Of a stretch of DNA of 40,677 nucleotides, positions 1 to 40,677 are shown piece by piece (the first letter of the stretch is position 1; each line of letters starts with the position of its first letter). The stretch is from a virus. The stretch is from IMG/VR virus record IMGVR_UViG_3300027976_000082, positions 1-40,677 of that record; one strand, given 5' to 3'. Position numbers and translations under genes: made by a program. Below the pieces are notes generated by a model. It made no database searches. It was not told the origin of the DNA and saw nothing but the letters and a program-made list of their open reading frames with translations.

Positions 1-9
1 TATAGCGCC

Positions 10-45
10 TTGAACTTACGGCGCCCTTCCGCTATACTGGCTTCT
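10..45 (+). promoter_or_regulatory. sigma70-type promoter, leaderless start
   Basis: A -35 box TTGAAC (10-15) and a -10 box TATACT (33-38) are separated by exactly 17 nt. The ATG at 46 lies 7 nt after the -10 box, so the predicted transcript begins at or next to the start codon. No Shine-Dalgarno sequence precedes that ATG. The TTG at 10 that could lengthen the reading frame is the -35 box itself. Confidence 0.7.
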
Positions 46-498
46 ATGATTGACAAGCCCCTGATGGAATCAAGCTTACTGCCGTTGGCCTACATGGCCG
101 TGAATGGGCAGGGAGATAATGTCGACTGTGTTTGCGAGGCGTGCGCAATCGAGCAAGCCGGAGGTAGCATCGACTCCTACAACCTCGCTCGCGGATTCGA
201 CTGGGTTGGAGAATGGATCGATCCGCCGGACGAGGGCGAGGATGAAGACGAATACCAGAAGAGCAAAGGTCTAGCAGTCGGAGACCCGGTCTATGTACTT
301 TTCGGCGAAGGCCTCACTATCAATCAGGTGCGCTGTTTTGACTTGGAGGGCATAGCCGAAACGCTTGGGATCGATGTAAACAATATCGAGGTAGAGGGGT
401 TTCCGGCTCCAGAAGCGCACGAGATGGAATGCGCTCGATGCGATGCGGCATGCGTTTCCGTTGATGCAACCAAACTTCAAACTTCAGATAACCTATAG
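46..498 (+). CDS. Hypothetical acidic phage protein with two Cys clusters
   Basis: This 150-aa protein is not recognised. It carries CVCEAC near residue 29 and CARCDAAC near residue 130, four-cysteine spacing that could bind one zinc between the two ends, with an acidic stretch (EGEDEDE) in the middle. The ATG at 46 was chosen because it sits at the predicted transcription start of the promoter at 10-45. The in-frame TTG at 10 would start inside the -35 box. It is the first gene of the plus-strand accessory cluster and is followed after 13 nt by the next gene, which has its own ribosome site. Confidence 0.7.
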   Translation: MIDKPLMESSLLPLAYMAVNGQGDNVDCVCEACAIEQAGGSIDSYNLARGFDWVGEWIDPPDEGEDEDEYQKSKGLAVGDPVYVLFGEGLTINQVRCFDLEGIAETLGIDVNNIEVEGFPAPEAHEMECARCDAACVSVDATKLQTSDNL

Positions 499-511
499 TT
501 AGGAGCGGACC

Positions 512-850
512 ATGAACGGCCAACATCAGATGCGGAAGCGCGACTATTGGCAGCAACACGAAGTCGATGTAACCAACGGCGTGATCTACTCTTTCCGAGA
601 GTGGTACATCCCGAAGCACATGATGGAGGGATTGAAGCGCTATGTTGAGGAAGGCATTATGCCCGGGCACTTCTTGACTGCCGTGCTTGAGAACAAGCTG
701 TCCGAAGCGATTGCTCGGGCAGACGACGAGAACCTAGCGAACCTGCCCGCCTACTGCGGCTACCTTCATTGGGAGGCCCCGAGCGCCTGTCACGGGTCTC
801 AGGAGAAGGTACAGGCATGGGTCGCGCACCGGGGAGAGTACACGCTATGA
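512..850 (+). CDS. Conserved phage hypothetical protein
   Basis: A 112-aa protein of a type often seen in tailed-phage accessory regions. The recognisable pattern is an amphipathic segment (IPKHMMEGLKRYVEEG), then PGHFLTAVLENKL, then ARADDENLANLPAYCGYL, and a C-terminal GSQEKVQAW. Its function is not known to me. A good ribosome site, AGGAG, lies about 8 nt before the ATG. The stop codon overlaps the next start (ATGA at 847-850), so the two are translationally coupled. Family resemblance is from memory of phage genomes; no enzymatic motif is visible. Confidence 0.8.
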   Translation: MNGQHQMRKRDYWQQHEVDVTNGVIYSFREWYIPKHMMEGLKRYVEEGIMPGHFLTAVLENKLSEAIARADDENLANLPAYCGYLHWEAPSACHGSQEKVQAWVAHRGEYTL

Positions 851-1743
851 CCAAGACCGAGCAGATTCTTAGGGCAGAACATGACGGCGAAGGCGGCGAG
901 GATGATGGGTACATGGAAGTGGTGATTCCGATTCCGGTGTCAGACGAGGGGGGTTTGCATCCGATTCAGGTACCAGAGGACGTTATTGACACCGTGATTG
1001 ATCTTTATGTGCGGATGTGGGGTATCCCCCCGGATCGCATATATCGCGCCGGGGAAGGCGCACCGGATGAATGGATTTGGCCTGAGCCGAGGATGTTTAA
1101 TCCAGTCGCAAACACTATTGACCCGCTCGGTGGCTCACCAGAGTTTCTTGACCGGCTCGCATTGCAGAAGAAGCTTCGCGCTAAACGTGAAGCCCCGTTA
1201 GCGAAAGCTAAGCAACAATACGATTCGCTTGACCCTAGCGATCCTGAAAACATGGCGGCCGAGCAGCTTATTGAACGCATTGACGAGTTGGAGGAAAGTA
1301 GGAAAACGTTGTTAGGCCAGCGTGCTCGTTTGGCTTCGACGATTGATGCGCTGGAAGACTGTATTCACGAGTTGTACGACGAGAATAAAGAGTTGAAGGC
1401 GACGTGTGCGCGTTGGGAGGCTCGCGCTCAGGTTGGGCTTGGTGCTGCTGCGGAAGCCTCGATTGACGCGGAGAGGGAGCAGGAGAAGGCGCTGCTGCGA
1501 CGCCGGATGCTAGAGCGTGAGATAGACGACCTCGATGAGTACTGCGAACTACTCGAAAGATTTGCGAGCAAGAAGGCTAAGGGGAAGGCGCAGCGTAAGA
1601 TTGAGAAGCGCCGGGATCGTCGTGGTAAGATGATCCCGAATAGTGAGGTGTTCTCGGGTTTCCCGCCGCTGATTCCGAATGATGACGCGGACCGGGCGGA
1701 GAATGAAATGCACAATCTAGACAGCCAAGTGAAGATGCCATGA
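847..1743 (+). CDS. Long coiled-coil protein, unknown function
   Basis: A 298-aa protein. About 105 residues of unrecognised sequence come first, then a highly charged helical region from roughly residue 110 to 265 rich in Glu, Lys, Arg and Leu (IERIDELEES, RRRMLEREIDDLDEYCELLERF), consistent with a long coiled coil. The start at 847 gives an ATGA overlap with the previous stop. An upstream in-frame start at 769 would run through the previous gene and is not needed. The stop overlaps a 27-aa membrane peptide. A segment around residue 216 is repeated in the small gene at 2428. Confidence 0.75.
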   Translation: MTKTEQILRAEHDGEGGEDDGYMEVVIPIPVSDEGGLHPIQVPEDVIDTVIDLYVRMWGIPPDRIYRAGEGAPDEWIWPEPRMFNPVANTIDPLGGSPEFLDRLALQKKLRAKREAPLAKAKQQYDSLDPSDPENMAAEQLIERIDELEESRKTLLGQRARLASTIDALEDCIHELYDENKELKATCARWEARAQVGLGAAAEASIDAEREQEKALLRRRMLEREIDDLDEYCELLERFASKKAKGKAQRKIEKRRDRRGKMIPNSEVFSGFPPLIPNDDADRAENEMHNLDSQVKMP

Positions 1744-1823
1744 CCATTACCCTTACCGTACTCATTATCGTTGGGGCTGCCGTACTTGGGGCTGGAGAAG
1801 GCGCACTGGTTGGCTATGACTGA
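1740..1823 (+). CDS. 27-aa single-span membrane peptide
   Basis: A very short frame reading MTITLTVLIIVGAAVLGAGE and ending GALVGYD, with one hydrophobic segment at about residues 4-18. It overlaps the previous stop by ATGA (1740-1743), and its own stop lies within the ATGACTGA that starts the next gene (1816-1823). This fits one of several tiny membrane peptides in the window. The coupling on both sides and the clean hydrophobic stretch support real translation, although 27 residues is too short to be certain. Confidence 0.5.
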   Translation: MTITLTVLIIVGAAVLGAGEGALVGYD

Positions 1824-2265
1824 CCGCTATGTTGTAGTGATCACAGGTTCGCGCTCATGGGAGACAGAAAAGCAACGCCAGACGATTCTGGATGCGATGA
1901 TCAAGCAGCTTCAGGTGGCGAAGTCATATGGTGATGCTCCTGATTACTGGGATGACGGCAAGAAGTATAAATCGAAGCCCAAGCCGGTCTTGTTTGTGCT
2001 TGGTTGCGCGAACGGAGTGGACAGCATGGCGAAGTCCATCGCGGAGAATAATCTCTGGAACTACGTTATTGAGTACGCACGATGGGAGGCGCTAGGCAAG
2101 GCTGCTGGGCCGGAACGTAACGCAAGGATGCTTTCTCACGGCACGAGCGTTGTGCTTGCGTTTTCCGACGACTTTACATATTCTAAGGGTACGGCGAACT
2201 GCATCAAGCAGGCTAAGGCAATGGGGTCAACTATTATTATGTATAGCTCGGAAGAGGCAACGTAA
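1816..2265 (+). CDS. SLOG-superfamily (YspA/DprA-like) protein
   Basis: A 149-aa protein with the SLOG Rossmann-like pattern: VVVITGSRSW at residues 6-15, LGCANGVDSMAKSIAE at about residue 63-78, then PERNARMLSHG and VVLAFSDD, with SKGTANCIKQAK near the end. GSRxW and GxAxGVD are the signature of the DUF2493/YspA branch, which is thought to bind a nucleotide-derived ligand. Phage members have no firmly assigned role. The start at 1816 overlaps the preceding stop, and the stop overlaps the next start (TAATG). The fold assignment is firm; the biochemical role is not. Confidence 0.75.
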   Translation: MTDRYVVVITGSRSWETEKQRQTILDAMIKQLQVAKSYGDAPDYWDDGKKYKSKPKPVLFVLGCANGVDSMAKSIAENNLWNYVIEYARWEALGKAAGPERNARMLSHGTSVVLAFSDDFTYSKGTANCIKQAKAMGSTIIMYSSEEAT

Positions 2266-2438
2266 TGGGGCGACCGAGCTGCCCTAGGTGCTTTGCGCCT
2301 TCCGAAGATGACGGTGATCGTTATTACGACGGCACCTGTTTTGAGTGCGGTTGGAAACGAAAGGAAAGAATGACTGAGCACGACGCGGAGAGGGAGAGGG
2401 CTTCAAGGCAGATTAGAATGTTAGAGCATGAGAGATGA
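2265..2438 (+). CDS. Small zinc-ribbon protein
   Basis: A 57-aa protein beginning MGRPSCPRCFAPSEDD with two knuckles, CPRC (residues 6-9) and CFECGW (25-30), a typical compact zinc ribbon, followed by a charged helix. The start shares one base with the preceding stop (TAATG). Its C-terminal RQIRMLEHER matches part of the coiled coil of the 847-1743 gene just before the TGA. The reading frame that continues that homology overlaps in another phase (next entry). Confidence 0.6.
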   Translation: MGRPSCPRCFAPSEDDGDRYYDGTCFECGWKRKERMTEHDAERERASRQIRMLEHER

Positions 2439-2550
2439 TCTTGATGCTTACTGCGAGCTATTGGAGAGGTACATGCCTAAGAGGCGGTCGAAGAAGGTAC
2501 ATCGTTTGCTCAAGGTGGTGCGGGAACAAGTTGATGGCGCGGAGAGCTAA
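2428..2550 (+). CDS. 40-aa coiled-coil fragment, paralogue of part of the 847-1743 product
   Basis: Translation from the ATG at 2428 gives MRDDLDAYCELLERYMPKRR and continues to the stop at 2550. DDLDAYCELLER is nearly identical to DDLDEYCELLER of the coiled-coil gene at 847-1743, and the flanking LEHER (in the overlapping frame) matches its LERE. This is therefore a duplicated segment. It is now split by a 2-nt deletion or 1-nt insertion around 2432 into the tail of one gene and an overlapping 40-aa frame. It may be a coupled small gene or a decayed fusion. Confidence 0.5.
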   Translation: MRDDLDAYCELLERYMPKRRSKKVHRLLKVVREQVDGAES

Positions 2551-2576
2551 GGGCCGATATCAGTCGCATAAGGTAT

Positions 2577-2666
2577 GTGAAGGACATACTGATAGATGTC
2601 AGGGATATCGCTTACGCGCTGCCAATGATCGTGCTGATGTATGTCGTTATGCGCGCAATCCGTTAG
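2577..2666 (+). CDS. Possible 29-aa membrane peptide
   Basis: A GTG-initiated frame with AAGG three bases upstream reads VKDILIDVRDIAYALPMIVL and ends MYVVMRAIR. The second half is a plausible membrane helix followed by positive residues. The weak ribosome site and small size leave this uncertain. It resembles the tiny membrane peptides at 1740 and 8965 only in general character. Confidence 0.3.
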   Translation: MKDILIDVRDIAYALPMIVLMYVVMRAIR

Positions 2667-2945
2667 CGACGTCGGCGCTTAGGAGGGCGAGGGTGAGCGC
2701 AACGACCGCACATGATGAAGCGGCTCGATACTTTGAAGTCGCCAGTGTCAGCTCCTGAAGGTCCGCTAAGGACCGTGACGTGACTGCGATAGTCATGACC
2801 ACGCAACCAGCAACCTTTGACTGTGGCCAAGACGAAGGTACGAAGCTGCAAGTATCGGCGCACAGTCATATGGTAGCACTAGCGGACGAAAACGAGCCAC
2901 ACCACCATAACGCAGTCAAGATTTCTGGCCAAGACGCCATCACTT
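2667..2945 (+). other. Largely non-coding stretch with a short hairpin
   Basis: No convincing gene is seen here. Two tiny frames exist: 21 aa from a GTG at 2694 with AGGAGGG upstream, and 23 aa from 2712 to 2783 beginning MMKRLDTLKSPVSAPEG. A 5-bp hairpin GGTCC-GCTAA-GGACC spans 2760-2774 without a T tract. An open frame from 2780 runs into the 2981 gene, but its composition is not protein-like and a promoter sits inside it. Confidence 0.35.
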
Positions 2946-2980
2946 CTTACATGCCAGCAGGGCTGTGCTATACTGTTGCT
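2946..2980 (+). promoter_or_regulatory. Extended -10 promoter, leaderless start
   Basis: A -35-like CTTACA (2946-2951), a 17-nt spacer, an extended -10 TGCTATACT (2966-2974) and then 6 nt to the ATG at 2981. It has the same geometry as the promoters at 9982, 15479, 16928 and 18344. Confidence 0.7.
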
Positions 2981-3172
2981 ATGGAGAAGGGAATTCTTAA
3001 GCAAGATGTGCGCGTCCGCCGCAAGGCCTCTTTGCTGATCCCGTATGGCAAATGTGGTCGCGTTCATAGCGTTTATCTATTGGACGATGGCACGGTGACC
3101 ATCAACGTGGTGTGGGACGATGGCACGTCGCATGACTACGAGCCTAACGAGATTGATTTGGAGAGCTGGTGA
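2981..3172 (+). CDS. Small beta-rich hypothetical protein
   Basis: A 63-aa protein beginning MEKGILKQDVRVRRKASLLI. The alternating pattern GRVHSVYLLDDGTVTINVVW suggests a small beta barrel (SH3/KOW-like), but no family is recognised. The start at 2981 was chosen because an extended -10 box lies 6 nt upstream, predicting a leaderless mRNA. An in-frame GTG at 2780 would add 67 low-information residues and swallow the promoter. The stop overlaps the next ATG (TGATG). Confidence 0.65.
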   Translation: MEKGILKQDVRVRRKASLLIPYGKCGRVHSVYLLDDGTVTINVVWDDGTSHDYEPNEIDLESW

Positions 3173-3384
3173 TGACACCCATCCGATTCATTGCGTCCGA
3201 TTCGATTCGGTCCTGCCCATGGTTGATCATGATGCCTGAACACTACGATGAATCGACTGGCTCGTGCCGTTGTGACGACCCTAACCATGCCGAAATGGTC
3301 GAATGGGGATACATTTGGGATCCAAAGCGAAAGCGTTGGGCCGCCCTAGTTGATGCTGCCGAATGGAACAACGAAGAGGAATAG
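3172..3384 (+). CDS. Hypothetical protein, 70 aa
   Basis: It starts at the ATG that overlaps the previous stop, with GGAGAG upstream; a GTG one codon earlier is also possible. The product begins MTPIRFIASDSIRSCPWLIM and contains CRCDDPNH and several tryptophans (WGYIWDPKRKRWAALV). The Cys-Cys-His arrangement could bind a metal. No known domain is recognised. The next gene begins at the base immediately after its stop codon. Confidence 0.65.
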   Translation: MTPIRFIASDSIRSCPWLIMMPEHYDESTGSCRCDDPNHAEMVEWGYIWDPKRKRWAALVDAAEWNNEEE

Positions 3385-3669
3385 ATGCATAACTTGACCG
3401 CCATTTGGGACGAAAACGCCACAGAAGAAGACCTCGTGCGCACCTACCAGTACCTGATCAACACAGGACAGGCGTGGCGCCTAGAAGGAAGCGTTGGCCG
3501 CACGGCCATGAGCCTCATCGAAGAGGGACGCTGCGCTCTGGGCAAAGAGGGCTTCACGGACTATTACGGCGGCGGCGTTCCTAGCCGCACCGAAGTCAAA
3601 GAGGGGTCCAAGGGAAGCAAAGACTATGTAACCGAACGTGGGCACGACATCTTGGAGGGGTCGCGATGA
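3385..3669 (+). CDS. Conserved phage hypothetical protein
   Basis: A 94-aa protein preceded by GAGGAA. It has the pattern EEDLVRTYQYLINTGQAWRLEG, then VGRTAMSLIEEGRCALG, then DYYGGGVPSRTEVKEGSKGS. This resembles a small family common in actinobacteriophages and other phages with no assigned role. The helix with W and R followed by the Y-Y-G and P-S-R segment is its recognisable core. The stop overlaps the next start by ATGA (3666-3669). Confidence 0.75.
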   Translation: MHNLTAIWDENATEEDLVRTYQYLINTGQAWRLEGSVGRTAMSLIEEGRCALGKEGFTDYYGGGVPSRTEVKEGSKGSKDYVTERGHDILEGSR

Positions 3670-3854
3670 TCGACTACGTTCACGTTACCGGCGACTTTGG
3701 CGACAGCATCGAAGGCTGGGCTGAGTCGGTCGGGATCGCTCTGGATGACGCCCTAGACAAAGGGGTTTGCTCGCCAGACAACGGCGACGACTGTGTGTAC
3801 GTTCCACGCGATGTTCTGAAAGAGCTTGACCAAACCATCGGACTGGAGGGATAG
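3666..3854 (+). CDS. Hypothetical protein, 62 aa
   Basis: A small acidic protein beginning MIDYVHVTGDFGDSIEGWAE and ending near DVLKELDQTIGLEG. No family is recognised. It is coupled by ATGA to the gene before and followed after 4 nt by a zinc-finger gene whose ribosome site GGAGGG lies inside its last codons. Confidence 0.6.
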   Translation: MIDYVHVTGDFGDSIEGWAESVGIALDDALDKGVCSPDNGDDCVYVPRDVLKELDQTIGLEG

Positions 3855-3858
3855 GACG

Positions 3859-4014
3859 ATGCAACGTAGGCTCCCGAAGTCCAAGATGTGCAAGGGCAAG
3901 ATGTATAAAAGTCGCGAATCCGCGCTGCGCGCTGCTGGGGTCGAAGGGCACGAATATCGATGCCCTTATTGCCCCGGCTTTCATATATTCGCTAGCTCTC
4001 ACAAGGCTGCATGA
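3859..4014 (+). CDS. Small zinc-finger protein
   Basis: A 51-aa protein beginning MQRRLPKSKMCKGKMYKSRE with a C-terminal CPYCPGFHIFASSH, i.e. C-x2-C-x3-H-x5-H. This is a compact zinc-finger pattern of a kind often found in small phage proteins that read CPYC..(W/F)H. The basic N-terminus would suit nucleic-acid binding, which is inference only. GGAGG lies 11 nt and AGGA 2 nt before the ATG. An upstream ATG at 3826 would begin inside the previous gene without a better ribosome site. The stop overlaps the next start. Confidence 0.7.
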   Translation: MQRRLPKSKMCKGKMYKSRESALRAAGVEGHEYRCPYCPGFHIFASSHKAA

Positions 4015-4280
4015 TGAAGAAAAAGCTAACAGTAGACGACCTTCACAATTTACCGGCAATAGAGGAGCTGGGTATGACCGAGGCAACAATTAAGACTCAC
4101 TACCGGTGCCAGATGATCGTTGGCACGAAGAGCGACGTGACATCCACGGTCACGATAGACATGACCACTGAGCGGTTTCAGGGTCTGCCGACCGCAACGA
4201 TTGTGACTTATGAAAACGGAGAAAAGTCAGTCCGCTTCAACCAAGCGGATGCGAGCAAGTTGCAGGTGCGGCCCGTCTAA
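4011..4280 (+). CDS. Hypothetical protein, 89 aa
   Basis: The last gene of the plus-strand cluster. The product begins MMKKKLTVDDLHNLPAIEEL and has a beta-rich centre (SDVTSTVTIDMTTERF). No family is recognised. It overlaps the previous stop by 4 nt. Its stop overlaps that of the convergent minus-strand gene (4277), so there is no room for a terminator between the two converging operons. Confidence 0.65.
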   Translation: MMKKKLTVDDLHNLPAIEELGMTEATIKTHYRCQMIVGTKSDVTSTVTIDMTTERFQGLPTATIVTYENGEKSVRFNQADASKLQVRPV

Positions 4281-4588
4281 GACAATGACTGATCTTGATA
4301 TGCAGATTCTATAGCGTCAGCGTCAAGGTTACGGACGTTCACGACACGACTTAGATGGCGAAGTAGTTCATCGGTTGGGTAAGGGGCCTCCCAATCGTCT
4401 CGCTTCAAGAAAAGGTCAATGCAGGGGTGACTCACCGCTGCGTACATAGCCTTGGCGTAAGTGTCTCCGATGCCAACCGAGAGCCTGTCATGTTTAACCT
4501 TGGCATAAAGCATACGGCCGTCTTCCAGCTCGCCCTCCCATTGACAGATCGACCACTCAGAGAGCTTGTGGAAGCTATTGAGCTTCAT
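4277..4588 (-). CDS. Hypothetical protein, 103 aa
   Basis: The product contains ISQ-free hydrophilic sequence with GRMLYAKVKHDRLSVGIGDT and AMYAAVSHPCIDLFL. The pattern is reminiscent of small phage proteins with an asparagine-poor beta sheet followed by helices, but no family is certain. The start overlaps the end of the 1101-aa upstream gene by 14 nt, so it is probably translated by coupling at the end of that transcript. It is the terminal gene of the leftward operon and meets the plus-strand cluster tail to tail. Confidence 0.6.
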   Translation of the reverse strand: MKLNSFHKLSEWSICQWEGELEDGRMLYAKVKHDRLSVGIGDTYAKAMYAAVSHPCIDLFLKRDDWEAPYPTDELLRHLSRVVNVRNLDADAIESAYQDQSLS

Positions 4589-7500
4589 GCGCCACTAGCT
4601 GCTGATGGGTGGGCTGCATGTCTGGATATTGCTTGTAGTACCAATCATTTGCCGCTTGCTGGCCTTCTGACTGTAGCCTCTTGTAATACTCGTGAGCAAT
4701 TAGAGTCGGGTCGTAGAAGGGCGGAACCATTACCTCACGATAACGACGGGCACGCTGGAGAGAGTCGAGGTCCCGGACTGGGATGCTGGGGTCAGATGTG
4801 GTTTCGCTCAAGGGGACGACGACGCCGCGCCCTACGTCGGACGGTCCGAACCAACCTTGGACCACAGGCTGTTGCGGCGACAGGGGTGGTTCAGTCGGCT
4901 CCGGCGAAAAAGCGGCGGGGTTCCAAAAATCATCTCGTTCATGATGTAATCTGCGGGTGCGCTGAGGCTGGGCCGGTGTAAGGTCTGACGGATCGGCCGG
5001 GTGGAGCTGCTGCTTTACATACTCTACAAGACTAGGATCCACATCTGGGTCTTCTTGTAAGGATTCTATAGTGAAAGGTTTTGCATCTGGATGGATGCGG
5101 TCTCCAGCATATTGGTCGCTCAGTTCGTAGCTGCTTCGCAACGTTTCCATGATTTTGTTGATTAATCCATAAGTCGTAAGCCCAGCTATTTGGCTGTTGT
5201 GTAAGGCCCTCAACAAATCATCGGGCCACGCATTATAATCGTTTATGGCTTCCTGAGCGATTGCATCAACATCAGCAGAAGCGGAGAATTCTACATCTTC
5301 CCCCAGCTCTGCCCCCATCATCGATGCCGCATCGTACGGTTCTGTTTCAATTTGATACAAGGATTCTATGTCGTTGATCTCCCCGAAATCCCACGAAAAA
5401 TCTAGATCCTCATCCTCACCACTCCATTCACTTAAATCGTCTTCGTCACCGGGACCCCCCTCACCATCGTCTCGACCTGTCATTTCATTGAATAAGGTGA
5501 TCAACGGACGGTACTTGTTTGGATATCCAGAGGAGCCTTGGACGCGGGCCAAAGACCTGTCTGATGGGTTGTAATGCCAAGTTGCTTTAGGAATCCCTTG
5601 AGGGTCCCTCAAAGAGAACGCTTCAATGGCTTCCGCGTCAATAGCGTGGACATACGGTTGGTCTCCGGATCCGATACAATGTCCGAGAATCTTTGACTCA
5701 AGGTCTAGATCAGAGCTACTAGTAAGTTGGACGACCCTCCACCCTTCATAAGGCTTAGGGAGATCGACAACCATCTTCTTATCCAGCGGCACATCATTAT
5801 CGTCATCAAATGAACGGTAATGATTTTCGATGCGTAACAAATCTGCCTGATGTTCAGCAATAACCTCCTTGTCGCGTACCCATTCTGCATGCTCCTCTGC
5901 CTTCTGCTGGACCTCGCCATAAGACAGCGAACTGATGTTAACCCCTTGACGATGGGGAGATTCAAAAGCGGCAAACCAGTTTGCTATCCGTGTGAAATGA
6001 TGACGGTCCAAGCGCTCGTAATGTTTGTCACCGTCATCGACGATAAGTCCATCTTTCCGTTCTGCGAAACGAACCACTCCCTTTTTGACCAGACCGGCCA
6101 ACCATGGCAGCATCCCCTCGACCTCGTATCCCGCCACGAGATTGTCTAACCCTTGGAGCATCAAGGGACCGTCAATACGACTCTTGCCCTCCTCTCGTCG
6201 AACCGTGCCCACGCTTTCATCAGCTCGGAACGCCTTTTGATTTTGTTTGAAGATCCGTCGGCCAGTGTCGGTTTGTAAATTCGGAACAAAATCTTTTGGA
6301 CTTTTGCCAGAAGCTTTGTCGAGCGCACCAGCTAGCTCGTCTGGACGACATGAAAGAACAACAGGGGCCAATGTCTCAATATGTTTGAGCATTGGCGAGA
6401 TCCGATCCAACTCCGGGTCAGGAGGAACATAAATTGCCACAAGCGACTCAACGCCGCCCGCCGCCAACGGGTAGTGGACGCGCGACAAGATCACTGGTGC
6501 ATAACCGGCGTCTTCGATAACCTGTTCGACCTGACGTCGGTTTGCGCTGCTTGACGGATCGAGATAAATGCCAACCGTCCCTAGATCAGAGGCCGGGGGG
6601 TCGTCTGAGGCTGAAAAGCGGACTTGACGAGGACCAGAACTGTATCCGCAGTTGCACCACTCTCCGGTGTACGGGTTACGATGGTCCCCTCGCCCCGGAG
6701 CCTCGACGTAGTCTCGCTCTGGTTCTGTAAGATCAGAGCTTGGCTTGTCCCAAGCTGCGGCCTTAGCGGTTACGGTTAGCGATGATGCCTTCGACCAATG
6801 CCCGTCCGGCCTACCCAAGTAGTCAAGACGCTGACGGGCAGGACTCGAAGGGTCTTCTCCCCATCCGGGGACCTGCTCGGTTAGCTTCTCGGGCAGATAA
6901 TCGAAATTCATTTTACTGATGTCTGGTAGATCTCCACTATCGCTCCATGGGACCAACCCTCCGGCCATGACGTAATTCCAAGCGCTTTGGATGGCGTTCT
7001 GGATCAATTGGGACATGCGAGGGGATCTGTCCTCGGGCGCCGCACTGTTGTAGTAGTACTCTGCGACCGCTGCCCCCGCCGTCTGAGTGGCGTCTTCATA
7101 GCTCAGGCGCTCCTCATTGACGGACTGCTCTATCGACTTCACAGCCACGGACATAAGCTCAAAGGGCTGGACCAATTGGCGCGGGCTGATCAATGTAGGC
7201 TCGTCCTTATTCCATACCGTGCGTGTTTTATCATCAGGCAAGAGCTTTGGCAACGTCACGTATCTGGATTCGTTCGTCCTTAAAGCCTTTCTAAGCCACT
7301 CTTCACGAATATCAAGGGCTTCGTCGGGACTAGCGCCCAGACGCCCTAAAGCGGCCTCTACGACGGTCTCAGGCGCATCTGGACCATATGCATCCATGGT
7401 AACCTCGAAGACATCGTCCTGAAGCTCGTCTGCCCAGTCAAATGGAGCGCTTTGGGCCGATGTGAAGGTGGACAGCCAACTACGCAGCTCGCTTGCCATA

Positions 7501-7880
7501 TCGTCCGTGCTTGATACAAGAGACCAAGCGTGACCATAGCCGCCTTCGTCACGCGGAGAAACAGCTTCAGCCGTTTCGTCTTCTTCTTCGGCCGCCGGAA
7601 ACAAGTCGCCAGTGCGTTCACAAACCTCGCTTACGAAGTCATCATCGCTTTTATCTCCGGTGTTGGAGTATCCGATGCCGCCGTCGTGGACTCCGCCGGA
7701 AGGAGAAATATAGAAAAGAAAGACGGGACCGTCGCCGTGTTCACCAGCCTTCTGCTGATGATGAGGGAATCCGTCCTCGTCGACGTTCCATGTTTCTACG
7801 TCGCCATTGGAGTAGACGTTTCCCTTGCCCTGATTGCCTTGCGACCAGTTGAATATGTCAGTGCTGAAATGCCAAGACAT
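4575..7880 (-). CDS. 1101-aa protein with PcfJ-like domain
   Basis: A very large protein of unknown function. The recognisable part lies at roughly residues 725-800: a conserved GHCIGSGD followed by IEAFSLRDPQGIPKATWHY and SSGYPNKYRPLITLF. This is the (M/L)GxC..Y......SLRD.....AT....N pattern of PcfJ-like proteins, a family known from conjugative plasmids and phages with undetermined biochemistry. A small CNCGYSSG cluster lies near residue 410. The region after 810 is acidic and low complexity, then proline-rich. The ATG at 7880 was chosen because TATAAT ends 7 nt upstream; a GTG one codon earlier would start before the predicted transcript. Confidence 0.75.
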   Translation of the reverse strand: MSWHFSTDIFNWSQGNQGKGNVYSNGDVETWNVDEDGFPHHQQKAGEHGDGPVFLFYISPSGGVHDGGIGYSNTGDKSDDDFVSEVCERTGDLFPAAEEEDETAEAVSPRDEGGYGHAWSLVSSTDDMASELRSWLSTFTSAQSAPFDWADELQDDVFEVTMDAYGPDAPETVVEAALGRLGASPDEALDIREEWLRKALRTNESRYVTLPKLLPDDKTRTVWNKDEPTLISPRQLVQPFELMSVAVKSIEQSVNEERLSYEDATQTAGAAVAEYYYNSAAPEDRSPRMSQLIQNAIQSAWNYVMAGGLVPWSDSGDLPDISKMNFDYLPEKLTEQVPGWGEDPSSPARQRLDYLGRPDGHWSKASSLTVTAKAAAWDKPSSDLTEPERDYVEAPGRGDHRNPYTGEWCNCGYSSGPRQVRFSASDDPPASDLGTVGIYLDPSSSANRRQVEQVIEDAGYAPVILSRVHYPLAAGGVESLVAIYVPPDPELDRISPMLKHIETLAPVVLSCRPDELAGALDKASGKSPKDFVPNLQTDTGRRIFKQNQKAFRADESVGTVRREEGKSRIDGPLMLQGLDNLVAGYEVEGMLPWLAGLVKKGVVRFAERKDGLIVDDGDKHYERLDRHHFTRIANWFAAFESPHRQGVNISSLSYGEVQQKAEEHAEWVRDKEVIAEHQADLLRIENHYRSFDDDNDVPLDKKMVVDLPKPYEGWRVVQLTSSSDLDLESKILGHCIGSGDQPYVHAIDAEAIEAFSLRDPQGIPKATWHYNPSDRSLARVQGSSGYPNKYRPLITLFNEMTGRDDGEGGPGDEDDLSEWSGEDEDLDFSWDFGEINDIESLYQIETEPYDAASMMGAELGEDVEFSASADVDAIAQEAINDYNAWPDDLLRALHNSQIAGLTTYGLINKIMETLRSSYELSDQYAGDRIHPDAKPFTIESLQEDPDVDPSLVEYVKQQLHPADPSDLTPAQPQRTRRLHHERDDFWNPAAFSPEPTEPPLSPQQPVVQGWFGPSDVGRGVVVPLSETTSDPSIPVRDLDSLQRARRYREVMVPPFYDPTLIAHEYYKRLQSEGQQAANDWYYKQYPDMQPTHQQLVAHEAQ

Positions 7881-7896
7881 CACAACAATTATACAC
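7881..7896 (-). promoter_or_regulatory. -10 box for the 1101-aa gene, leaderless start
   Basis: On the minus strand a perfect TATAAT (7893-7888) is followed by 7 nt and the ATG at 7880. No good -35 box is seen 16-18 nt upstream. No Shine-Dalgarno sequence is present. Confidence 0.6.
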
Positions 7897-7906
7897 AGGA
7901 ACTAGC

Positions 7907-8242
7907 CTAAAACACTCCGCCGTTGGTAAGTAATATGCCAGCGAGGATCCCAAACAGCCCGACGATGATCGTGACCATTCTGTCGATGTTCTTTTGACGG
8001 CCCTCTTTGACATCGTCATCGCGCTCGTCAAACTTCTCGGACAAGCGGCGCCTTTCGACTTTGACGGCCTCCTGAGCAATGCGCTGAGCCTCCAATGCAG
8101 TAACGCGGCCGTTAGTGGCCCGCACCTGAATCTTGATCTCAACTAACTCTTTGCCCTGACGAGCCTGACCCTCAGTGAGCGCACCCAACTGACTACTGAT
8201 CTTTCTGAGTTCGCTAACAATGTTGTCATGCTCCATGCCCAT
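7907..8242 (-). CDS. Holin-like or XhlA-like coiled-coil membrane protein
   Basis: A 111-aa protein with a soluble helical N-terminal part (ELRKISSQLGALTEGQARQG to EKFDERDDDVKEGRQKNIDR) and one C-terminal membrane helix, IIVGLFGILAGILL, ending TNGGVF. This is the layout of XhlA/DUF1515-type phage proteins that act with holins or as holins. The assignment rests on architecture only. There is no strong ribosome site; the start could be either ATG at 8242 or two codons later. It lies 67 nt after the small basic gene at 8309. Confidence 0.6.
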   Translation of the reverse strand: MGMEHDNIVSELRKISSQLGALTEGQARQGKELVEIKIQVRATNGRVTALEAQRIAQEAVKVERRRLSEKFDERDDDVKEGRQKNIDRMVTIIVGLFGILAGILLTNGGVF

Positions 8243-8308
8243 TACAACTTTGCTTGTCGAAATTTGAAAGCCTTTGTGCGAACATTCGCCAACCCGCTAG
8301 CCTTGTGC

Positions 8309-8473
8309 CTACGCCCTATCACGAAGAAACTGCTTTGTCAAGTGGCGATCCTTCCTGTTCTTCTGGCGACTAGAGCCACCGTGTTTGCCCGCGCCCGTCT
8401 GTTGGTACGCGGCCAGCGCCACTTTAGAGCCGCCGATTTTCGATAGTTCTAGGACTGATTTTATCTGAGTCAT
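8309..8473 (-). CDS. Small basic protein, 54 aa
   Basis: The frame reads MTQIKSVLELSKIGGSKVAL and continues through AAYQQTGAGKHGGSSRQKNR to a stop at 8309. The helix followed by a basic, glycine-rich tail (GKHGGSSRQKNRKDRH) looks like a real small nucleic-acid-associated phage protein. GGAG lies 7 nt before the ATG, which supports the start. No named family is recognised. It is transcribed from a region dense in inverted repeats (8484-8580). Confidence 0.6.
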   Translation of the reverse strand: MTQIKSVLELSKIGGSKVALAAYQQTGAGKHGGSSRQKNRKDRHLTKQFLRDRA

Positions 8474-8483
8474 TCTGAAGCTC

Positions 8484-8580
8484 CGGTTCGGTCTATAAAC
8501 GATGCGATCCTACCGTTTATAGATGCGAGGACCGCTTTTAGTTTGCTTTAGACAAATTAGCAAACTTTAGCAAACGAATA
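8484..8580 (-). promoter_or_regulatory. Palindrome cluster, probable regulatory region
   Basis: A perfect 10-bp inverted repeat TCTATAAACG (8492-8501) and CGTTTATAGA (8514-8523) has a 12-nt spacer. Each half is followed by ATGCGA. Just beyond lies AGTTTGCT (8540-8547) with its complement AGCAAACT (8559-8566) and a further AGCAAAC (8569-8575). TATAAA within the first repeat could be a -10 for the minus-strand gene at 8473. It reads as a two-site operator region. Confidence 0.5.
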
Positions 8581-8599
8581 CAGGTGAGCAGTTTACTCT

Positions 8600-8681
8600 G
8601 ACTGTAACGGGCTTCCGTTGCTCAGGTCAGTCCGGGTTCGGCAGTCTCCTTCTGTTGCTAGGGCGGAGACTCGCCCCCTAG
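8600..8681 (-). terminator. Stem-loop region after the 8678-8965 gene
   Basis: On the minus strand, right after the stop of the 8678 gene, a GGGCG-AGTCTC-CGCCC hairpin (8661-8676) is flanked by CTAG on both sides. A second hairpin AACGG-GCTT-CCGTT (8606-8619) sits inside GACTG/CAGTC (8600-8632). There is no U tract, so termination is only a possibility. I tested the region for a tRNA and found none. Confidence 0.35.
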
Positions 8682-8965
8682 TACCCAGCCTCTTCCTGAG
8701 GCTCAGCCATTATGACACCGATACCGATGCCGCCGAACTCCATGAACTCCTTAGGGAGCTTAAGAAGCTGGGAAGAACCAGCAAACACGCCTCCCATGGC
8801 ATCCACATCCACGCCCTGCGACTTAGCGATAGCAATCGCCAGCCGCTTCGCAGCCTCCTGCACCTCCTCTGAGGTATCGGAAGTGTCTACCTGATCTTCC
8901 AGCGCCTCCGACTCAAGCTGATCGAGTCGATAGCGCATGCCAGCAATTTCATTGTGAACATTCAT
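8678..8965 (-). CDS. Hypothetical protein, 95 aa
   Basis: The product begins MNVHNEIAGMRYRLDQLESE, an acidic amphipathic helix, followed by a second helix (VQEAAKRLAIAIAKSQGVDV) and a glycine-rich tail (GGIGIGVIMAEP). No family is recognised. AAAGGGGGTG lies just upstream of the ATG, and the start overlaps the preceding stop (TAATG). It is the last gene of the operon that starts with the leaderless gene at 9981. Confidence 0.65.
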   Translation of the reverse strand: MNVHNEIAGMRYRLDQLESEALEDQVDTSDTSEEVQEAAKRLAIAIAKSQGVDVDAMGGVFAGSSQLLKLPKEFMEFGGIGIGVIMAEPQEEAGY

Positions 8966-9072
8966 TATTTTTCACCCCCTTTGCCAAAAATTCGGTCGCC
9001 AATAAGATCAGTGATCTTGATCAATCCGTAAACCACGATCACGACGCTGATAACTAAAAATACTCCGCACAT
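8965..9072 (-). CDS. 35-aa single-span membrane peptide
   Basis: The frame reads MCGVFLVISVVIVVYGLIKI and ends TDLIGDRIFGKGGEK: one clear membrane helix and a basic cytoplasmic tail. The stop overlaps the next start (TAATG), and the start lies 2 nt after the stop of the upstream gene. Position inside a closely packed operon and codon-level plausibility support it; the function is unknown. Confidence 0.55.
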   Translation of the reverse strand: MCGVFLVISVVIVVYGLIKITDLIGDRIFGKGGEK

Positions 9073-9074
9073 TA

Positions 9075-9257
9075 CTATTGGTTGAAGGACCTAAGGTTTG
9101 GGTACATGTCCTGTAGGAGCGCGTTTAACATAAACGCTCCATCAGGTGCAATTTCCTCGATTGCCTCAAGCTCTGCAACCGCTTCCGTAAACTGGTCCGG
9201 GTCGACACCAAAGGTTTCTTGAAGCATGCTCAAAAAGCGCTCTACGTCATCACCCAT
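9075..9257 (-). CDS. Hypothetical acidic protein, 60 aa
   Basis: The product begins MGDDVERFLSMLQETFGVDP and is strongly acidic (TEAVAELEAIEEIAPDG). GGAGG lies 7 nt upstream, and the start shares one base with the stop of the plasmid-related gene (TAATG). No family is recognised. Confidence 0.6.
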   Translation of the reverse strand: MGDDVERFLSMLQETFGVDPDQFTEAVAELEAIEEIAPDGAFMLNALLQDMYPNLRSFNQ

Positions 9258-9568
9258 TAGTAATCCTCCGACAGCATCAGCGTGGTCGAGCGGCGGAGGC
9301 CCTCAGCGTCCTCGGCCTCGGTGATGACAAAGAACTCTTGGTCGCCCTCTTTGTAAAGGCTAACGATACGCGCTCCATCTTGAAGAGCGTCGTCATTGGC
9401 CTTAGCATCTTCCTTACAGATCTCTCCCCAATCGCCTCGATGGTGACGAGCGATCATTGGGGCCGCAATGCGGCGATGGTTGCCCTCGGAATTAAGATCG
9501 GACATCTTGTCGACCGCATCAACGGTTGCGACGATGCGCCCCAAGCTAAACTTTTCAGAACGAGTCAC
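9257..9568 (-). CDS. Plasmid-related protein family member
   Basis: A 103-aa product starting VTRSEKFSLGRIVATVDAVD. It contains RHHRGDWGEICKEDAKANDD, then ALQDGARIVSLYKEGDQEFF, VITEAE and a terminal LSEDY. GDWG..C.ED...ND.AL..G.RI.S.Y......ITE....T...L.EDY is the signature of a small family found on plasmids and phages and usually labelled plasmid-related protein; its role is undetermined. The GTG start overlaps the preceding TGA (GTGA, 9565-9568). A longer frame upstream would be wholly inside the previous gene. Confidence 0.8.
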   Translation of the reverse strand: MTRSEKFSLGRIVATVDAVDKMSDLNSEGNHRRIAAPMIARHHRGDWGEICKEDAKANDDALQDGARIVSLYKEGDQEFFVITEAEDAEGLRRSTTLMLSEDY

Positions 9569-9981
9569 GGGTTTTCCTTTTGTAGGTGATAGCGCATGTC
9601 GGCTTCTATCTCTGCCGCATCGGCATCCCAATCGCGATCAGAGAGTTCTTCGTTGCCGATCTCGTTGATGTGGTCTTCGATGGCGTCCCAAACTGCTGAG
9701 CGCTCCTTGCCAAAAAAGGCGTCCGCCCGGAAGTAGCGCGACGCATGGCGCTGATCGTCGGCGTCGCAGCAGGAGCCGATCAGTACCTTTTCGAGGCCGT
9801 CGGCGTCATGAATGGCAAGACGCAAAGAGCTAAACGTGAGCATGTCTGGCGAAATAAAAACGCGTTGCTCGTGCCAGTTGTCTTCCATGTCGGCTTCGAT
9901 CCCCCAGAGCGAGACAACAATCTTGTCTCCGTTTCCGAAGGAGCTAACGAGGAGATTTTCGATTAGATCAGGTTTGAACAT
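9565..9981 (-). CDS. Hypothetical protein, 138 aa
   Basis: The first gene of a five-gene leftward operon. The product begins MFKPDLIENLLVSSFGNGDK, has a beta-rich half (IVVSLWGIEADMEDNWHEQR) and an acidic helical end (DWDADAAEIEADMRYHL). No family is recognised. The start is set by an extended -10 box ending 6 nt upstream, with no Shine-Dalgarno sequence. Confidence 0.65.
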   Translation of the reverse strand: MFKPDLIENLLVSSFGNGDKIVVSLWGIEADMEDNWHEQRVFISPDMLTFSSLRLAIHDADGLEKVLIGSCCDADDQRHASRYFRADAFFGKERSAVWDAIEDHINEIGNEELSDRDWDADAAEIEADMRYHLQKENP

Positions 9982-9996
9982 GTGATCAGTATAGCA
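9982..9996 (-). promoter_or_regulatory. Extended -10 promoter, leaderless start
   Basis: On the minus strand TGCTATACT (9996-9988) is followed by GATCAC and the ATG at 9981. No convincing -35 box is present, which is usual for extended -10 promoters. Confidence 0.7.
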
Positions 9997-10013
9997 GAAT
10001 CAAACGGAAAGAT

Positions 10014-10358
10014 CTAGTGGTCGTCTTCCCAGCAGATTTCGCCAGCGCAGACGCCGTCGGCGTCGGGTACGTCGTAGCGCTCAGCGTCAATGACGCTAAT
10101 CAGGCCGCCCTTCTGCCGCCAGCCAACAGCGGCAGTTCTAGCCGCAGCGATGGCCGCGTCCAGATCATCCCCTTCGCCAACCTTTAGGGCGTCAAGACTA
10201 GGCTGCCGTAGGTGTCGGGCTTCGCCGGGTCGGGGCGTTGTGTGATCTTGAGTGGCCGCCCTGTCTGGCGGGGTTGGCCCTTCCCGGCTTCTCCCATTGG
10301 GTGAGTGTAGGGGGCGGGCGGGTCGGGTTGCTGCTAGGCGGTGCTGCCGGTTGCCCAA
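10014..10358 (-). CDS. Small phage protein, start unresolved, possibly frameshifted
   Basis: The second half (KVGEGDDLDAAIAAARTAAV, then GLISVIDAERYDVPDADG and CAGEICWEDDH) looks like genuine coding sequence. The upstream part of this frame (Arg/Pro-rich, GC-rich) does not. The only initiator in frame is a TTG at 10358 inside the preceding gene. A different frame from an ATG at 10297 gives plausible protein up to about 10195 (TQRPDPAKPDTYGSLVL), just where this frame becomes plausible. I therefore suspect one gene of about 284 nt with a single-base shift near 10190-10200. Confidence 0.4.
   Translation of the reverse strand: MGNRQHRLAATRPARPLHSPNGRSREGPTPPDRAATQDHTTPRPGEARHLRQPSLDALKVGEGDDLDAAIAAARTAAVGWRQKGGLISVIDAERYDVPDADGVCAGEICWEDDH
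10184..10297 (-). CDS. 37-aa frame, probably the 5-prime part of the 10014 gene
   Basis: It begins MGEAGKGQPRQTGRPLKITQ and ends DPAKPDTYGSLVLTP. A TACACT box ends 6 nt before the ATG (10309-10304), the same geometry as the leaderless start at 16927, although without TG upstream. The DP.KP.TYG pattern is the kind of N-terminus expected before the acidic helix encoded in the next frame downstream. Confidence 0.35.
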   Translation of the reverse strand: MGEAGKGQPRQTGRPLKITQRPDPAKPDTYGSLVLTP

Positions 10359-10660
10359 GCGGTCGTAACGTCGCTGACGCTGCGGTCGTCCTCGCCGGTG
10401 GTCTCCAGTATGAGAACGTCGCCAACGAGGGGCTGTCCGAATAGCTCGGTCGCGCGCGGGTTTGAGGGCAGGCCGCGCATCAAGCCGTCCTCATTGACGT
10501 AGCCAACTGCGCCGAACGTCCTGAACGGGCTGTCGCGCCTGCCTAGTGGTATGACGACCTCAATGTAGCCGCCAACGACGGCCTGATAGTCGTCTAGGCC
10601 GTCAACGTCAATCTTGCTGACGGGCAGGGCGGGGTCGGTTGGTACAACGAGTCCAATCAT
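10334..10660 (-). CDS. DUF3846-type protein
   Basis: A 108-aa protein beginning MIGLVVPTDPALPVSKIDVD. It continues LDDYQAVVGGYIEVVIPLGR and VNEDGLMRGLPSNPRATELF, ending in a GDVLIL strand. Initial hydrophobic strand, (L)..YQ..VGG.IE.V, N.DG....LP.N..AT.LFG and (V/I)GDV(L/I) is the layout of DUF3846, a common accessory domain in phages and actinobacteria without known activity. The ATG at 10660 was chosen for its ribosome site, GGAGGG 7 nt upstream. Confidence 0.8.
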   Translation of the reverse strand: MIGLVVPTDPALPVSKIDVDGLDDYQAVVGGYIEVVIPLGRRDSPFRTFGAVGYVNEDGLMRGLPSNPRATELFGQPLVGDVLILETTGEDDRSVSDVTTAWATGSTA

Positions 10661-10758
10661 CTTGTGTCCCTCCACTGTTTGCGGGCGTGGCGCATAATCG
10701 CGCGCGGCCGGGTTGTCGTAATCCTCAAGCGTAAAGCACGCTCTCGATGTACGTCGTC

Positions 10759-11556
10759 TTAAACCGCATCGAAGCTCTTCTTCCGCTCATTGAAGACGTC
10801 CTTGATGAAGGCCTTCTGGACCTTCCGCAGGGCACGAGCGTGCTTGTGACCGTCGCTGAGAAGAGACCCGGCAAGAGCTGGCTTGCCGGACGGGCCGCAT
10901 CGCACACACAGCTCATTGTGGACGGCATCATCGAGCCGCGCCTTGGAGGTCTCATAGACATCCCGGTAAGGGCTACGCTTGGCGTTTCCAATCCCTCCTC
11001 GATGGTTGCCTGTGACCTTGATGCAAGACTCTGCGATCAAGAAGGAGCGCATCTTGCCCTCATGGTTCCAAGCGGCCCGTTCTCCGCGCTTCTTACGCTG
11101 TCCGGGAGCCAGTCCGAGGTACTTCCACAATTCGGAATGGTCGCGCCTCATGCGGCCTTCGGCTCCGTTCCAGCAAGGGTCGTCTACCGCAGCCAAAAAT
11201 CGTGCGGCTTGCTTGAAACCAACCCCGGGGGTCGAGGCCACGAAGCTTCCTAGCGGATGCCTCTTCATTGCCTTTTCCAATGCCTTTATCAAGCCCTTCT
11301 CGGTGTCGTCAAGGTGAGCGCGGATCGCTTGGTACTCCACAGGGACGACATCGGAGCCAGTCTCTGCTAGCAGGCTTCTAATCCGGTTGTCCTGCGCCAT
11401 CCGCACCGACTCGATGTCGTTGAGAGCTTCGGCGTAGAACAGCAGGTCGCGCTGTGCATCTAAGTATGGTCCAGTGACGGAGCAGCTCTGGCTTTGCAAT
11501 CGCAGTCGCTCAGCGGGTGGGGTTTGGTCACTAGACGATTTCATTTTGCTGGTCAT
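10759..11556 (-). CDS. IS110-like Tnp-domain protein lacking the RuvC half
   Basis: A 265-aa product starting MTSKMKSSSDQTPPAERLRL. After about 70 unassigned helical residues comes a coiled coil, then the helix-hairpin-helix-like STPGVGFKQAARFLAAVDDP, LWKYLGLAPGQRKKRGERAA, GKMRSFLIAES and YRDVYETSKARLDDA. These follow the order of the C-terminal domain of IS110/IS116/IS902 transposases (GLxP...KRG...LR..L....). The N-terminal DEDD RuvC-like domain of full IS110 enzymes (usually 300-450 aa) is absent. The serine expected just after GLxP, before KRG, is not there (GQRKKRG). The protein therefore may bind nucleic acid without transposing. The start has AGGAGG 4 nt upstream. Confidence 0.7.
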   Translation of the reverse strand: MTSKMKSSSDQTPPAERLRLQSQSCSVTGPYLDAQRDLLFYAEALNDIESVRMAQDNRIRSLLAETGSDVVPVEYQAIRAHLDDTEKGLIKALEKAMKRHPLGSFVASTPGVGFKQAARFLAAVDDPCWNGAEGRMRRDHSELWKYLGLAPGQRKKRGERAAWNHEGKMRSFLIAESCIKVTGNHRGGIGNAKRSPYRDVYETSKARLDDAVHNELCVRCGPSGKPALAGSLLSDGHKHARALRKVQKAFIKDVFNERKKSFDAV

Positions 11557-11574
11557 CACTCCTCCTAAGTTGTT

Positions 11575-11743
11575 GCCCAAACGACGCGGTGATTATGGCC
11601 TTTCGGCGGATCGGAAATGGTCGTTTGGGCTGGGCGTCCTGCCTCTGGCCTTGCGGCGCATTCGGGATGGCCCGTAGATCAAAGTTGTCCCAAGCGGCGG
11701 GTTCATCCTAGCCTTGCGGCGCAGACATGATGGCCGCTTGGGA
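11575..11743 (-). ncRNA. Triple stem-loop RNA candidate with GNRA hairpins
   Basis: Read on the minus strand, two full units and one partial unit share one plan. Unit A (11575-11630) and unit C (11688-11743) each have a perfect 11-bp outer stem, 12-nt loops on both sides and an inner GCC-GNRA-GGC hairpin (GAAA in A, GCAA in C). Unit B (11632-11673) has the same inner hairpin (GCAA) and loop lengths, but only a 4-bp outer stem (GGGC/GCCC) because its left arm overlaps unit A. The outer stems of A and C differ at three pairs, all compensated. GNRA loops exist only on the minus strand, which is also the sense of the neighbouring IS110-like gene whose ribosome site follows directly. It could be a guide-type RNA or a structured leader. 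Confidence 0.6.
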
Positions 11744-11750
11744 GTTACCA

Positions 11751-12200
11751 TCACAAGTACAACTGGGAGCGCGTAGCGCGCCCGCGCACTGGGTGGACGA
11801 GTTCTCCTACGGTTGCGAAGCCAGAAGCCTTTAACTCGTCGAGAAGAGCTTGATACTGCGCCCCCTTGGCATTGGCAGAGGCAGCCATCTCCTTGTATCG
11901 CTCCACGATATCTGTCAGATCGGACACGGTCAGTTCATCAACGAACTTATTGATGAACGGAGCGACCTCGCGGTACTTGGACCAGCGAGAAGGGCCGGGA
12001 CCCGTTGAGGGTTCGGTTTCGATGTGCACCCTATCGAGCCGATGGTGATTCGCAACCCGTTGCGCGAGCGCCCACTCTAGGAACTCGTCGAAGTCTGAGG
12101 CTTGGAGGGATTGCGGTACGAGTCCCTTGGCGACGACAACGGGATCAGGAGAGGCCCCGGGCTTTTCCATTTCGCTGCGGATTAGCTCATCAATGATCAT
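11751..12200 (-). CDS. Hypothetical protein, 149 aa
   Basis: The product begins MIIDELIRSEMEKPGASPDP and is mainly helical (FINKFVDELTVSDLTDIVER, then YQALLDELKASGFATVGELV) with a basic C-terminus (RGRATRSQ). No family is recognised. It is coupled by ATGA to the ArdC-like gene and so probably shares its operator-controlled promoter. Its stop lies 8 nt before the triple stem-loop region. Confidence 0.65.
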   Translation of the reverse strand: MIIDELIRSEMEKPGASPDPVVVAKGLVPQSLQASDFDEFLEWALAQRVANHHRLDRVHIETEPSTGPGPSRWSKYREVAPFINKFVDELTVSDLTDIVERYKEMAASANAKGAQYQALLDELKASGFATVGELVHPVRGRATRSQLYL

Positions 12201-13165
12201 GCGGTTCCTTTTGGTTGATTGGATGCTTCCTTGTCGTCCTCATAGGTCTTGCCGATGATGAAGTCGGAAGCCCGCTGGGCCTTGGACGCAGCCTGCACCA
12301 GCAGCTTCTTGTCCTCCTTGAATCGCTTAAGCCATGAGGCTAGGTAATTCGCGGAGTTGTCCTGAACGGGGACATCGATTCCGGCGATAGCGGACACCAT
12401 CGAGGCCCCCATCTCTGCCACAAGCTCTTCCTTGGCGTACGGATCCTTCCCGAAGGTTGCCCAGTCCTTGACGCGGTGCAGGCGGTCTTCGTGACCCGTC
12501 GAATGCACAAGCTCATGGTAGGCAGTGTGGTAGTAGTACTCTGCCGACTGGAACTGCTCCTGATCGGGAAGATGGACACAATCCAGTGAAGGGACATAGC
12601 AAGCGCGGTCTCCGCGATGCATGATCTTGGGAGCGTTCGGCATCTCGTCGATGATCGACTGAGCCTCCTGAATGGGATCGAACTCCTTTTCCTCGATCTC
12701 GGCCGGGATCTTGTCCTCGATGCCTTCGACCTGATCAACATTGAAGACATTGTAGTAGTTGAGCAGCGGGAGCTTGGTCTTGACCGGCTTGCCGTTCTTG
12801 TCCTTGATCTTCTGCCCGTTGACGATCTTATCGACGGTCAAGAGCTTCCAGAAGATCACGAGCGTAGACTTCTCGCCCTTGCGGACCTGTCCGCCCAGAG
12901 CGTCCGCCTGCTTGTAGGTAAGCCAGTAAGAGCGCTTGTAGCCCTCGGTCTGCGCAGTGAAGTCCAGAAGGAAAGGGTTGATGCCCCGATAAGCCTTCTT
13001 GGTCTTCAGGTTGGCATGAGCGGTCGAGAGCTTCCAAGGGCGCTGCCAAGGAACGGTGCCGCCCTCAAGGGCCTCGATCATGCGATTGGTGACCGCCTCG
13101 TAAATCTCTTCCGTGGACTTACCACGGCGAGTAGGCTTAGGCTTTGTGGCGGTGGCGGTGGTCAT
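12197..13165 (-). CDS. ardC: ArdC-like antirestriction protein with zincin domain
   Basis: A 322-aa protein with the two-domain plan of ArdC. An N-terminal ssDNA-binding domain (about residues 15-145) has IEALEGGTVPWQRPW, INPFLLDFTA and the F...QV.KGEKST.V.FWK segment. A C-terminal metallopeptidase domain has YYYHTAYHELVHSTGHEDRL, the HExxH at 217-221, and EELVAEMGA near 246-254 supplying the third ligand. ArdC proteins of plasmids protect incoming DNA against host restriction. The start at 13165 was chosen for its TGGAGA ribosome site. A GTG at 13204 would lie inside the promoter. It is the first gene of its operon. Confidence 0.85.
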   Translation of the reverse strand: MTTATATKPKPTRRGKSTEEIYEAVTNRMIEALEGGTVPWQRPWKLSTAHANLKTKKAYRGINPFLLDFTAQTEGYKRSYWLTYKQADALGGQVRKGEKSTLVIFWKLLTVDKIVNGQKIKDKNGKPVKTKLPLLNYYNVFNVDQVEGIEDKIPAEIEEKEFDPIQEAQSIIDEMPNAPKIMHRGDRACYVPSLDCVHLPDQEQFQSAEYYYHTAYHELVHSTGHEDRLHRVKDWATFGKDPYAKEELVAEMGASMVSAIAGIDVPVQDNSANYLASWLKRFKEDKKLLVQAASKAQRASDFIIGKTYEDDKEASNQPKGTA

Positions 13166-13183
13166 GAATCTCCAAAGGGTTGC

Positions 13184-13219
13184 ATGTGTCCCTAAGTATA
13201 GCACACCCTAGGGACACAT
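13184..13219 (-). promoter_or_regulatory. ardC promoter flanked by an 11-bp inverted-repeat operator
   Basis: ATGTGTCCCTA (13184-13194) and its exact complement TAGGGACACAT (13209-13219) enclose 14 nt. Those 14 nt contain the minus-strand extended -10 TGCTATACT (13203-13195). A dimeric repressor bound here would cover the -10 box. Half-site centres are 25 bp apart. Transcription would start about 25-30 nt before the ATG at 13165, giving a short leader with a ribosome site, unlike the leaderless promoters. Confidence 0.65.
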
Positions 13220-13235
13220 ACAACAACCTATGAGA

Positions 13236-13685
13236 TCATCGCTTGGGGCGCCACCTAAGAACGATCCCTTTGCGGGCACGCTCAAACTTCCAGCCCTTGA
13301 CGGGCTTACCGCGATAAAGCTGCGAACGCGGCACCGACTTGAAGGTGACCGTTCGACGACCAAACGAATTCATCCAAGAGCAACTGTTTGACCAGATGTC
13401 TAGAACGAATCCGGGTCCACCCCGATCCATAATCAGATACCAAGTCCTACCTTGCACGACACGGGGGCGGACAAGTTCGATCCATGTCCCGAGCGGCAGG
13501 AAATTGTTTGCGGCGTAGCCTAAACTCACGGTGCGTCCGGAGGCTGTATCCGTAGTGCTGCCGTCGCAGCTAGCGTATGCGGTCGCGCTACCTGTGTAAG
13601 TCGCCGCGTTTGCGACAGCCAGACTGCTGACCATAAACGCGACTACCGCCAAGGCAGTCAGTCCGGCAGATCTAACGGCCTTCAT
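13236..13685 (-). CDS. Exported 3D-domain (double-psi barrel) cell-wall protein
   Basis: A 149-aa protein with a signal peptide (MKAVRSAGLTALAVVAFMVS, cleavage probably after ANA) followed by ATAYASCDGSTTDTASGRTV, AANNFLPLGTWIELV, YLIMDRGGPGFVLDIWSNSC and FGRRTVTF. LGT.I......G....I.DRGG....DIW...C....FG.R.V is the 3D-domain/RlpA-like barrel with the conserved aspartates seen in peptidoglycan lytic proteins. The stop of the preceding Rpf-like gene overlaps its start (TAATG), and GGGGA lies upstream. Together they look like a secreted lysis or wall-remodelling pair. Confidence 0.75.
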   Translation of the reverse strand: MKAVRSAGLTALAVVAFMVSSLAVANAATYTGSATAYASCDGSTTDTASGRTVSLGYAANNFLPLGTWIELVRPRVVQGRTWYLIMDRGGPGFVLDIWSNSCSWMNSFGRRTVTFKSVPRSQLYRGKPVKGWKFERARKGIVLRWRPKR

Positions 13686-14101
13686 TATGCACATCCCCAC
13701 GGCGACGTTCCGTAACGCGCATAAAGCCGATTAGCCACCTGCATCTGCTGACGCCATGTTGCGTCACCAGCATTGCTCGGCATGCCCTTCAGCTTGAAGC
13801 TCTGCCAAGTGCCATACCAAAAGCCTAGCCCGCCCTGATATGTGGGACCCCGATGGGACCAATTGACGCCCTTGTAACCACGCCCCGGCTGTTCACAGCG
13901 CCCCAGCCGAACCCAAAGTGCGTGGTTAGCTGGGCGCTTCTTCTTCTTCGCTTTGGTCTTGGTCTTGACCTTGACGGGCTTAGTAATCGGCTCGCCGACA
14001 GAGGCGGTCGGAATTGACGCCCCGGCAATCGCCGCTGTACAAACAAACATCGTTACGACTACAGCGATCAATGGTGTTGTTTTATGATAGATAGAATCCA
14101 C
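13685..14101 (-). CDS. Exported Rpf-like transglycosylase
   Basis: A protein of about 138 aa. A signal-peptide-like N-terminus (IYHKTTPLIAVVVTMFVCTA) is followed by a very basic linker (KVKTKTKAKKKKRP). The core reads ALWVRLGRCEQPGRGYKGVN, YQGGLGFWYGTWQSF, QQMQVANRLYARYG and WGCA. W..L..CE, N....GGL.F...TW and Q..VA.RL....G...W..C is the resuscitation-promoting-factor transglycosylase core, with the Glu of CE as catalytic acid and two Cys for a disulfide. The start is uncertain: AAGGAG abuts a GTG at 14101, and a TTG at 14170 gives an unlikely N-terminus. Confidence 0.75.
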   Translation of the reverse strand: MDSIYHKTTPLIAVVVTMFVCTAAIAGASIPTASVGEPITKPVKVKTKTKAKKKKRPANHALWVRLGRCEQPGRGYKGVNWSHRGPTYQGGLGFWYGTWQSFKLKGMPSNAGDATWRQQMQVANRLYARYGTSPWGCA

Positions 14102-14211
14102 TCCTTGGTGGTTGTTGGTAGACAGCCTCAATCTGATCCATGTTCGACGTTGAACGCCGAGATCCTGCAAAGGATCGGAGAGGCCTAGCTTTTATAGAGC
14201 CGAGTCGGCGG
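14102..14211 (-). promoter_or_regulatory. Leader region of the Rpf/3D operon with hairpins
   Basis: Non-coding as far as I can see. Just after the upstream stop there is an AGCCG-CCGACT-CGGCT hairpin followed by CTATAAAAG, in which TATAAA may serve as a -10 box. Further on lies a GATCCT-TTGC-AGGATC hairpin and a near-palindrome TTCAACGTCGAA. These could act as a terminator plus a structured leader, but none has a U tract. Confidence 0.35.
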
Positions 14212-14715
14212 CTAAAACAGCAGTGGCTCCCATTGCTCTATGACCTCGGCATCGACCAGATCTGCATACATCAGGTCTTTGGTCGACCCAGACAGGTCCA
14301 TGTCTTTACGCAGTTCGTCGATCTCAGAGCGAATCTTGCCAGCAAGCTGGTCTTTGATGGTTTGCAGCTCTTCTTCGTACCAGTCGATTAGCTCGTCCAT
14401 CGACTTGGTAACGGTGACGTTGTCTTTGTCGTCTTCAAGACCGAAGTCGCGAGCGCCCTGCTTAGTCAAGCGCTCCGTGCGCTCCATGCTCGCATCATCG
14501 ACCTTATCTTCAAAGTCGTCATAGAAGCGCTCAAGCTGTAGCGCGACGCGAGCCTGTTCTTCAGGGTCGTCAGTAAACTCTGCCGCCTCGTCATCGATAG
14601 ACAGGCGCAGATGATCGATCTCGTCCTGATCGAGTTCTCGACGCAGATCCGCAATGAGATCTTCATCGCCAATCAAATCGTCGACGTCGCTATTAGACGA
14701 AGACCATTGAGTCAT
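14212..14715 (-). CDS. Acidic helical protein, 167 aa
   Basis: The product begins MTQWSSSNSDVDDLIGDEDL and is very rich in Asp and Glu with long predicted helices (ALQLERFYDDFEDKVDDASM, LIDWYEEELQTIKDQLAGKI). It is probably a coiled coil; no known family is recognised. The ATG at 14715 was chosen for its GGAGGA site 4 nt upstream. An earlier in-frame ATG at 14802 lies inside the preceding gene. It lies 43 nt downstream of the HExxH gene in the same operon. Confidence 0.65.
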   Translation of the reverse strand: MTQWSSSNSDVDDLIGDEDLIADLRRELDQDEIDHLRLSIDDEAAEFTDDPEEQARVALQLERFYDDFEDKVDDASMERTERLTKQGARDFGLEDDKDNVTVTKSMDELIDWYEEELQTIKDQLAGKIRSEIDELRKDMDLSGSTKDLMYADLVDAEVIEQWEPLLF

Positions 14716-14758
14716 CGTTCCTCCAAGTTCGTAATCGTTACCGTAGTTCATTATTCCG

Positions 14759-15478
14759 TCAAATGGCATCTGGTGTCTCCTCTCGGTGTATCTGATAAGC
14801 AACAGCGAAGCTATTGGCGGCGGTCAGATTGTGCTGATTGCGCGCCCACTCGTTCGCTTTGTGCTTCTTGTCTGCGTTCACGTAGTGCGTGGCGACAAAC
14901 TCGTATTCGCGATCCTCCTTCGGACGCCAAGGCCCCTTCTTCCAAAGGTCGACGCGCCACAGGTAGCGGTTGCTGTCATCAAGCAAATCCGGATCGCCTT
15001 CAACCAACGCAACGATTTCGTCTTGTTGCGCGAACTTCTTGTCAGAGGCCATAGCCTCGACCTCGAAGCTCACATTCACGTAATCCATGGTCAGCTTTTT
15101 GGACTTGGCATTGTTCTTAAGGCGGATGCCTTTCATCTCTTGACGAAACGCCATCGCCAGACCATGGTTGGCAGCTTGCGACAGTTCGTCGGCGTCGCAG
15201 GGGTCGGCGGGCAGAAAGCGCTCGCATTGCATGGCGTGCGTCAGCTCATGCCAGATGGCCGTGTTGGCCATCTTGGTCCCTAGGCAACCGTTTAGGGATA
15301 TGTGGTGCACAGGATCTTCTAGCACGCCGTCCACGGTAGGACCGTAGCGCCCCAGCCCATGATATTTGCCTGCCATCCCTTCAAGTCCATTGCGCAAAAC
15401 GCGCACATGAACGGGGAACCGCAGGCCAAGCTTTTTAGATGCACGCTCAAGGCCTGCATCATCGATTTGATAATTCAT
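14759..15478 (-). CDS. HExxH zincin-like protein
   Basis: A 239-aa protein beginning MNYQIDDAGLERASKKLGLR. The motif AIWHELTHAMQCERF at residues 74-88 contains HELTH (77-81), the zinc-binding HExxH of metallopeptidases. A likely third ligand is the Glu in NVSFEVEAMA further on. The rest is not assigned. Phage zincins of this size are known but without clear substrates. There is no ribosome site; the start is fixed by the extended -10 box 6 nt upstream. The HExxH is direct; peptidase activity is inferred. Confidence 0.7.
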   Translation of the reverse strand: MNYQIDDAGLERASKKLGLRFPVHVRVLRNGLEGMAGKYHGLGRYGPTVDGVLEDPVHHISLNGCLGTKMANTAIWHELTHAMQCERFLPADPCDADELSQAANHGLAMAFRQEMKGIRLKNNAKSKKLTMDYVNVSFEVEAMASDKKFAQQDEIVALVEGDPDLLDDSNRYLWRVDLWKKGPWRPKEDREYEFVATHYVNADKKHKANEWARNQHNLTAANSFAVAYQIHREETPDAI

Positions 15479-15513
15479 GCTTACATTATAGCAAACATAC
15501 GAGCTTAGAGCAA
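15479..15513 (-). promoter_or_regulatory. Extended -10 promoter, leaderless start
   Basis: On the minus strand: -35 TTGCTC (15513-15508), 17-nt spacer, TGCTATAAT with a perfect -10 (15490-15485), then GTAAGC and the ATG at 15478. This is the best-formed member of the leaderless promoter set. Confidence 0.75.
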
Positions 15514-15524
15514 GCCTTGGCTAA

Positions 15525-15564
15525 CGATACAAGTTACGTCCGTATGTGTCCACAGCTTGTATCG
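15525..15564. repeat. 9-bp inverted repeat upstream of a promoter
   Basis: CGATACAAG (15525-15533) and CTTGTATCG (15556-15564) are perfect complements separated by 22 nt. They lie between the stop of the 15565 gene and the -35 box at 15508. It could be an upstream operator or a weak terminator hairpin; there is no T tract. Confidence 0.45.
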
Positions 15565-15834
15565 CTATATCGTCCTACCAACGAACACCGAATGACAAGT
15601 ACCGCAGCTACCCCGTTCCTCCGGCCATTCGTCAACCGCGAAAACTGGATGAACGTGATTGCCTTCATCGTCAACGGCACGGCCATCGGCGAGGGCGGCA
15701 CCACCGAACCTTCTGTTCGCGCAGGTAACGCAATGACGGCCTGCCGAGTATGTCCAAGCCACGATGTCGTCCGGCGTGTAGTCCGGGTCTTCGCCATCGT
15801 CCCATTCCGCAAAATCAAGGATACAGGGGTTCAT
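15565..15834 (-). CDS. Zinc-binding phage hypothetical protein
   Basis: An 89-aa protein with CVTCANRRFG near residue 35 and CGTCHSVFVG near the end, preceded by DDIVAWTYSAGRH and including DEGNHVHPVFAVDEW. Two CxxC pairs about 40 residues apart, with AWTY...H in front and G..V.PVFA.DE between, match a small hypothetical family I associate with actinophages and archaea. It probably binds one zinc. The ribosome site is weak (GAG). It lies 30 nt after the HNH-repeat gene. Confidence 0.65.
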   Translation of the reverse strand: MNPCILDFAEWDDGEDPDYTPDDIVAWTYSAGRHCVTCANRRFGGAALADGRAVDDEGNHVHPVFAVDEWPEERGSCGTCHSVFVGRTI

Positions 15835-15864
15835 CGCTCTGTTTTGATTGCTTTGTGTAGCGAG

Positions 15865-16656
15865 TTACGAAAGCCATTCTGATTCTAAGTCATGGCGAAC
15901 CTTGTCGATTGCATTAGACCAACCCCCGCAGCGATAGCGAACGGTTGCCCCAGATGGTGTGTCCTTGGCTCCGCTCTTTTTAGACCACTGCGAGTACTCC
16001 ATGTAACTGGGGACGTTGCCCATGTCCATGGCGCAGGCGCGGACGCTCTCAATGCACCTATCGGGAGTGAACCCGGCCTTGCTGGTGCGAGACGGGTTAG
16101 CTGCGACGCCAGCCGCATCGCACGCCAGCTTCCAAGTGCCATAGCGCTTGATGATGGTCAAAGCAGTGGGGATGGGAGCTGTGAACCGGGATACGGATCG
16201 TCCCTTGGCACGAAGAGTCTGATAGGCAGCCACAGTAAGCGGCTTCCCATTTGCTGCGATTCGCAAAAACTGCTCGATCTGATCATTCGTATAGCGCCTA
16301 GGACACCCGCCTCCGCCACGGGATCGGTAAGAAGACCGGTGATCAAATGAATGCAAAACCTCTTCGGCATCGGCACGACTAACGCCTAGCTCGTCAACGA
16401 CATCGCCAACATTGCCATTGCGCTTGTAAGCGTCGATGATCGCATCCTCTTGCTCCCAAGCCTCAAGCGTACGCTCATAGCGCTTAACGCTGTCTATTCT
16501 GACAAGGCGAGGCTTGAATCCGTGCTGCTCAAACAGTTGGCGCACACGCTCGTGCGACAGGTCGTGTTTACGGCCGATGGCGCGTAGCGTTCCGCCCTCA
16601 AGGTAATCGTCATGCATCGACTTGATCTGTTCATACGGGCGGGCGGTATTAGACAT
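15865..16656 (-). CDS. DNA-binding protein with HTH and homing-endonuclease-associated repeat
   Basis: A 263-aa protein. At residues 20-50 GGTLRAIGRKHDLSHERVRQ resembles a sigma-like helix-turn-helix. From about 120 there are units of the type seen in HNH-associated repeats: YTNDQIEQFLRIAANGKPLT, then PIPTALTIIKRYGTWKLACD (P....I...YGTW..A...AG) and a C-terminal unit (SVRACAMDMGNVPSYMEYSQ, then GGWSNAIDKV). No HNH or GIY-YIG nuclease motif is visible, so it is a DNA-binding protein, not an obvious nuclease. It overlaps the preceding gene by 8 nt. Confidence 0.65.
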   Translation of the reverse strand: MSNTARPYEQIKSMHDDYLEGGTLRAIGRKHDLSHERVRQLFEQHGFKPRLVRIDSVKRYERTLEAWEQEDAIIDAYKRNGNVGDVVDELGVSRADAEEVLHSFDHRSSYRSRGGGGCPRRYTNDQIEQFLRIAANGKPLTVAAYQTLRAKGRSVSRFTAPIPTALTIIKRYGTWKLACDAAGVAANPSRTSKAGFTPDRCIESVRACAMDMGNVPSYMEYSQWSKKSGAKDTPSGATVRYRCGGWSNAIDKVRHDLESEWLS

Positions 16657-16927
16657 GTTCCTCGGCTATCTTCTTTAGGGTTGTATCGATGCGTGAATCT
16701 GAAAGACGATGCGGACGAAGCTCGTCGCTAGCCCCGAAATGATGGACGCGGAACTGTCCCTTCGAGATCCACTGGCCCATATTGTACCAGACGTCATTCT
16801 TCTTCATGAGCTTGAAGATCGTCAGGCGGGTCGAGGAGTCGTACTTCTCGCGGGCAACATAAACAACGGGGTTGCCATCTTCGGCACCTTTCGCCGTGTA
16901 CTCCCACTTCTCATTGACTAGGCTCAT
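16649..16927 (-). CDS. Hypothetical protein, 92 aa
   Basis: The product begins MSLVNEKWEYTAKGAEDGNP, beta-rich with several aromatic residues (VYVAREKYDSSTRLTIF, VWYNMGQWISKGQFRVHHF), and ends in a charged helix. It is not recognised. It is the first gene of a leftward run through the HNH-repeat and zinc protein genes. The start is set by an extended -10 box 6 nt upstream; there is no Shine-Dalgarno sequence. Confidence 0.6.
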   Translation of the reverse strand: MSLVNEKWEYTAKGAEDGNPVVYVAREKYDSSTRLTIFKLMKKNDVWYNMGQWISKGQFRVHHFGASDELRPHRLSDSRIDTTLKKIAEEHV

Positions 16928-16942
16928 AGCAGTAGTGTAGCA
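16928..16942 (-). promoter_or_regulatory. Extended -10 promoter (TACACT), leaderless start
   Basis: On the minus strand TGCTACACT (16942-16934) is followed by ACTGCT and the ATG at 16927. The spacing is identical to the TATACT and TATAAT members. Confidence 0.6.
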
Positions 16943-16958
16943 TGCTATGAGTCAAAGA

Positions 16959-18200
16959 TCAACGTCGTCGCTTGATAAACGGACCCGGCGGTCGGATTCG
17001 GGTCTTAGACACATCGGACGGTTCCAAGAAGCATCGCACATGGTAAGGCTCCATGGGACCGCTGTCGTCCAAAGGAAAGATTGCATCGATCCAGCCCGTA
17101 GTGGCGTCCTGACCGATAACTTCGCCTGTGGACCCTTCTGGGACCTCTTGGTACTGCCCCGAGCCGTGCTGTTCGCTCTTGCCCTCAGCCATCCCGAACG
17201 CGGGGGCCTTCAGCCTGATGATCTCCCCCGGCTCAAACGTTACGCCTGCCGCAACACGCGAGTAGGTTCCTCCGGGGTACTGGATTGGGTTGAACGGCGT
17301 TGGGATACGCGCACCGGGGACGGAGACGCTGTTGGGCGGAGCAGGAAAGCCGGGTGGATTCATTCCCGGTGGTGGTGGTGGAGCGGGGGGCATCATCTGC
17401 TCCGCAGGCGAGGGCGGCAGGATGTCGGGAGAGGCTGGGGGCGCCATCGCAGGCATAGGCGGCTGGAGCGCCCCGTCGTCTGGACCCGGAGGCATCGGGT
17501 CGTCCGGACTAAAACTACGGGGCAAATCATCCGAAACTGGAGGCAAAGGAGGCGGCTCGGGAGACGGCCCTTTCTTCTGCCCGGTGCCCTGCTGCATATC
17601 AAGCGGGGAAGGTCCATAAGGATCTTCTTCAAGAGGCGTTGCAAGCCCCTTCCAGTAAAGCGCCATAACATGCGAGCATGGCCTGCCTTCAAGGGCCTTC
17701 CATTTACGAGTGCGCTGCCACGCGTACTGGCTCCACGCGCACTCGCATTCCCATGTTGTGATAGATCTGGACTGGGGATCATCGCGGCCTATTTCAACGG
17801 TGTACTCACCATGATCTCCGATCACATGGCCGACAAGGTTGTTCCAGCCATTGCGCAAAACAAGCACATTTCCCGATTGGATAAGTCGCTTTGCCTTGTT
17901 GACAATGTCGGTCCAACCAGCCGTTTTGCGCAGCTCTTTGCTGGCATCGAAAGTGAACTGTGCCCGCCTGTAGCCATTAGCCTCAAGATCGACCTTCGTG
18001 ATTTGCTCGGCTAGAGTCCGGTCCTCGGCAGAGCCACCCGAAGCCATGATGACAGCTTCTCCGGGGCGCCCTTCCCACCAGTGGACCTCGGAATTACCAA
18101 TCTTGCGCTCCTTCGGAGGCAGGGGCGCAAGACCATCTTCAAAGAGAGAGGCGAGGATGGTGCGAGTCTCCAGAGGCTCAATATGCCAGCGTGTTGCCAT
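16959..18200 (-). CDS. SWIM zinc-finger protein with proline-rich linker
   Basis: A 413-aa protein. Residues 1-145 are an unassigned globular part. A SWIM motif follows: CEC (152-154) then CSH (175-177) in the context WAS-free AWQRTRKWKALEGRPCSHVM, i.e. CxCx(n)CxH, a metal-binding fold linked to DNA or protein contacts. Residues about 190-290 form a long Pro/Gly/Met-rich linker. The C-terminus has a beta-rich segment (GEIIRLKAPAFGMAEG, STGEVIGQDATTGWIDAIF) resembling a small barrel. Similar SWIM proteins occur in actinophage late regions. The ATG at 18200 was chosen; AAAGG lies just upstream, and a TTG one codon earlier is possible. Confidence 0.75.
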   Translation of the reverse strand: MATRWHIEPLETRTILASLFEDGLAPLPPKERKIGNSEVHWWEGRPGEAVIMASGGSAEDRTLAEQITKVDLEANGYRRAQFTFDASKELRKTAGWTDIVNKAKRLIQSGNVLVLRNGWNNLVGHVIGDHGEYTVEIGRDDPQSRSITTWECECAWSQYAWQRTRKWKALEGRPCSHVMALYWKGLATPLEEDPYGPSPLDMQQGTGQKKGPSPEPPPLPPVSDDLPRSFSPDDPMPPGPDDGALQPPMPAMAPPASPDILPPSPAEQMMPPAPPPPPGMNPPGFPAPPNSVSVPGARIPTPFNPIQYPGGTYSRVAAGVTFEPGEIIRLKAPAFGMAEGKSEQHGSGQYQEVPEGSTGEVIGQDATTGWIDAIFPLDDSGPMEPYHVRCFLEPSDVSKTRIRPPGPFIKRRR

Positions 18201-18262
18201 CAACCTTTATGCCTTAGATGCAGCTTACTAATGTGCGGCCCAAGAGGGGAAAGCATTTCGAT

Positions 18263-18382
18263 ATGAACGTAGCACGATTTCTATTATCACTCGTTGCGTC
18301 CGCACTAGGTCTAGCTATACTTGACCTATGCCTGACACCGCGGTTGCGATTTATCAGGCGTTGTGCTATAATGGTTGCATGA
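18263..18382 (+). CDS. Possible 39-aa membrane peptide
   Basis: This frame reads MNVARFLLSLVASALGLAIL, then LCLTPRLRFIRRCAIMVA: one hydrophobic helix and a basic tail. Its TGA overlaps the ATG at 18379 (ATGA), which is the usual coupling in this genome. Against it, both leaderless promoters of the next gene lie inside it and its ribosome site (GAGGGG) is 13 nt away, which is long. Confidence 0.35.
   Translation: MNVARFLLSLVASALGLAILDLCLTPRLRFIRRCAIMVA
18294..18327 (+). promoter_or_regulatory. Promoter P1 of the plus-strand cluster
   Basis: TTGCGT (18294-18299), 16-nt spacer, TATACT (18316-18321), then 6 nt to an ATG at 18328 that is in frame with the 18379 start. Confidence 0.5.
18344..18378 (+). 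promoter_or_regulatory. Promoter P2 of the plus-strand cluster, leaderless
   Basis: TTGCGA (18344-18349), 17-nt spacer, TGCTATAAT with a perfect -10 (18367-18372), then GGTTGC and the ATG at 18379. It is the stronger of the two tandem promoters. Confidence 0.7.
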
Positions 18383-18633
18383 CCATAGAGATGAAGTGGC
18401 ACCGCAAAGAGGCAGGGCATTACTACACGGCCTGCGACACCTACGAGGTTATCCGTTCGGTCACTTACGAGTCTGACTATGAGGGCAACGACCGGATTCT
18501 CAACGGCGACGGCTTCAACCCGGCAGACGTTGAGTGGATTCTCGTGCTGACCGCGACCGAACAGAACATTGACTTCTTCGACACCAAGAAAGAGGCCGTA
18601 GCGTACGCCGAGCGTTACCGCCCGGAGCGATGA
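18379..18633 (+). CDS. Hypothetical protein, 84 aa (or 101 aa from 18328)
   Basis: The product begins MTIEMKWHRKEAGHYYTACD and continues through a beta-rich segment (YEVIRSVTYESDYEGNDRIL) to a C-terminal helix (TKKEAVAYAERYRPER). No family is certain. Two in-frame ATGs, 51 nt apart, each follow a -10 box by 6 nt, so two leaderless proteins differing by 17 residues could be made. I prefer 18379 because its promoter is closer to consensus and the extra residues are low in information. The stop overlaps the next start (ATGA). Confidence 0.65.
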   Translation: MTIEMKWHRKEAGHYYTACDTYEVIRSVTYESDYEGNDRILNGDGFNPADVEWILVLTATEQNIDFFDTKKEAVAYAERYRPER

Positions 18634-18953
18634 CCCTGACCACTAGCGGAGCGACTGTAACGAGTCTTGACTTTGCTGGACACGAATTCGATGTCACCGT
18701 CAAGCTCACCGGCGTTATCGGAGAGGTCAATGAGGCCCGCGATGAAGTTGGCCGCGACGTTTCAGAGATCGACCTAGTAAAGATCGAGAAGGTCGAGTTC
18801 TTTACTCACTCTCACCTCTACGGCGACCATAAGTTTGGCGAGATCGTGGAGATCAGGCCAGAATACCTAGTCTTTAGCAATAAGGTCGATGACACAGTGG
18901 CGGAGTTCGCTCAGGAGCTACTTGACGAGCGGTTCGAGAAGTCCCGTCCGTAG
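18630..18953 (+). CDS. Hypothetical protein, 107 aa
   Basis: The product begins MTLTTSGATVTSLDFAGHEF. Beta-strand pattern and charged segments (VKIEKVEFFTHSHLYGDHKF, GEIVEIRPEYLVF) are followed by an acidic helix (AEFAQELLDERFEK). No known family is recognised. It is coupled by ATGA to the previous gene and followed after 16 nt by the frameshifted gene, which has AAAGGAAG upstream. Confidence 0.65.
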   Translation: MTLTTSGATVTSLDFAGHEFDVTVKLTGVIGEVNEARDEVGRDVSEIDLVKIEKVEFFTHSHLYGDHKFGEIVEIRPEYLVFSNKVDDTVAEFAQELLDERFEKSRP

Positions 18954-18969
18954 CAACGAAAGGAAGCAC

Positions 18970-19198
18970 ATGCCATTCGCACCGAAGTACAAGGTCACGC
19001 CATTCGATTGTACCGGCGAGCGCCAGTCGCTTTTACGAAGGCGACGATCTCGCAGAAGCGGTTGCGGTCGCCAAAGCCAACCCGTCGAACCGCAATAGGC
19101 AGACGAGCCTTTGGGACGATGACCTAGACACCGAGGTTCCTTACGCGGAGATGAAGTCGCGGAAGGACTTCAATGATTGGGAGACAGGAGAGTGGTAG
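18970..19198 (+). pseudogene. Small phage protein gene interrupted by a 1-nt frameshift
   Basis: From the ATG at 18970 (good AAAGGAAG site) the frame reads MPFAPKYKVTPFDCTGERQS and then degenerates into an Arg/Ser-rich tail ending at 19098. Shifting by +1 near the TTTT run at 19031-19034 restores a natural sequence, YEGDDLAEAVAVAKANPSNR, then TSLWDDDLDTEVPYAEMKSR and a stop at 19198. One extra base in the run explains it. It is a real mutation, a sequencing error in a homopolymer, or less likely a programmed shift. The intact product would be about 75 aa. Confidence 0.65.
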
Positions 19199-19200
19199 AG

Positions 19201-19542
19201 CTACGCTTCAGCGGGGATACCGATGTAGCCATCTTGTCCGTCCTTCGCTACAAGCTTATAGTCGCCCGCGAGCGTTTCAACCTCGCCATACTCAGCCGCC
19301 ACACTTGCGTCTAATGTTATCCATTTGGCCCCTCTCATTGACACCGTTTCGGGGTTGCCAACCAGAGGGGTTACGTCGTTGTTCCCAAGTTCTTCTGTTT
19401 CGTAACGGATAACATCCGCTAGCGACCAGCTAGGGTCAAAGCTTCCCTCGCCCCCTCCACGAAACACGGCTTTCTTGGTGGCGCTCAGAGTGTGCTCGCC
19501 CGAAGTTGGCGCATGCATAAGAAAATTTGGGTGCAAGCTCAT
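19201..19542 (-). CDS. Hypothetical protein, weakly ADP-ribosyltransferase-like
   Basis: A 113-aa product beginning MSLHPNFLMHAPTSGEHTLS. It contains KAVFRGGGEGSF and, later, GAKWITLDASVAAEYGEVET followed by a short strand (DYKLVAKDG). An early RGG and a later W.T.D...A..YG resemble small ART-type domains that often sit in phage head proteins, but the third conserved acidic motif is not evident. The start overlaps the preceding stop by ATGA. It is the last gene of the large leftward operon. Confidence 0.55.
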   Translation of the reverse strand: MSLHPNFLMHAPTSGEHTLSATKKAVFRGGGEGSFDPSWSLADVIRYETEELGNNDVTPLVGNPETVSMRGAKWITLDASVAAEYGEVETLAGDYKLVAKDGQDGYIGIPAEA

Positions 19543-21752
19543 TGTTGGACTCTCGGATAGAAGTTGTTGTATTGCTCGGGCGAATACCAGCTCTCTTTGC
19601 CATGAGGGTGGGGCTGCCCGGTCCAAGGCTCCCATACGGGGAGGCCATATTGCTCCTTGTCGGGAATGTCATATTGACTATTTGGGCTTCCCATCATAAC
19701 ATGATTGGGCAAAGTTTGCAAGAATTGACTGACGTAGGGCACATGCTCGGACCTGATGGGACTGTTTGCCTTTCCCTTGGCGTCCTCTATCTCACCGCGA
19801 TTGCTAAGAGTTATTGTAGCCAAAGATTCGTTTTTCAAATCGCGCAACGATAATACGCGATGAGTATTTTCGGCGACTTTGTGACTGTAGGTCGCAGCGC
19901 AATTTTTCATGCGTTGCCCTTCGTCCGGGCATTCTTCCGCACGGACTTCGCGCATCGTATGTTCGGGGAATGACATTAATGTTTCCCCGGCATCTGGGTC
20001 CCGTTCTTGCTGCGCATTCCATTGCTCAAAAATGGGGACGATGTCGTCCCAAGACATCTGGTTGAGATCAAGACCCCGTCCGCGATCCTTTAAATGTTGC
20101 AACATTGCAGGTAGCCGTTCAACCATGCCCTGTTGGATGGGTTCTATTTCTTCTCCTCGCATCATTTTTTCTTCCGTATCTCCGGGAAAAAGATAGCGCG
20201 ACTGAACCACCTCCCAAGGCTGTTTCCCGGAAAACCAGTGTTCCCCCTGCCGGTGCGCTGCTGCCAATCCGGGTGGCAAAACGATGCTGCCTTCTTTCCA
20301 TTGCCTTACGAGCCAAGAAGCGATGCGGTCCGTTTCTTTTGGATAGAACCCGCCCAGCATCATGATGAGCGCTTCTCCCTCCGGAGTGTGAAGCCAATCA
20401 TACTTGTCAACGGTTTGCATTAACCGCTTACGGATTTTAGGATTAAACGGGTAGTCTTCTGGTTTTATATTTAAGAAGAAGGCAAGCACGGGAGGCAAGT
20501 CGCTCCCAGCAATGTGCTCGCCCGACACCTCTGAAATTTCCTCAAAGAGACCCCGGTTAGCAAGCATCTTGTAGACGATGTTGCTGGGAGAAAAGTCGCC
20601 TTTCCCGGCCTGATGATCTTCCCGCCTCTTGTCATGGATGTGATGCCAATAGCGGACCGCCTCCTGCGGCTCGTACTTAAGCAGGAGTTCCATTTTGTCA
20701 GCGGACTCAAGAGCAAGCGTGTAAGCCGTGTTCATTTCGTGCTCTACATCCATAACCCGATCCCGCTCTGGTGGCTGCACCCACAGGTCAGACTCTACGT
20801 CGTAGCCGGAGCGAAGCCCCGGTCTGTACAGGTCCTCTCTGGAGACCTCCGGAGGAACGACGAAACACTGGATCGGATGCGTAGTGCCGGGTACATTTGT
20901 CCCGTCCAGATGATTAACCATCACGCCGATCATCTCGGCTCTCGACCAGTCCGGGAAGGCGACCGTGTCTACAAACAGGGAAACATCCACATCGCTGTCT
21001 GGCGAATATTGATATGTGGTCAACGAACCGGTGAACACGAGGGATAGCCATTCGTCCATACCATCGTAGCCAGCGTCGTCCAAGTGCTTATAAATGGTTG
21101 ACACGATCCATTGCTTGTGCTCGGGCCTGAGCAGAGGAGAGTCGGAGTCTGGATGGTCCCAGACGTCCGGGTCGAGTCCATCGTGAACGGGATCTAGAAT
21201 ATTGGCCTGTCTGTTTGTGGCCCCATCTGGCCGTAGCTCTTCTTCGGTAGCCGTTCCGATAGATCCGTTTGTTGCATGTAAGACTCCATAAATCGCCGGG
21301 ACGCCCCCGCCCGCCGGGACATACTCCGTGATGAAATGCGGCTCGTTGTTAAGGACCACCTTCTGGCCGAGCGTGAAAGGCGTCGGCTGCTTGATGGCGG
21401 ATTCTTCGGGCGACAAGGGCGCGGCGAACGCATCGACAGAAGGCCTGTGCCCGCAGGCTCCGCTTTCGCAAATGCGGATGCGTGACCTCAACATCCGTTG
21501 ATCTTGCTTCGAATCGGCTTCGCTGTGCAGACCGCTCCCGCAGGAGGTCATATGCGCGATGCCATCATCGCCAGTCCAAGCAAACCTACGATGCGAGTTC
21601 TCCCCCGTCATCGGCATCTCCTGCCAATGCGGATACTCCGCCGCAACCATCTCGGCGACGTAATCCCCCCGGCGGGCTAAGAAGGCTTGCGGGGTGTGGG
21701 CTTCTTGTTGTTGTCGGCTGTTCGATTGTAGACTGAGTGGCATATATGACAT
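19539..21752 (-). CDS. Nucleotidyltransferase and PcfJ-like fusion protein
   Basis: A product of about 737 aa. An N-terminal region (residues 1-230) contains a likely small barrel (FTLGQKVVLNNEPHFITEYV). Around residues 240-262 is a nucleotidyltransferase motif, VFTGSLTTYQYSPDSDVDVS (GS....x7..DxD), followed by a helical region. Around 615-680 lies a PcfJ-like domain: MKNCAATYSHKVAENTHRVL, then SLRDLKNESLATI and KANSPIR. The combination is unusual. The activity is not known; NTase domains with GS..DxD add nucleotides to RNA, antibiotics or proteins. The start is uncertain: the ATG at 21752 overlaps the 59-aa gene by 76 nt, and a shorter start at 21743 or 21650 is possible. Confidence 0.7.
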   Translation of the reverse strand: MSYMPLSLQSNSRQQQEAHTPQAFLARRGDYVAEMVAAEYPHWQEMPMTGENSHRRFAWTGDDGIAHMTSCGSGLHSEADSKQDQRMLRSRIRICESGACGHRPSVDAFAAPLSPEESAIKQPTPFTLGQKVVLNNEPHFITEYVPAGGGVPAIYGVLHATNGSIGTATEEELRPDGATNRQANILDPVHDGLDPDVWDHPDSDSPLLRPEHKQWIVSTIYKHLDDAGYDGMDEWLSLVFTGSLTTYQYSPDSDVDVSLFVDTVAFPDWSRAEMIGVMVNHLDGTNVPGTTHPIQCFVVPPEVSREDLYRPGLRSGYDVESDLWVQPPERDRVMDVEHEMNTAYTLALESADKMELLLKYEPQEAVRYWHHIHDKRREDHQAGKGDFSPSNIVYKMLANRGLFEEISEVSGEHIAGSDLPPVLAFFLNIKPEDYPFNPKIRKRLMQTVDKYDWLHTPEGEALIMMLGGFYPKETDRIASWLVRQWKEGSIVLPPGLAAAHRQGEHWFSGKQPWEVVQSRYLFPGDTEEKMMRGEEIEPIQQGMVERLPAMLQHLKDRGRGLDLNQMSWDDIVPIFEQWNAQQERDPDAGETLMSFPEHTMREVRAEECPDEGQRMKNCAATYSHKVAENTHRVLSLRDLKNESLATITLSNRGEIEDAKGKANSPIRSEHVPYVSQFLQTLPNHVMMGSPNSQYDIPDKEQYGLPVWEPWTGQPHPHGKESWYSPEQYNNFYPRVQQ

Positions 21753-21856
21753 CCAACGTTCTTAGCGTATTTGGGGTACTTAATGTGAGTGTCGCACCAC
21801 CCACACTTCTGGAAGATCCATTCGCTGCCGTCTTTAGCGGTGACTACGATACTCAT
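21677..21856 (-). CDS. Small zinc-binding protein, 59 aa
   Basis: The frame begins MSIVVTAKDGSEWIFQKCGW and contains C-x2-C-x2-H (CGWCDTH) and C-x2-C-x-H-like (CHICH), a zinc-ribbon arrangement, then a basic tail (NKKPTPRKPS). The ATG overlaps the TGA of the CCA-enzyme gene (ATGA). It lies in another phase over the first 76 nt of the 737-aa gene, so one of the two starts may be shorter than listed. The clear metal-binding motif argues that it is real. Confidence 0.6.
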   Translation of the reverse strand: MSIVVTAKDGSEWIFQKCGWCDTHIKYPKYAKNVGCHICHSVYNRTADNNKKPTPRKPS

Positions 21857-24800
21857 GCCGCAGAGTCTAGCGGTCGCGCCAGTTCGAGCAGCGTGGCTCG
21901 TTCGTTCAACTCGGGATCATCGATTGTGGCTTGGGTCAACTCGTTTAGGATCTGGCCAATTTGCGGGCCTTTTGGAATTCCCAGATCTAATAGATCCTGA
22001 CCATTGACGGCCAACTGGGAACGGTTTGTGGGCTGCTGTTCATTACGAACTTGCTCGATGAGCTTTGCCTGTGTCTCATACTCTGCGTCCGCGCCGGGTA
22101 CTGGCACGCTTTTGCCGTTGGAGTCAGACCAGCGGATGTGAAGAAGGTCGTCGGCGTGGTCTTCGACCTTGTTCAAGAAGCGCCGTGCTCCGCGCTCATT
22201 CGTGAACGGCGCGAACATGTGATGACGCACCAGTTGCCCTACCCGATTGACCCGATCACTGGGATAGCGCAGGCGCTCTAAAGCTTCGCGAGCCATGTGC
22301 GCACCCTCGGCCTCATGCATCTTGCCAGTGCTGCTGCCGTCTGCATGGTCCTTCCGGTAGTAGTGATGATCATTGGTGATCGGATCCTTCCAAGCAGACG
22401 AAGGCTTTCCGATGTCATGAAGAAGCGCCGCAAGACGAACGTCAGGATCGTCAGTGCGTTCAGCCGTGCTGCGCAGAACTGACAACGTGTGCTCGCCCAA
22501 TGTCAAATCGTGGTGGCGATTCTTTTGGTCGTAATTGAAGTTGTCGTAGACTTCAGGGAAGATGTGCGCCAGTACCCCCGTGTCGTATGCCAAACGAATA
22601 GCCTCAGCGGGCTGGTCCGAAGCCATCAACTTGTCCAGCTCAAGCTGAATGCGCTCTGGGGGCAAACCGTCCAGACCAGACGCGGCATACTGCATTTGTA
22701 GACGCGTAGCCTCATCGGGGTCTAGCCCGTGACGGCCCTTGGCCACAAGGGCGCGAACCACGCGCAACGGGTCGTCTTTAAGGGAATCGCTGTGGAGCGT
22801 CCGCAGCGTCCCGTTAGTTATGTCCTTTGCTCCGTTGTGAGGATCGATAAGCCGCCCTGAGTTCAGGTTAACAGCCATGGCGTTTGCAGTGAAGTCTCGC
22901 CTGAACAGATCCTCATGAGGGGTCATCCGATGGTCGGTCTGGACATCAAAGTCGGTGTGACCGGCCCCCGTAGACCTCTCCTTGCGCGGCAAGGAAACCT
23001 CGACCTCGTCGCCATCTTTCTTGAATCGAAAGACGCCGAAGTCCTGTCCGGTGTAATCAACCTTTCCGTCAAGCGCAGTCAGCAAAGACTCAACCTCCTC
23101 GCCGGGAAGCCCGGTCACCATCAGATCGATGTCCTTGGGCTGCTTGCCTAGCATCACATCGCGCACCGCGCCACCTACGGCATAAACCTCTCCGCCCCCG
23201 TTATGCAGAGCCTTGGCGACCTCGTCTACTACCGGATTGGCGAGCGCCAACATGGCCACAGTCGAGCCGAGCTGGTTGGAAGCCGCCAGCTTGGTGTCGG
23301 ACCCCTTGTCATCCCGAAGGTGCACGTTCTTAACCTCTAGCTCCGGATGCTGATAATACCATAGCTCTACCATGTGGCGCACGGTGTAGGGCATGTTGGT
23401 CATCGACCGGATAACCACCTTGCCACCCGGCTCGTACGTTCCCTCGACGATGCCACCCGGAGTGAACTTGCCCGGGATGTCAGCTAAGCGCTGGCCTTGC
23501 TGCCCGACTGTGATCTCATCGTCTTGAACGTCGTAGATGAATGGGACCGCCCCCGAGATCAGATCTTTCGGCTGCTTGTCGGTGTATTTCATGACCTTGG
23601 CCAATAGCGGTCGCTTGGCCTCTTCCTTGACATAATGCAGGTCCACGACCTTCCCCAGATGGAGTCGGGCGTAACCCACTGGACAGCCGTAGTGGTAAGC
23701 GACGAAGTATGTGTCCGACTCGCTTCCGCCTAAGAACCCGTCGACGCGAGCAGCCTCTCTGAGGCTAGCAAGCGGAAAGATCTCAGGCTGGAGCGGAGTA
23801 ACGTGGGGCTTAAACGGATCGGGTTCGTCCGTCCCGATTTCGGGAAAGCCGCCGTTCTCGTTTATTTCCCGCTTAACGTCTGCGCAACCATCCTTGCGGT
23901 GGCGATCATAAAGCTGCCAGCGCGGGAACAGACGATCACAGGTCGGGCACTGGTATAAACCAGAGGGGTTACGCTTCGGTGGTTCTTCGGCGGTTTCCAT
24001 CTCGCCCGAATTGGCCCCGGTGTTTTCCACCTCCAAGTCCTCGATGGTCTTGATGACGTTGTCGTTACCGGCGTATAGCGTGAGCGACTGATCCTCGGCC
24101 CATTCGCAAAGCGAGGGGATGGCGGCTACGTGTACGGGCCAAACTTGGGCTTTATCTCCACCGACCGTAATCCATCCGTAGCAAGCATTATCTCGTAAGG
24201 GGTTCTCGGTCGCGGCCTTGATCGCCAGCTCGCTATGAGAAACGCGGCCAAGGTAAAGATGGCCATCGTTGAAGGCGTAACGAATGTGCGACGATCCCCT
24301 AGGGGCGAATTCATCATTGATCGGCTCTCCTTCGATGTTTGTGATGCCTCCCCACGTCCAACCGATATTCTTGCAATAGTCTTTGAACACGCGCTGTAAG
24401 GACCGGATGTTAACATTGCTCTGAACCTCCCACGTAGCTTTGCCGTTATTGATGATGACCCATCCTACCGCCATCGGACCCTGATGCTGTGGGTCGATGC
24501 CCGCATGCTCAGAAAGCTGCTTATGATCGTGTGAAGGGCTGACCTCAAGCTGTCCGTTGGCATAAACGAATTTGTACTCACCGGAGGTAGGCTCATAATC
24601 AGGCTCATCGTCCCAGTACTGCTGGTCGATGTCAGAGGCTCGCTGCGGCTCCTCTGCCGGGTATGCGTCCCCTGAATAATCTAGGGACGTTTTGAGCAGC
24701 GAGTCTAACGAGCCGAAGATTATGTTCGCCCGTTTGCTAAACCGCGATGTGCGCTCCGTCTCTTTGGCGTTGGGGCAAGGTTCGTACCCATCATTCTGAC

Positions 24801-25056
24801 CGTAAAACTTGCACGTTAGATCAATGGCATATTGACTATCAGGGCTGACCCAAGCGTAACGGCCTCCGTTCACGCCAACATGCCCGCCAAGGCGCTCTGT
24901 CAGCCATCGAGCGGTGACATAGGACTGTCCCTGTTCAGGGCGTCGGTCCCCACGCTTCAGCGGGTAGCGGGTGTCGTCTCCCCAAGCCCGTTCTGCGGTC
25001 TTACAAAGAGCATCCAGTTCTCCCTGCGTGATGGAATCATGATGCCAGATAGTCAT
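21853..25056 (-). CDS. CCA-adding-type tRNA nucleotidyltransferase fused to a long N-terminal region
   Basis: A 1067-aa protein. The last 460 residues follow the class II CCA-adding/poly(A) polymerase plan: VYAVGGAVRDVMLGKQPKDI (GGxVRD and DxD, about residue 620-645), RRDFTANAMAVN, DPLRVVRALVAKGRHGL, then an HD-type phosphohydrolase domain with LAALLHDIGKPSS (about 875-887) and a helical C-terminus. The first 600 residues are unusual: a zinc-finger-like YQCPTCDRLFPRWQLYDRH (near 370) and a possibly GNAT-like FVAYHYGCPVGYARL region (near 460). CCA enzymes are normally 400-500 aa, so this is a large fusion. It may repair tRNA ends during infection. Confidence 0.8.
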   Translation of the reverse strand: MTIWHHDSITQGELDALCKTAERAWGDDTRYPLKRGDRRPEQGQSYVTARWLTERLGGHVGVNGGRYAWVSPDSQYAIDLTCKFYGQNDGYEPCPNAKETERTSRFSKRANIIFGSLDSLLKTSLDYSGDAYPAEEPQRASDIDQQYWDDEPDYEPTSGEYKFVYANGQLEVSPSHDHKQLSEHAGIDPQHQGPMAVGWVIINNGKATWEVQSNVNIRSLQRVFKDYCKNIGWTWGGITNIEGEPINDEFAPRGSSHIRYAFNDGHLYLGRVSHSELAIKAATENPLRDNACYGWITVGGDKAQVWPVHVAAIPSLCEWAEDQSLTLYAGNDNVIKTIEDLEVENTGANSGEMETAEEPPKRNPSGLYQCPTCDRLFPRWQLYDRHRKDGCADVKREINENGGFPEIGTDEPDPFKPHVTPLQPEIFPLASLREAARVDGFLGGSESDTYFVAYHYGCPVGYARLHLGKVVDLHYVKEEAKRPLLAKVMKYTDKQPKDLISGAVPFIYDVQDDEITVGQQGQRLADIPGKFTPGGIVEGTYEPGGKVVIRSMTNMPYTVRHMVELWYYQHPELEVKNVHLRDDKGSDTKLAASNQLGSTVAMLALANPVVDEVAKALHNGGGEVYAVGGAVRDVMLGKQPKDIDLMVTGLPGEEVESLLTALDGKVDYTGQDFGVFRFKKDGDEVEVSLPRKERSTGAGHTDFDVQTDHRMTPHEDLFRRDFTANAMAVNLNSGRLIDPHNGAKDITNGTLRTLHSDSLKDDPLRVVRALVAKGRHGLDPDEATRLQMQYAASGLDGLPPERIQLELDKLMASDQPAEAIRLAYDTGVLAHIFPEVYDNFNYDQKNRHHDLTLGEHTLSVLRSTAERTDDPDVRLAALLHDIGKPSSAWKDPITNDHHYYRKDHADGSSTGKMHEAEGAHMAREALERLRYPSDRVNRVGQLVRHHMFAPFTNERGARRFLNKVEDHADDLLHIRWSDSNGKSVPVPGADAEYETQAKLIEQVRNEQQPTNRSQLAVNGQDLLDLGIPKGPQIGQILNELTQATIDDPELNERATLLELARPLDSAA

Positions 25057-25062
25057 TACCCA

Positions 25063-25263
25063 TTAAGAATCGGATTGGCGTCGTTCATGAGCCTCTGTCG
25101 CCCTGCTTAGGGCGTCACCGTCACAGTGTGGGCATATCTCAATCGGAGATTTTCGAATAAACATTGGGCTATCCATAACAACCTCCAGAGGCAGGCGGGT
25201 CATCCGGCGAGGGGAAAGACCAAAGCCTCGTCGACTGGTTTGACAGCACTTACATAGGCGCAT
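25063..25263 (-). CDS. Small Cys-rich protein, 66 aa
   Basis: It begins MRLCKCCQTSRRGFGLSPRR and ends with ICPHCDGDALSRATEAHERR, so CKCC and CPHC may form one zinc site. The start at 25263 overlaps the 25250 gene by 14 nt. A much longer frame upstream would cover that gene in another phase. There is a weak ribosome site. No family is recognised. Confidence 0.5.
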   Translation of the reverse strand: MRLCKCCQTSRRGFGLSPRRMTRLPLEVVMDSPMFIRKSPIEICPHCDGDALSRATEAHERRQSDS

Positions 25264-25477
25264 TACAGTTTGATCCACAGGTCCATCCGCCTCGGCCGAA
25301 CCTGCGGGCTTCGCGACGACAGATCGTGCACCGAACTTCACCGTTGCTACAGCAAGCAAATTTACTTCGTGGCGCGCAATAAATGGTCCCGCCGCACCCG
25401 CACGAGATTTCATTGCGGATCGGTCGGTCATTTTTAATCGTACGCGAGACCCTTTGTAGACGTCCGTCCTGACTCAT
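25250..25477 (-). CDS. Small zinc-binding protein, 75 aa
   Basis: It begins MSQDGRLQRVSRTIKNDRPI and has CGCGG, FACCSNGEVRCTICR and WTCGSNC, seven or eight cysteines in a basic context. It is probably a zinc-binding nucleic-acid-associated protein, but not recognised. The start overlaps the preceding stop by ATGA. Confidence 0.6.
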   Translation of the reverse strand: MSQDGRLQRVSRTIKNDRPIRNEISCGCGGTIYCAPRSKFACCSNGEVRCTICRREARRFGRGGWTCGSNCNAPM

Positions 25478-25932
25478 TCGTCTAACGGGCTGCCAAGGTC
25501 TTTGAGGATTTGAGCAGCGTCATTAGTAATGGCAGCCGCCAAAACAATCGGTTTGTAGACTTTCACGCCGTCTACATCGCAGATATCCCGGATGGCAACA
25601 AGGATAAATCCTTGGCTTTCTGATGCCTCGTCGAAGGCATCCATGATTGCGTCGATGTATCGCTCCTCGGAATCTAGATTGTCGGCCGCCGAAGCATCAC
25701 AGATCAGATCAGATTCTGTGAAAAGACTGAGGTGATTGGCAAAGGTCCAGCCATCCGGCTGCCCTACATACAAAAAGTGATTTTGATCCCATTCGACATA
25801 GACCAACTGAAAGCCGTCGCCATCAATCTTGATTTCTCGCACGATGCCTCGGGCGCCAGCAGTCGCCTTGCTGTAAACTTGATCGAATCCGACACAGAGT
25901 TCTACGTCTGCCCCAACAAAAAGCTCATTCAT
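25474..25932 (-). CDS. Hypothetical protein with an N-terminal beta barrel
   Basis: A 152-aa protein. The first 70 residues (FVGADVELCVGFDQVYSKAT, then GARGIVREIKIDGDGFQLVY) look like a small SH3-like barrel. An acidic helical second half (IDAIMDAFDEASESQGFIL) follows. No specific family is recognised. The start overlaps the preceding stop by 8 nt; it is the second gene after the leaderless promoter at 26162. Confidence 0.6.
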   Translation of the reverse strand: MNELFVGADVELCVGFDQVYSKATAGARGIVREIKIDGDGFQLVYVEWDQNHFLYVGQPDGWTFANHLSLFTESDLICDASAADNLDSEERYIDAIMDAFDEASESQGFILVAIRDICDVDGVKVYKPIVLAAAITNDAAQILKDLGSPLDE

Positions 25933-26161
25933 TGAATCTGTTCTCCTTTGCCATTACTAGAGCGATGTCGTCTAGTTTCGAGGCAAAGAGACCAGCATAT
26001 TGATCAGCACGGCGGGCGATCACATAAGCCAGAAGGACTTTCCCTAGGCCCCTCCTGCCTAGTAGCAGTCCCGACAGCAGCAAAAGGAAGACATCGACAT
26101 CTGTTGTCGCTGCTTTCCATAGGCCCTTTAGTACTCCAAATACAAATCTAATTTCAAGCAT
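25925..26161 (-). CDS. Small membrane protein, 78 aa
   Basis: It begins MLEIRFVFGVLKGLWKAATT and contains VFLLLLSGLLLG and VLLAYVIARRAD, giving one long or two short hydrophobic segments, followed by a hydrophilic tail. Its function is unknown. It could be holin-like or an inner-membrane accessory protein, but no signature supports either. The start is set by an extended -10 box 6 nt upstream. Confidence 0.55.
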   Translation of the reverse strand: MLEIRFVFGVLKGLWKAATTDVDVFLLLLSGLLLGRRGLGKVLLAYVIARRADQYAGLFASKLDDIALVMAKENRFNE

Positions 26162-26176
26162 GGAAGTATAATAACA
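26162..26176 (-). promoter_or_regulatory. Extended -10 promoter (TATTAT), leaderless start
   Basis: On the minus strand TGTTATTAT (26176-26168) is followed by ACTTCC and the ATG at 26161. A second possible -10, TATACT, overlaps it 3 nt closer to the ATG and would be too near. Confidence 0.55.
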
Positions 26177-26227
26177 GACAAATGACCAAAGCGATGTCAG
26201 CCAATAAAAGTGCGGGCATCGGATCTC

Positions 26228-26710
26228 TCATTTGAAGCTCTCAATAAAGATAAGGCTATCCCAAAATTCGTTTTCTACCTCGGACAGCGTGTCGTAATAG
26301 CGATCACACATGCGCTCCATGTCGAGCACAGGGACCTTGTCGGTTGACCTAGCAGCGTTGCGATCAAGCGCCTCAGCCAAGTTCTTGAAAAGAACTAAAT
26401 GGCACTTGGCCTTGCTACGCGCCCCGACCTCAAGAAGTTGAAGGCGTCCGGACCGCCACAAGTTAGTCGCGTCAACAACACAATCTACGCCATGCTTAAG
26501 ACCATCCCCAAGATCTGCATGTGTGCGGCCCCAAGCGTAAGCGTTGGCTTCAGCTCGTGCAGCGGGCTTGTGCGCCTCGAAGAGGCTTCCGTACTTCTCC
26601 TCGCGAAACGCGTCCGGAGATAGGATCGTGGCCTTCAGGTCGAATAGCCGAGCAGCCCAAGTGCTCTTGCCGCAGCCGGGGATCCCGGCCAGAACAATCA
26701 TGTTGGGCAT
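26228..26710 (-). CDS. P-loop kinase, polynucleotide-kinase-like
   Basis: A 160-aa protein with LAGIPGCGKSTWAARLF at residues 7-23 (Walker A, AAA_33 type), SPDAFR, VDATNLWRSGR at 79-89 and LDRNAARSTDKVP with the LID arginines (117, 121). This matches the 5-prime kinase domain of phage polynucleotide kinases, which phosphorylate RNA or DNA ends. No phosphatase domain is fused, but a HAD-family gene lies a few genes upstream in the operon. Small-molecule kinases share the fold. It starts right after the preceding stop. Confidence 0.8.
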   Translation of the reverse strand: MPNMIVLAGIPGCGKSTWAARLFDLKATILSPDAFREEKYGSLFEAHKPAARAEANAYAWGRTHADLGDGLKHGVDCVVDATNLWRSGRLQLLEVGARSKAKCHLVLFKNLAEALDRNAARSTDKVPVLDMERMCDRYYDTLSEVENEFWDSLIFIESFK

Positions 26711-26983
26711 CTACTCAACCTTTGGCTTTTTGTTTCGAAGGGCGGCAGCAGCCCTGTCGGACCGATGTAGGGCTTCCAGAAACTTAGCCTGCTGCGGGGT
26801 GACCTCCCCCAAGGAGTACGTGTCTCCTACCGAGTCAAAAAATTGTGTGGATGACTTGTCCATTGTGTCCCGCCATGTTTTAGGAGTGTATTCGAACGGC
26901 TCCTCTTTGCCGAAGACCAAGTCTAGCAGCAATGTCAGCAGTTTGTCAAGGGCTTTATCGAAGCAAGCGGGAAAGGGAATCAC
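26711..26983 (-). CDS. Hypothetical protein, 90 aa
   Basis: It begins VIPFPACFDKALDKLLTLLL, a hydrophobic helix that might be membrane-associated, and ends with a charged helix (AKFLEALHRSDRAAAALRNK). No family is recognised. The GTG at 26983 was chosen for its strong GGAGG site 6 nt upstream; an ATG at 27019 lacks one. It overlaps the previous gene by 29 nt. Confidence 0.55.
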   Translation of the reverse strand: MIPFPACFDKALDKLLTLLLDLVFGKEEPFEYTPKTWRDTMDKSSTQFFDSVGDTYSLGEVTPQQAKFLEALHRSDRAAAALRNKKPKVE

Positions 26984-27170
26984 GAAGGTCCTCCGCTGTT
27001 CGAAGCGCCGACGGATCATCGAGCCGGATCTGTGTGACGAGCTGTTCCAAGTCGTCGTATAGATACTCCAAATCGCGACTCATCGAATCATCAGAGCTTT
27101 GCTTTGGGGCGATCTGTTGTATGTCTTCCATGCTGGGTAGCTTTTCGTAAAAGGGGGACGGCTCACTCAT
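26955..27170 (-). CDS. Small helical protein, 71 aa
   Basis: It begins MSEPSPFYEKLPSMEDIQQI and has a long amphipathic helical region (LEYLYDDLEQLVTQIRLDDP). It is probably a coiled coil of unknown role. The start overlaps the preceding stop by 8 nt. Confidence 0.55.
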   Translation of the reverse strand: MSEPSPFYEKLPSMEDIQQIAPKQSSDDSMSRDLEYLYDDLEQLVTQIRLDDPSALRTAEDLRDSLSRLLR

Positions 27171-27399
27171 CGTTGGCCTCTTCTTCTTGGCCTTCATAAT
27201 AGGCAGTCAAGTATGCATCCGCTTTGATCAACGAACCCTCAAGGGCTTTTGTCATCGCCGAATACTGCTGCCTGTTTGACAGTTTTCTATATTGATCGGA
27301 TAGGTCCTGCGAAACGCTCTGCATATGAGAGATGTTCAGTGCCGCCCTAATGACCTCTAGGTCGGTGACTAGAACCTGAATATCATCAGTTAAGGACAA
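27163..27399 (-). CDS. Small helical protein, 78 aa
   Basis: It begins MSLTDDIQVLVTDLEVIRAA and consists of helices with an acidic tail (YEGQEEEANDE). No family is recognised. The start overlaps the HAD gene by 10 nt. It and the next gene may be partners, since both are short helical proteins encoded back to back, but this is speculation. Confidence 0.55.
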   Translation of the reverse strand: MSLTDDIQVLVTDLEVIRAALNISHMQSVSQDLSDQYRKLSNRQQYSAMTKALEGSLIKADAYLTAYYEGQEEEANDE

Positions 27400-28001
27400 C
27401 TTAGCACACCCTGCCTTTCTAAATAAAACTCAATACCTGCCCAAGTGGGGGCTAGGTATAAGTGTGGGATGTCGGTCAAAGCCCGATTGTACTCAAACAA
27501 CAGACCAAATGCGTCACGCCTTCCCGTACGCGAGGTCTTCCAGTCCCAGTCGTAAAGAAAATTGCATAGTGTCTTGGGTCGATCATCGATCAGGTACTGA
27601 CAGTCCGTTAGGTACGACCGCTTATCGTCCATCGTGCAAAGGACCTTGCCGGGAGGGAAGTGCTCAGCGATCCAACGCTCAGTCGGCTCCATCAGGTCTT
27701 CATTCCTATTCGACAAGTAGACGATGTCGTGGCTCTGGGCCAACCTGAATACGGCCTTGGAGGCTCCTTCGAAAGGCCGCCTAGTGGTTATCACCTCTTC
27801 GGTGTGGACTCGGCTTAGCGCGGACTCAAAGGCCTCTTCGCCACACGCGTCCCACGGGCTTCGCCATTCCACCCAAGGCATATACGCACCCCGGAACAGG
27901 CTTTTATCGCCGCGCTCGATAGCGTCATCGATGTATGCCTGACGAAGGGCAGCTTCGAAGCAGTACAAGGTCGAGTCGATATCTATCGCTATGAGAGCCA
28001 T
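27390..28001 (-). CDS. HAD-family 5-prime nucleotidase-like phosphatase
   Basis: A 203-aa protein with motif I DIDSTLY (residues 7-13), motif II IVYLSNRNEDL (S97) and motif IV LIDDRPKTL (D139, D140), as in the NT5C-like branch of HAD phosphatases that dephosphorylate (d)NMPs. A cap region lies between residues 20 and 80. It sits next to a dNMP kinase and a P-loop kinase, which points to nucleotide or nucleic-acid-end metabolism. The start overlaps the dNMP kinase stop by 13 nt. Confidence 0.8.
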   Translation of the reverse strand: MALIAIDIDSTLYCFEAALRQAYIDDAIERGDKSLFRGAYMPWVEWRSPWDACGEEAFESALSRVHTEEVITTRRPFEGASKAVFRLAQSHDIVYLSNRNEDLMEPTERWIAEHFPPGKVLCTMDDKRSYLTDCQYLIDDRPKTLCNFLYDWDWKTSRTGRRDAFGLLFEYNRALTDIPHLYLAPTWAGIEFYLERQGVLSCP

Positions 28002-28609
28002 TGTGAGTAAAGCCTTTCTACTGCCGTTCTAGCGGCCCACCTGAGACCGTCTAGGTCTCTGTCGTTAAGGATTTCAATGTCCACAAGGTCCTCCGCCAGC
28101 GGCTTCTCAGATGCGTGACCGTCCTCATCAGAGCCAAAGCGGACCACCCGGATGATATCCCCTCCCACGGCCCGAATCGCTTCGGCCTCATTTGAGAAGC
28201 GTGCATCAGTGATAATCAGAAGCTCTTTGGTGTGATCAAGGTCTTTTGGCAGCAGGCGTTCAATCCAGAAGCGGTCACCAAACATTTGGCGATGAGCTTC
28301 GGTTCCGTAGAACTGCAAAAATTCTCGTCCCGAGACCTCAAGACGGTCGGGGACATCAAGACGGTCGGGGACATCTGCCGTCGTCGTTGAGAAGAACACC
28401 GAAACCGTTCCTGATTCCTTAAGATCTTCGCAAAAGGACATACCATCGTGGTCGTTGGTGAACCCAAAGGCACGGGCTGCACTCAGCTTGAGCTTGTCAG
28501 CAAACGCCTGCTGACGAGCGGGCAAGCTGTGTTCTTCGGCCCACTCCAGCATAAAGTCTGCAACGGTGTTTTTGCCGCTTCGCTTTTTCCCTGTGATCCC
28601 TATCAGCAT
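27989..28609 (-). CDS. Deoxynucleoside monophosphate kinase
   Basis: A 206-aa protein beginning MLIGITGKKRSGKNTVADFM, a Walker A of the phage dNMP kinase type (T4 gp1 family), with REFLQFYGTEAHRQMFGDRF (Q-FGTE/GR pattern for the nucleobase), LLIITDARFSNEAEAIRAVG and IIRVVR. These enzymes phosphorylate dNMPs to raise dNTP supply. A direct 18-bp duplication inserts VPDRLD-VPDRLE around residues 80-91. The start is coupled to a 32-aa frame (TAATG). Confidence 0.85.
   Translation of the reverse strand: MLIGITGKKRSGKNTVADFMLEWAEEHSLPARQQAFADKLKLSAARAFGFTNDHDGMSFCEDLKESGTVSVFFSTTTADVPDRLDVPDRLEVSGREFLQFYGTEAHRQMFGDRFWIERLLPKDLDHTKELLIITDARFSNEAEAIRAVGGDIIRVVRFGSDEDGHASEKPLAEDLVDIEILNDRDLDGLRWAARTAVERLYSQWLS
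28340..28375. repeat. 18-bp tandem duplication inside the dNMP kinase gene
   Basis: The 18-bp unit AAGACGGTCGGGGACATC is repeated exactly at 28340-28357 and 28358-28375. It adds six in-frame residues to a surface-like region between the P-loop and the nucleobase-binding motif. The two copies are identical, so the duplication looks recent. Confidence 0.85.
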
Positions 28610-28707
28610 TACCGGCCCTTGAATTTGTCCAGTGTAAATTTGACCACACTGATCGTAGACCTAATGGTAGCCCCGATAAAATCGAGGACTTTTTCAGTCT
28701 TCGTCAT
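28609..28707 (-). CDS. 32-aa peptide
   Basis: The frame reads MTKTEKVLDFIGATIRSTIS, then VVKFTLDKFKGR, an amphipathic basic helix. It starts inside the 48-aa gene, overlapping it by 14 nt, and its stop overlaps the dNMP kinase start (TAATG). The tight overlaps on both sides are typical of this genome and support translation; function unknown. Confidence 0.5.
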   Translation of the reverse strand: MTKTEKVLDFIGATIRSTISVVKFTLDKFKGR

Positions 28708-28840
28708 CTTCTAGACCCAAGTCTGCGACCAGCTCGATCAAATAGTTAATCTGCTTTTCGATGTTTCTAATTCGTTCTTCAAATTCGTCTTTACGGTCGT
28801 CCCAAACCTGACCGGTTCTATGCTTTCTGGACTCTGTCAT
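28694..28840 (-). CDS. 48-aa coiled-coil protein
   Basis: It begins MTESRKHRTGQVWDDRKDEF and continues EERIRNIEKQINYLIELVAD, a short coiled coil with an acidic end (LGLEDDED). The start overlaps the preceding stop by ATGA. No family is recognised. Composition and overlap support it as a real small gene. Confidence 0.55.
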   Translation of the reverse strand: MTESRKHRTGQVWDDRKDEFEERIRNIEKQINYLIELVADLGLEDDED

Positions 28841-29085
28841 TCGCCGTCCCTCTGCTTGATCAGCTCGTTCATCTCGGCTTGAGCGATGTTCTCAAGATCT
28901 TCTCTTAGGGCGAGAGTGCGGTCTGTCTGGAAATTCTTGATCTCCTTCTCGTCCCAGTCCTCGGGGACGGTGAACTTGCGCGACATGCTGTAGTGAAAGT
29001 CAGCGCTGTACTCGAATTTGACGATTTGGACCTTCCCGCCAACTGAGGCGCTTACGCTTACTTCGGTACAAATTGGATCAGCCAT
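28837..29085 (-). CDS. Hypothetical protein, 82 aa
   Basis: It begins MADPICTEVSVSASVGGKVQ, a beta-rich half (IVKFEYSADFHYSMSRKFTV) followed by a charged helix (LALREDLENIAQAEMNELIK). It is not recognised. AAGGAG lies 9 nt before the ATG. Confidence 0.65.
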   Translation of the reverse strand: MADPICTEVSVSASVGGKVQIVKFEYSADFHYSMSRKFTVPEDWDEKEIKNFQTDRTLALREDLENIAQAEMNELIKQRDGE

Positions 29086-29102
29086 TTGCTCTCTCCTTGA
29101 CT

Positions 29103-29294
29103 TTATGTTCGGGTAACGCTCACGAGGTAGCCGTGCTTTTTCGCAACTTCGCTGACCGCATTAGCCACCTCGGCAGCATGCGAATCCGGCATTGGCCGAC
29201 CGCCCACGTCATAGGCGACGACACAAACGGCCCTTGGCCTGTGCTGATAGGCTTCGCGCTTGTTGCGCTTGGATCCTTTTTTACTATTAGACAT
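29103..29294 (-). CDS. Small basic protein, 63 aa
   Basis: It begins MSNSKKGSKRNKREAYQHRP with a strongly basic N-terminus, followed by a compact alpha/beta part (AVCVVAYDVGGRPMPDSHAA). No family is certain. The ATG at 29294 was chosen for its AAGGGG site 2-3 nt upstream; a longer frame upstream lies inside the phosphoesterase gene. It starts 7 nt after that gene stops. Confidence 0.6.
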   Translation of the reverse strand: MSNSKKGSKRNKREAYQHRPRAVCVVAYDVGGRPMPDSHAAEVANAVSEVAKKHGYLVSVTRT

Positions 29295-29301
29295 TATCCC
29301 C

Positions 29302-30570
29302 TTACGAATATCGCTGGTCGCGATATAGTAGGACCCCGTCAACATAAGTGGCAAGGTCGATGGAAAACCGACCATCGGGCCACACCTCAGCCACGGCAAA
29401 GCCGTTCTGCCAGTCTGGGGCGACGGCGTACCCCAGACCATCTTCGATACGACACATGCAGCCAGTTTCGACAGCAGTATTCACTATTGGCTTTCCATCA
29501 ATGGTGAACTTCGTTTGGTGGACTCGCGACTGTCGATGCGTGTGACCCACGATGATGCTATGACCCAAATGGTCAAGCGTTGCGTGAGCAGACGCGCCGC
29601 TGTTCTTGCGAGCGATCCAACCGTGACGGGCTGCCAAAAAGTCTGAGATCCGCACTTGGGCGTGATCGTATGAGCCATTCGGTTCGATAAACTCAACGCC
29701 CAATTCGTCAAGCCTCAATAGCAAACGAGGAGAGTGGATAGACGGAAGGTCCGGCAACTCCTCTACTTCTGCTGGCTTAAGGCCGTAGAAGTCAGCAATG
29801 TTGTTAATGACCGCACGACGAAGACGCTCGTCATGGTTTCCGGCCAGCTTCTTCCATTGGGTTTCAGGAGACGCAGCCCGATAATCGTAGATGATCTGTC
29901 CGGCTGCGTTGACGCACTCCTGCGTGGTAGCAGCCCACACCGGATCGTCCGGGTGGCGGCTGATCTTCGGGAGGTCGATGGTGTCTCCGATGAAAATGCC
30001 TTCGTCGGGACGATTGACGTCTATCCAGTTTAGGAATAGCGCGTGCAGTTCCTTGTCGTGATAGGGGGCCTGATGATCTCCAACGCAGACCACCCTGCGA
30101 GGCTGACCGGTGTTTTTCTTGGGCCTTGCCTTGGGGAGATCAACATTAATTTGAGCCGGTTCAGGCCACTCAGGCCACTGGATGTCTTTTATCCGGCGGC
30201 AATTAACCTTGAGCTGCTTCAAGACATCGCCGGTTGGCGAATCCCATTCGTTCACTGTAACCGATGTTACTTCCCACTCCTCCGGCTCCAGCCCTCGCTC
30301 TTTGAGCAAATCCTCGGGGTTGCTGTAGTCCAAGGACGGCTTGCTGGTAAGAATCGCGTCATCGCCAGTGATCTTGGTCTGCCCCTGAAACCCTTGATCC
30401 TCCGCAGGGAGACCCCAACGACGGAGTGCGCGCCTGATGCTGCGCTCACTGGTTGACACCCCTAGCTGGGTGAGTGCTCTGACAACGTCGGGATTCGAGT
30501 AGCCTCCGACCGAGACCCAAGTCTCAATCTTCTGACGATATTGGTCCAGCGGACTCTGCGTCGATTTCAC
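29302..30570 (-). CDS. Calcineurin-like metallophosphoesterase with N-terminal HTH
   Basis: A product of about 422 aa. The N-terminal 60 residues contain a helix-turn-helix-like VVRALTQLGVSTSERSIRRA. The catalytic domain has VVCVGDHQAPYHD, IFIGDTIDLPK, KLAGNHDERLR and IIVGHTHRQS, the GDxH/GDxxD/GNHDE/GHTH signature of dinuclear metallophosphoesterases. Related phage genes often lie beside the terminase and portal genes, where the enzyme may act on DNA. A GTG at 30570 has AGGAG at a proper distance and was preferred over the ATG at 30588. It overlaps the portal gene by 47 nt. Confidence 0.85.
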   Translation of the reverse strand: MKSTQSPLDQYRQKIETWVSVGGYSNPDVVRALTQLGVSTSERSIRRALRRWGLPAEDQGFQGQTKITGDDAILTSKPSLDYSNPEDLLKERGLEPEEWEVTSVTVNEWDSPTGDVLKQLKVNCRRIKDIQWPEWPEPAQINVDLPKARPKKNTGQPRRVVCVGDHQAPYHDKELHALFLNWIDVNRPDEGIFIGDTIDLPKISRHPDDPVWAATTQECVNAAGQIIYDYRAASPETQWKKLAGNHDERLRRAVINNIADFYGLKPAEVEELPDLPSIHSPRLLLRLDELGVEFIEPNGSYDHAQVRISDFLAARHGWIARKNSGASAHATLDHLGHSIIVGHTHRQSRVHQTKFTIDGKPIVNTAVETGCMCRIEDGLGYAVAPDWQNGFAVAEVWPDGRFSIDLATYVDGVLLYRDQRYS

Positions 30571-32803
30571 TTGGCTCCTGAACGGCATCCTCGTCTATGA
30601 AGCTATAACTCTTACGCTTCGCAGCCTTTGGCAGCCTATGAATGGTTTTACCCTCTGCTTCTTCTCTTTTGAGCATCGGGCCTGTATCAGCAATGTTACC
30701 AGCAATCTTATCAGATTGCGAATCTTCGTCGTCTGTGTTCTGCACACTAGAGGGACGCGGCATCCCGGGGCGGCGCTCGAAGCTCGCGGGCGGAGCGAAA
30801 CCGTTGCCCGGAGCATCGGGACCATTAGGTGAAATCGGCGGGGGACCTCCGCCCGGAACTGGCGGTTGTGCTGTTGGTCCAAGCAGTCCGTCTGGCGGTG
30901 ACGGCATTACAATGCTCTCGCCGGGTCCACCCATGCCCGGAGGAGGAGGTCCACCCATCCCCGGCGGGGGAGGTCCACCACCCATGCCCATCGGTGGCAA
31001 GCCTCCCGGCGAAGCAGACTGACCGGGATCAGGATTGAGGACGCTTTCTACCTCAGCCTTAAGGTCGGGCGGGATCGGAAGACCGGCAGTCTTAAGGGCC
31101 TTGTAGGTCTTCATCTTGGCCTCTTGCTGCTTGATGGTCTTCTCAACCAATTCATCGTTGTACTCGTCGACATACTCACTAATGTCGTCCTGAACGCCGA
31201 CCATAAGCTTGTTGTCCGGGATGGGGACTCCCATGGCCCGCATGGTCTGAAGGAATTGTCTTTCAGTGGCCTCATCGCGTAGATCCAAGGTCTCAAACTC
31301 TAGCTCTGGGATCAGCAGCTTGTGCCGCTCCTCAATGCGCTTCTCGCCGGTCTCCTCGTCATGGATGACGACCTCTTCAAAAATCGGAATGCGGGTGCCG
31401 CCCTTGTTGTCATAGTCATAATGTTCTTGCGCCTCAGCCACGACAAGTGCGCGGGACTTGAAATGGCGCTTCAACCAATCTTGGAACGTGCGCAGGATCT
31501 GGTTAAGAAACTCAGCCTGAAGCGCGCTAGAGGCGTAAGGCTGAGAATTGGAACCAGCCGAAAGTAGAGACGGGTTGACGCCAAAGATCTGCATGATCCG
31601 GCGTTCGATGCGGTCGAAGTCGTCACCAAGACGAGGCATCTGCTCGCGGCCGAAAACGTTCTCTATCTCCAAGCCGAAGTGATGGACCAGCAAACGGAAG
31701 TCTGAGGAAAGGGCTAGGTCCATGTCGTCTCGGAAAGCATCCAGCTCGTCTGGCGAAGGGACCCACGGACCTTGACCGTCTCCAAGATCTAGAACGCCAA
31801 GGCGAGCGAGGATAAGCGGAGAGTAAAGGCGCTCAGCGATGGCGTCTTGCGATGCAAGCAGCTTCTCCTCGTGGATCAGCGTGCGGAGACCACGAAGCAG
31901 AATGGGGGTGCCGTGATCATCCCAAGTCGTGTGCTTGTTAGCGACCTGTTTGAGCAGTACCGAAGAGATCGGGATGTGCTCATTGCGCAGCAGGTACGGA
32001 ATCAGCTCTGGGAAGCTCTGCTGGAGCTGCTTATACTCCTTGGCGGGCGACTGCGACTGGGCCAACTTCTTAAGATATTGAGGCGGGACGATTTTAAGCT
32101 GCTTGGATCCGAGTAGAGGAAAGTTCTCAATGACGATGTCCTCGGGATTGATTAGCTCCTCGCTCTCCCATACGCCCAAGTCCTCGTCGAAGGAACCCAG
32201 AGGGAAAGCCTCGCCAACAGTCCAGTATTCGCGACCCAAGCCAACCAAAAACTCCGCGTAATCAAGTTGATCAAAGAAAAGGTCTTCATAGAACCCTTGG
32301 AGATGCTTGTCTTTGCACTTCATGCTCATCCCAACCAACGGGAAACGCGTGAAAATGTCGATTAGGATAGGAACCAGATAGTGAGTGGCGTAATAAAGCC
32401 GCAGCCACTTATGCAGCTTGTGGCGATGTCCTTCATCGGCCACATTCCACGGAAGACCCGACAGATCCCAGTACTCAAGCGGATCATAAAAACGCGGGAT
32501 CGCAGCATAAACGTCTCCGCTGCCCGTTGACCCAGACTTGCGGATAGAGGAGGCGCGACGTTGACTACCCATCGCTCGAACAAGCCGAGTGTTAGCTTCA
32601 ATCTCAGCAGCACTGGAGTTCTGACCATTGGCCATCGCGCTCGTCAGATCGGCGTGACGAGCCTTCGTGCCCATAGAGGCCATTTCGTGCATCGACGCCG
32701 CCTGTAGCTTGGCGCGAGCAGCATTCTTTGGAAGCGCCACTCCGCGCTTCTTAAGGTTATCGACCGCCGCGTCTAAGCGGGAGGTTTCACTTTTCTTTGC
32801 CAT
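30524..32803 (-). CDS. Phage portal protein
   Basis: A 759-aa protein. Segments typical of a portal are LIDIFTRFPLVGMSMKCKDK, REYWTVGEAFPLGSF, DIVIENFPLLGSKQL, LLRGLRTLIHEEKLLASQDA, RIERRIMQIFGVNPSLLSAG and ALQAEFLNQILRTFQDWLKR. These helices and the (P)..L..G pattern match portal proteins that form the dodecamer for DNA entry. Residues about 600-700 are a long Pro/Gly/Met-rich linker (many PPPPGMGG units), unusual for a portal and probably disordered. TATAAC ends 5 nt before the ATG, suggesting another leaderless start. Confidence 0.85.
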   Translation of the reverse strand: MAKKSETSRLDAAVDNLKKRGVALPKNAARAKLQAASMHEMASMGTKARHADLTSAMANGQNSSAAEIEANTRLVRAMGSQRRASSIRKSGSTGSGDVYAAIPRFYDPLEYWDLSGLPWNVADEGHRHKLHKWLRLYYATHYLVPILIDIFTRFPLVGMSMKCKDKHLQGFYEDLFFDQLDYAEFLVGLGREYWTVGEAFPLGSFDEDLGVWESEELINPEDIVIENFPLLGSKQLKIVPPQYLKKLAQSQSPAKEYKQLQQSFPELIPYLLRNEHIPISSVLLKQVANKHTTWDDHGTPILLRGLRTLIHEEKLLASQDAIAERLYSPLILARLGVLDLGDGQGPWVPSPDELDAFRDDMDLALSSDFRLLVHHFGLEIENVFGREQMPRLGDDFDRIERRIMQIFGVNPSLLSAGSNSQPYASSALQAEFLNQILRTFQDWLKRHFKSRALVVAEAQEHYDYDNKGGTRIPIFEEVVIHDEETGEKRIEERHKLLIPELEFETLDLRDEATERQFLQTMRAMGVPIPDNKLMVGVQDDISEYVDEYNDELVEKTIKQQEAKMKTYKALKTAGLPIPPDLKAEVESVLNPDPGQSASPGGLPPMGMGGGPPPPGMGGPPPPGMGGPGESIVMPSPPDGLLGPTAQPPVPGGGPPPISPNGPDAPGNGFAPPASFERRPGMPRPSSVQNTDDEDSQSDKIAGNIADTGPMLKREEAEGKTIHRLPKAAKRKSYSFIDEDAVQEPSEIDAESAGPISSED

Positions 32804-32814
32804 CAGTGGTTATA
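32804..32814 (-). promoter_or_regulatory. Possible leaderless promoter of the portal gene
   Basis: On the minus strand TATAAC (32814-32809) is followed by 5 nt and the ATG at 32803. There is no clear -35 box and no ribosome site near the start. It is weaker than the other examples. Confidence 0.35.
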
Positions 32815-32834
32815 GCCCCGTTTGGGCCTATTCC

Positions 32835-32888
32835 CTATCGCTGGCAGGATCCGTAGCAGTTACCGTTACAAGAGCAAGGGTTGGTCAT
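32835..32888 (-). CDS. 17-aa Cys-rich microprotein
   Basis: The frame reads MTNPCSCNGNCYGSCQR: four cysteines in 17 residues (CxCx3Cx3C). Its ATG overlaps the TGA of the 426-aa gene (ATGA), which favours coupled translation. It lies between two virion-type genes. Very short frames can arise by chance, but the cysteine spacing and overlap make it worth recording. Confidence 0.4.
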   Translation of the reverse strand: MTNPCSCNGNCYGSCQR

Positions 32889-34165
32889 CGAACAGTCCTT
32901 TCGTACTCGGCAACAGCCGACATGTCATTATCTAGCTCTTCTATAATGTCTCGGATCGGATTACGATCTGGATCAGTTTTGGACTCGCGGTCAAGCCATT
33001 CGCCGACGCCGCGACCGCGCATCTTCTCTCGCCGAGCCTGCGCGTCGGCGCGTCGGTCGGGTTGGCCAAAAATAGCGCGGTGGTTTTCATCTACAATCGG
33101 TTGGACGCCTTCTGGAACCGGTTCGGAACCATATCCTACACCGTTGGGGTGCATGTCCCTATCGAACATTGCTACAGGCTCCCCACGGTGATTAAGCACA
33201 GTGTGGAGGCTGTTACCGGGTTCGAGAGGCCGATACGAAATCGGTGTCGGCCCCGGCATCCCGTCCTCTCCCGGAGGAGCCTGCTGGCGCGGCCCGGGCA
33301 TCCACATCGCACCACAATTACCAAGTGCGTCGCAATGTTCAGGTGTCGACGGAACGACCTGATACCCTCCCTCGTTCGCTTGGCGAGAGGTCACTGGGTC
33401 AGCTTGATTGCCTTTTGGGAAGGTGCCAGTGCTCGGTTGCTCGATGTTGCGCTCAGTGTTTTGAGCGTCTTTGTCAGCAGTAGGAAGATCCTCTTTTTTA
33501 AGAACATCGGAAGTTAGCTCTGGCGTAGAATGACTGTAATCGCTGGTTCCCTTTTCGACATCTCCGCGACCCGCCGCAGTAACATCTTGTTCATCGTTAG
33601 GGACGGGCGAATTATCTCCCTCGGTGTCGATTTCCGTATGCTTGTGACCCTTTTCGTCTCCGGCCTTGCTCTTGTCAATCTTGGGGGAAGGTCCGCCTTG
33701 AGCATCGGCATTGCCCTTGGGAAGCTTTTCACGCTTTACAGCGCCACCAGACCCTTTAGGAGCTTCTGCGCCTTGGCGACTACTCTGTGCTAAAAAATTG
33801 TTCGGATCTTCGACAGTGCCGCCATCAATGGTTCCGTGACCCACAGCAGAGGGAGCGTCAGCCAGCAACTCGTCGATATTCTTCTGCTCTTCAGCCTGCC
33901 GCTCGAAGTTTCCGTACCGGTTGCGAATAACCTTTTCGACGCGTTCGGCAACGACTCCATACTCCTCGCCAACCTCAGCGGCAATCCGCTGGATGTCGTC
34001 GATTACAAGCGACATACGGGAGTTGAGATCAGCCTGATTAGTAGCGTTGGAAAGGAAGCCGCCAAGCTGGTCTTTGACGCGCTTGTTGGCGACAGATACA
34101 GCTTGGCGTCCGGCCACACGCTCAGTGTCGTCGGTGGCTGCTAGGTGTTCGAAAAGTCCGCTCAT
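32885..34165 (-). CDS. Virion-type protein with disordered middle, 426 aa
   Basis: The first 110 residues (MSGLFEHLAATDDTERVAGR to IRNRYGNFERQAEEQKNIDE) are helical. Residues 110-270 are low complexity (KGSGGAVKREKLPKGNADAQ). The C-terminal part is Pro-rich and then helical (REKMRGRGVGEWLDRESKTD). Its position directly upstream of the portal gene suggests a head or portal-associated protein, possibly scaffold- or protease-like, but no catalytic motif is seen. The start is set by a TTGTAA/TAAGAT promoter. Confidence 0.6.
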   Translation of the reverse strand: MSGLFEHLAATDDTERVAGRQAVSVANKRVKDQLGGFLSNATNQADLNSRMSLVIDDIQRIAAEVGEEYGVVAERVEKVIRNRYGNFERQAEEQKNIDELLADAPSAVGHGTIDGGTVEDPNNFLAQSSRQGAEAPKGSGGAVKREKLPKGNADAQGGPSPKIDKSKAGDEKGHKHTEIDTEGDNSPVPNDEQDVTAAGRGDVEKGTSDYSHSTPELTSDVLKKEDLPTADKDAQNTERNIEQPSTGTFPKGNQADPVTSRQANEGGYQVVPSTPEHCDALGNCGAMWMPGPRQQAPPGEDGMPGPTPISYRPLEPGNSLHTVLNHRGEPVAMFDRDMHPNGVGYGSEPVPEGVQPIVDENHRAIFGQPDRRADAQARREKMRGRGVGEWLDRESKTDPDRNPIRDIIEELDNDMSAVAEYERTVR

Positions 34166-34199
34166 AGTTTTATCTTAGCGCAATCTCAGAAGATTACAA
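34166..34199 (-). promoter_or_regulatory. Promoter of the 426-aa gene, leaderless start
   Basis: On the minus strand: -35 TTGTAA (34199-34194), 16-nt spacer, -10 TAAGAT (34177-34172), then AAAACT and the ATG at 34165. Confidence 0.5.
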
Positions 34200-35495
34200 T
34201 CAGGTGAAGAGAATGTCGTCGGGCAGGTCCTTATAGCTGTCCTCTTCGACCGCTGCCTGCTTCTTTGTTGTCTTCTTGCGATTGAGAAGTTCGGCCTTGC
34301 GGCACCCCTCAACACGGGAAAGCCAGACCTGCTCAAACTGGTCACGAACCTCAGGGCTTGCAGCAGCCGTCTTAGATCTGATAAAGGACGACGCCACTTC
34401 GCGAGTCACGCCGGAATCGGCAAGAGCAGGACCTTCCATGCCAGCAGTGAAGGCTTCTGGACCCTCGTCCATAAGCTTCTCGTAATCGGTACCCTCGGCC
34501 TCAGCGATCATCTCATCAACCGTGTGGCTCAACCAGCTAGAGTCGCCTGCGCCCACATGCTCCTGCTCGACAACCTGTGTGCGGAACGGGGCGGGCGGCT
34601 CAAAGGCCTGAATGTCTTTGTCGGCCAGATGCTCAAGGGCTGCGTGGACCTCACCAAGCTCGAAGTCGGCCTGAACGCGGATTTGATCTAGCTCCTGCTC
34701 GGCGTCGTAACTTGCGCCTGCGCGGACAAGCTTCCCGGCCTCTAGCTTGATGGCCTTCAGCTCTTCGACACGAAGACGAAGCGAATCCTTGGAGCCGTCA
34801 TAGTCGGCTGCAAGGCGAGAGTTCAGTCCTACGACCGGAGACTCGGAGGCTTCACGGGAGGCTGACTCAAAGGTTAAATCTTGGTTGACAGGAAGGCGGA
34901 CGATGCGGCCGTTGTCGAAACGCACCGTTACTTCGTCTCCCCACATGCCACTGACACGGCCAAGGACCTTCCCCTTGAGGCCGTTGGGCGTAGACACACG
35001 CGAACCCTGATGCTGCCGGTGGAAGTCCTCATCGGATACATCGTTCGGCTCGTTTTGCGCCATGAGATCGTCTTGAATCTCTTTGGGCGGATCAGGCATC
35101 TGCGTTTCAGGAGGCGACTGCGTCTTCACAGTAGCCGCGAACTCCTCGGGCGTCACATCGTTATCCTGTAGGTCTGAGATAAGCTGAGACCAAGCGCCCT
35201 GATATTGATCAGGATGGACAGTGCCAAACTGCCTTGCCGCATCTGCGGCGTCCATCCCAAGAGACTGTAGTTCGTAGACAAGAGAGTCCCAATCGACGAC
35301 GGCTCCGGGTCCCTCCCCTTCGCCAAACTCAGAATCTTCGACGTGTATGCCGGGTTGCTGATAATTTGGACTGATGCTGCGGTCGTCGGTGTGCTCATCA
35401 TCAAAATCAGATTCTTTTACGGATGAGACAACCCTTCCGTCTACCATAGTGTAGACCTTGCCATTGTCAAAAACGTACGTTGGATCACTCTTCAT
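34200..35495 (-). CDS. Large acidic virion-type protein, 431 aa
   Basis: It begins MKSDPTYVFDNGKVYTMVDG. A barrel-like segment near residue 168-205 (LKGKVLGRVSGMWGDEVTVR) is followed by long helices (LRLRVEELKAIKLEAGKLVR, then ADFELGEVHAALEHLADKDI) and an acidic C-terminal half. No family is certain. Position between terminase and portal-associated genes suggests a structural or scaffold-like role. No ribosome site is apparent; 51 nt separate it from the terminase stop. Confidence 0.6.
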   Translation of the reverse strand: MKSDPTYVFDNGKVYTMVDGRVVSSVKESDFDDEHTDDRSISPNYQQPGIHVEDSEFGEGEGPGAVVDWDSLVYELQSLGMDAADAARQFGTVHPDQYQGAWSQLISDLQDNDVTPEEFAATVKTQSPPETQMPDPPKEIQDDLMAQNEPNDVSDEDFHRQHQGSRVSTPNGLKGKVLGRVSGMWGDEVTVRFDNGRIVRLPVNQDLTFESASREASESPVVGLNSRLAADYDGSKDSLRLRVEELKAIKLEAGKLVRAGASYDAEQELDQIRVQADFELGEVHAALEHLADKDIQAFEPPAPFRTQVVEQEHVGAGDSSWLSHTVDEMIAEAEGTDYEKLMDEGPEAFTAGMEGPALADSGVTREVASSFIRSKTAAASPEVRDQFEQVWLSRVEGCRKAELLNRKKTTKKQAAVEEDSYKDLPDDILFT

Positions 35496-35546
35496 GTCAA
35501 TTGTTATTGCGTAGCCCGGACGAGGTTTATAGGTGCAAAACCCGAT

Positions 35547-38417
35547 TTAGGAACCCGGGAGCCGACGGTTAGGGAGGTGACGGGGGACGGGCCTGCCCCC
35601 AAAAGCGCGGCGGGCCGGGTTATCTACTGGTCCTCCGCGACTTCCTCTGAAGCTCTGCTCCCCTTTATTACGAGAATATAAGGCAGACATTTCTTCAGCC
35701 TTGGGAGACATTTTACCAATCGCATAGCCCCCACGCGCACCAAAAGTCAGCCCTGCATCGGCTAGATATCCACGGTCATTGCCAAGGCCTGATCCGATAA
35801 GTGACTCGACCACCTCCATCATACAGTCGGCCATATCCTTAGTTTGGATGGGGCCTTCGTCTTGCTTTTCTACGCGAGGGATCCGGCCGTTCTTAATCTC
35901 TTGTAGGTATTTAAGTTCAAGACCGGCACGGTGCGCATCTGCCGTGTCGTTGGGGCAGTGGATCAACCCCTGATACAGAGCGGTTCTGAAAACCTCGGCC
36001 CTGTTCCAGTTGGTCTGAATGTTAGCGGTCTTTTCAAAGATCCGCACTTCGCCGATGTTGCGTTTACGAAGCTCCTTGCGCAGCCATTGCATCGGCCACT
36101 GAGACTGGTGCTGATCAAAGGTCAACGTTTCGGGTCTAAACAGATTACAATAATCCAGCAGCTCTTCTAGAATGGGTTCCCAATCGATCACATTGTCAGA
36201 GAACTCTGCCGGGACCCAGCGCTTGACAATATCGAAGACGGCGTGTGCCTCTGGCTTTTCATTAATTTGAAACAGCTCTATGTGTCCCAAGGCAAATCCG
36301 AACCCGGCAGTCGTTGAAGATGGATCGATGTGAGCGTGATACGAATACTGGTAAGAGGAGTTTTCCCAGTTCGTCTTAAACGGGTGGTAACGAATCAGGT
36401 TCTTGCCCTCATTGTCAGGATCTTGTTCATTTGTGTCTTCGGGGCGACCGGCCATCATTCGGTCTACCTGTAGCGGATCCAAGTAGGCGTTTATAACCTC
36501 AGAGAAACGTGCACGGCGCTCGACCTTGTACTTGATCGGATCGCCCTTCTCTTCTTGCTGCGCGATAATGATGGCTTGACGATCATCATCGGTGAAGAAA
36601 AGGTTGCCATCGTCATCCTTTTTATCCCACTCCCAGTCAGGGGAAACCGTTACACATTTTTTAGGGCCAACATACGTGGGGTCTTCCCACCAGCCCTCAA
36701 ATAGCGACCACGAAGGGAGACGGATACCAAGCGACGATGGGGCGACGGCAGTCCCATTATCCATTGCCATGGACTCTTCGAAGCGCTCATAAAACTTTCC
36801 GACCTTTGAGTACGGCGAACTATTGCAGTTTTTAGAAGCGTATCCGTTGCAAACATAGTTGGCGGTAGACGTGGTCAAGGCCACAACCTCCCCGTACCCA
36901 TCCGGCTCGATGGATAAGATCGTGTCTTTGTTTCTCCACTTTGATGTGAACAATTTACTTTGTAATTTGTGGATTTGAACTGGTCGAGTCCAATTTGCAA
37001 AATCTGTGGCAGCTTGCTTGTTGGCCCTTTCGTCTGTGTAAGTCTTTATGTGATATGCTCCGCCGATCCCCAACTTGCTAGTAGATTGATGATACGCCCA
37101 ATCGAACCCCATGTTAGTCAGGACTTCTTCGATTTTATTGCAAATTTTAGGATTAGCCCCCTTGGACTGGCAAATTGTTAAAGCTTTGCCTCTTGCGGCA
37201 TAGCCCTCTCCATCAAATATGCCACCAAGCCATGCTGCATCACGTTCGAGGGCTTTATCCAGCGGCGGGGTGGGATCAATAACATGGGCCAATTGACGAC
37301 CGACTTTGGGTTCCGCATACCACTCTCCGAGCGCTGCTGCTGCGCTAGAACCACCACTAGATAACGTCGTTAACCATTTATGATCAGGAGTGCATCTAAA
37401 CGTCCTCCCTGACTCCATTGTGACTTTAACGATGGGCGATTGACGGCGTGAAACATTGGTAACAGTCGACCCTTGCAAGACCCTTTCTTTATGAGAGGTC
37501 GGGGAGGCCTCAAGCCTATTATTCCAACCAACAACTTTATCACCAGTCTTGATATCGCCAATTGGTTTAAATGATAAGTCTTCCATCCAAACCGGGGCCT
37601 CGGGCGGATTGCAGAAGATCATGGCGTCCCTTCCGAACTGCGCAAGCGCCGGGACGGCAGCGGCATAAATCTCTGAATCTGCTTGATCCGACTCGCCTTG
37701 CTGGAAGTGGGCAAATTCGTCGAATACGATTGCCATCGTGGCGCTACCACGAATGGTTCTGGAGTTAGCAGAATGCGCCTTGCCTCGGACCTTTGAGATG
37801 TCGCGCTGGACCCGGCGGCCTTGGCGCTTCCACTCCGCTGTGCGTCTAATGTCGGTCTCAGTCATCAAGGAGAACTCAAGCTCTTGCACCTTATGGATAT
37901 GACGACCAAGCGCCGCACACGAGTTGACCATGGCCGAGAAGTCTGCGTACTGCATGCCCTTGGCCTGCTCCTGAGAGGCGGCGATACAAGAGAATACGAT
38001 CTCTTTGTCTTCGTCGATCCCGTAGTACTTCCCCGGGTCTTGGAGCTGCACGGTGTCGAACACCTTTTTGGCCATTGCTAGGCCAGTGATAAAGCCTTTT
38101 GAGCAACGACGGCCCCCGACAAAGACCACTTCGCGGAAGTGCTGATAACCGTTGTCTCGTAGCCACTGGCTACGCTCTCTAATGTCAGGGCTGATCTCGA
38201 TTTCGTCATTTTCATACCCTCCCGAAATCCAGTAATCAAGGATCCGGTTCTCTTCGTCTGTCAGGTCCTCCAAAAACATCAGCTTGAGAAGAAGCCGCTG
38301 GCGCGGATAGAGAGTGCGCCCACAGAACTTAGGCGACTCCGCGAAATCTATAATAGAGACAGGCTTCGTGCTGAGGTTGTGTTCCAGCGAGCTGATGATG
38401 TCGAGCGCCCCAGCCAC
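35547..38417 (-). CDS. Large terminase subunit interrupted by an intein
   Basis: A 956-aa frame; removing the intein leaves about 694 aa. The N-terminal ATPase part has the deviant Walker A VGGRRCSKGFITG (100-112) and Walker B MAIVFDEFAHF (228-238). The C-terminal nuclease part has HIDPSSTTAGFGFALGH, ETLTFDQHQSQWPMQWL and KDMADCMMEVVESL with the expected acidic residues. Terminase cuts and pumps DNA into the capsid through the portal. The intein lies at residues 269-530, shortly after Walker B, a frequent insertion region. The start is GTG at 38417, with AGGAGAGG upstream and 3 nt after the preceding stop. Confidence 0.9.
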   Translation of the reverse strand: MAGALDIISSLEHNLSTKPVSIIDFAESPKFCGRTLYPRQRLLLKLMFLEDLTDEENRILDYWISGGYENDEIEISPDIRERSQWLRDNGYQHFREVVFVGGRRCSKGFITGLAMAKKVFDTVQLQDPGKYYGIDEDKEIVFSCIAASQEQAKGMQYADFSAMVNSCAALGRHIHKVQELEFSLMTETDIRRTAEWKRQGRRVQRDISKVRGKAHSANSRTIRGSATMAIVFDEFAHFQQGESDQADSEIYAAAVPALAQFGRDAMIFCNPPEAPVWMEDLSFKPIGDIKTGDKVVGWNNRLEASPTSHKERVLQGSTVTNVSRRQSPIVKVTMESGRTFRCTPDHKWLTTLSSGGSSAAAALGEWYAEPKVGRQLAHVIDPTPPLDKALERDAAWLGGIFDGEGYAARGKALTICQSKGANPKICNKIEEVLTNMGFDWAYHQSTSKLGIGGAYHIKTYTDERANKQAATDFANWTRPVQIHKLQSKLFTSKWRNKDTILSIEPDGYGEVVALTTSTANYVCNGYASKNCNSSPYSKVGKFYERFEESMAMDNGTAVAPSSLGIRLPSWSLFEGWWEDPTYVGPKKCVTVSPDWEWDKKDDDGNLFFTDDDRQAIIIAQQEEKGDPIKYKVERRARFSEVINAYLDPLQVDRMMAGRPEDTNEQDPDNEGKNLIRYHPFKTNWENSSYQYSYHAHIDPSSTTAGFGFALGHIELFQINEKPEAHAVFDIVKRWVPAEFSDNVIDWEPILEELLDYCNLFRPETLTFDQHQSQWPMQWLRKELRKRNIGEVRIFEKTANIQTNWNRAEVFRTALYQGLIHCPNDTADAHRAGLELKYLQEIKNGRIPRVEKQDEGPIQTKDMADCMMEVVESLIGSGLGNDRGYLADAGLTFGARGGYAIGKMSPKAEEMSALYSRNKGEQSFRGSRGGPVDNPARRAFGGRPVPRHLPNRRLPGS
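36828..37613 (-). other. Intein within the terminase
   Basis: 262 residues (269-530 of the precursor). Cys1 begins CNPPEAPVWMEDLSFKPIGD, followed by IKTGDKVVGW (block A) and GRTFRCTPDHKWLTT (block B, TxxH-like TPDH). A LAGLIDADG-type motif LGGIFDGEGYAARG lies near 397. The C-terminal blocks are ILSIEPDGYGEVVALT and YVCNGYASKN, followed by Cys+1 of CNSSPYSK. The penultimate residue is Lys instead of the usual His. Exteins rejoin as DAMIF-CNSSPYSK, matching uninterrupted terminases. Confidence 0.85.
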
Positions 38418-38420
38418 TCG

Positions 38421-38828
38421 TCACCTCTCCTTTTGACCGCGATAGGCCTCGTTGCGCCTATCGGCCTCAAGGACCTCCCATTGCTTCTTTTCGTGATCGA
38501 ATCCGTCTTTGTGGATGGAGTCTCCGGGCATCTTGCCGATGATCTCAATGGTGGGCGGCTCTCCATAAAAGCATGGCGCCGGATCGAGGGTCGCAAGAAT
38601 GTTCATTTCGGAGGCCAGCCGCGACAGAGCCTCGTCGCGCAGGGCGTTAAGATTTGCAGGAGTGTTAGAGCGTGCTCCATACTTGCTCACAAGCTGAGCG
38701 ACCATCTTGCCGATTTTCTTAACCTCTTCATCGGTTAGCTCAGTAGCATATGTAGCCAGCTTTGCTGTACTGCTAATACGGTCATCTGCGACCGGCATCT
38801 GGTTTACGGGGGGCGGGACTTTAGCCAT
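38421..38828 (-). CDS. Small protein upstream of the terminase, possible TerS
   Basis: A 135-aa protein beginning MAKVPPPVNQMPVADDRISS. It is helical in the middle (LTDEEVKKIGKMVAQLVSKY, NALRDEALSRLASEMNILAT), with a C-terminal PCFYGEPPTIEIIGKMPGDS and HEKKQWEVLEADRRNEAYRG. Its location just before the terminase large subunit is the usual place of a small subunit, but no DNA-binding motif is visible, so the assignment is by position only. AAGGAAAG lies just upstream of the start. Confidence 0.6.
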   Translation of the reverse strand: MAKVPPPVNQMPVADDRISSTAKLATYATELTDEEVKKIGKMVAQLVSKYGARSNTPANLNALRDEALSRLASEMNILATLDPAPCFYGEPPTIEIIGKMPGDSIHKDGFDHEKKQWEVLEADRRNEAYRGQKER

Positions 38829-38836
38829 AACTTTCC

Positions 38837-39508
38837 TTACTGTGAGAACAGAATGTACGAAATTTTCGTATTAGTTTGGTTCGCGGTTCCTCCACCGGCT
38901 GAGTAGCGCGACCTTAACTTAATGGTATGAGACGCGGCCGTTAGGTTGACAATCCAAATTTGTGAGGCGGTGGCCCTCTGTCCGCTAGCGGTCCCTGCAA
39001 AAAAGGCACCACCCGTCTCAGAATTTCCATCTACTTGTAGCTCCCCTAACAGGGTGGCAGAAGCCGTGGTCTGAAAATCAAAAATCCCGGTAATAATCGC
39101 CGTGCTGGCCACAGACGGAGTGAATGTAATAGTCGCCCCCGCGATGTCAACCCAAGATCCGCTTAGCGTTAGGGTCGCAGACGCCGCCGCTGAGGCATTT
39201 GTCAAAGCCACCTTGGGCGAAGTGGCCGCCCCGGTTGCCAACTTGCCTGTCGTAACAGCGCCCGTGTCAAGCTTCGCGGTAGTAACCGCGCCATTTTCAA
39301 TTTTAGCCGCAATGACCGAATCCGTTTGAAGGGCTGCGGCGTTTACGGCTCCGGTAGCGATTCCTCCGGCCACAATGGGCGTCCCTTTCCCTGAGCCATG
39401 GTCGTGATCGTCGATGGCATCAAAGTTGGCAGCAAGCTGGGCATGGGAAAAGTAATCTGAAATGCTATCCCATTTGGTGAGATTCATGTTGGGAGTCACG
39501 CTGGCCAT
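38837..39508 (-). CDS. Tail-fibre-like protein, paralogue of the tail-collar protein
   Basis: A 223-aa protein. Its N-terminus MASVTPNMNLTKWDSISDYF, then HAQLAANFDAIDDHDHGSGK, is clearly related to that of the next protein. It continues with the repeating AAKIENGAVTTAKLDTGAVT, typical of fibre shafts, and a beta-rich C-terminus (SWVDIAGATITFTPS, HTIKLRSRYSAGGGTANQTN), probably a receptor-binding or trimerisation domain. The start overlaps the preceding stop (TAATG). Confidence 0.7.
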   Translation of the reverse strand: MASVTPNMNLTKWDSISDYFSHAQLAANFDAIDDHDHGSGKGTPIVAGGIATGAVNAAALQTDSVIAAKIENGAVTTAKLDTGAVTTGKLATGAATSPKVALTNASAAASATLTLSGSWVDIAGATITFTPSVASTAIITGIFDFQTTASATLLGELQVDGNSETGGAFFAGTASGQRATASQIWIVNLTAASHTIKLRSRYSAGGGTANQTNTKISYILFSQ

Positions 39509-40623
39509 TAGACTGTATTCCTAACCTTGATTAAGTACAAGACACCAACAAACTTTGGACGGGCATCAATAGACCCGCCCGACGGGTTAGTGGTTAAACT
39601 TGTTGGGTTTGAAGTAAGCTCGACCAAATTAGTCCCCGGGGAGGATGAAAGCGTTTCGCCTCCGGTTCCGCCTGTCAAGGTCACGCGCTTGCCGACCCCG
39701 TTTACCGGCGGGCTTGAGAATGTCAAGAACCGATCATAGATACGGTTTGCAGTTGTGGCAGGCAAAGACATAATCGAAACCATTGAATAAGTGCTTTGGG
39801 TGGTGCGATATCCTGCCCCGGCATATTGCGTATATGTGTCTAGTGTTGGCGAATAGTAAGCGTCGGGATACGTGCCCAGAATAGTGCCACCGTTGACTGG
39901 ATTGATGGCCTCAAAGCTCTCTAGGTCGACGGGGTTCATAATGCGTCTTTGCCAATCGTCGCTGCCGCTCTGGGGAACCTGAGCGGCTACGGGGAAGAAG
40001 TGTACATGTCTGTGATCGCTAAGGCTATGGCTGTGTGACTGGACGGTATGGGTGTGGGCGTTCGCGGTGTGGCTGTGGCCCTCTACGGTGTGGGTGTGAG
40101 AGGGCACCGTATGACTGTGACTGATGTCGATTGTGTGACTGCCTCCAGCATAGCCAACGGCTGGCGAATCTGTAGCACTGATTCCGGACCCGTCTGTCGT
40201 CGCTCCGAGTAGAAACCGGTTACGAAGATCTGGAAGCGTGACAGCCCCACCGCCGGGGAAATCGTGTTGACCAGCCGAAACCACTTGTCCGCTTGCAACC
40301 AGCCATCCATCAGGGATGGCAGTAGCCCCACTAGGCCTCCACCATGGCATGATGCTGCCGATTGGGTGGACATACTGACGATCCATCTTCTGGGCCGTTA
40401 CCGCGTTGTTAGCAATCTTCCCGGTGGTGATGGCCAAGTTATCAACCTTGGCCGTGTTAATGGCAGCATCTTGAATCGCGGTTCTTGTGATACGGGGTCC
40501 CTCGCCGGGGGTATGGTCGTGGGCGTCTAGCGTGTTGAAATTGGCCGCAAGCTGATTGTGATCATAGGGGTCGGAAGCCTGATCCCAAGAAATCAACCCC
40601 ATATTTGGCGTAGTCAAAGCCAT
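39508..40623 (-). CDS. Phage tail-collar fibre protein with His-rich repeats
   Basis: A 371-aa protein. N-terminal module MALTTPNMGLISWDQASDPY with LAANFNTLDAHDHTPGEG is shared with the neighbour. Then come NTAKVDNLAITTGKIANNAV repeats and a tail-collar domain: IGSIMPWW, IPDGWLVASGQ, FPGGGAVTLPDLRNRFLLGA. Next comes a stretch of HTHT/SHSH units (SHTHTVEGHSHTANAHTHTV and following) likely to bind metal along a fibre, as in other collar-type fibres. The start overlaps the stop of the partial gene (TAATG). Confidence 0.8.
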   Translation of the reverse strand: MALTTPNMGLISWDQASDPYDHNQLAANFNTLDAHDHTPGEGPRITRTAIQDAAINTAKVDNLAITTGKIANNAVTAQKMDRQYVHPIGSIMPWWRPSGATAIPDGWLVASGQVVSAGQHDFPGGGAVTLPDLRNRFLLGATTDGSGISATDSPAVGYAGGSHTIDISHSHTVPSHTHTVEGHSHTANAHTHTVQSHSHSLSDHRHVHFFPVAAQVPQSGSDDWQRRIMNPVDLESFEAINPVNGGTILGTYPDAYYSPTLDTYTQYAGAGYRTTQSTYSMVSIMSLPATTANRIYDRFLTFSSPPVNGVGKRVTLTGGTGGETLSSSPGTNLVELTSNPTSLTTNPSGGSIDARPKFVGVLYLIKVRNTV

Positions 40624-40677
40624 TATGCCGCAGCCTCATCAGCAGGTTTCGGAAACTTAGCTTTCACAGCAGCACAA
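40623..40677 (-). CDS. C-terminus of a gene cut by the window edge
   Basis: Only the last 17 codons are visible, ending CAAVKAKFPKPADEAAA and a stop that overlaps the tail-collar start. Nothing can be said of its role. Confidence 0.5.
   Translation of the reverse strand, partial: CAAVKAKFPKPADEAAA

What the first reader, a model, noticed from the sequence alone, without database searches (positions are those of the whole stretch)
11575..11743. Three-fold repeated RNA architecture upstream of an IS110-like gene
Seen directly: on the minus strand two full units (A 11575-11630, C 11688-11743) each have an 11-bp perfect outer stem, 12-nt loops on both sides and a GCC-GNRA-GGC inner hairpin. A third unit B (11632-11673) shares the inner hairpin and loop lengths but has only a 4-bp outer stem. 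The outer stems of A and C differ at positions 1, 7 and 10, and each change is compensated in the other arm. The GNRA loops appear only in the strand of the adjacent gene. Internal loops vary while hairpins stay constant, which is the property expected of guide loops. IS110 elements are known to carry a bridge RNA with two internal guide loops beside the transposase. The match in position and shape suggests a derived bridge-RNA-like molecule. A protein-binding leader is the main alternative.
Basis: partly seen in the sequence, partly recalled or inferred. Interest (0 to 1): 0.88.

Follow-up and report, generated by a model that had tools for sequence, protein, structure and literature searches.

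The report
Phage TIGR-TasA guide-RNA array
A phage carries a three-unit RNA guide array next to a small RNA-binding protein of the recently described TIGR-Tas family, so it can probably aim that protein at chosen DNA; relatives in about 80 sequenced phages, with almost freely varying guides beside nearly constant flanks, make the unknown purpose of these systems easier to test.

Summary
In detail: three tandem minus-strand units sit immediately upstream of the 10759-11556 gene. Each unit has the same inner grammar: box C (CCA or CTA), a 9-nt spacer, box D (CG), a GNRA-capped linker, box C, a 9-nt spacer, box D. Outer stems are 11, 4 and 11 bp. The gene is not an IS110 transposase. It lacks the DEDD domain, scores far above the cut-off of NCBI's TIGR-Tas model (164 against 100 bits), and its predicted fold is closest to TasR and TasH (Z about 18). 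It is therefore a TIGR-TasA system of the stem-loop-array type described by Faure et al. 2025 (PMC12045711), not a bridge RNA.

In 37 related loci, 93% of motif matches near tas carry a paired outer stem, against 24% of controls; on an alignment the stem covaries strongly (95% paired, 41% when slid by one base). In cluster A mycobacteriophages, spacers are only 26-42% identical between alleles although the adjacent tas gene is about 97% identical, as expected of guides. I found no natural target in the collections searched. In 16 relatives, motif matches lie in frame inside tas, most with a full outer stem. DNA binding and biological role are inferred.

The parts
11688..11743 (-).
   Evidence: sequence and motif, fold z -4.6
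11632..11673 (-).
   Evidence: motif; weak fold on its own, z -1.3
11575..11630 (-).
   Evidence: motif, fold z -4.8
11561..11566 (-). ribosome-binding site AGGAGG of tasA, 8 nt after the last arm of unit 3
   Evidence: sequence
10759..11556 (-). tasA: 265-aa Nop/Tnp20-type protein without a nuclease domain
   Evidence: NCBIfam NF052498 TIGR_Tas_endo E 4.7e-48, 164 bits against cut-off 100; TasR 9mty E 1.4e-26 and TasH E 1.7e-12 by profile; fold Z 18

Best explanation
A minimal TIGR-TasA system of the stem-loop-array type. Shown: a three-unit array lies just upstream of a nuclease-less Tas gene on the same strand; each unit holds two 9-nt spacers framed by box C and box D, closed by a palindromic edge stem and a conserved loop hairpin; in relatives the boxes are conserved and the outer stems covary; spacers diversify almost freely in close relatives while their frames stay nearly constant. 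Inferred from the experiments of Faure et al. on other members: the array is transcribed and cut into one RNA per unit; a TasA dimer binds the edge and loop box C/D motifs; the two spacers pair with opposite strands of adjacent 9-bp half-sites, so that the DNA is opened and bent but not cut. Expected target form, by my geometry from the published 8-nt 3' overhangs: 5'-spacerA-(0 to 2 nt)-reverse complement of spacerB-3'. Most likely role, weakly supported: RNA-guided blocking of genes or replication of competing phages or other mobile DNA.
For: Protein: NCBIfam TIGR-Tas equivalog far above its cut-off; profile hits to solved TasR and TasH; model with pLDDT 81 matches TasH/TasR at Z 16.6-18.0, IS621 and ISCro4 at 12.5-12.9, Nop5 about 8. 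Array: exact grammar three times. The motif alone pulled 19 viral loci, of which 5 hold a tas gene within the fetched DNA, four within about 1 kb. Near 40 related tas genes there are 2.46 strict units per kb, against 0.005 per kb on the opposite strand. Stem: 184 of 198 motif matches near tas have at least 6 of 8 outer pairs, with 152 distinct stem sequences, against 8 of 33 controls; covariation score 1.04 against 0.17 when slid by one base (that alignment dropped two matches whose stem did not pair, L006:1514 and L067:3778, and others for number). Guides: in 14-15 sequenced cluster A phages three units had 6, 10 and 10 distinct spacer pairs, mean identity between alleles 0.26-0.42, while the adjacent tas CDS, in the 12 phages where it was located, is 97.4% identical on average. 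The published stem-loop TIGR description fits point by point.
Against: No natural target found for the window's three spacer pairs or for those of relatives in the collections searched. No promoter-like or terminator-like site next to the array, though actinophage promoters need not fit that scan. Unit B's stem is only 4 bp. Only three units, against 13 in the published stem-loop example. No transcript data.
Confidence: 0.88

Rival explanations
1. IS110-type bridge RNA beside a transposase: one RNA with a target loop and a donor loop steers recombination.
For: Distant homology to IS110: Pfam Transposase_20 E 0.008, below its cut-off; NCBIfam IS110 24.8 bits against a cut-off of 140; fold similarity to IS621, Z 12.6.
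Against: No DEDD domain in 265 aa; scores far below the IS110 cut-off and far above the TIGR-Tas cut-off; three independent two-spacer units instead of one two-loop RNA; relatives keep the gene at one place in cluster A phages, not like a mobile element.
Confidence: 0.02
2. A protein-binding leader that regulates translation of the downstream gene; the loops are not guides.
For: The array lies directly before the ribosome-binding site and the protein very probably binds the RNA, so autoregulation may exist in addition.
Against: Spacers change almost freely between close relatives while boxes and stems stay; arrays in relatives also lie inside and after the gene. A leader needs neither.
Confidence: 0.04
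3. Box C/D-like guide for RNA (for example 2'-O-methylation or mRNA silencing) rather than DNA.
For: Box C/D grammar and Nop fold.
Against: No fibrillarin partner was sought or seen; hypervariable spacers argue against conserved rRNA targets; characterised TasR had no activity on RNA (PMC12045711).
Confidence: 0.04
4. A remnant: an inactive or decaying array with a non-functional short unit B.
For: Only three units, one with a 4-bp stem and one with box C' CTA instead of CCA.
Against: Intact tasA frame with a good ribosome-binding site; boxes and spacer lengths kept in all three units; compensated stem changes between A and C.
Confidence: 0.05

Closest known systems
TIGR-TasA with stem-loop array (Faure et al. 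2025, PMC12045711; Peromyscus leucopus gut contig)
   Same: Nop-only Tas, tandem hairpins, two 8-12-nt spacers each framed by box C and D, palindromic edges, array beside tas
   Different: Here 3 units instead of 13; constant GNRA-capped 8-nt loop linker; box D is CG (the published TasR motif is UG); actinophage-type phage
TIGR-TasR / TIGR-TasH (PDB 9mty, 21kl; Salicola phage CGphi29)
   Same: Nop fold over the whole core, dual spacers of 9 nt (8 in the published TasH array), box C/D
   Different: No RuvC or HNH domain here; stem-loop instead of dual-repeat array
Tas homologues in Mycobacterium cluster A phages and Gordonia, Arthrobacter and Rhodococcus phages (phrog_4285 'transposase')
   Same: up to 45% identical protein; array of the same grammar upstream in the cluster A and Gordonia records read
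   Different: Mostly shorter, 4- or 5-letter linkers and more units; units also inside the gene in many members of the wider group
IS110/IS621 bridge-RNA recombinases
   Same: Related RNA-binding fold; extended RNA helices around guide loops
   Different: Lacks the DEDD catalytic domain; array instead of a single bRNA

Membership tests
TIGR-Tas (stem-loop array, TasA) | Tas protein with a Nop domain of the TIGR clade | tested here: met
   NCBIfam NF052498 164 bits against cut-off 100; Z 18 to TasH/TasR; profile E 1.4e-26 to 9mty
TIGR-Tas (stem-loop array, TasA) | Tandem units with two 8-12-nt spacers framed by box C and box D | tested here: met
   three exact CYA-N9-CG-CCGNAAGG-CYA-N9-CG units
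TIGR-Tas (stem-loop array, TasA) | Variable but palindromic edges forming stems | tested here: met
   11, 4 and 11 bp; covariation in relatives
TIGR-Tas (stem-loop array, TasA) | Spacers variable between related arrays | tested here: met
   met in cluster A relatives; no close relative of the window itself was found
TIGR-Tas (stem-loop array, TasA) | Array transcribed and processed into unit RNAs bound by Tas | not testable with these tools
   no RNA data
TIGR-Tas (stem-loop array, TasA) | RNA-guided DNA binding at opposite-strand half-sites | not testable with these tools
   needs biochemistry; target searches found nothing convincing
TasR / TasH | N-terminal RuvC or HNH nuclease domain | tested here: not met
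   265 aa, residues 1-27 of low confidence in the model, rest is Nop/Tnp20; no nuclease domain by Pfam; NF052498 is named 'endonuclease' but its match covers residues 40-257 only
IS110 transposase with bridge RNA | N-terminal DEDD domain | tested here: not met
   no Pfam DEDD hit at E 10 or below; IS110 equivalog far below cut-off; too short
IS110 transposase with bridge RNA | Single RNA with target-binding and donor-binding loops matching element ends | not tested
   three independent units; element ends not sought
Box C/D snoRNP | Nop5 with fibrillarin and L7Ae-bound K-turn guide RNA | tested here: inconclusive
   Nop fold similarity only, Z about 8; partners not sought

The most novel reading that the evidence does not exclude
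In this actinophage branch TIGR guides form an exchangeable cassette system: spacers are replaced almost wholesale between close relatives without any known acquisition genes, and guide units are written not only before but in frame inside the coding sequence of the effector at one fixed protein loop, so one stretch encodes both a protein segment and a guide RNA. The window's three-unit system would be the minimal form, used as a nuclease-free, RNA-guided repressor against competing phages.
Probability: 0.4. Interest if true: 0.7.

Novelty: new member of a known kind. Interest (0 to 1): 0.5.

Why it matters
The natural targets, spacer origin and purpose of TIGR-Tas are stated as open in its founding paper, partly because most systems sit in metagenomes. 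Recognising this array shows that isolated mycobacteriophages of M. smegmatis and phages of Gordonia carry the same kind of system with hypervariable spacers in near-constant surroundings. That offers a tractable host, phages that can be grown, and natural spacer-swap variants for deletion, RNA-seq and competition experiments.

Tried and rejected
Rfam: no family matches. Bridge RNA: rejected on the protein. VIPR (GGY/NN code, PMC13142463): the array does not show that pattern. Targets (spacerA + reverse complement of spacerB, gap 0-2, against three control orders): the window itself gives no hit in the true order better than 4 mismatches. Against 1 Mb of related loci the true order had 1 hit at one mismatch and 81 at two; the controls had 0-3 and 70-91, so no enrichment. 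Against most of the sequence of ten cluster A phages plus part of an eleventh, no match in the true order at 0-1 mismatch. The phages collection, gap 0 only: four cluster A pairs, four more, the window's three with a positive control that worked, four Gordonia pairs (only weak unrelated hits); an earlier 94-nt query was near the E limit. Viral contigs: 0 and 0 for two window pairs, 1 for the third and 3 for a degenerate cluster A target; none of the hits was examined further. Own host genomes: nothing convincing. 118 Mycobacterium genomes: one exact 18-mer, about 0.6 expected by chance; M. smegmatis may not have been among them. A first try with an attB control swamped the output and was useless. 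Plasmids: none for the window's pairs. The search for related loci with the window protein alone found no viral relatives; an alignment was needed. The paper's supplementary tables could not be read, so whether these phages are listed there is unknown.

Full report
On the minus strand, units C (11743-11688), B (11673-11632) and A (11630-11575) follow one another in the gap between the 11751-12200 gene and the start codon at 11556. A and C fold with z = -4.8 and -4.6, B is weak, the whole region z = -3.5. The compensated differences at stem positions 1, 7 and 10 are as stated.

A stricter reading of the loops gives an exact grammar in all three units: CCA or CTA, 9 nt, CG, CCGNAAGG, CCA or CTA, 9 nt, CG. 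The inner hairpin is the linker plus the closing C and G of the two boxes, and the outer stem abuts box C and box D. The spacer pairs are TCATGTCTG/GGATGAACC, TCCCGAATG/GAGGCAGGA and TTTCCGATC/TAATCACCG.

The protein (265 aa) is called a transposase by PHROGs and matches Pfam Transposase_20 only below cut-off. NCBIfam settles it: TIGR_Tas_endo, E 4.7e-48, 164 bits against a cut-off of 100, while the IS110 model reaches 24.8 of 140. Profiles find solved TasR and TasH. The AlphaFold model (pLDDT 81) aligns to TasH and TasR at Z 16.6-18.0, to IS621/ISCro4 at 12.5-12.9 and to Nop5 at about 8. There is no RuvC, HNH or DEDD domain: this is a TasA.

Faure et al. 2025 (PMC12045711) describe exactly this second architecture: tandem stem-loops with two 8-12-nt spacers framed by boxes C and D, palindromic sequences in place of edge repeats and, in some, a conserved loop linker. 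Their dual-repeat TasR pairs spacer A with one strand and spacer B with the other; the function of nuclease-less TasA and all natural targets were left open.

Relatives confirm the RNA. Of 88 phage records with a match, 76 are Mycobacterium phages and 5 Gordonia. In the four Mycobacterium (Fromanvirus-type, which I call cluster A from general knowledge) records annotated, a gap of about 340 nt precedes tas; in those folded or scanned it holds the same kind of units. The motif alone, with no protein, drew 19 viral loci, 5 of which hold a tas gene in the fetched DNA; in four it lies within about 1 kb, in L019 about 2 kb away. Around 40 tas genes the strict unit occurs at 2.46 per kb upstream against 0.005 per kb on the opposite strand.

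Covariation. Without selecting on the stem, 184 of 198 motif matches within 1.5 kb of tas have at least 6 of 8 Watson-Crick outer pairs (best of small register shifts), from 152 different stem sequences; controls 8 of 33. For an alignment I took 64 units, the window's unit A and 63 of the 76 listed: two matches whose stem did not pair (L006:1514-1563, L067:3778-3827) were left out as probable chance matches, the others mainly to shorten the list, so its 95.1% paired is slightly flattering. Slid by one column it falls to about 41%, and the covariation score from 1.04 to 0.17. The unselected 93% is the safer figure.

Spacers behave as guides. In 14-15 cluster A phages, three units show 6, 10 and 10 distinct spacer pairs; alleles are 26-42% identical on average between boxes and stems that hardly change, while 690 nt of the adjacent tas gene, in the 12 phages where its start was located, are at least 95.9% identical in every pair, mean 97.4%. 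Spacers A and B also combine independently, for example TATCTCCGG with three different B spacers.

Targets were sought and not found. The orientation used, spacerA then reverse complement of spacerB, is my deduction from the published 8-nt 3' overhangs. The window, 1 Mb of related DNA, most of the sequence of ten cluster A phages, selected pairs against 50,697 phage records, three window pairs against viral contigs and plasmids, own host genomes and 118 Mycobacterium genomes gave nothing that I can set above chance. Limits: the BLAST runs needed an uninterrupted 18-mer or nearly so, so gapped or mismatched targets would be missed; M. smegmatis may not have been searched.

A side finding deserves attention. 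In 16 of 37 related loci at least one motif match lies inside the tas coding sequence, nearly all of those matches in the same frame phase, at a variable loop after the LWxYCG motif; in 15 loci at least one has a 6-8-of-8 outer stem (the L065 match, 5 of 8, is doubtful), and no stop codon interrupts the 16 frames translated (that set has L042 in place of L065). In L042 and L043 the proteins differ at this loop just where spacer B differs. The window's protein lacks this insert. The Science paper's main text speaks of arrays upstream and downstream, and sometimes between two genes.

How it most likely works: co-transcription with tasA, maturation to one RNA per unit, binding by a TasA dimer, and pairing of the two spacers with opposite DNA strands, giving a bend and block without a cut. 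Architecture, family and guide-like variation are shown; expression, processing, DNA binding and purpose are inferred. The phage itself looks like an actinobacteriophage: its portal protein is 41.6% identical to those of large Mycobacterium phages.

Noticed in passing
L042 10375-10406, L043 4287-4318, L045, L048 (+416, +476), L079, L082, L088, L090 and others; 16 loci: TIGR-like units in frame inside the tas coding sequence, at one variable protein loop, most with full outer stems: possible dual coding of protein and guide RNA.
   Followed up: partly
L007 2168-3367, L008 2051-3307, L010 2099-3373, L006 2438-3268: Annotated N-terminal extensions of Gordonia phage tas genes contain array units read in frame, so the annotated starts may be too far upstream.
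   Followed up: partly
L002 2070-3580, L003 2046-3556: In some cluster A phages tasA overlaps by 4 bp a gene annotated as Cas4 exonuclease; a link to spacer turnover is pure speculation.
   Followed up: no
12197-13204 -: ArdC-like anti-restriction protein (ArdcN plus MPTase-PolyVal) two genes upstream of tasA.
   Followed up: no
21853-25056 -: 1067-aa protein whose C-terminal part matches CCA tRNA nucleotidyltransferase with an HD domain; the first 600 aa have no match.
   Followed up: no
15865-16656 -: Protein with a homing-endonuclease-associated HNH repeat and a weak sigma-70 region 4 match.
   Followed up: no
4575-7883 -: 1102-aa protein without a PHROG or NCBIfam match.
   Followed up: no
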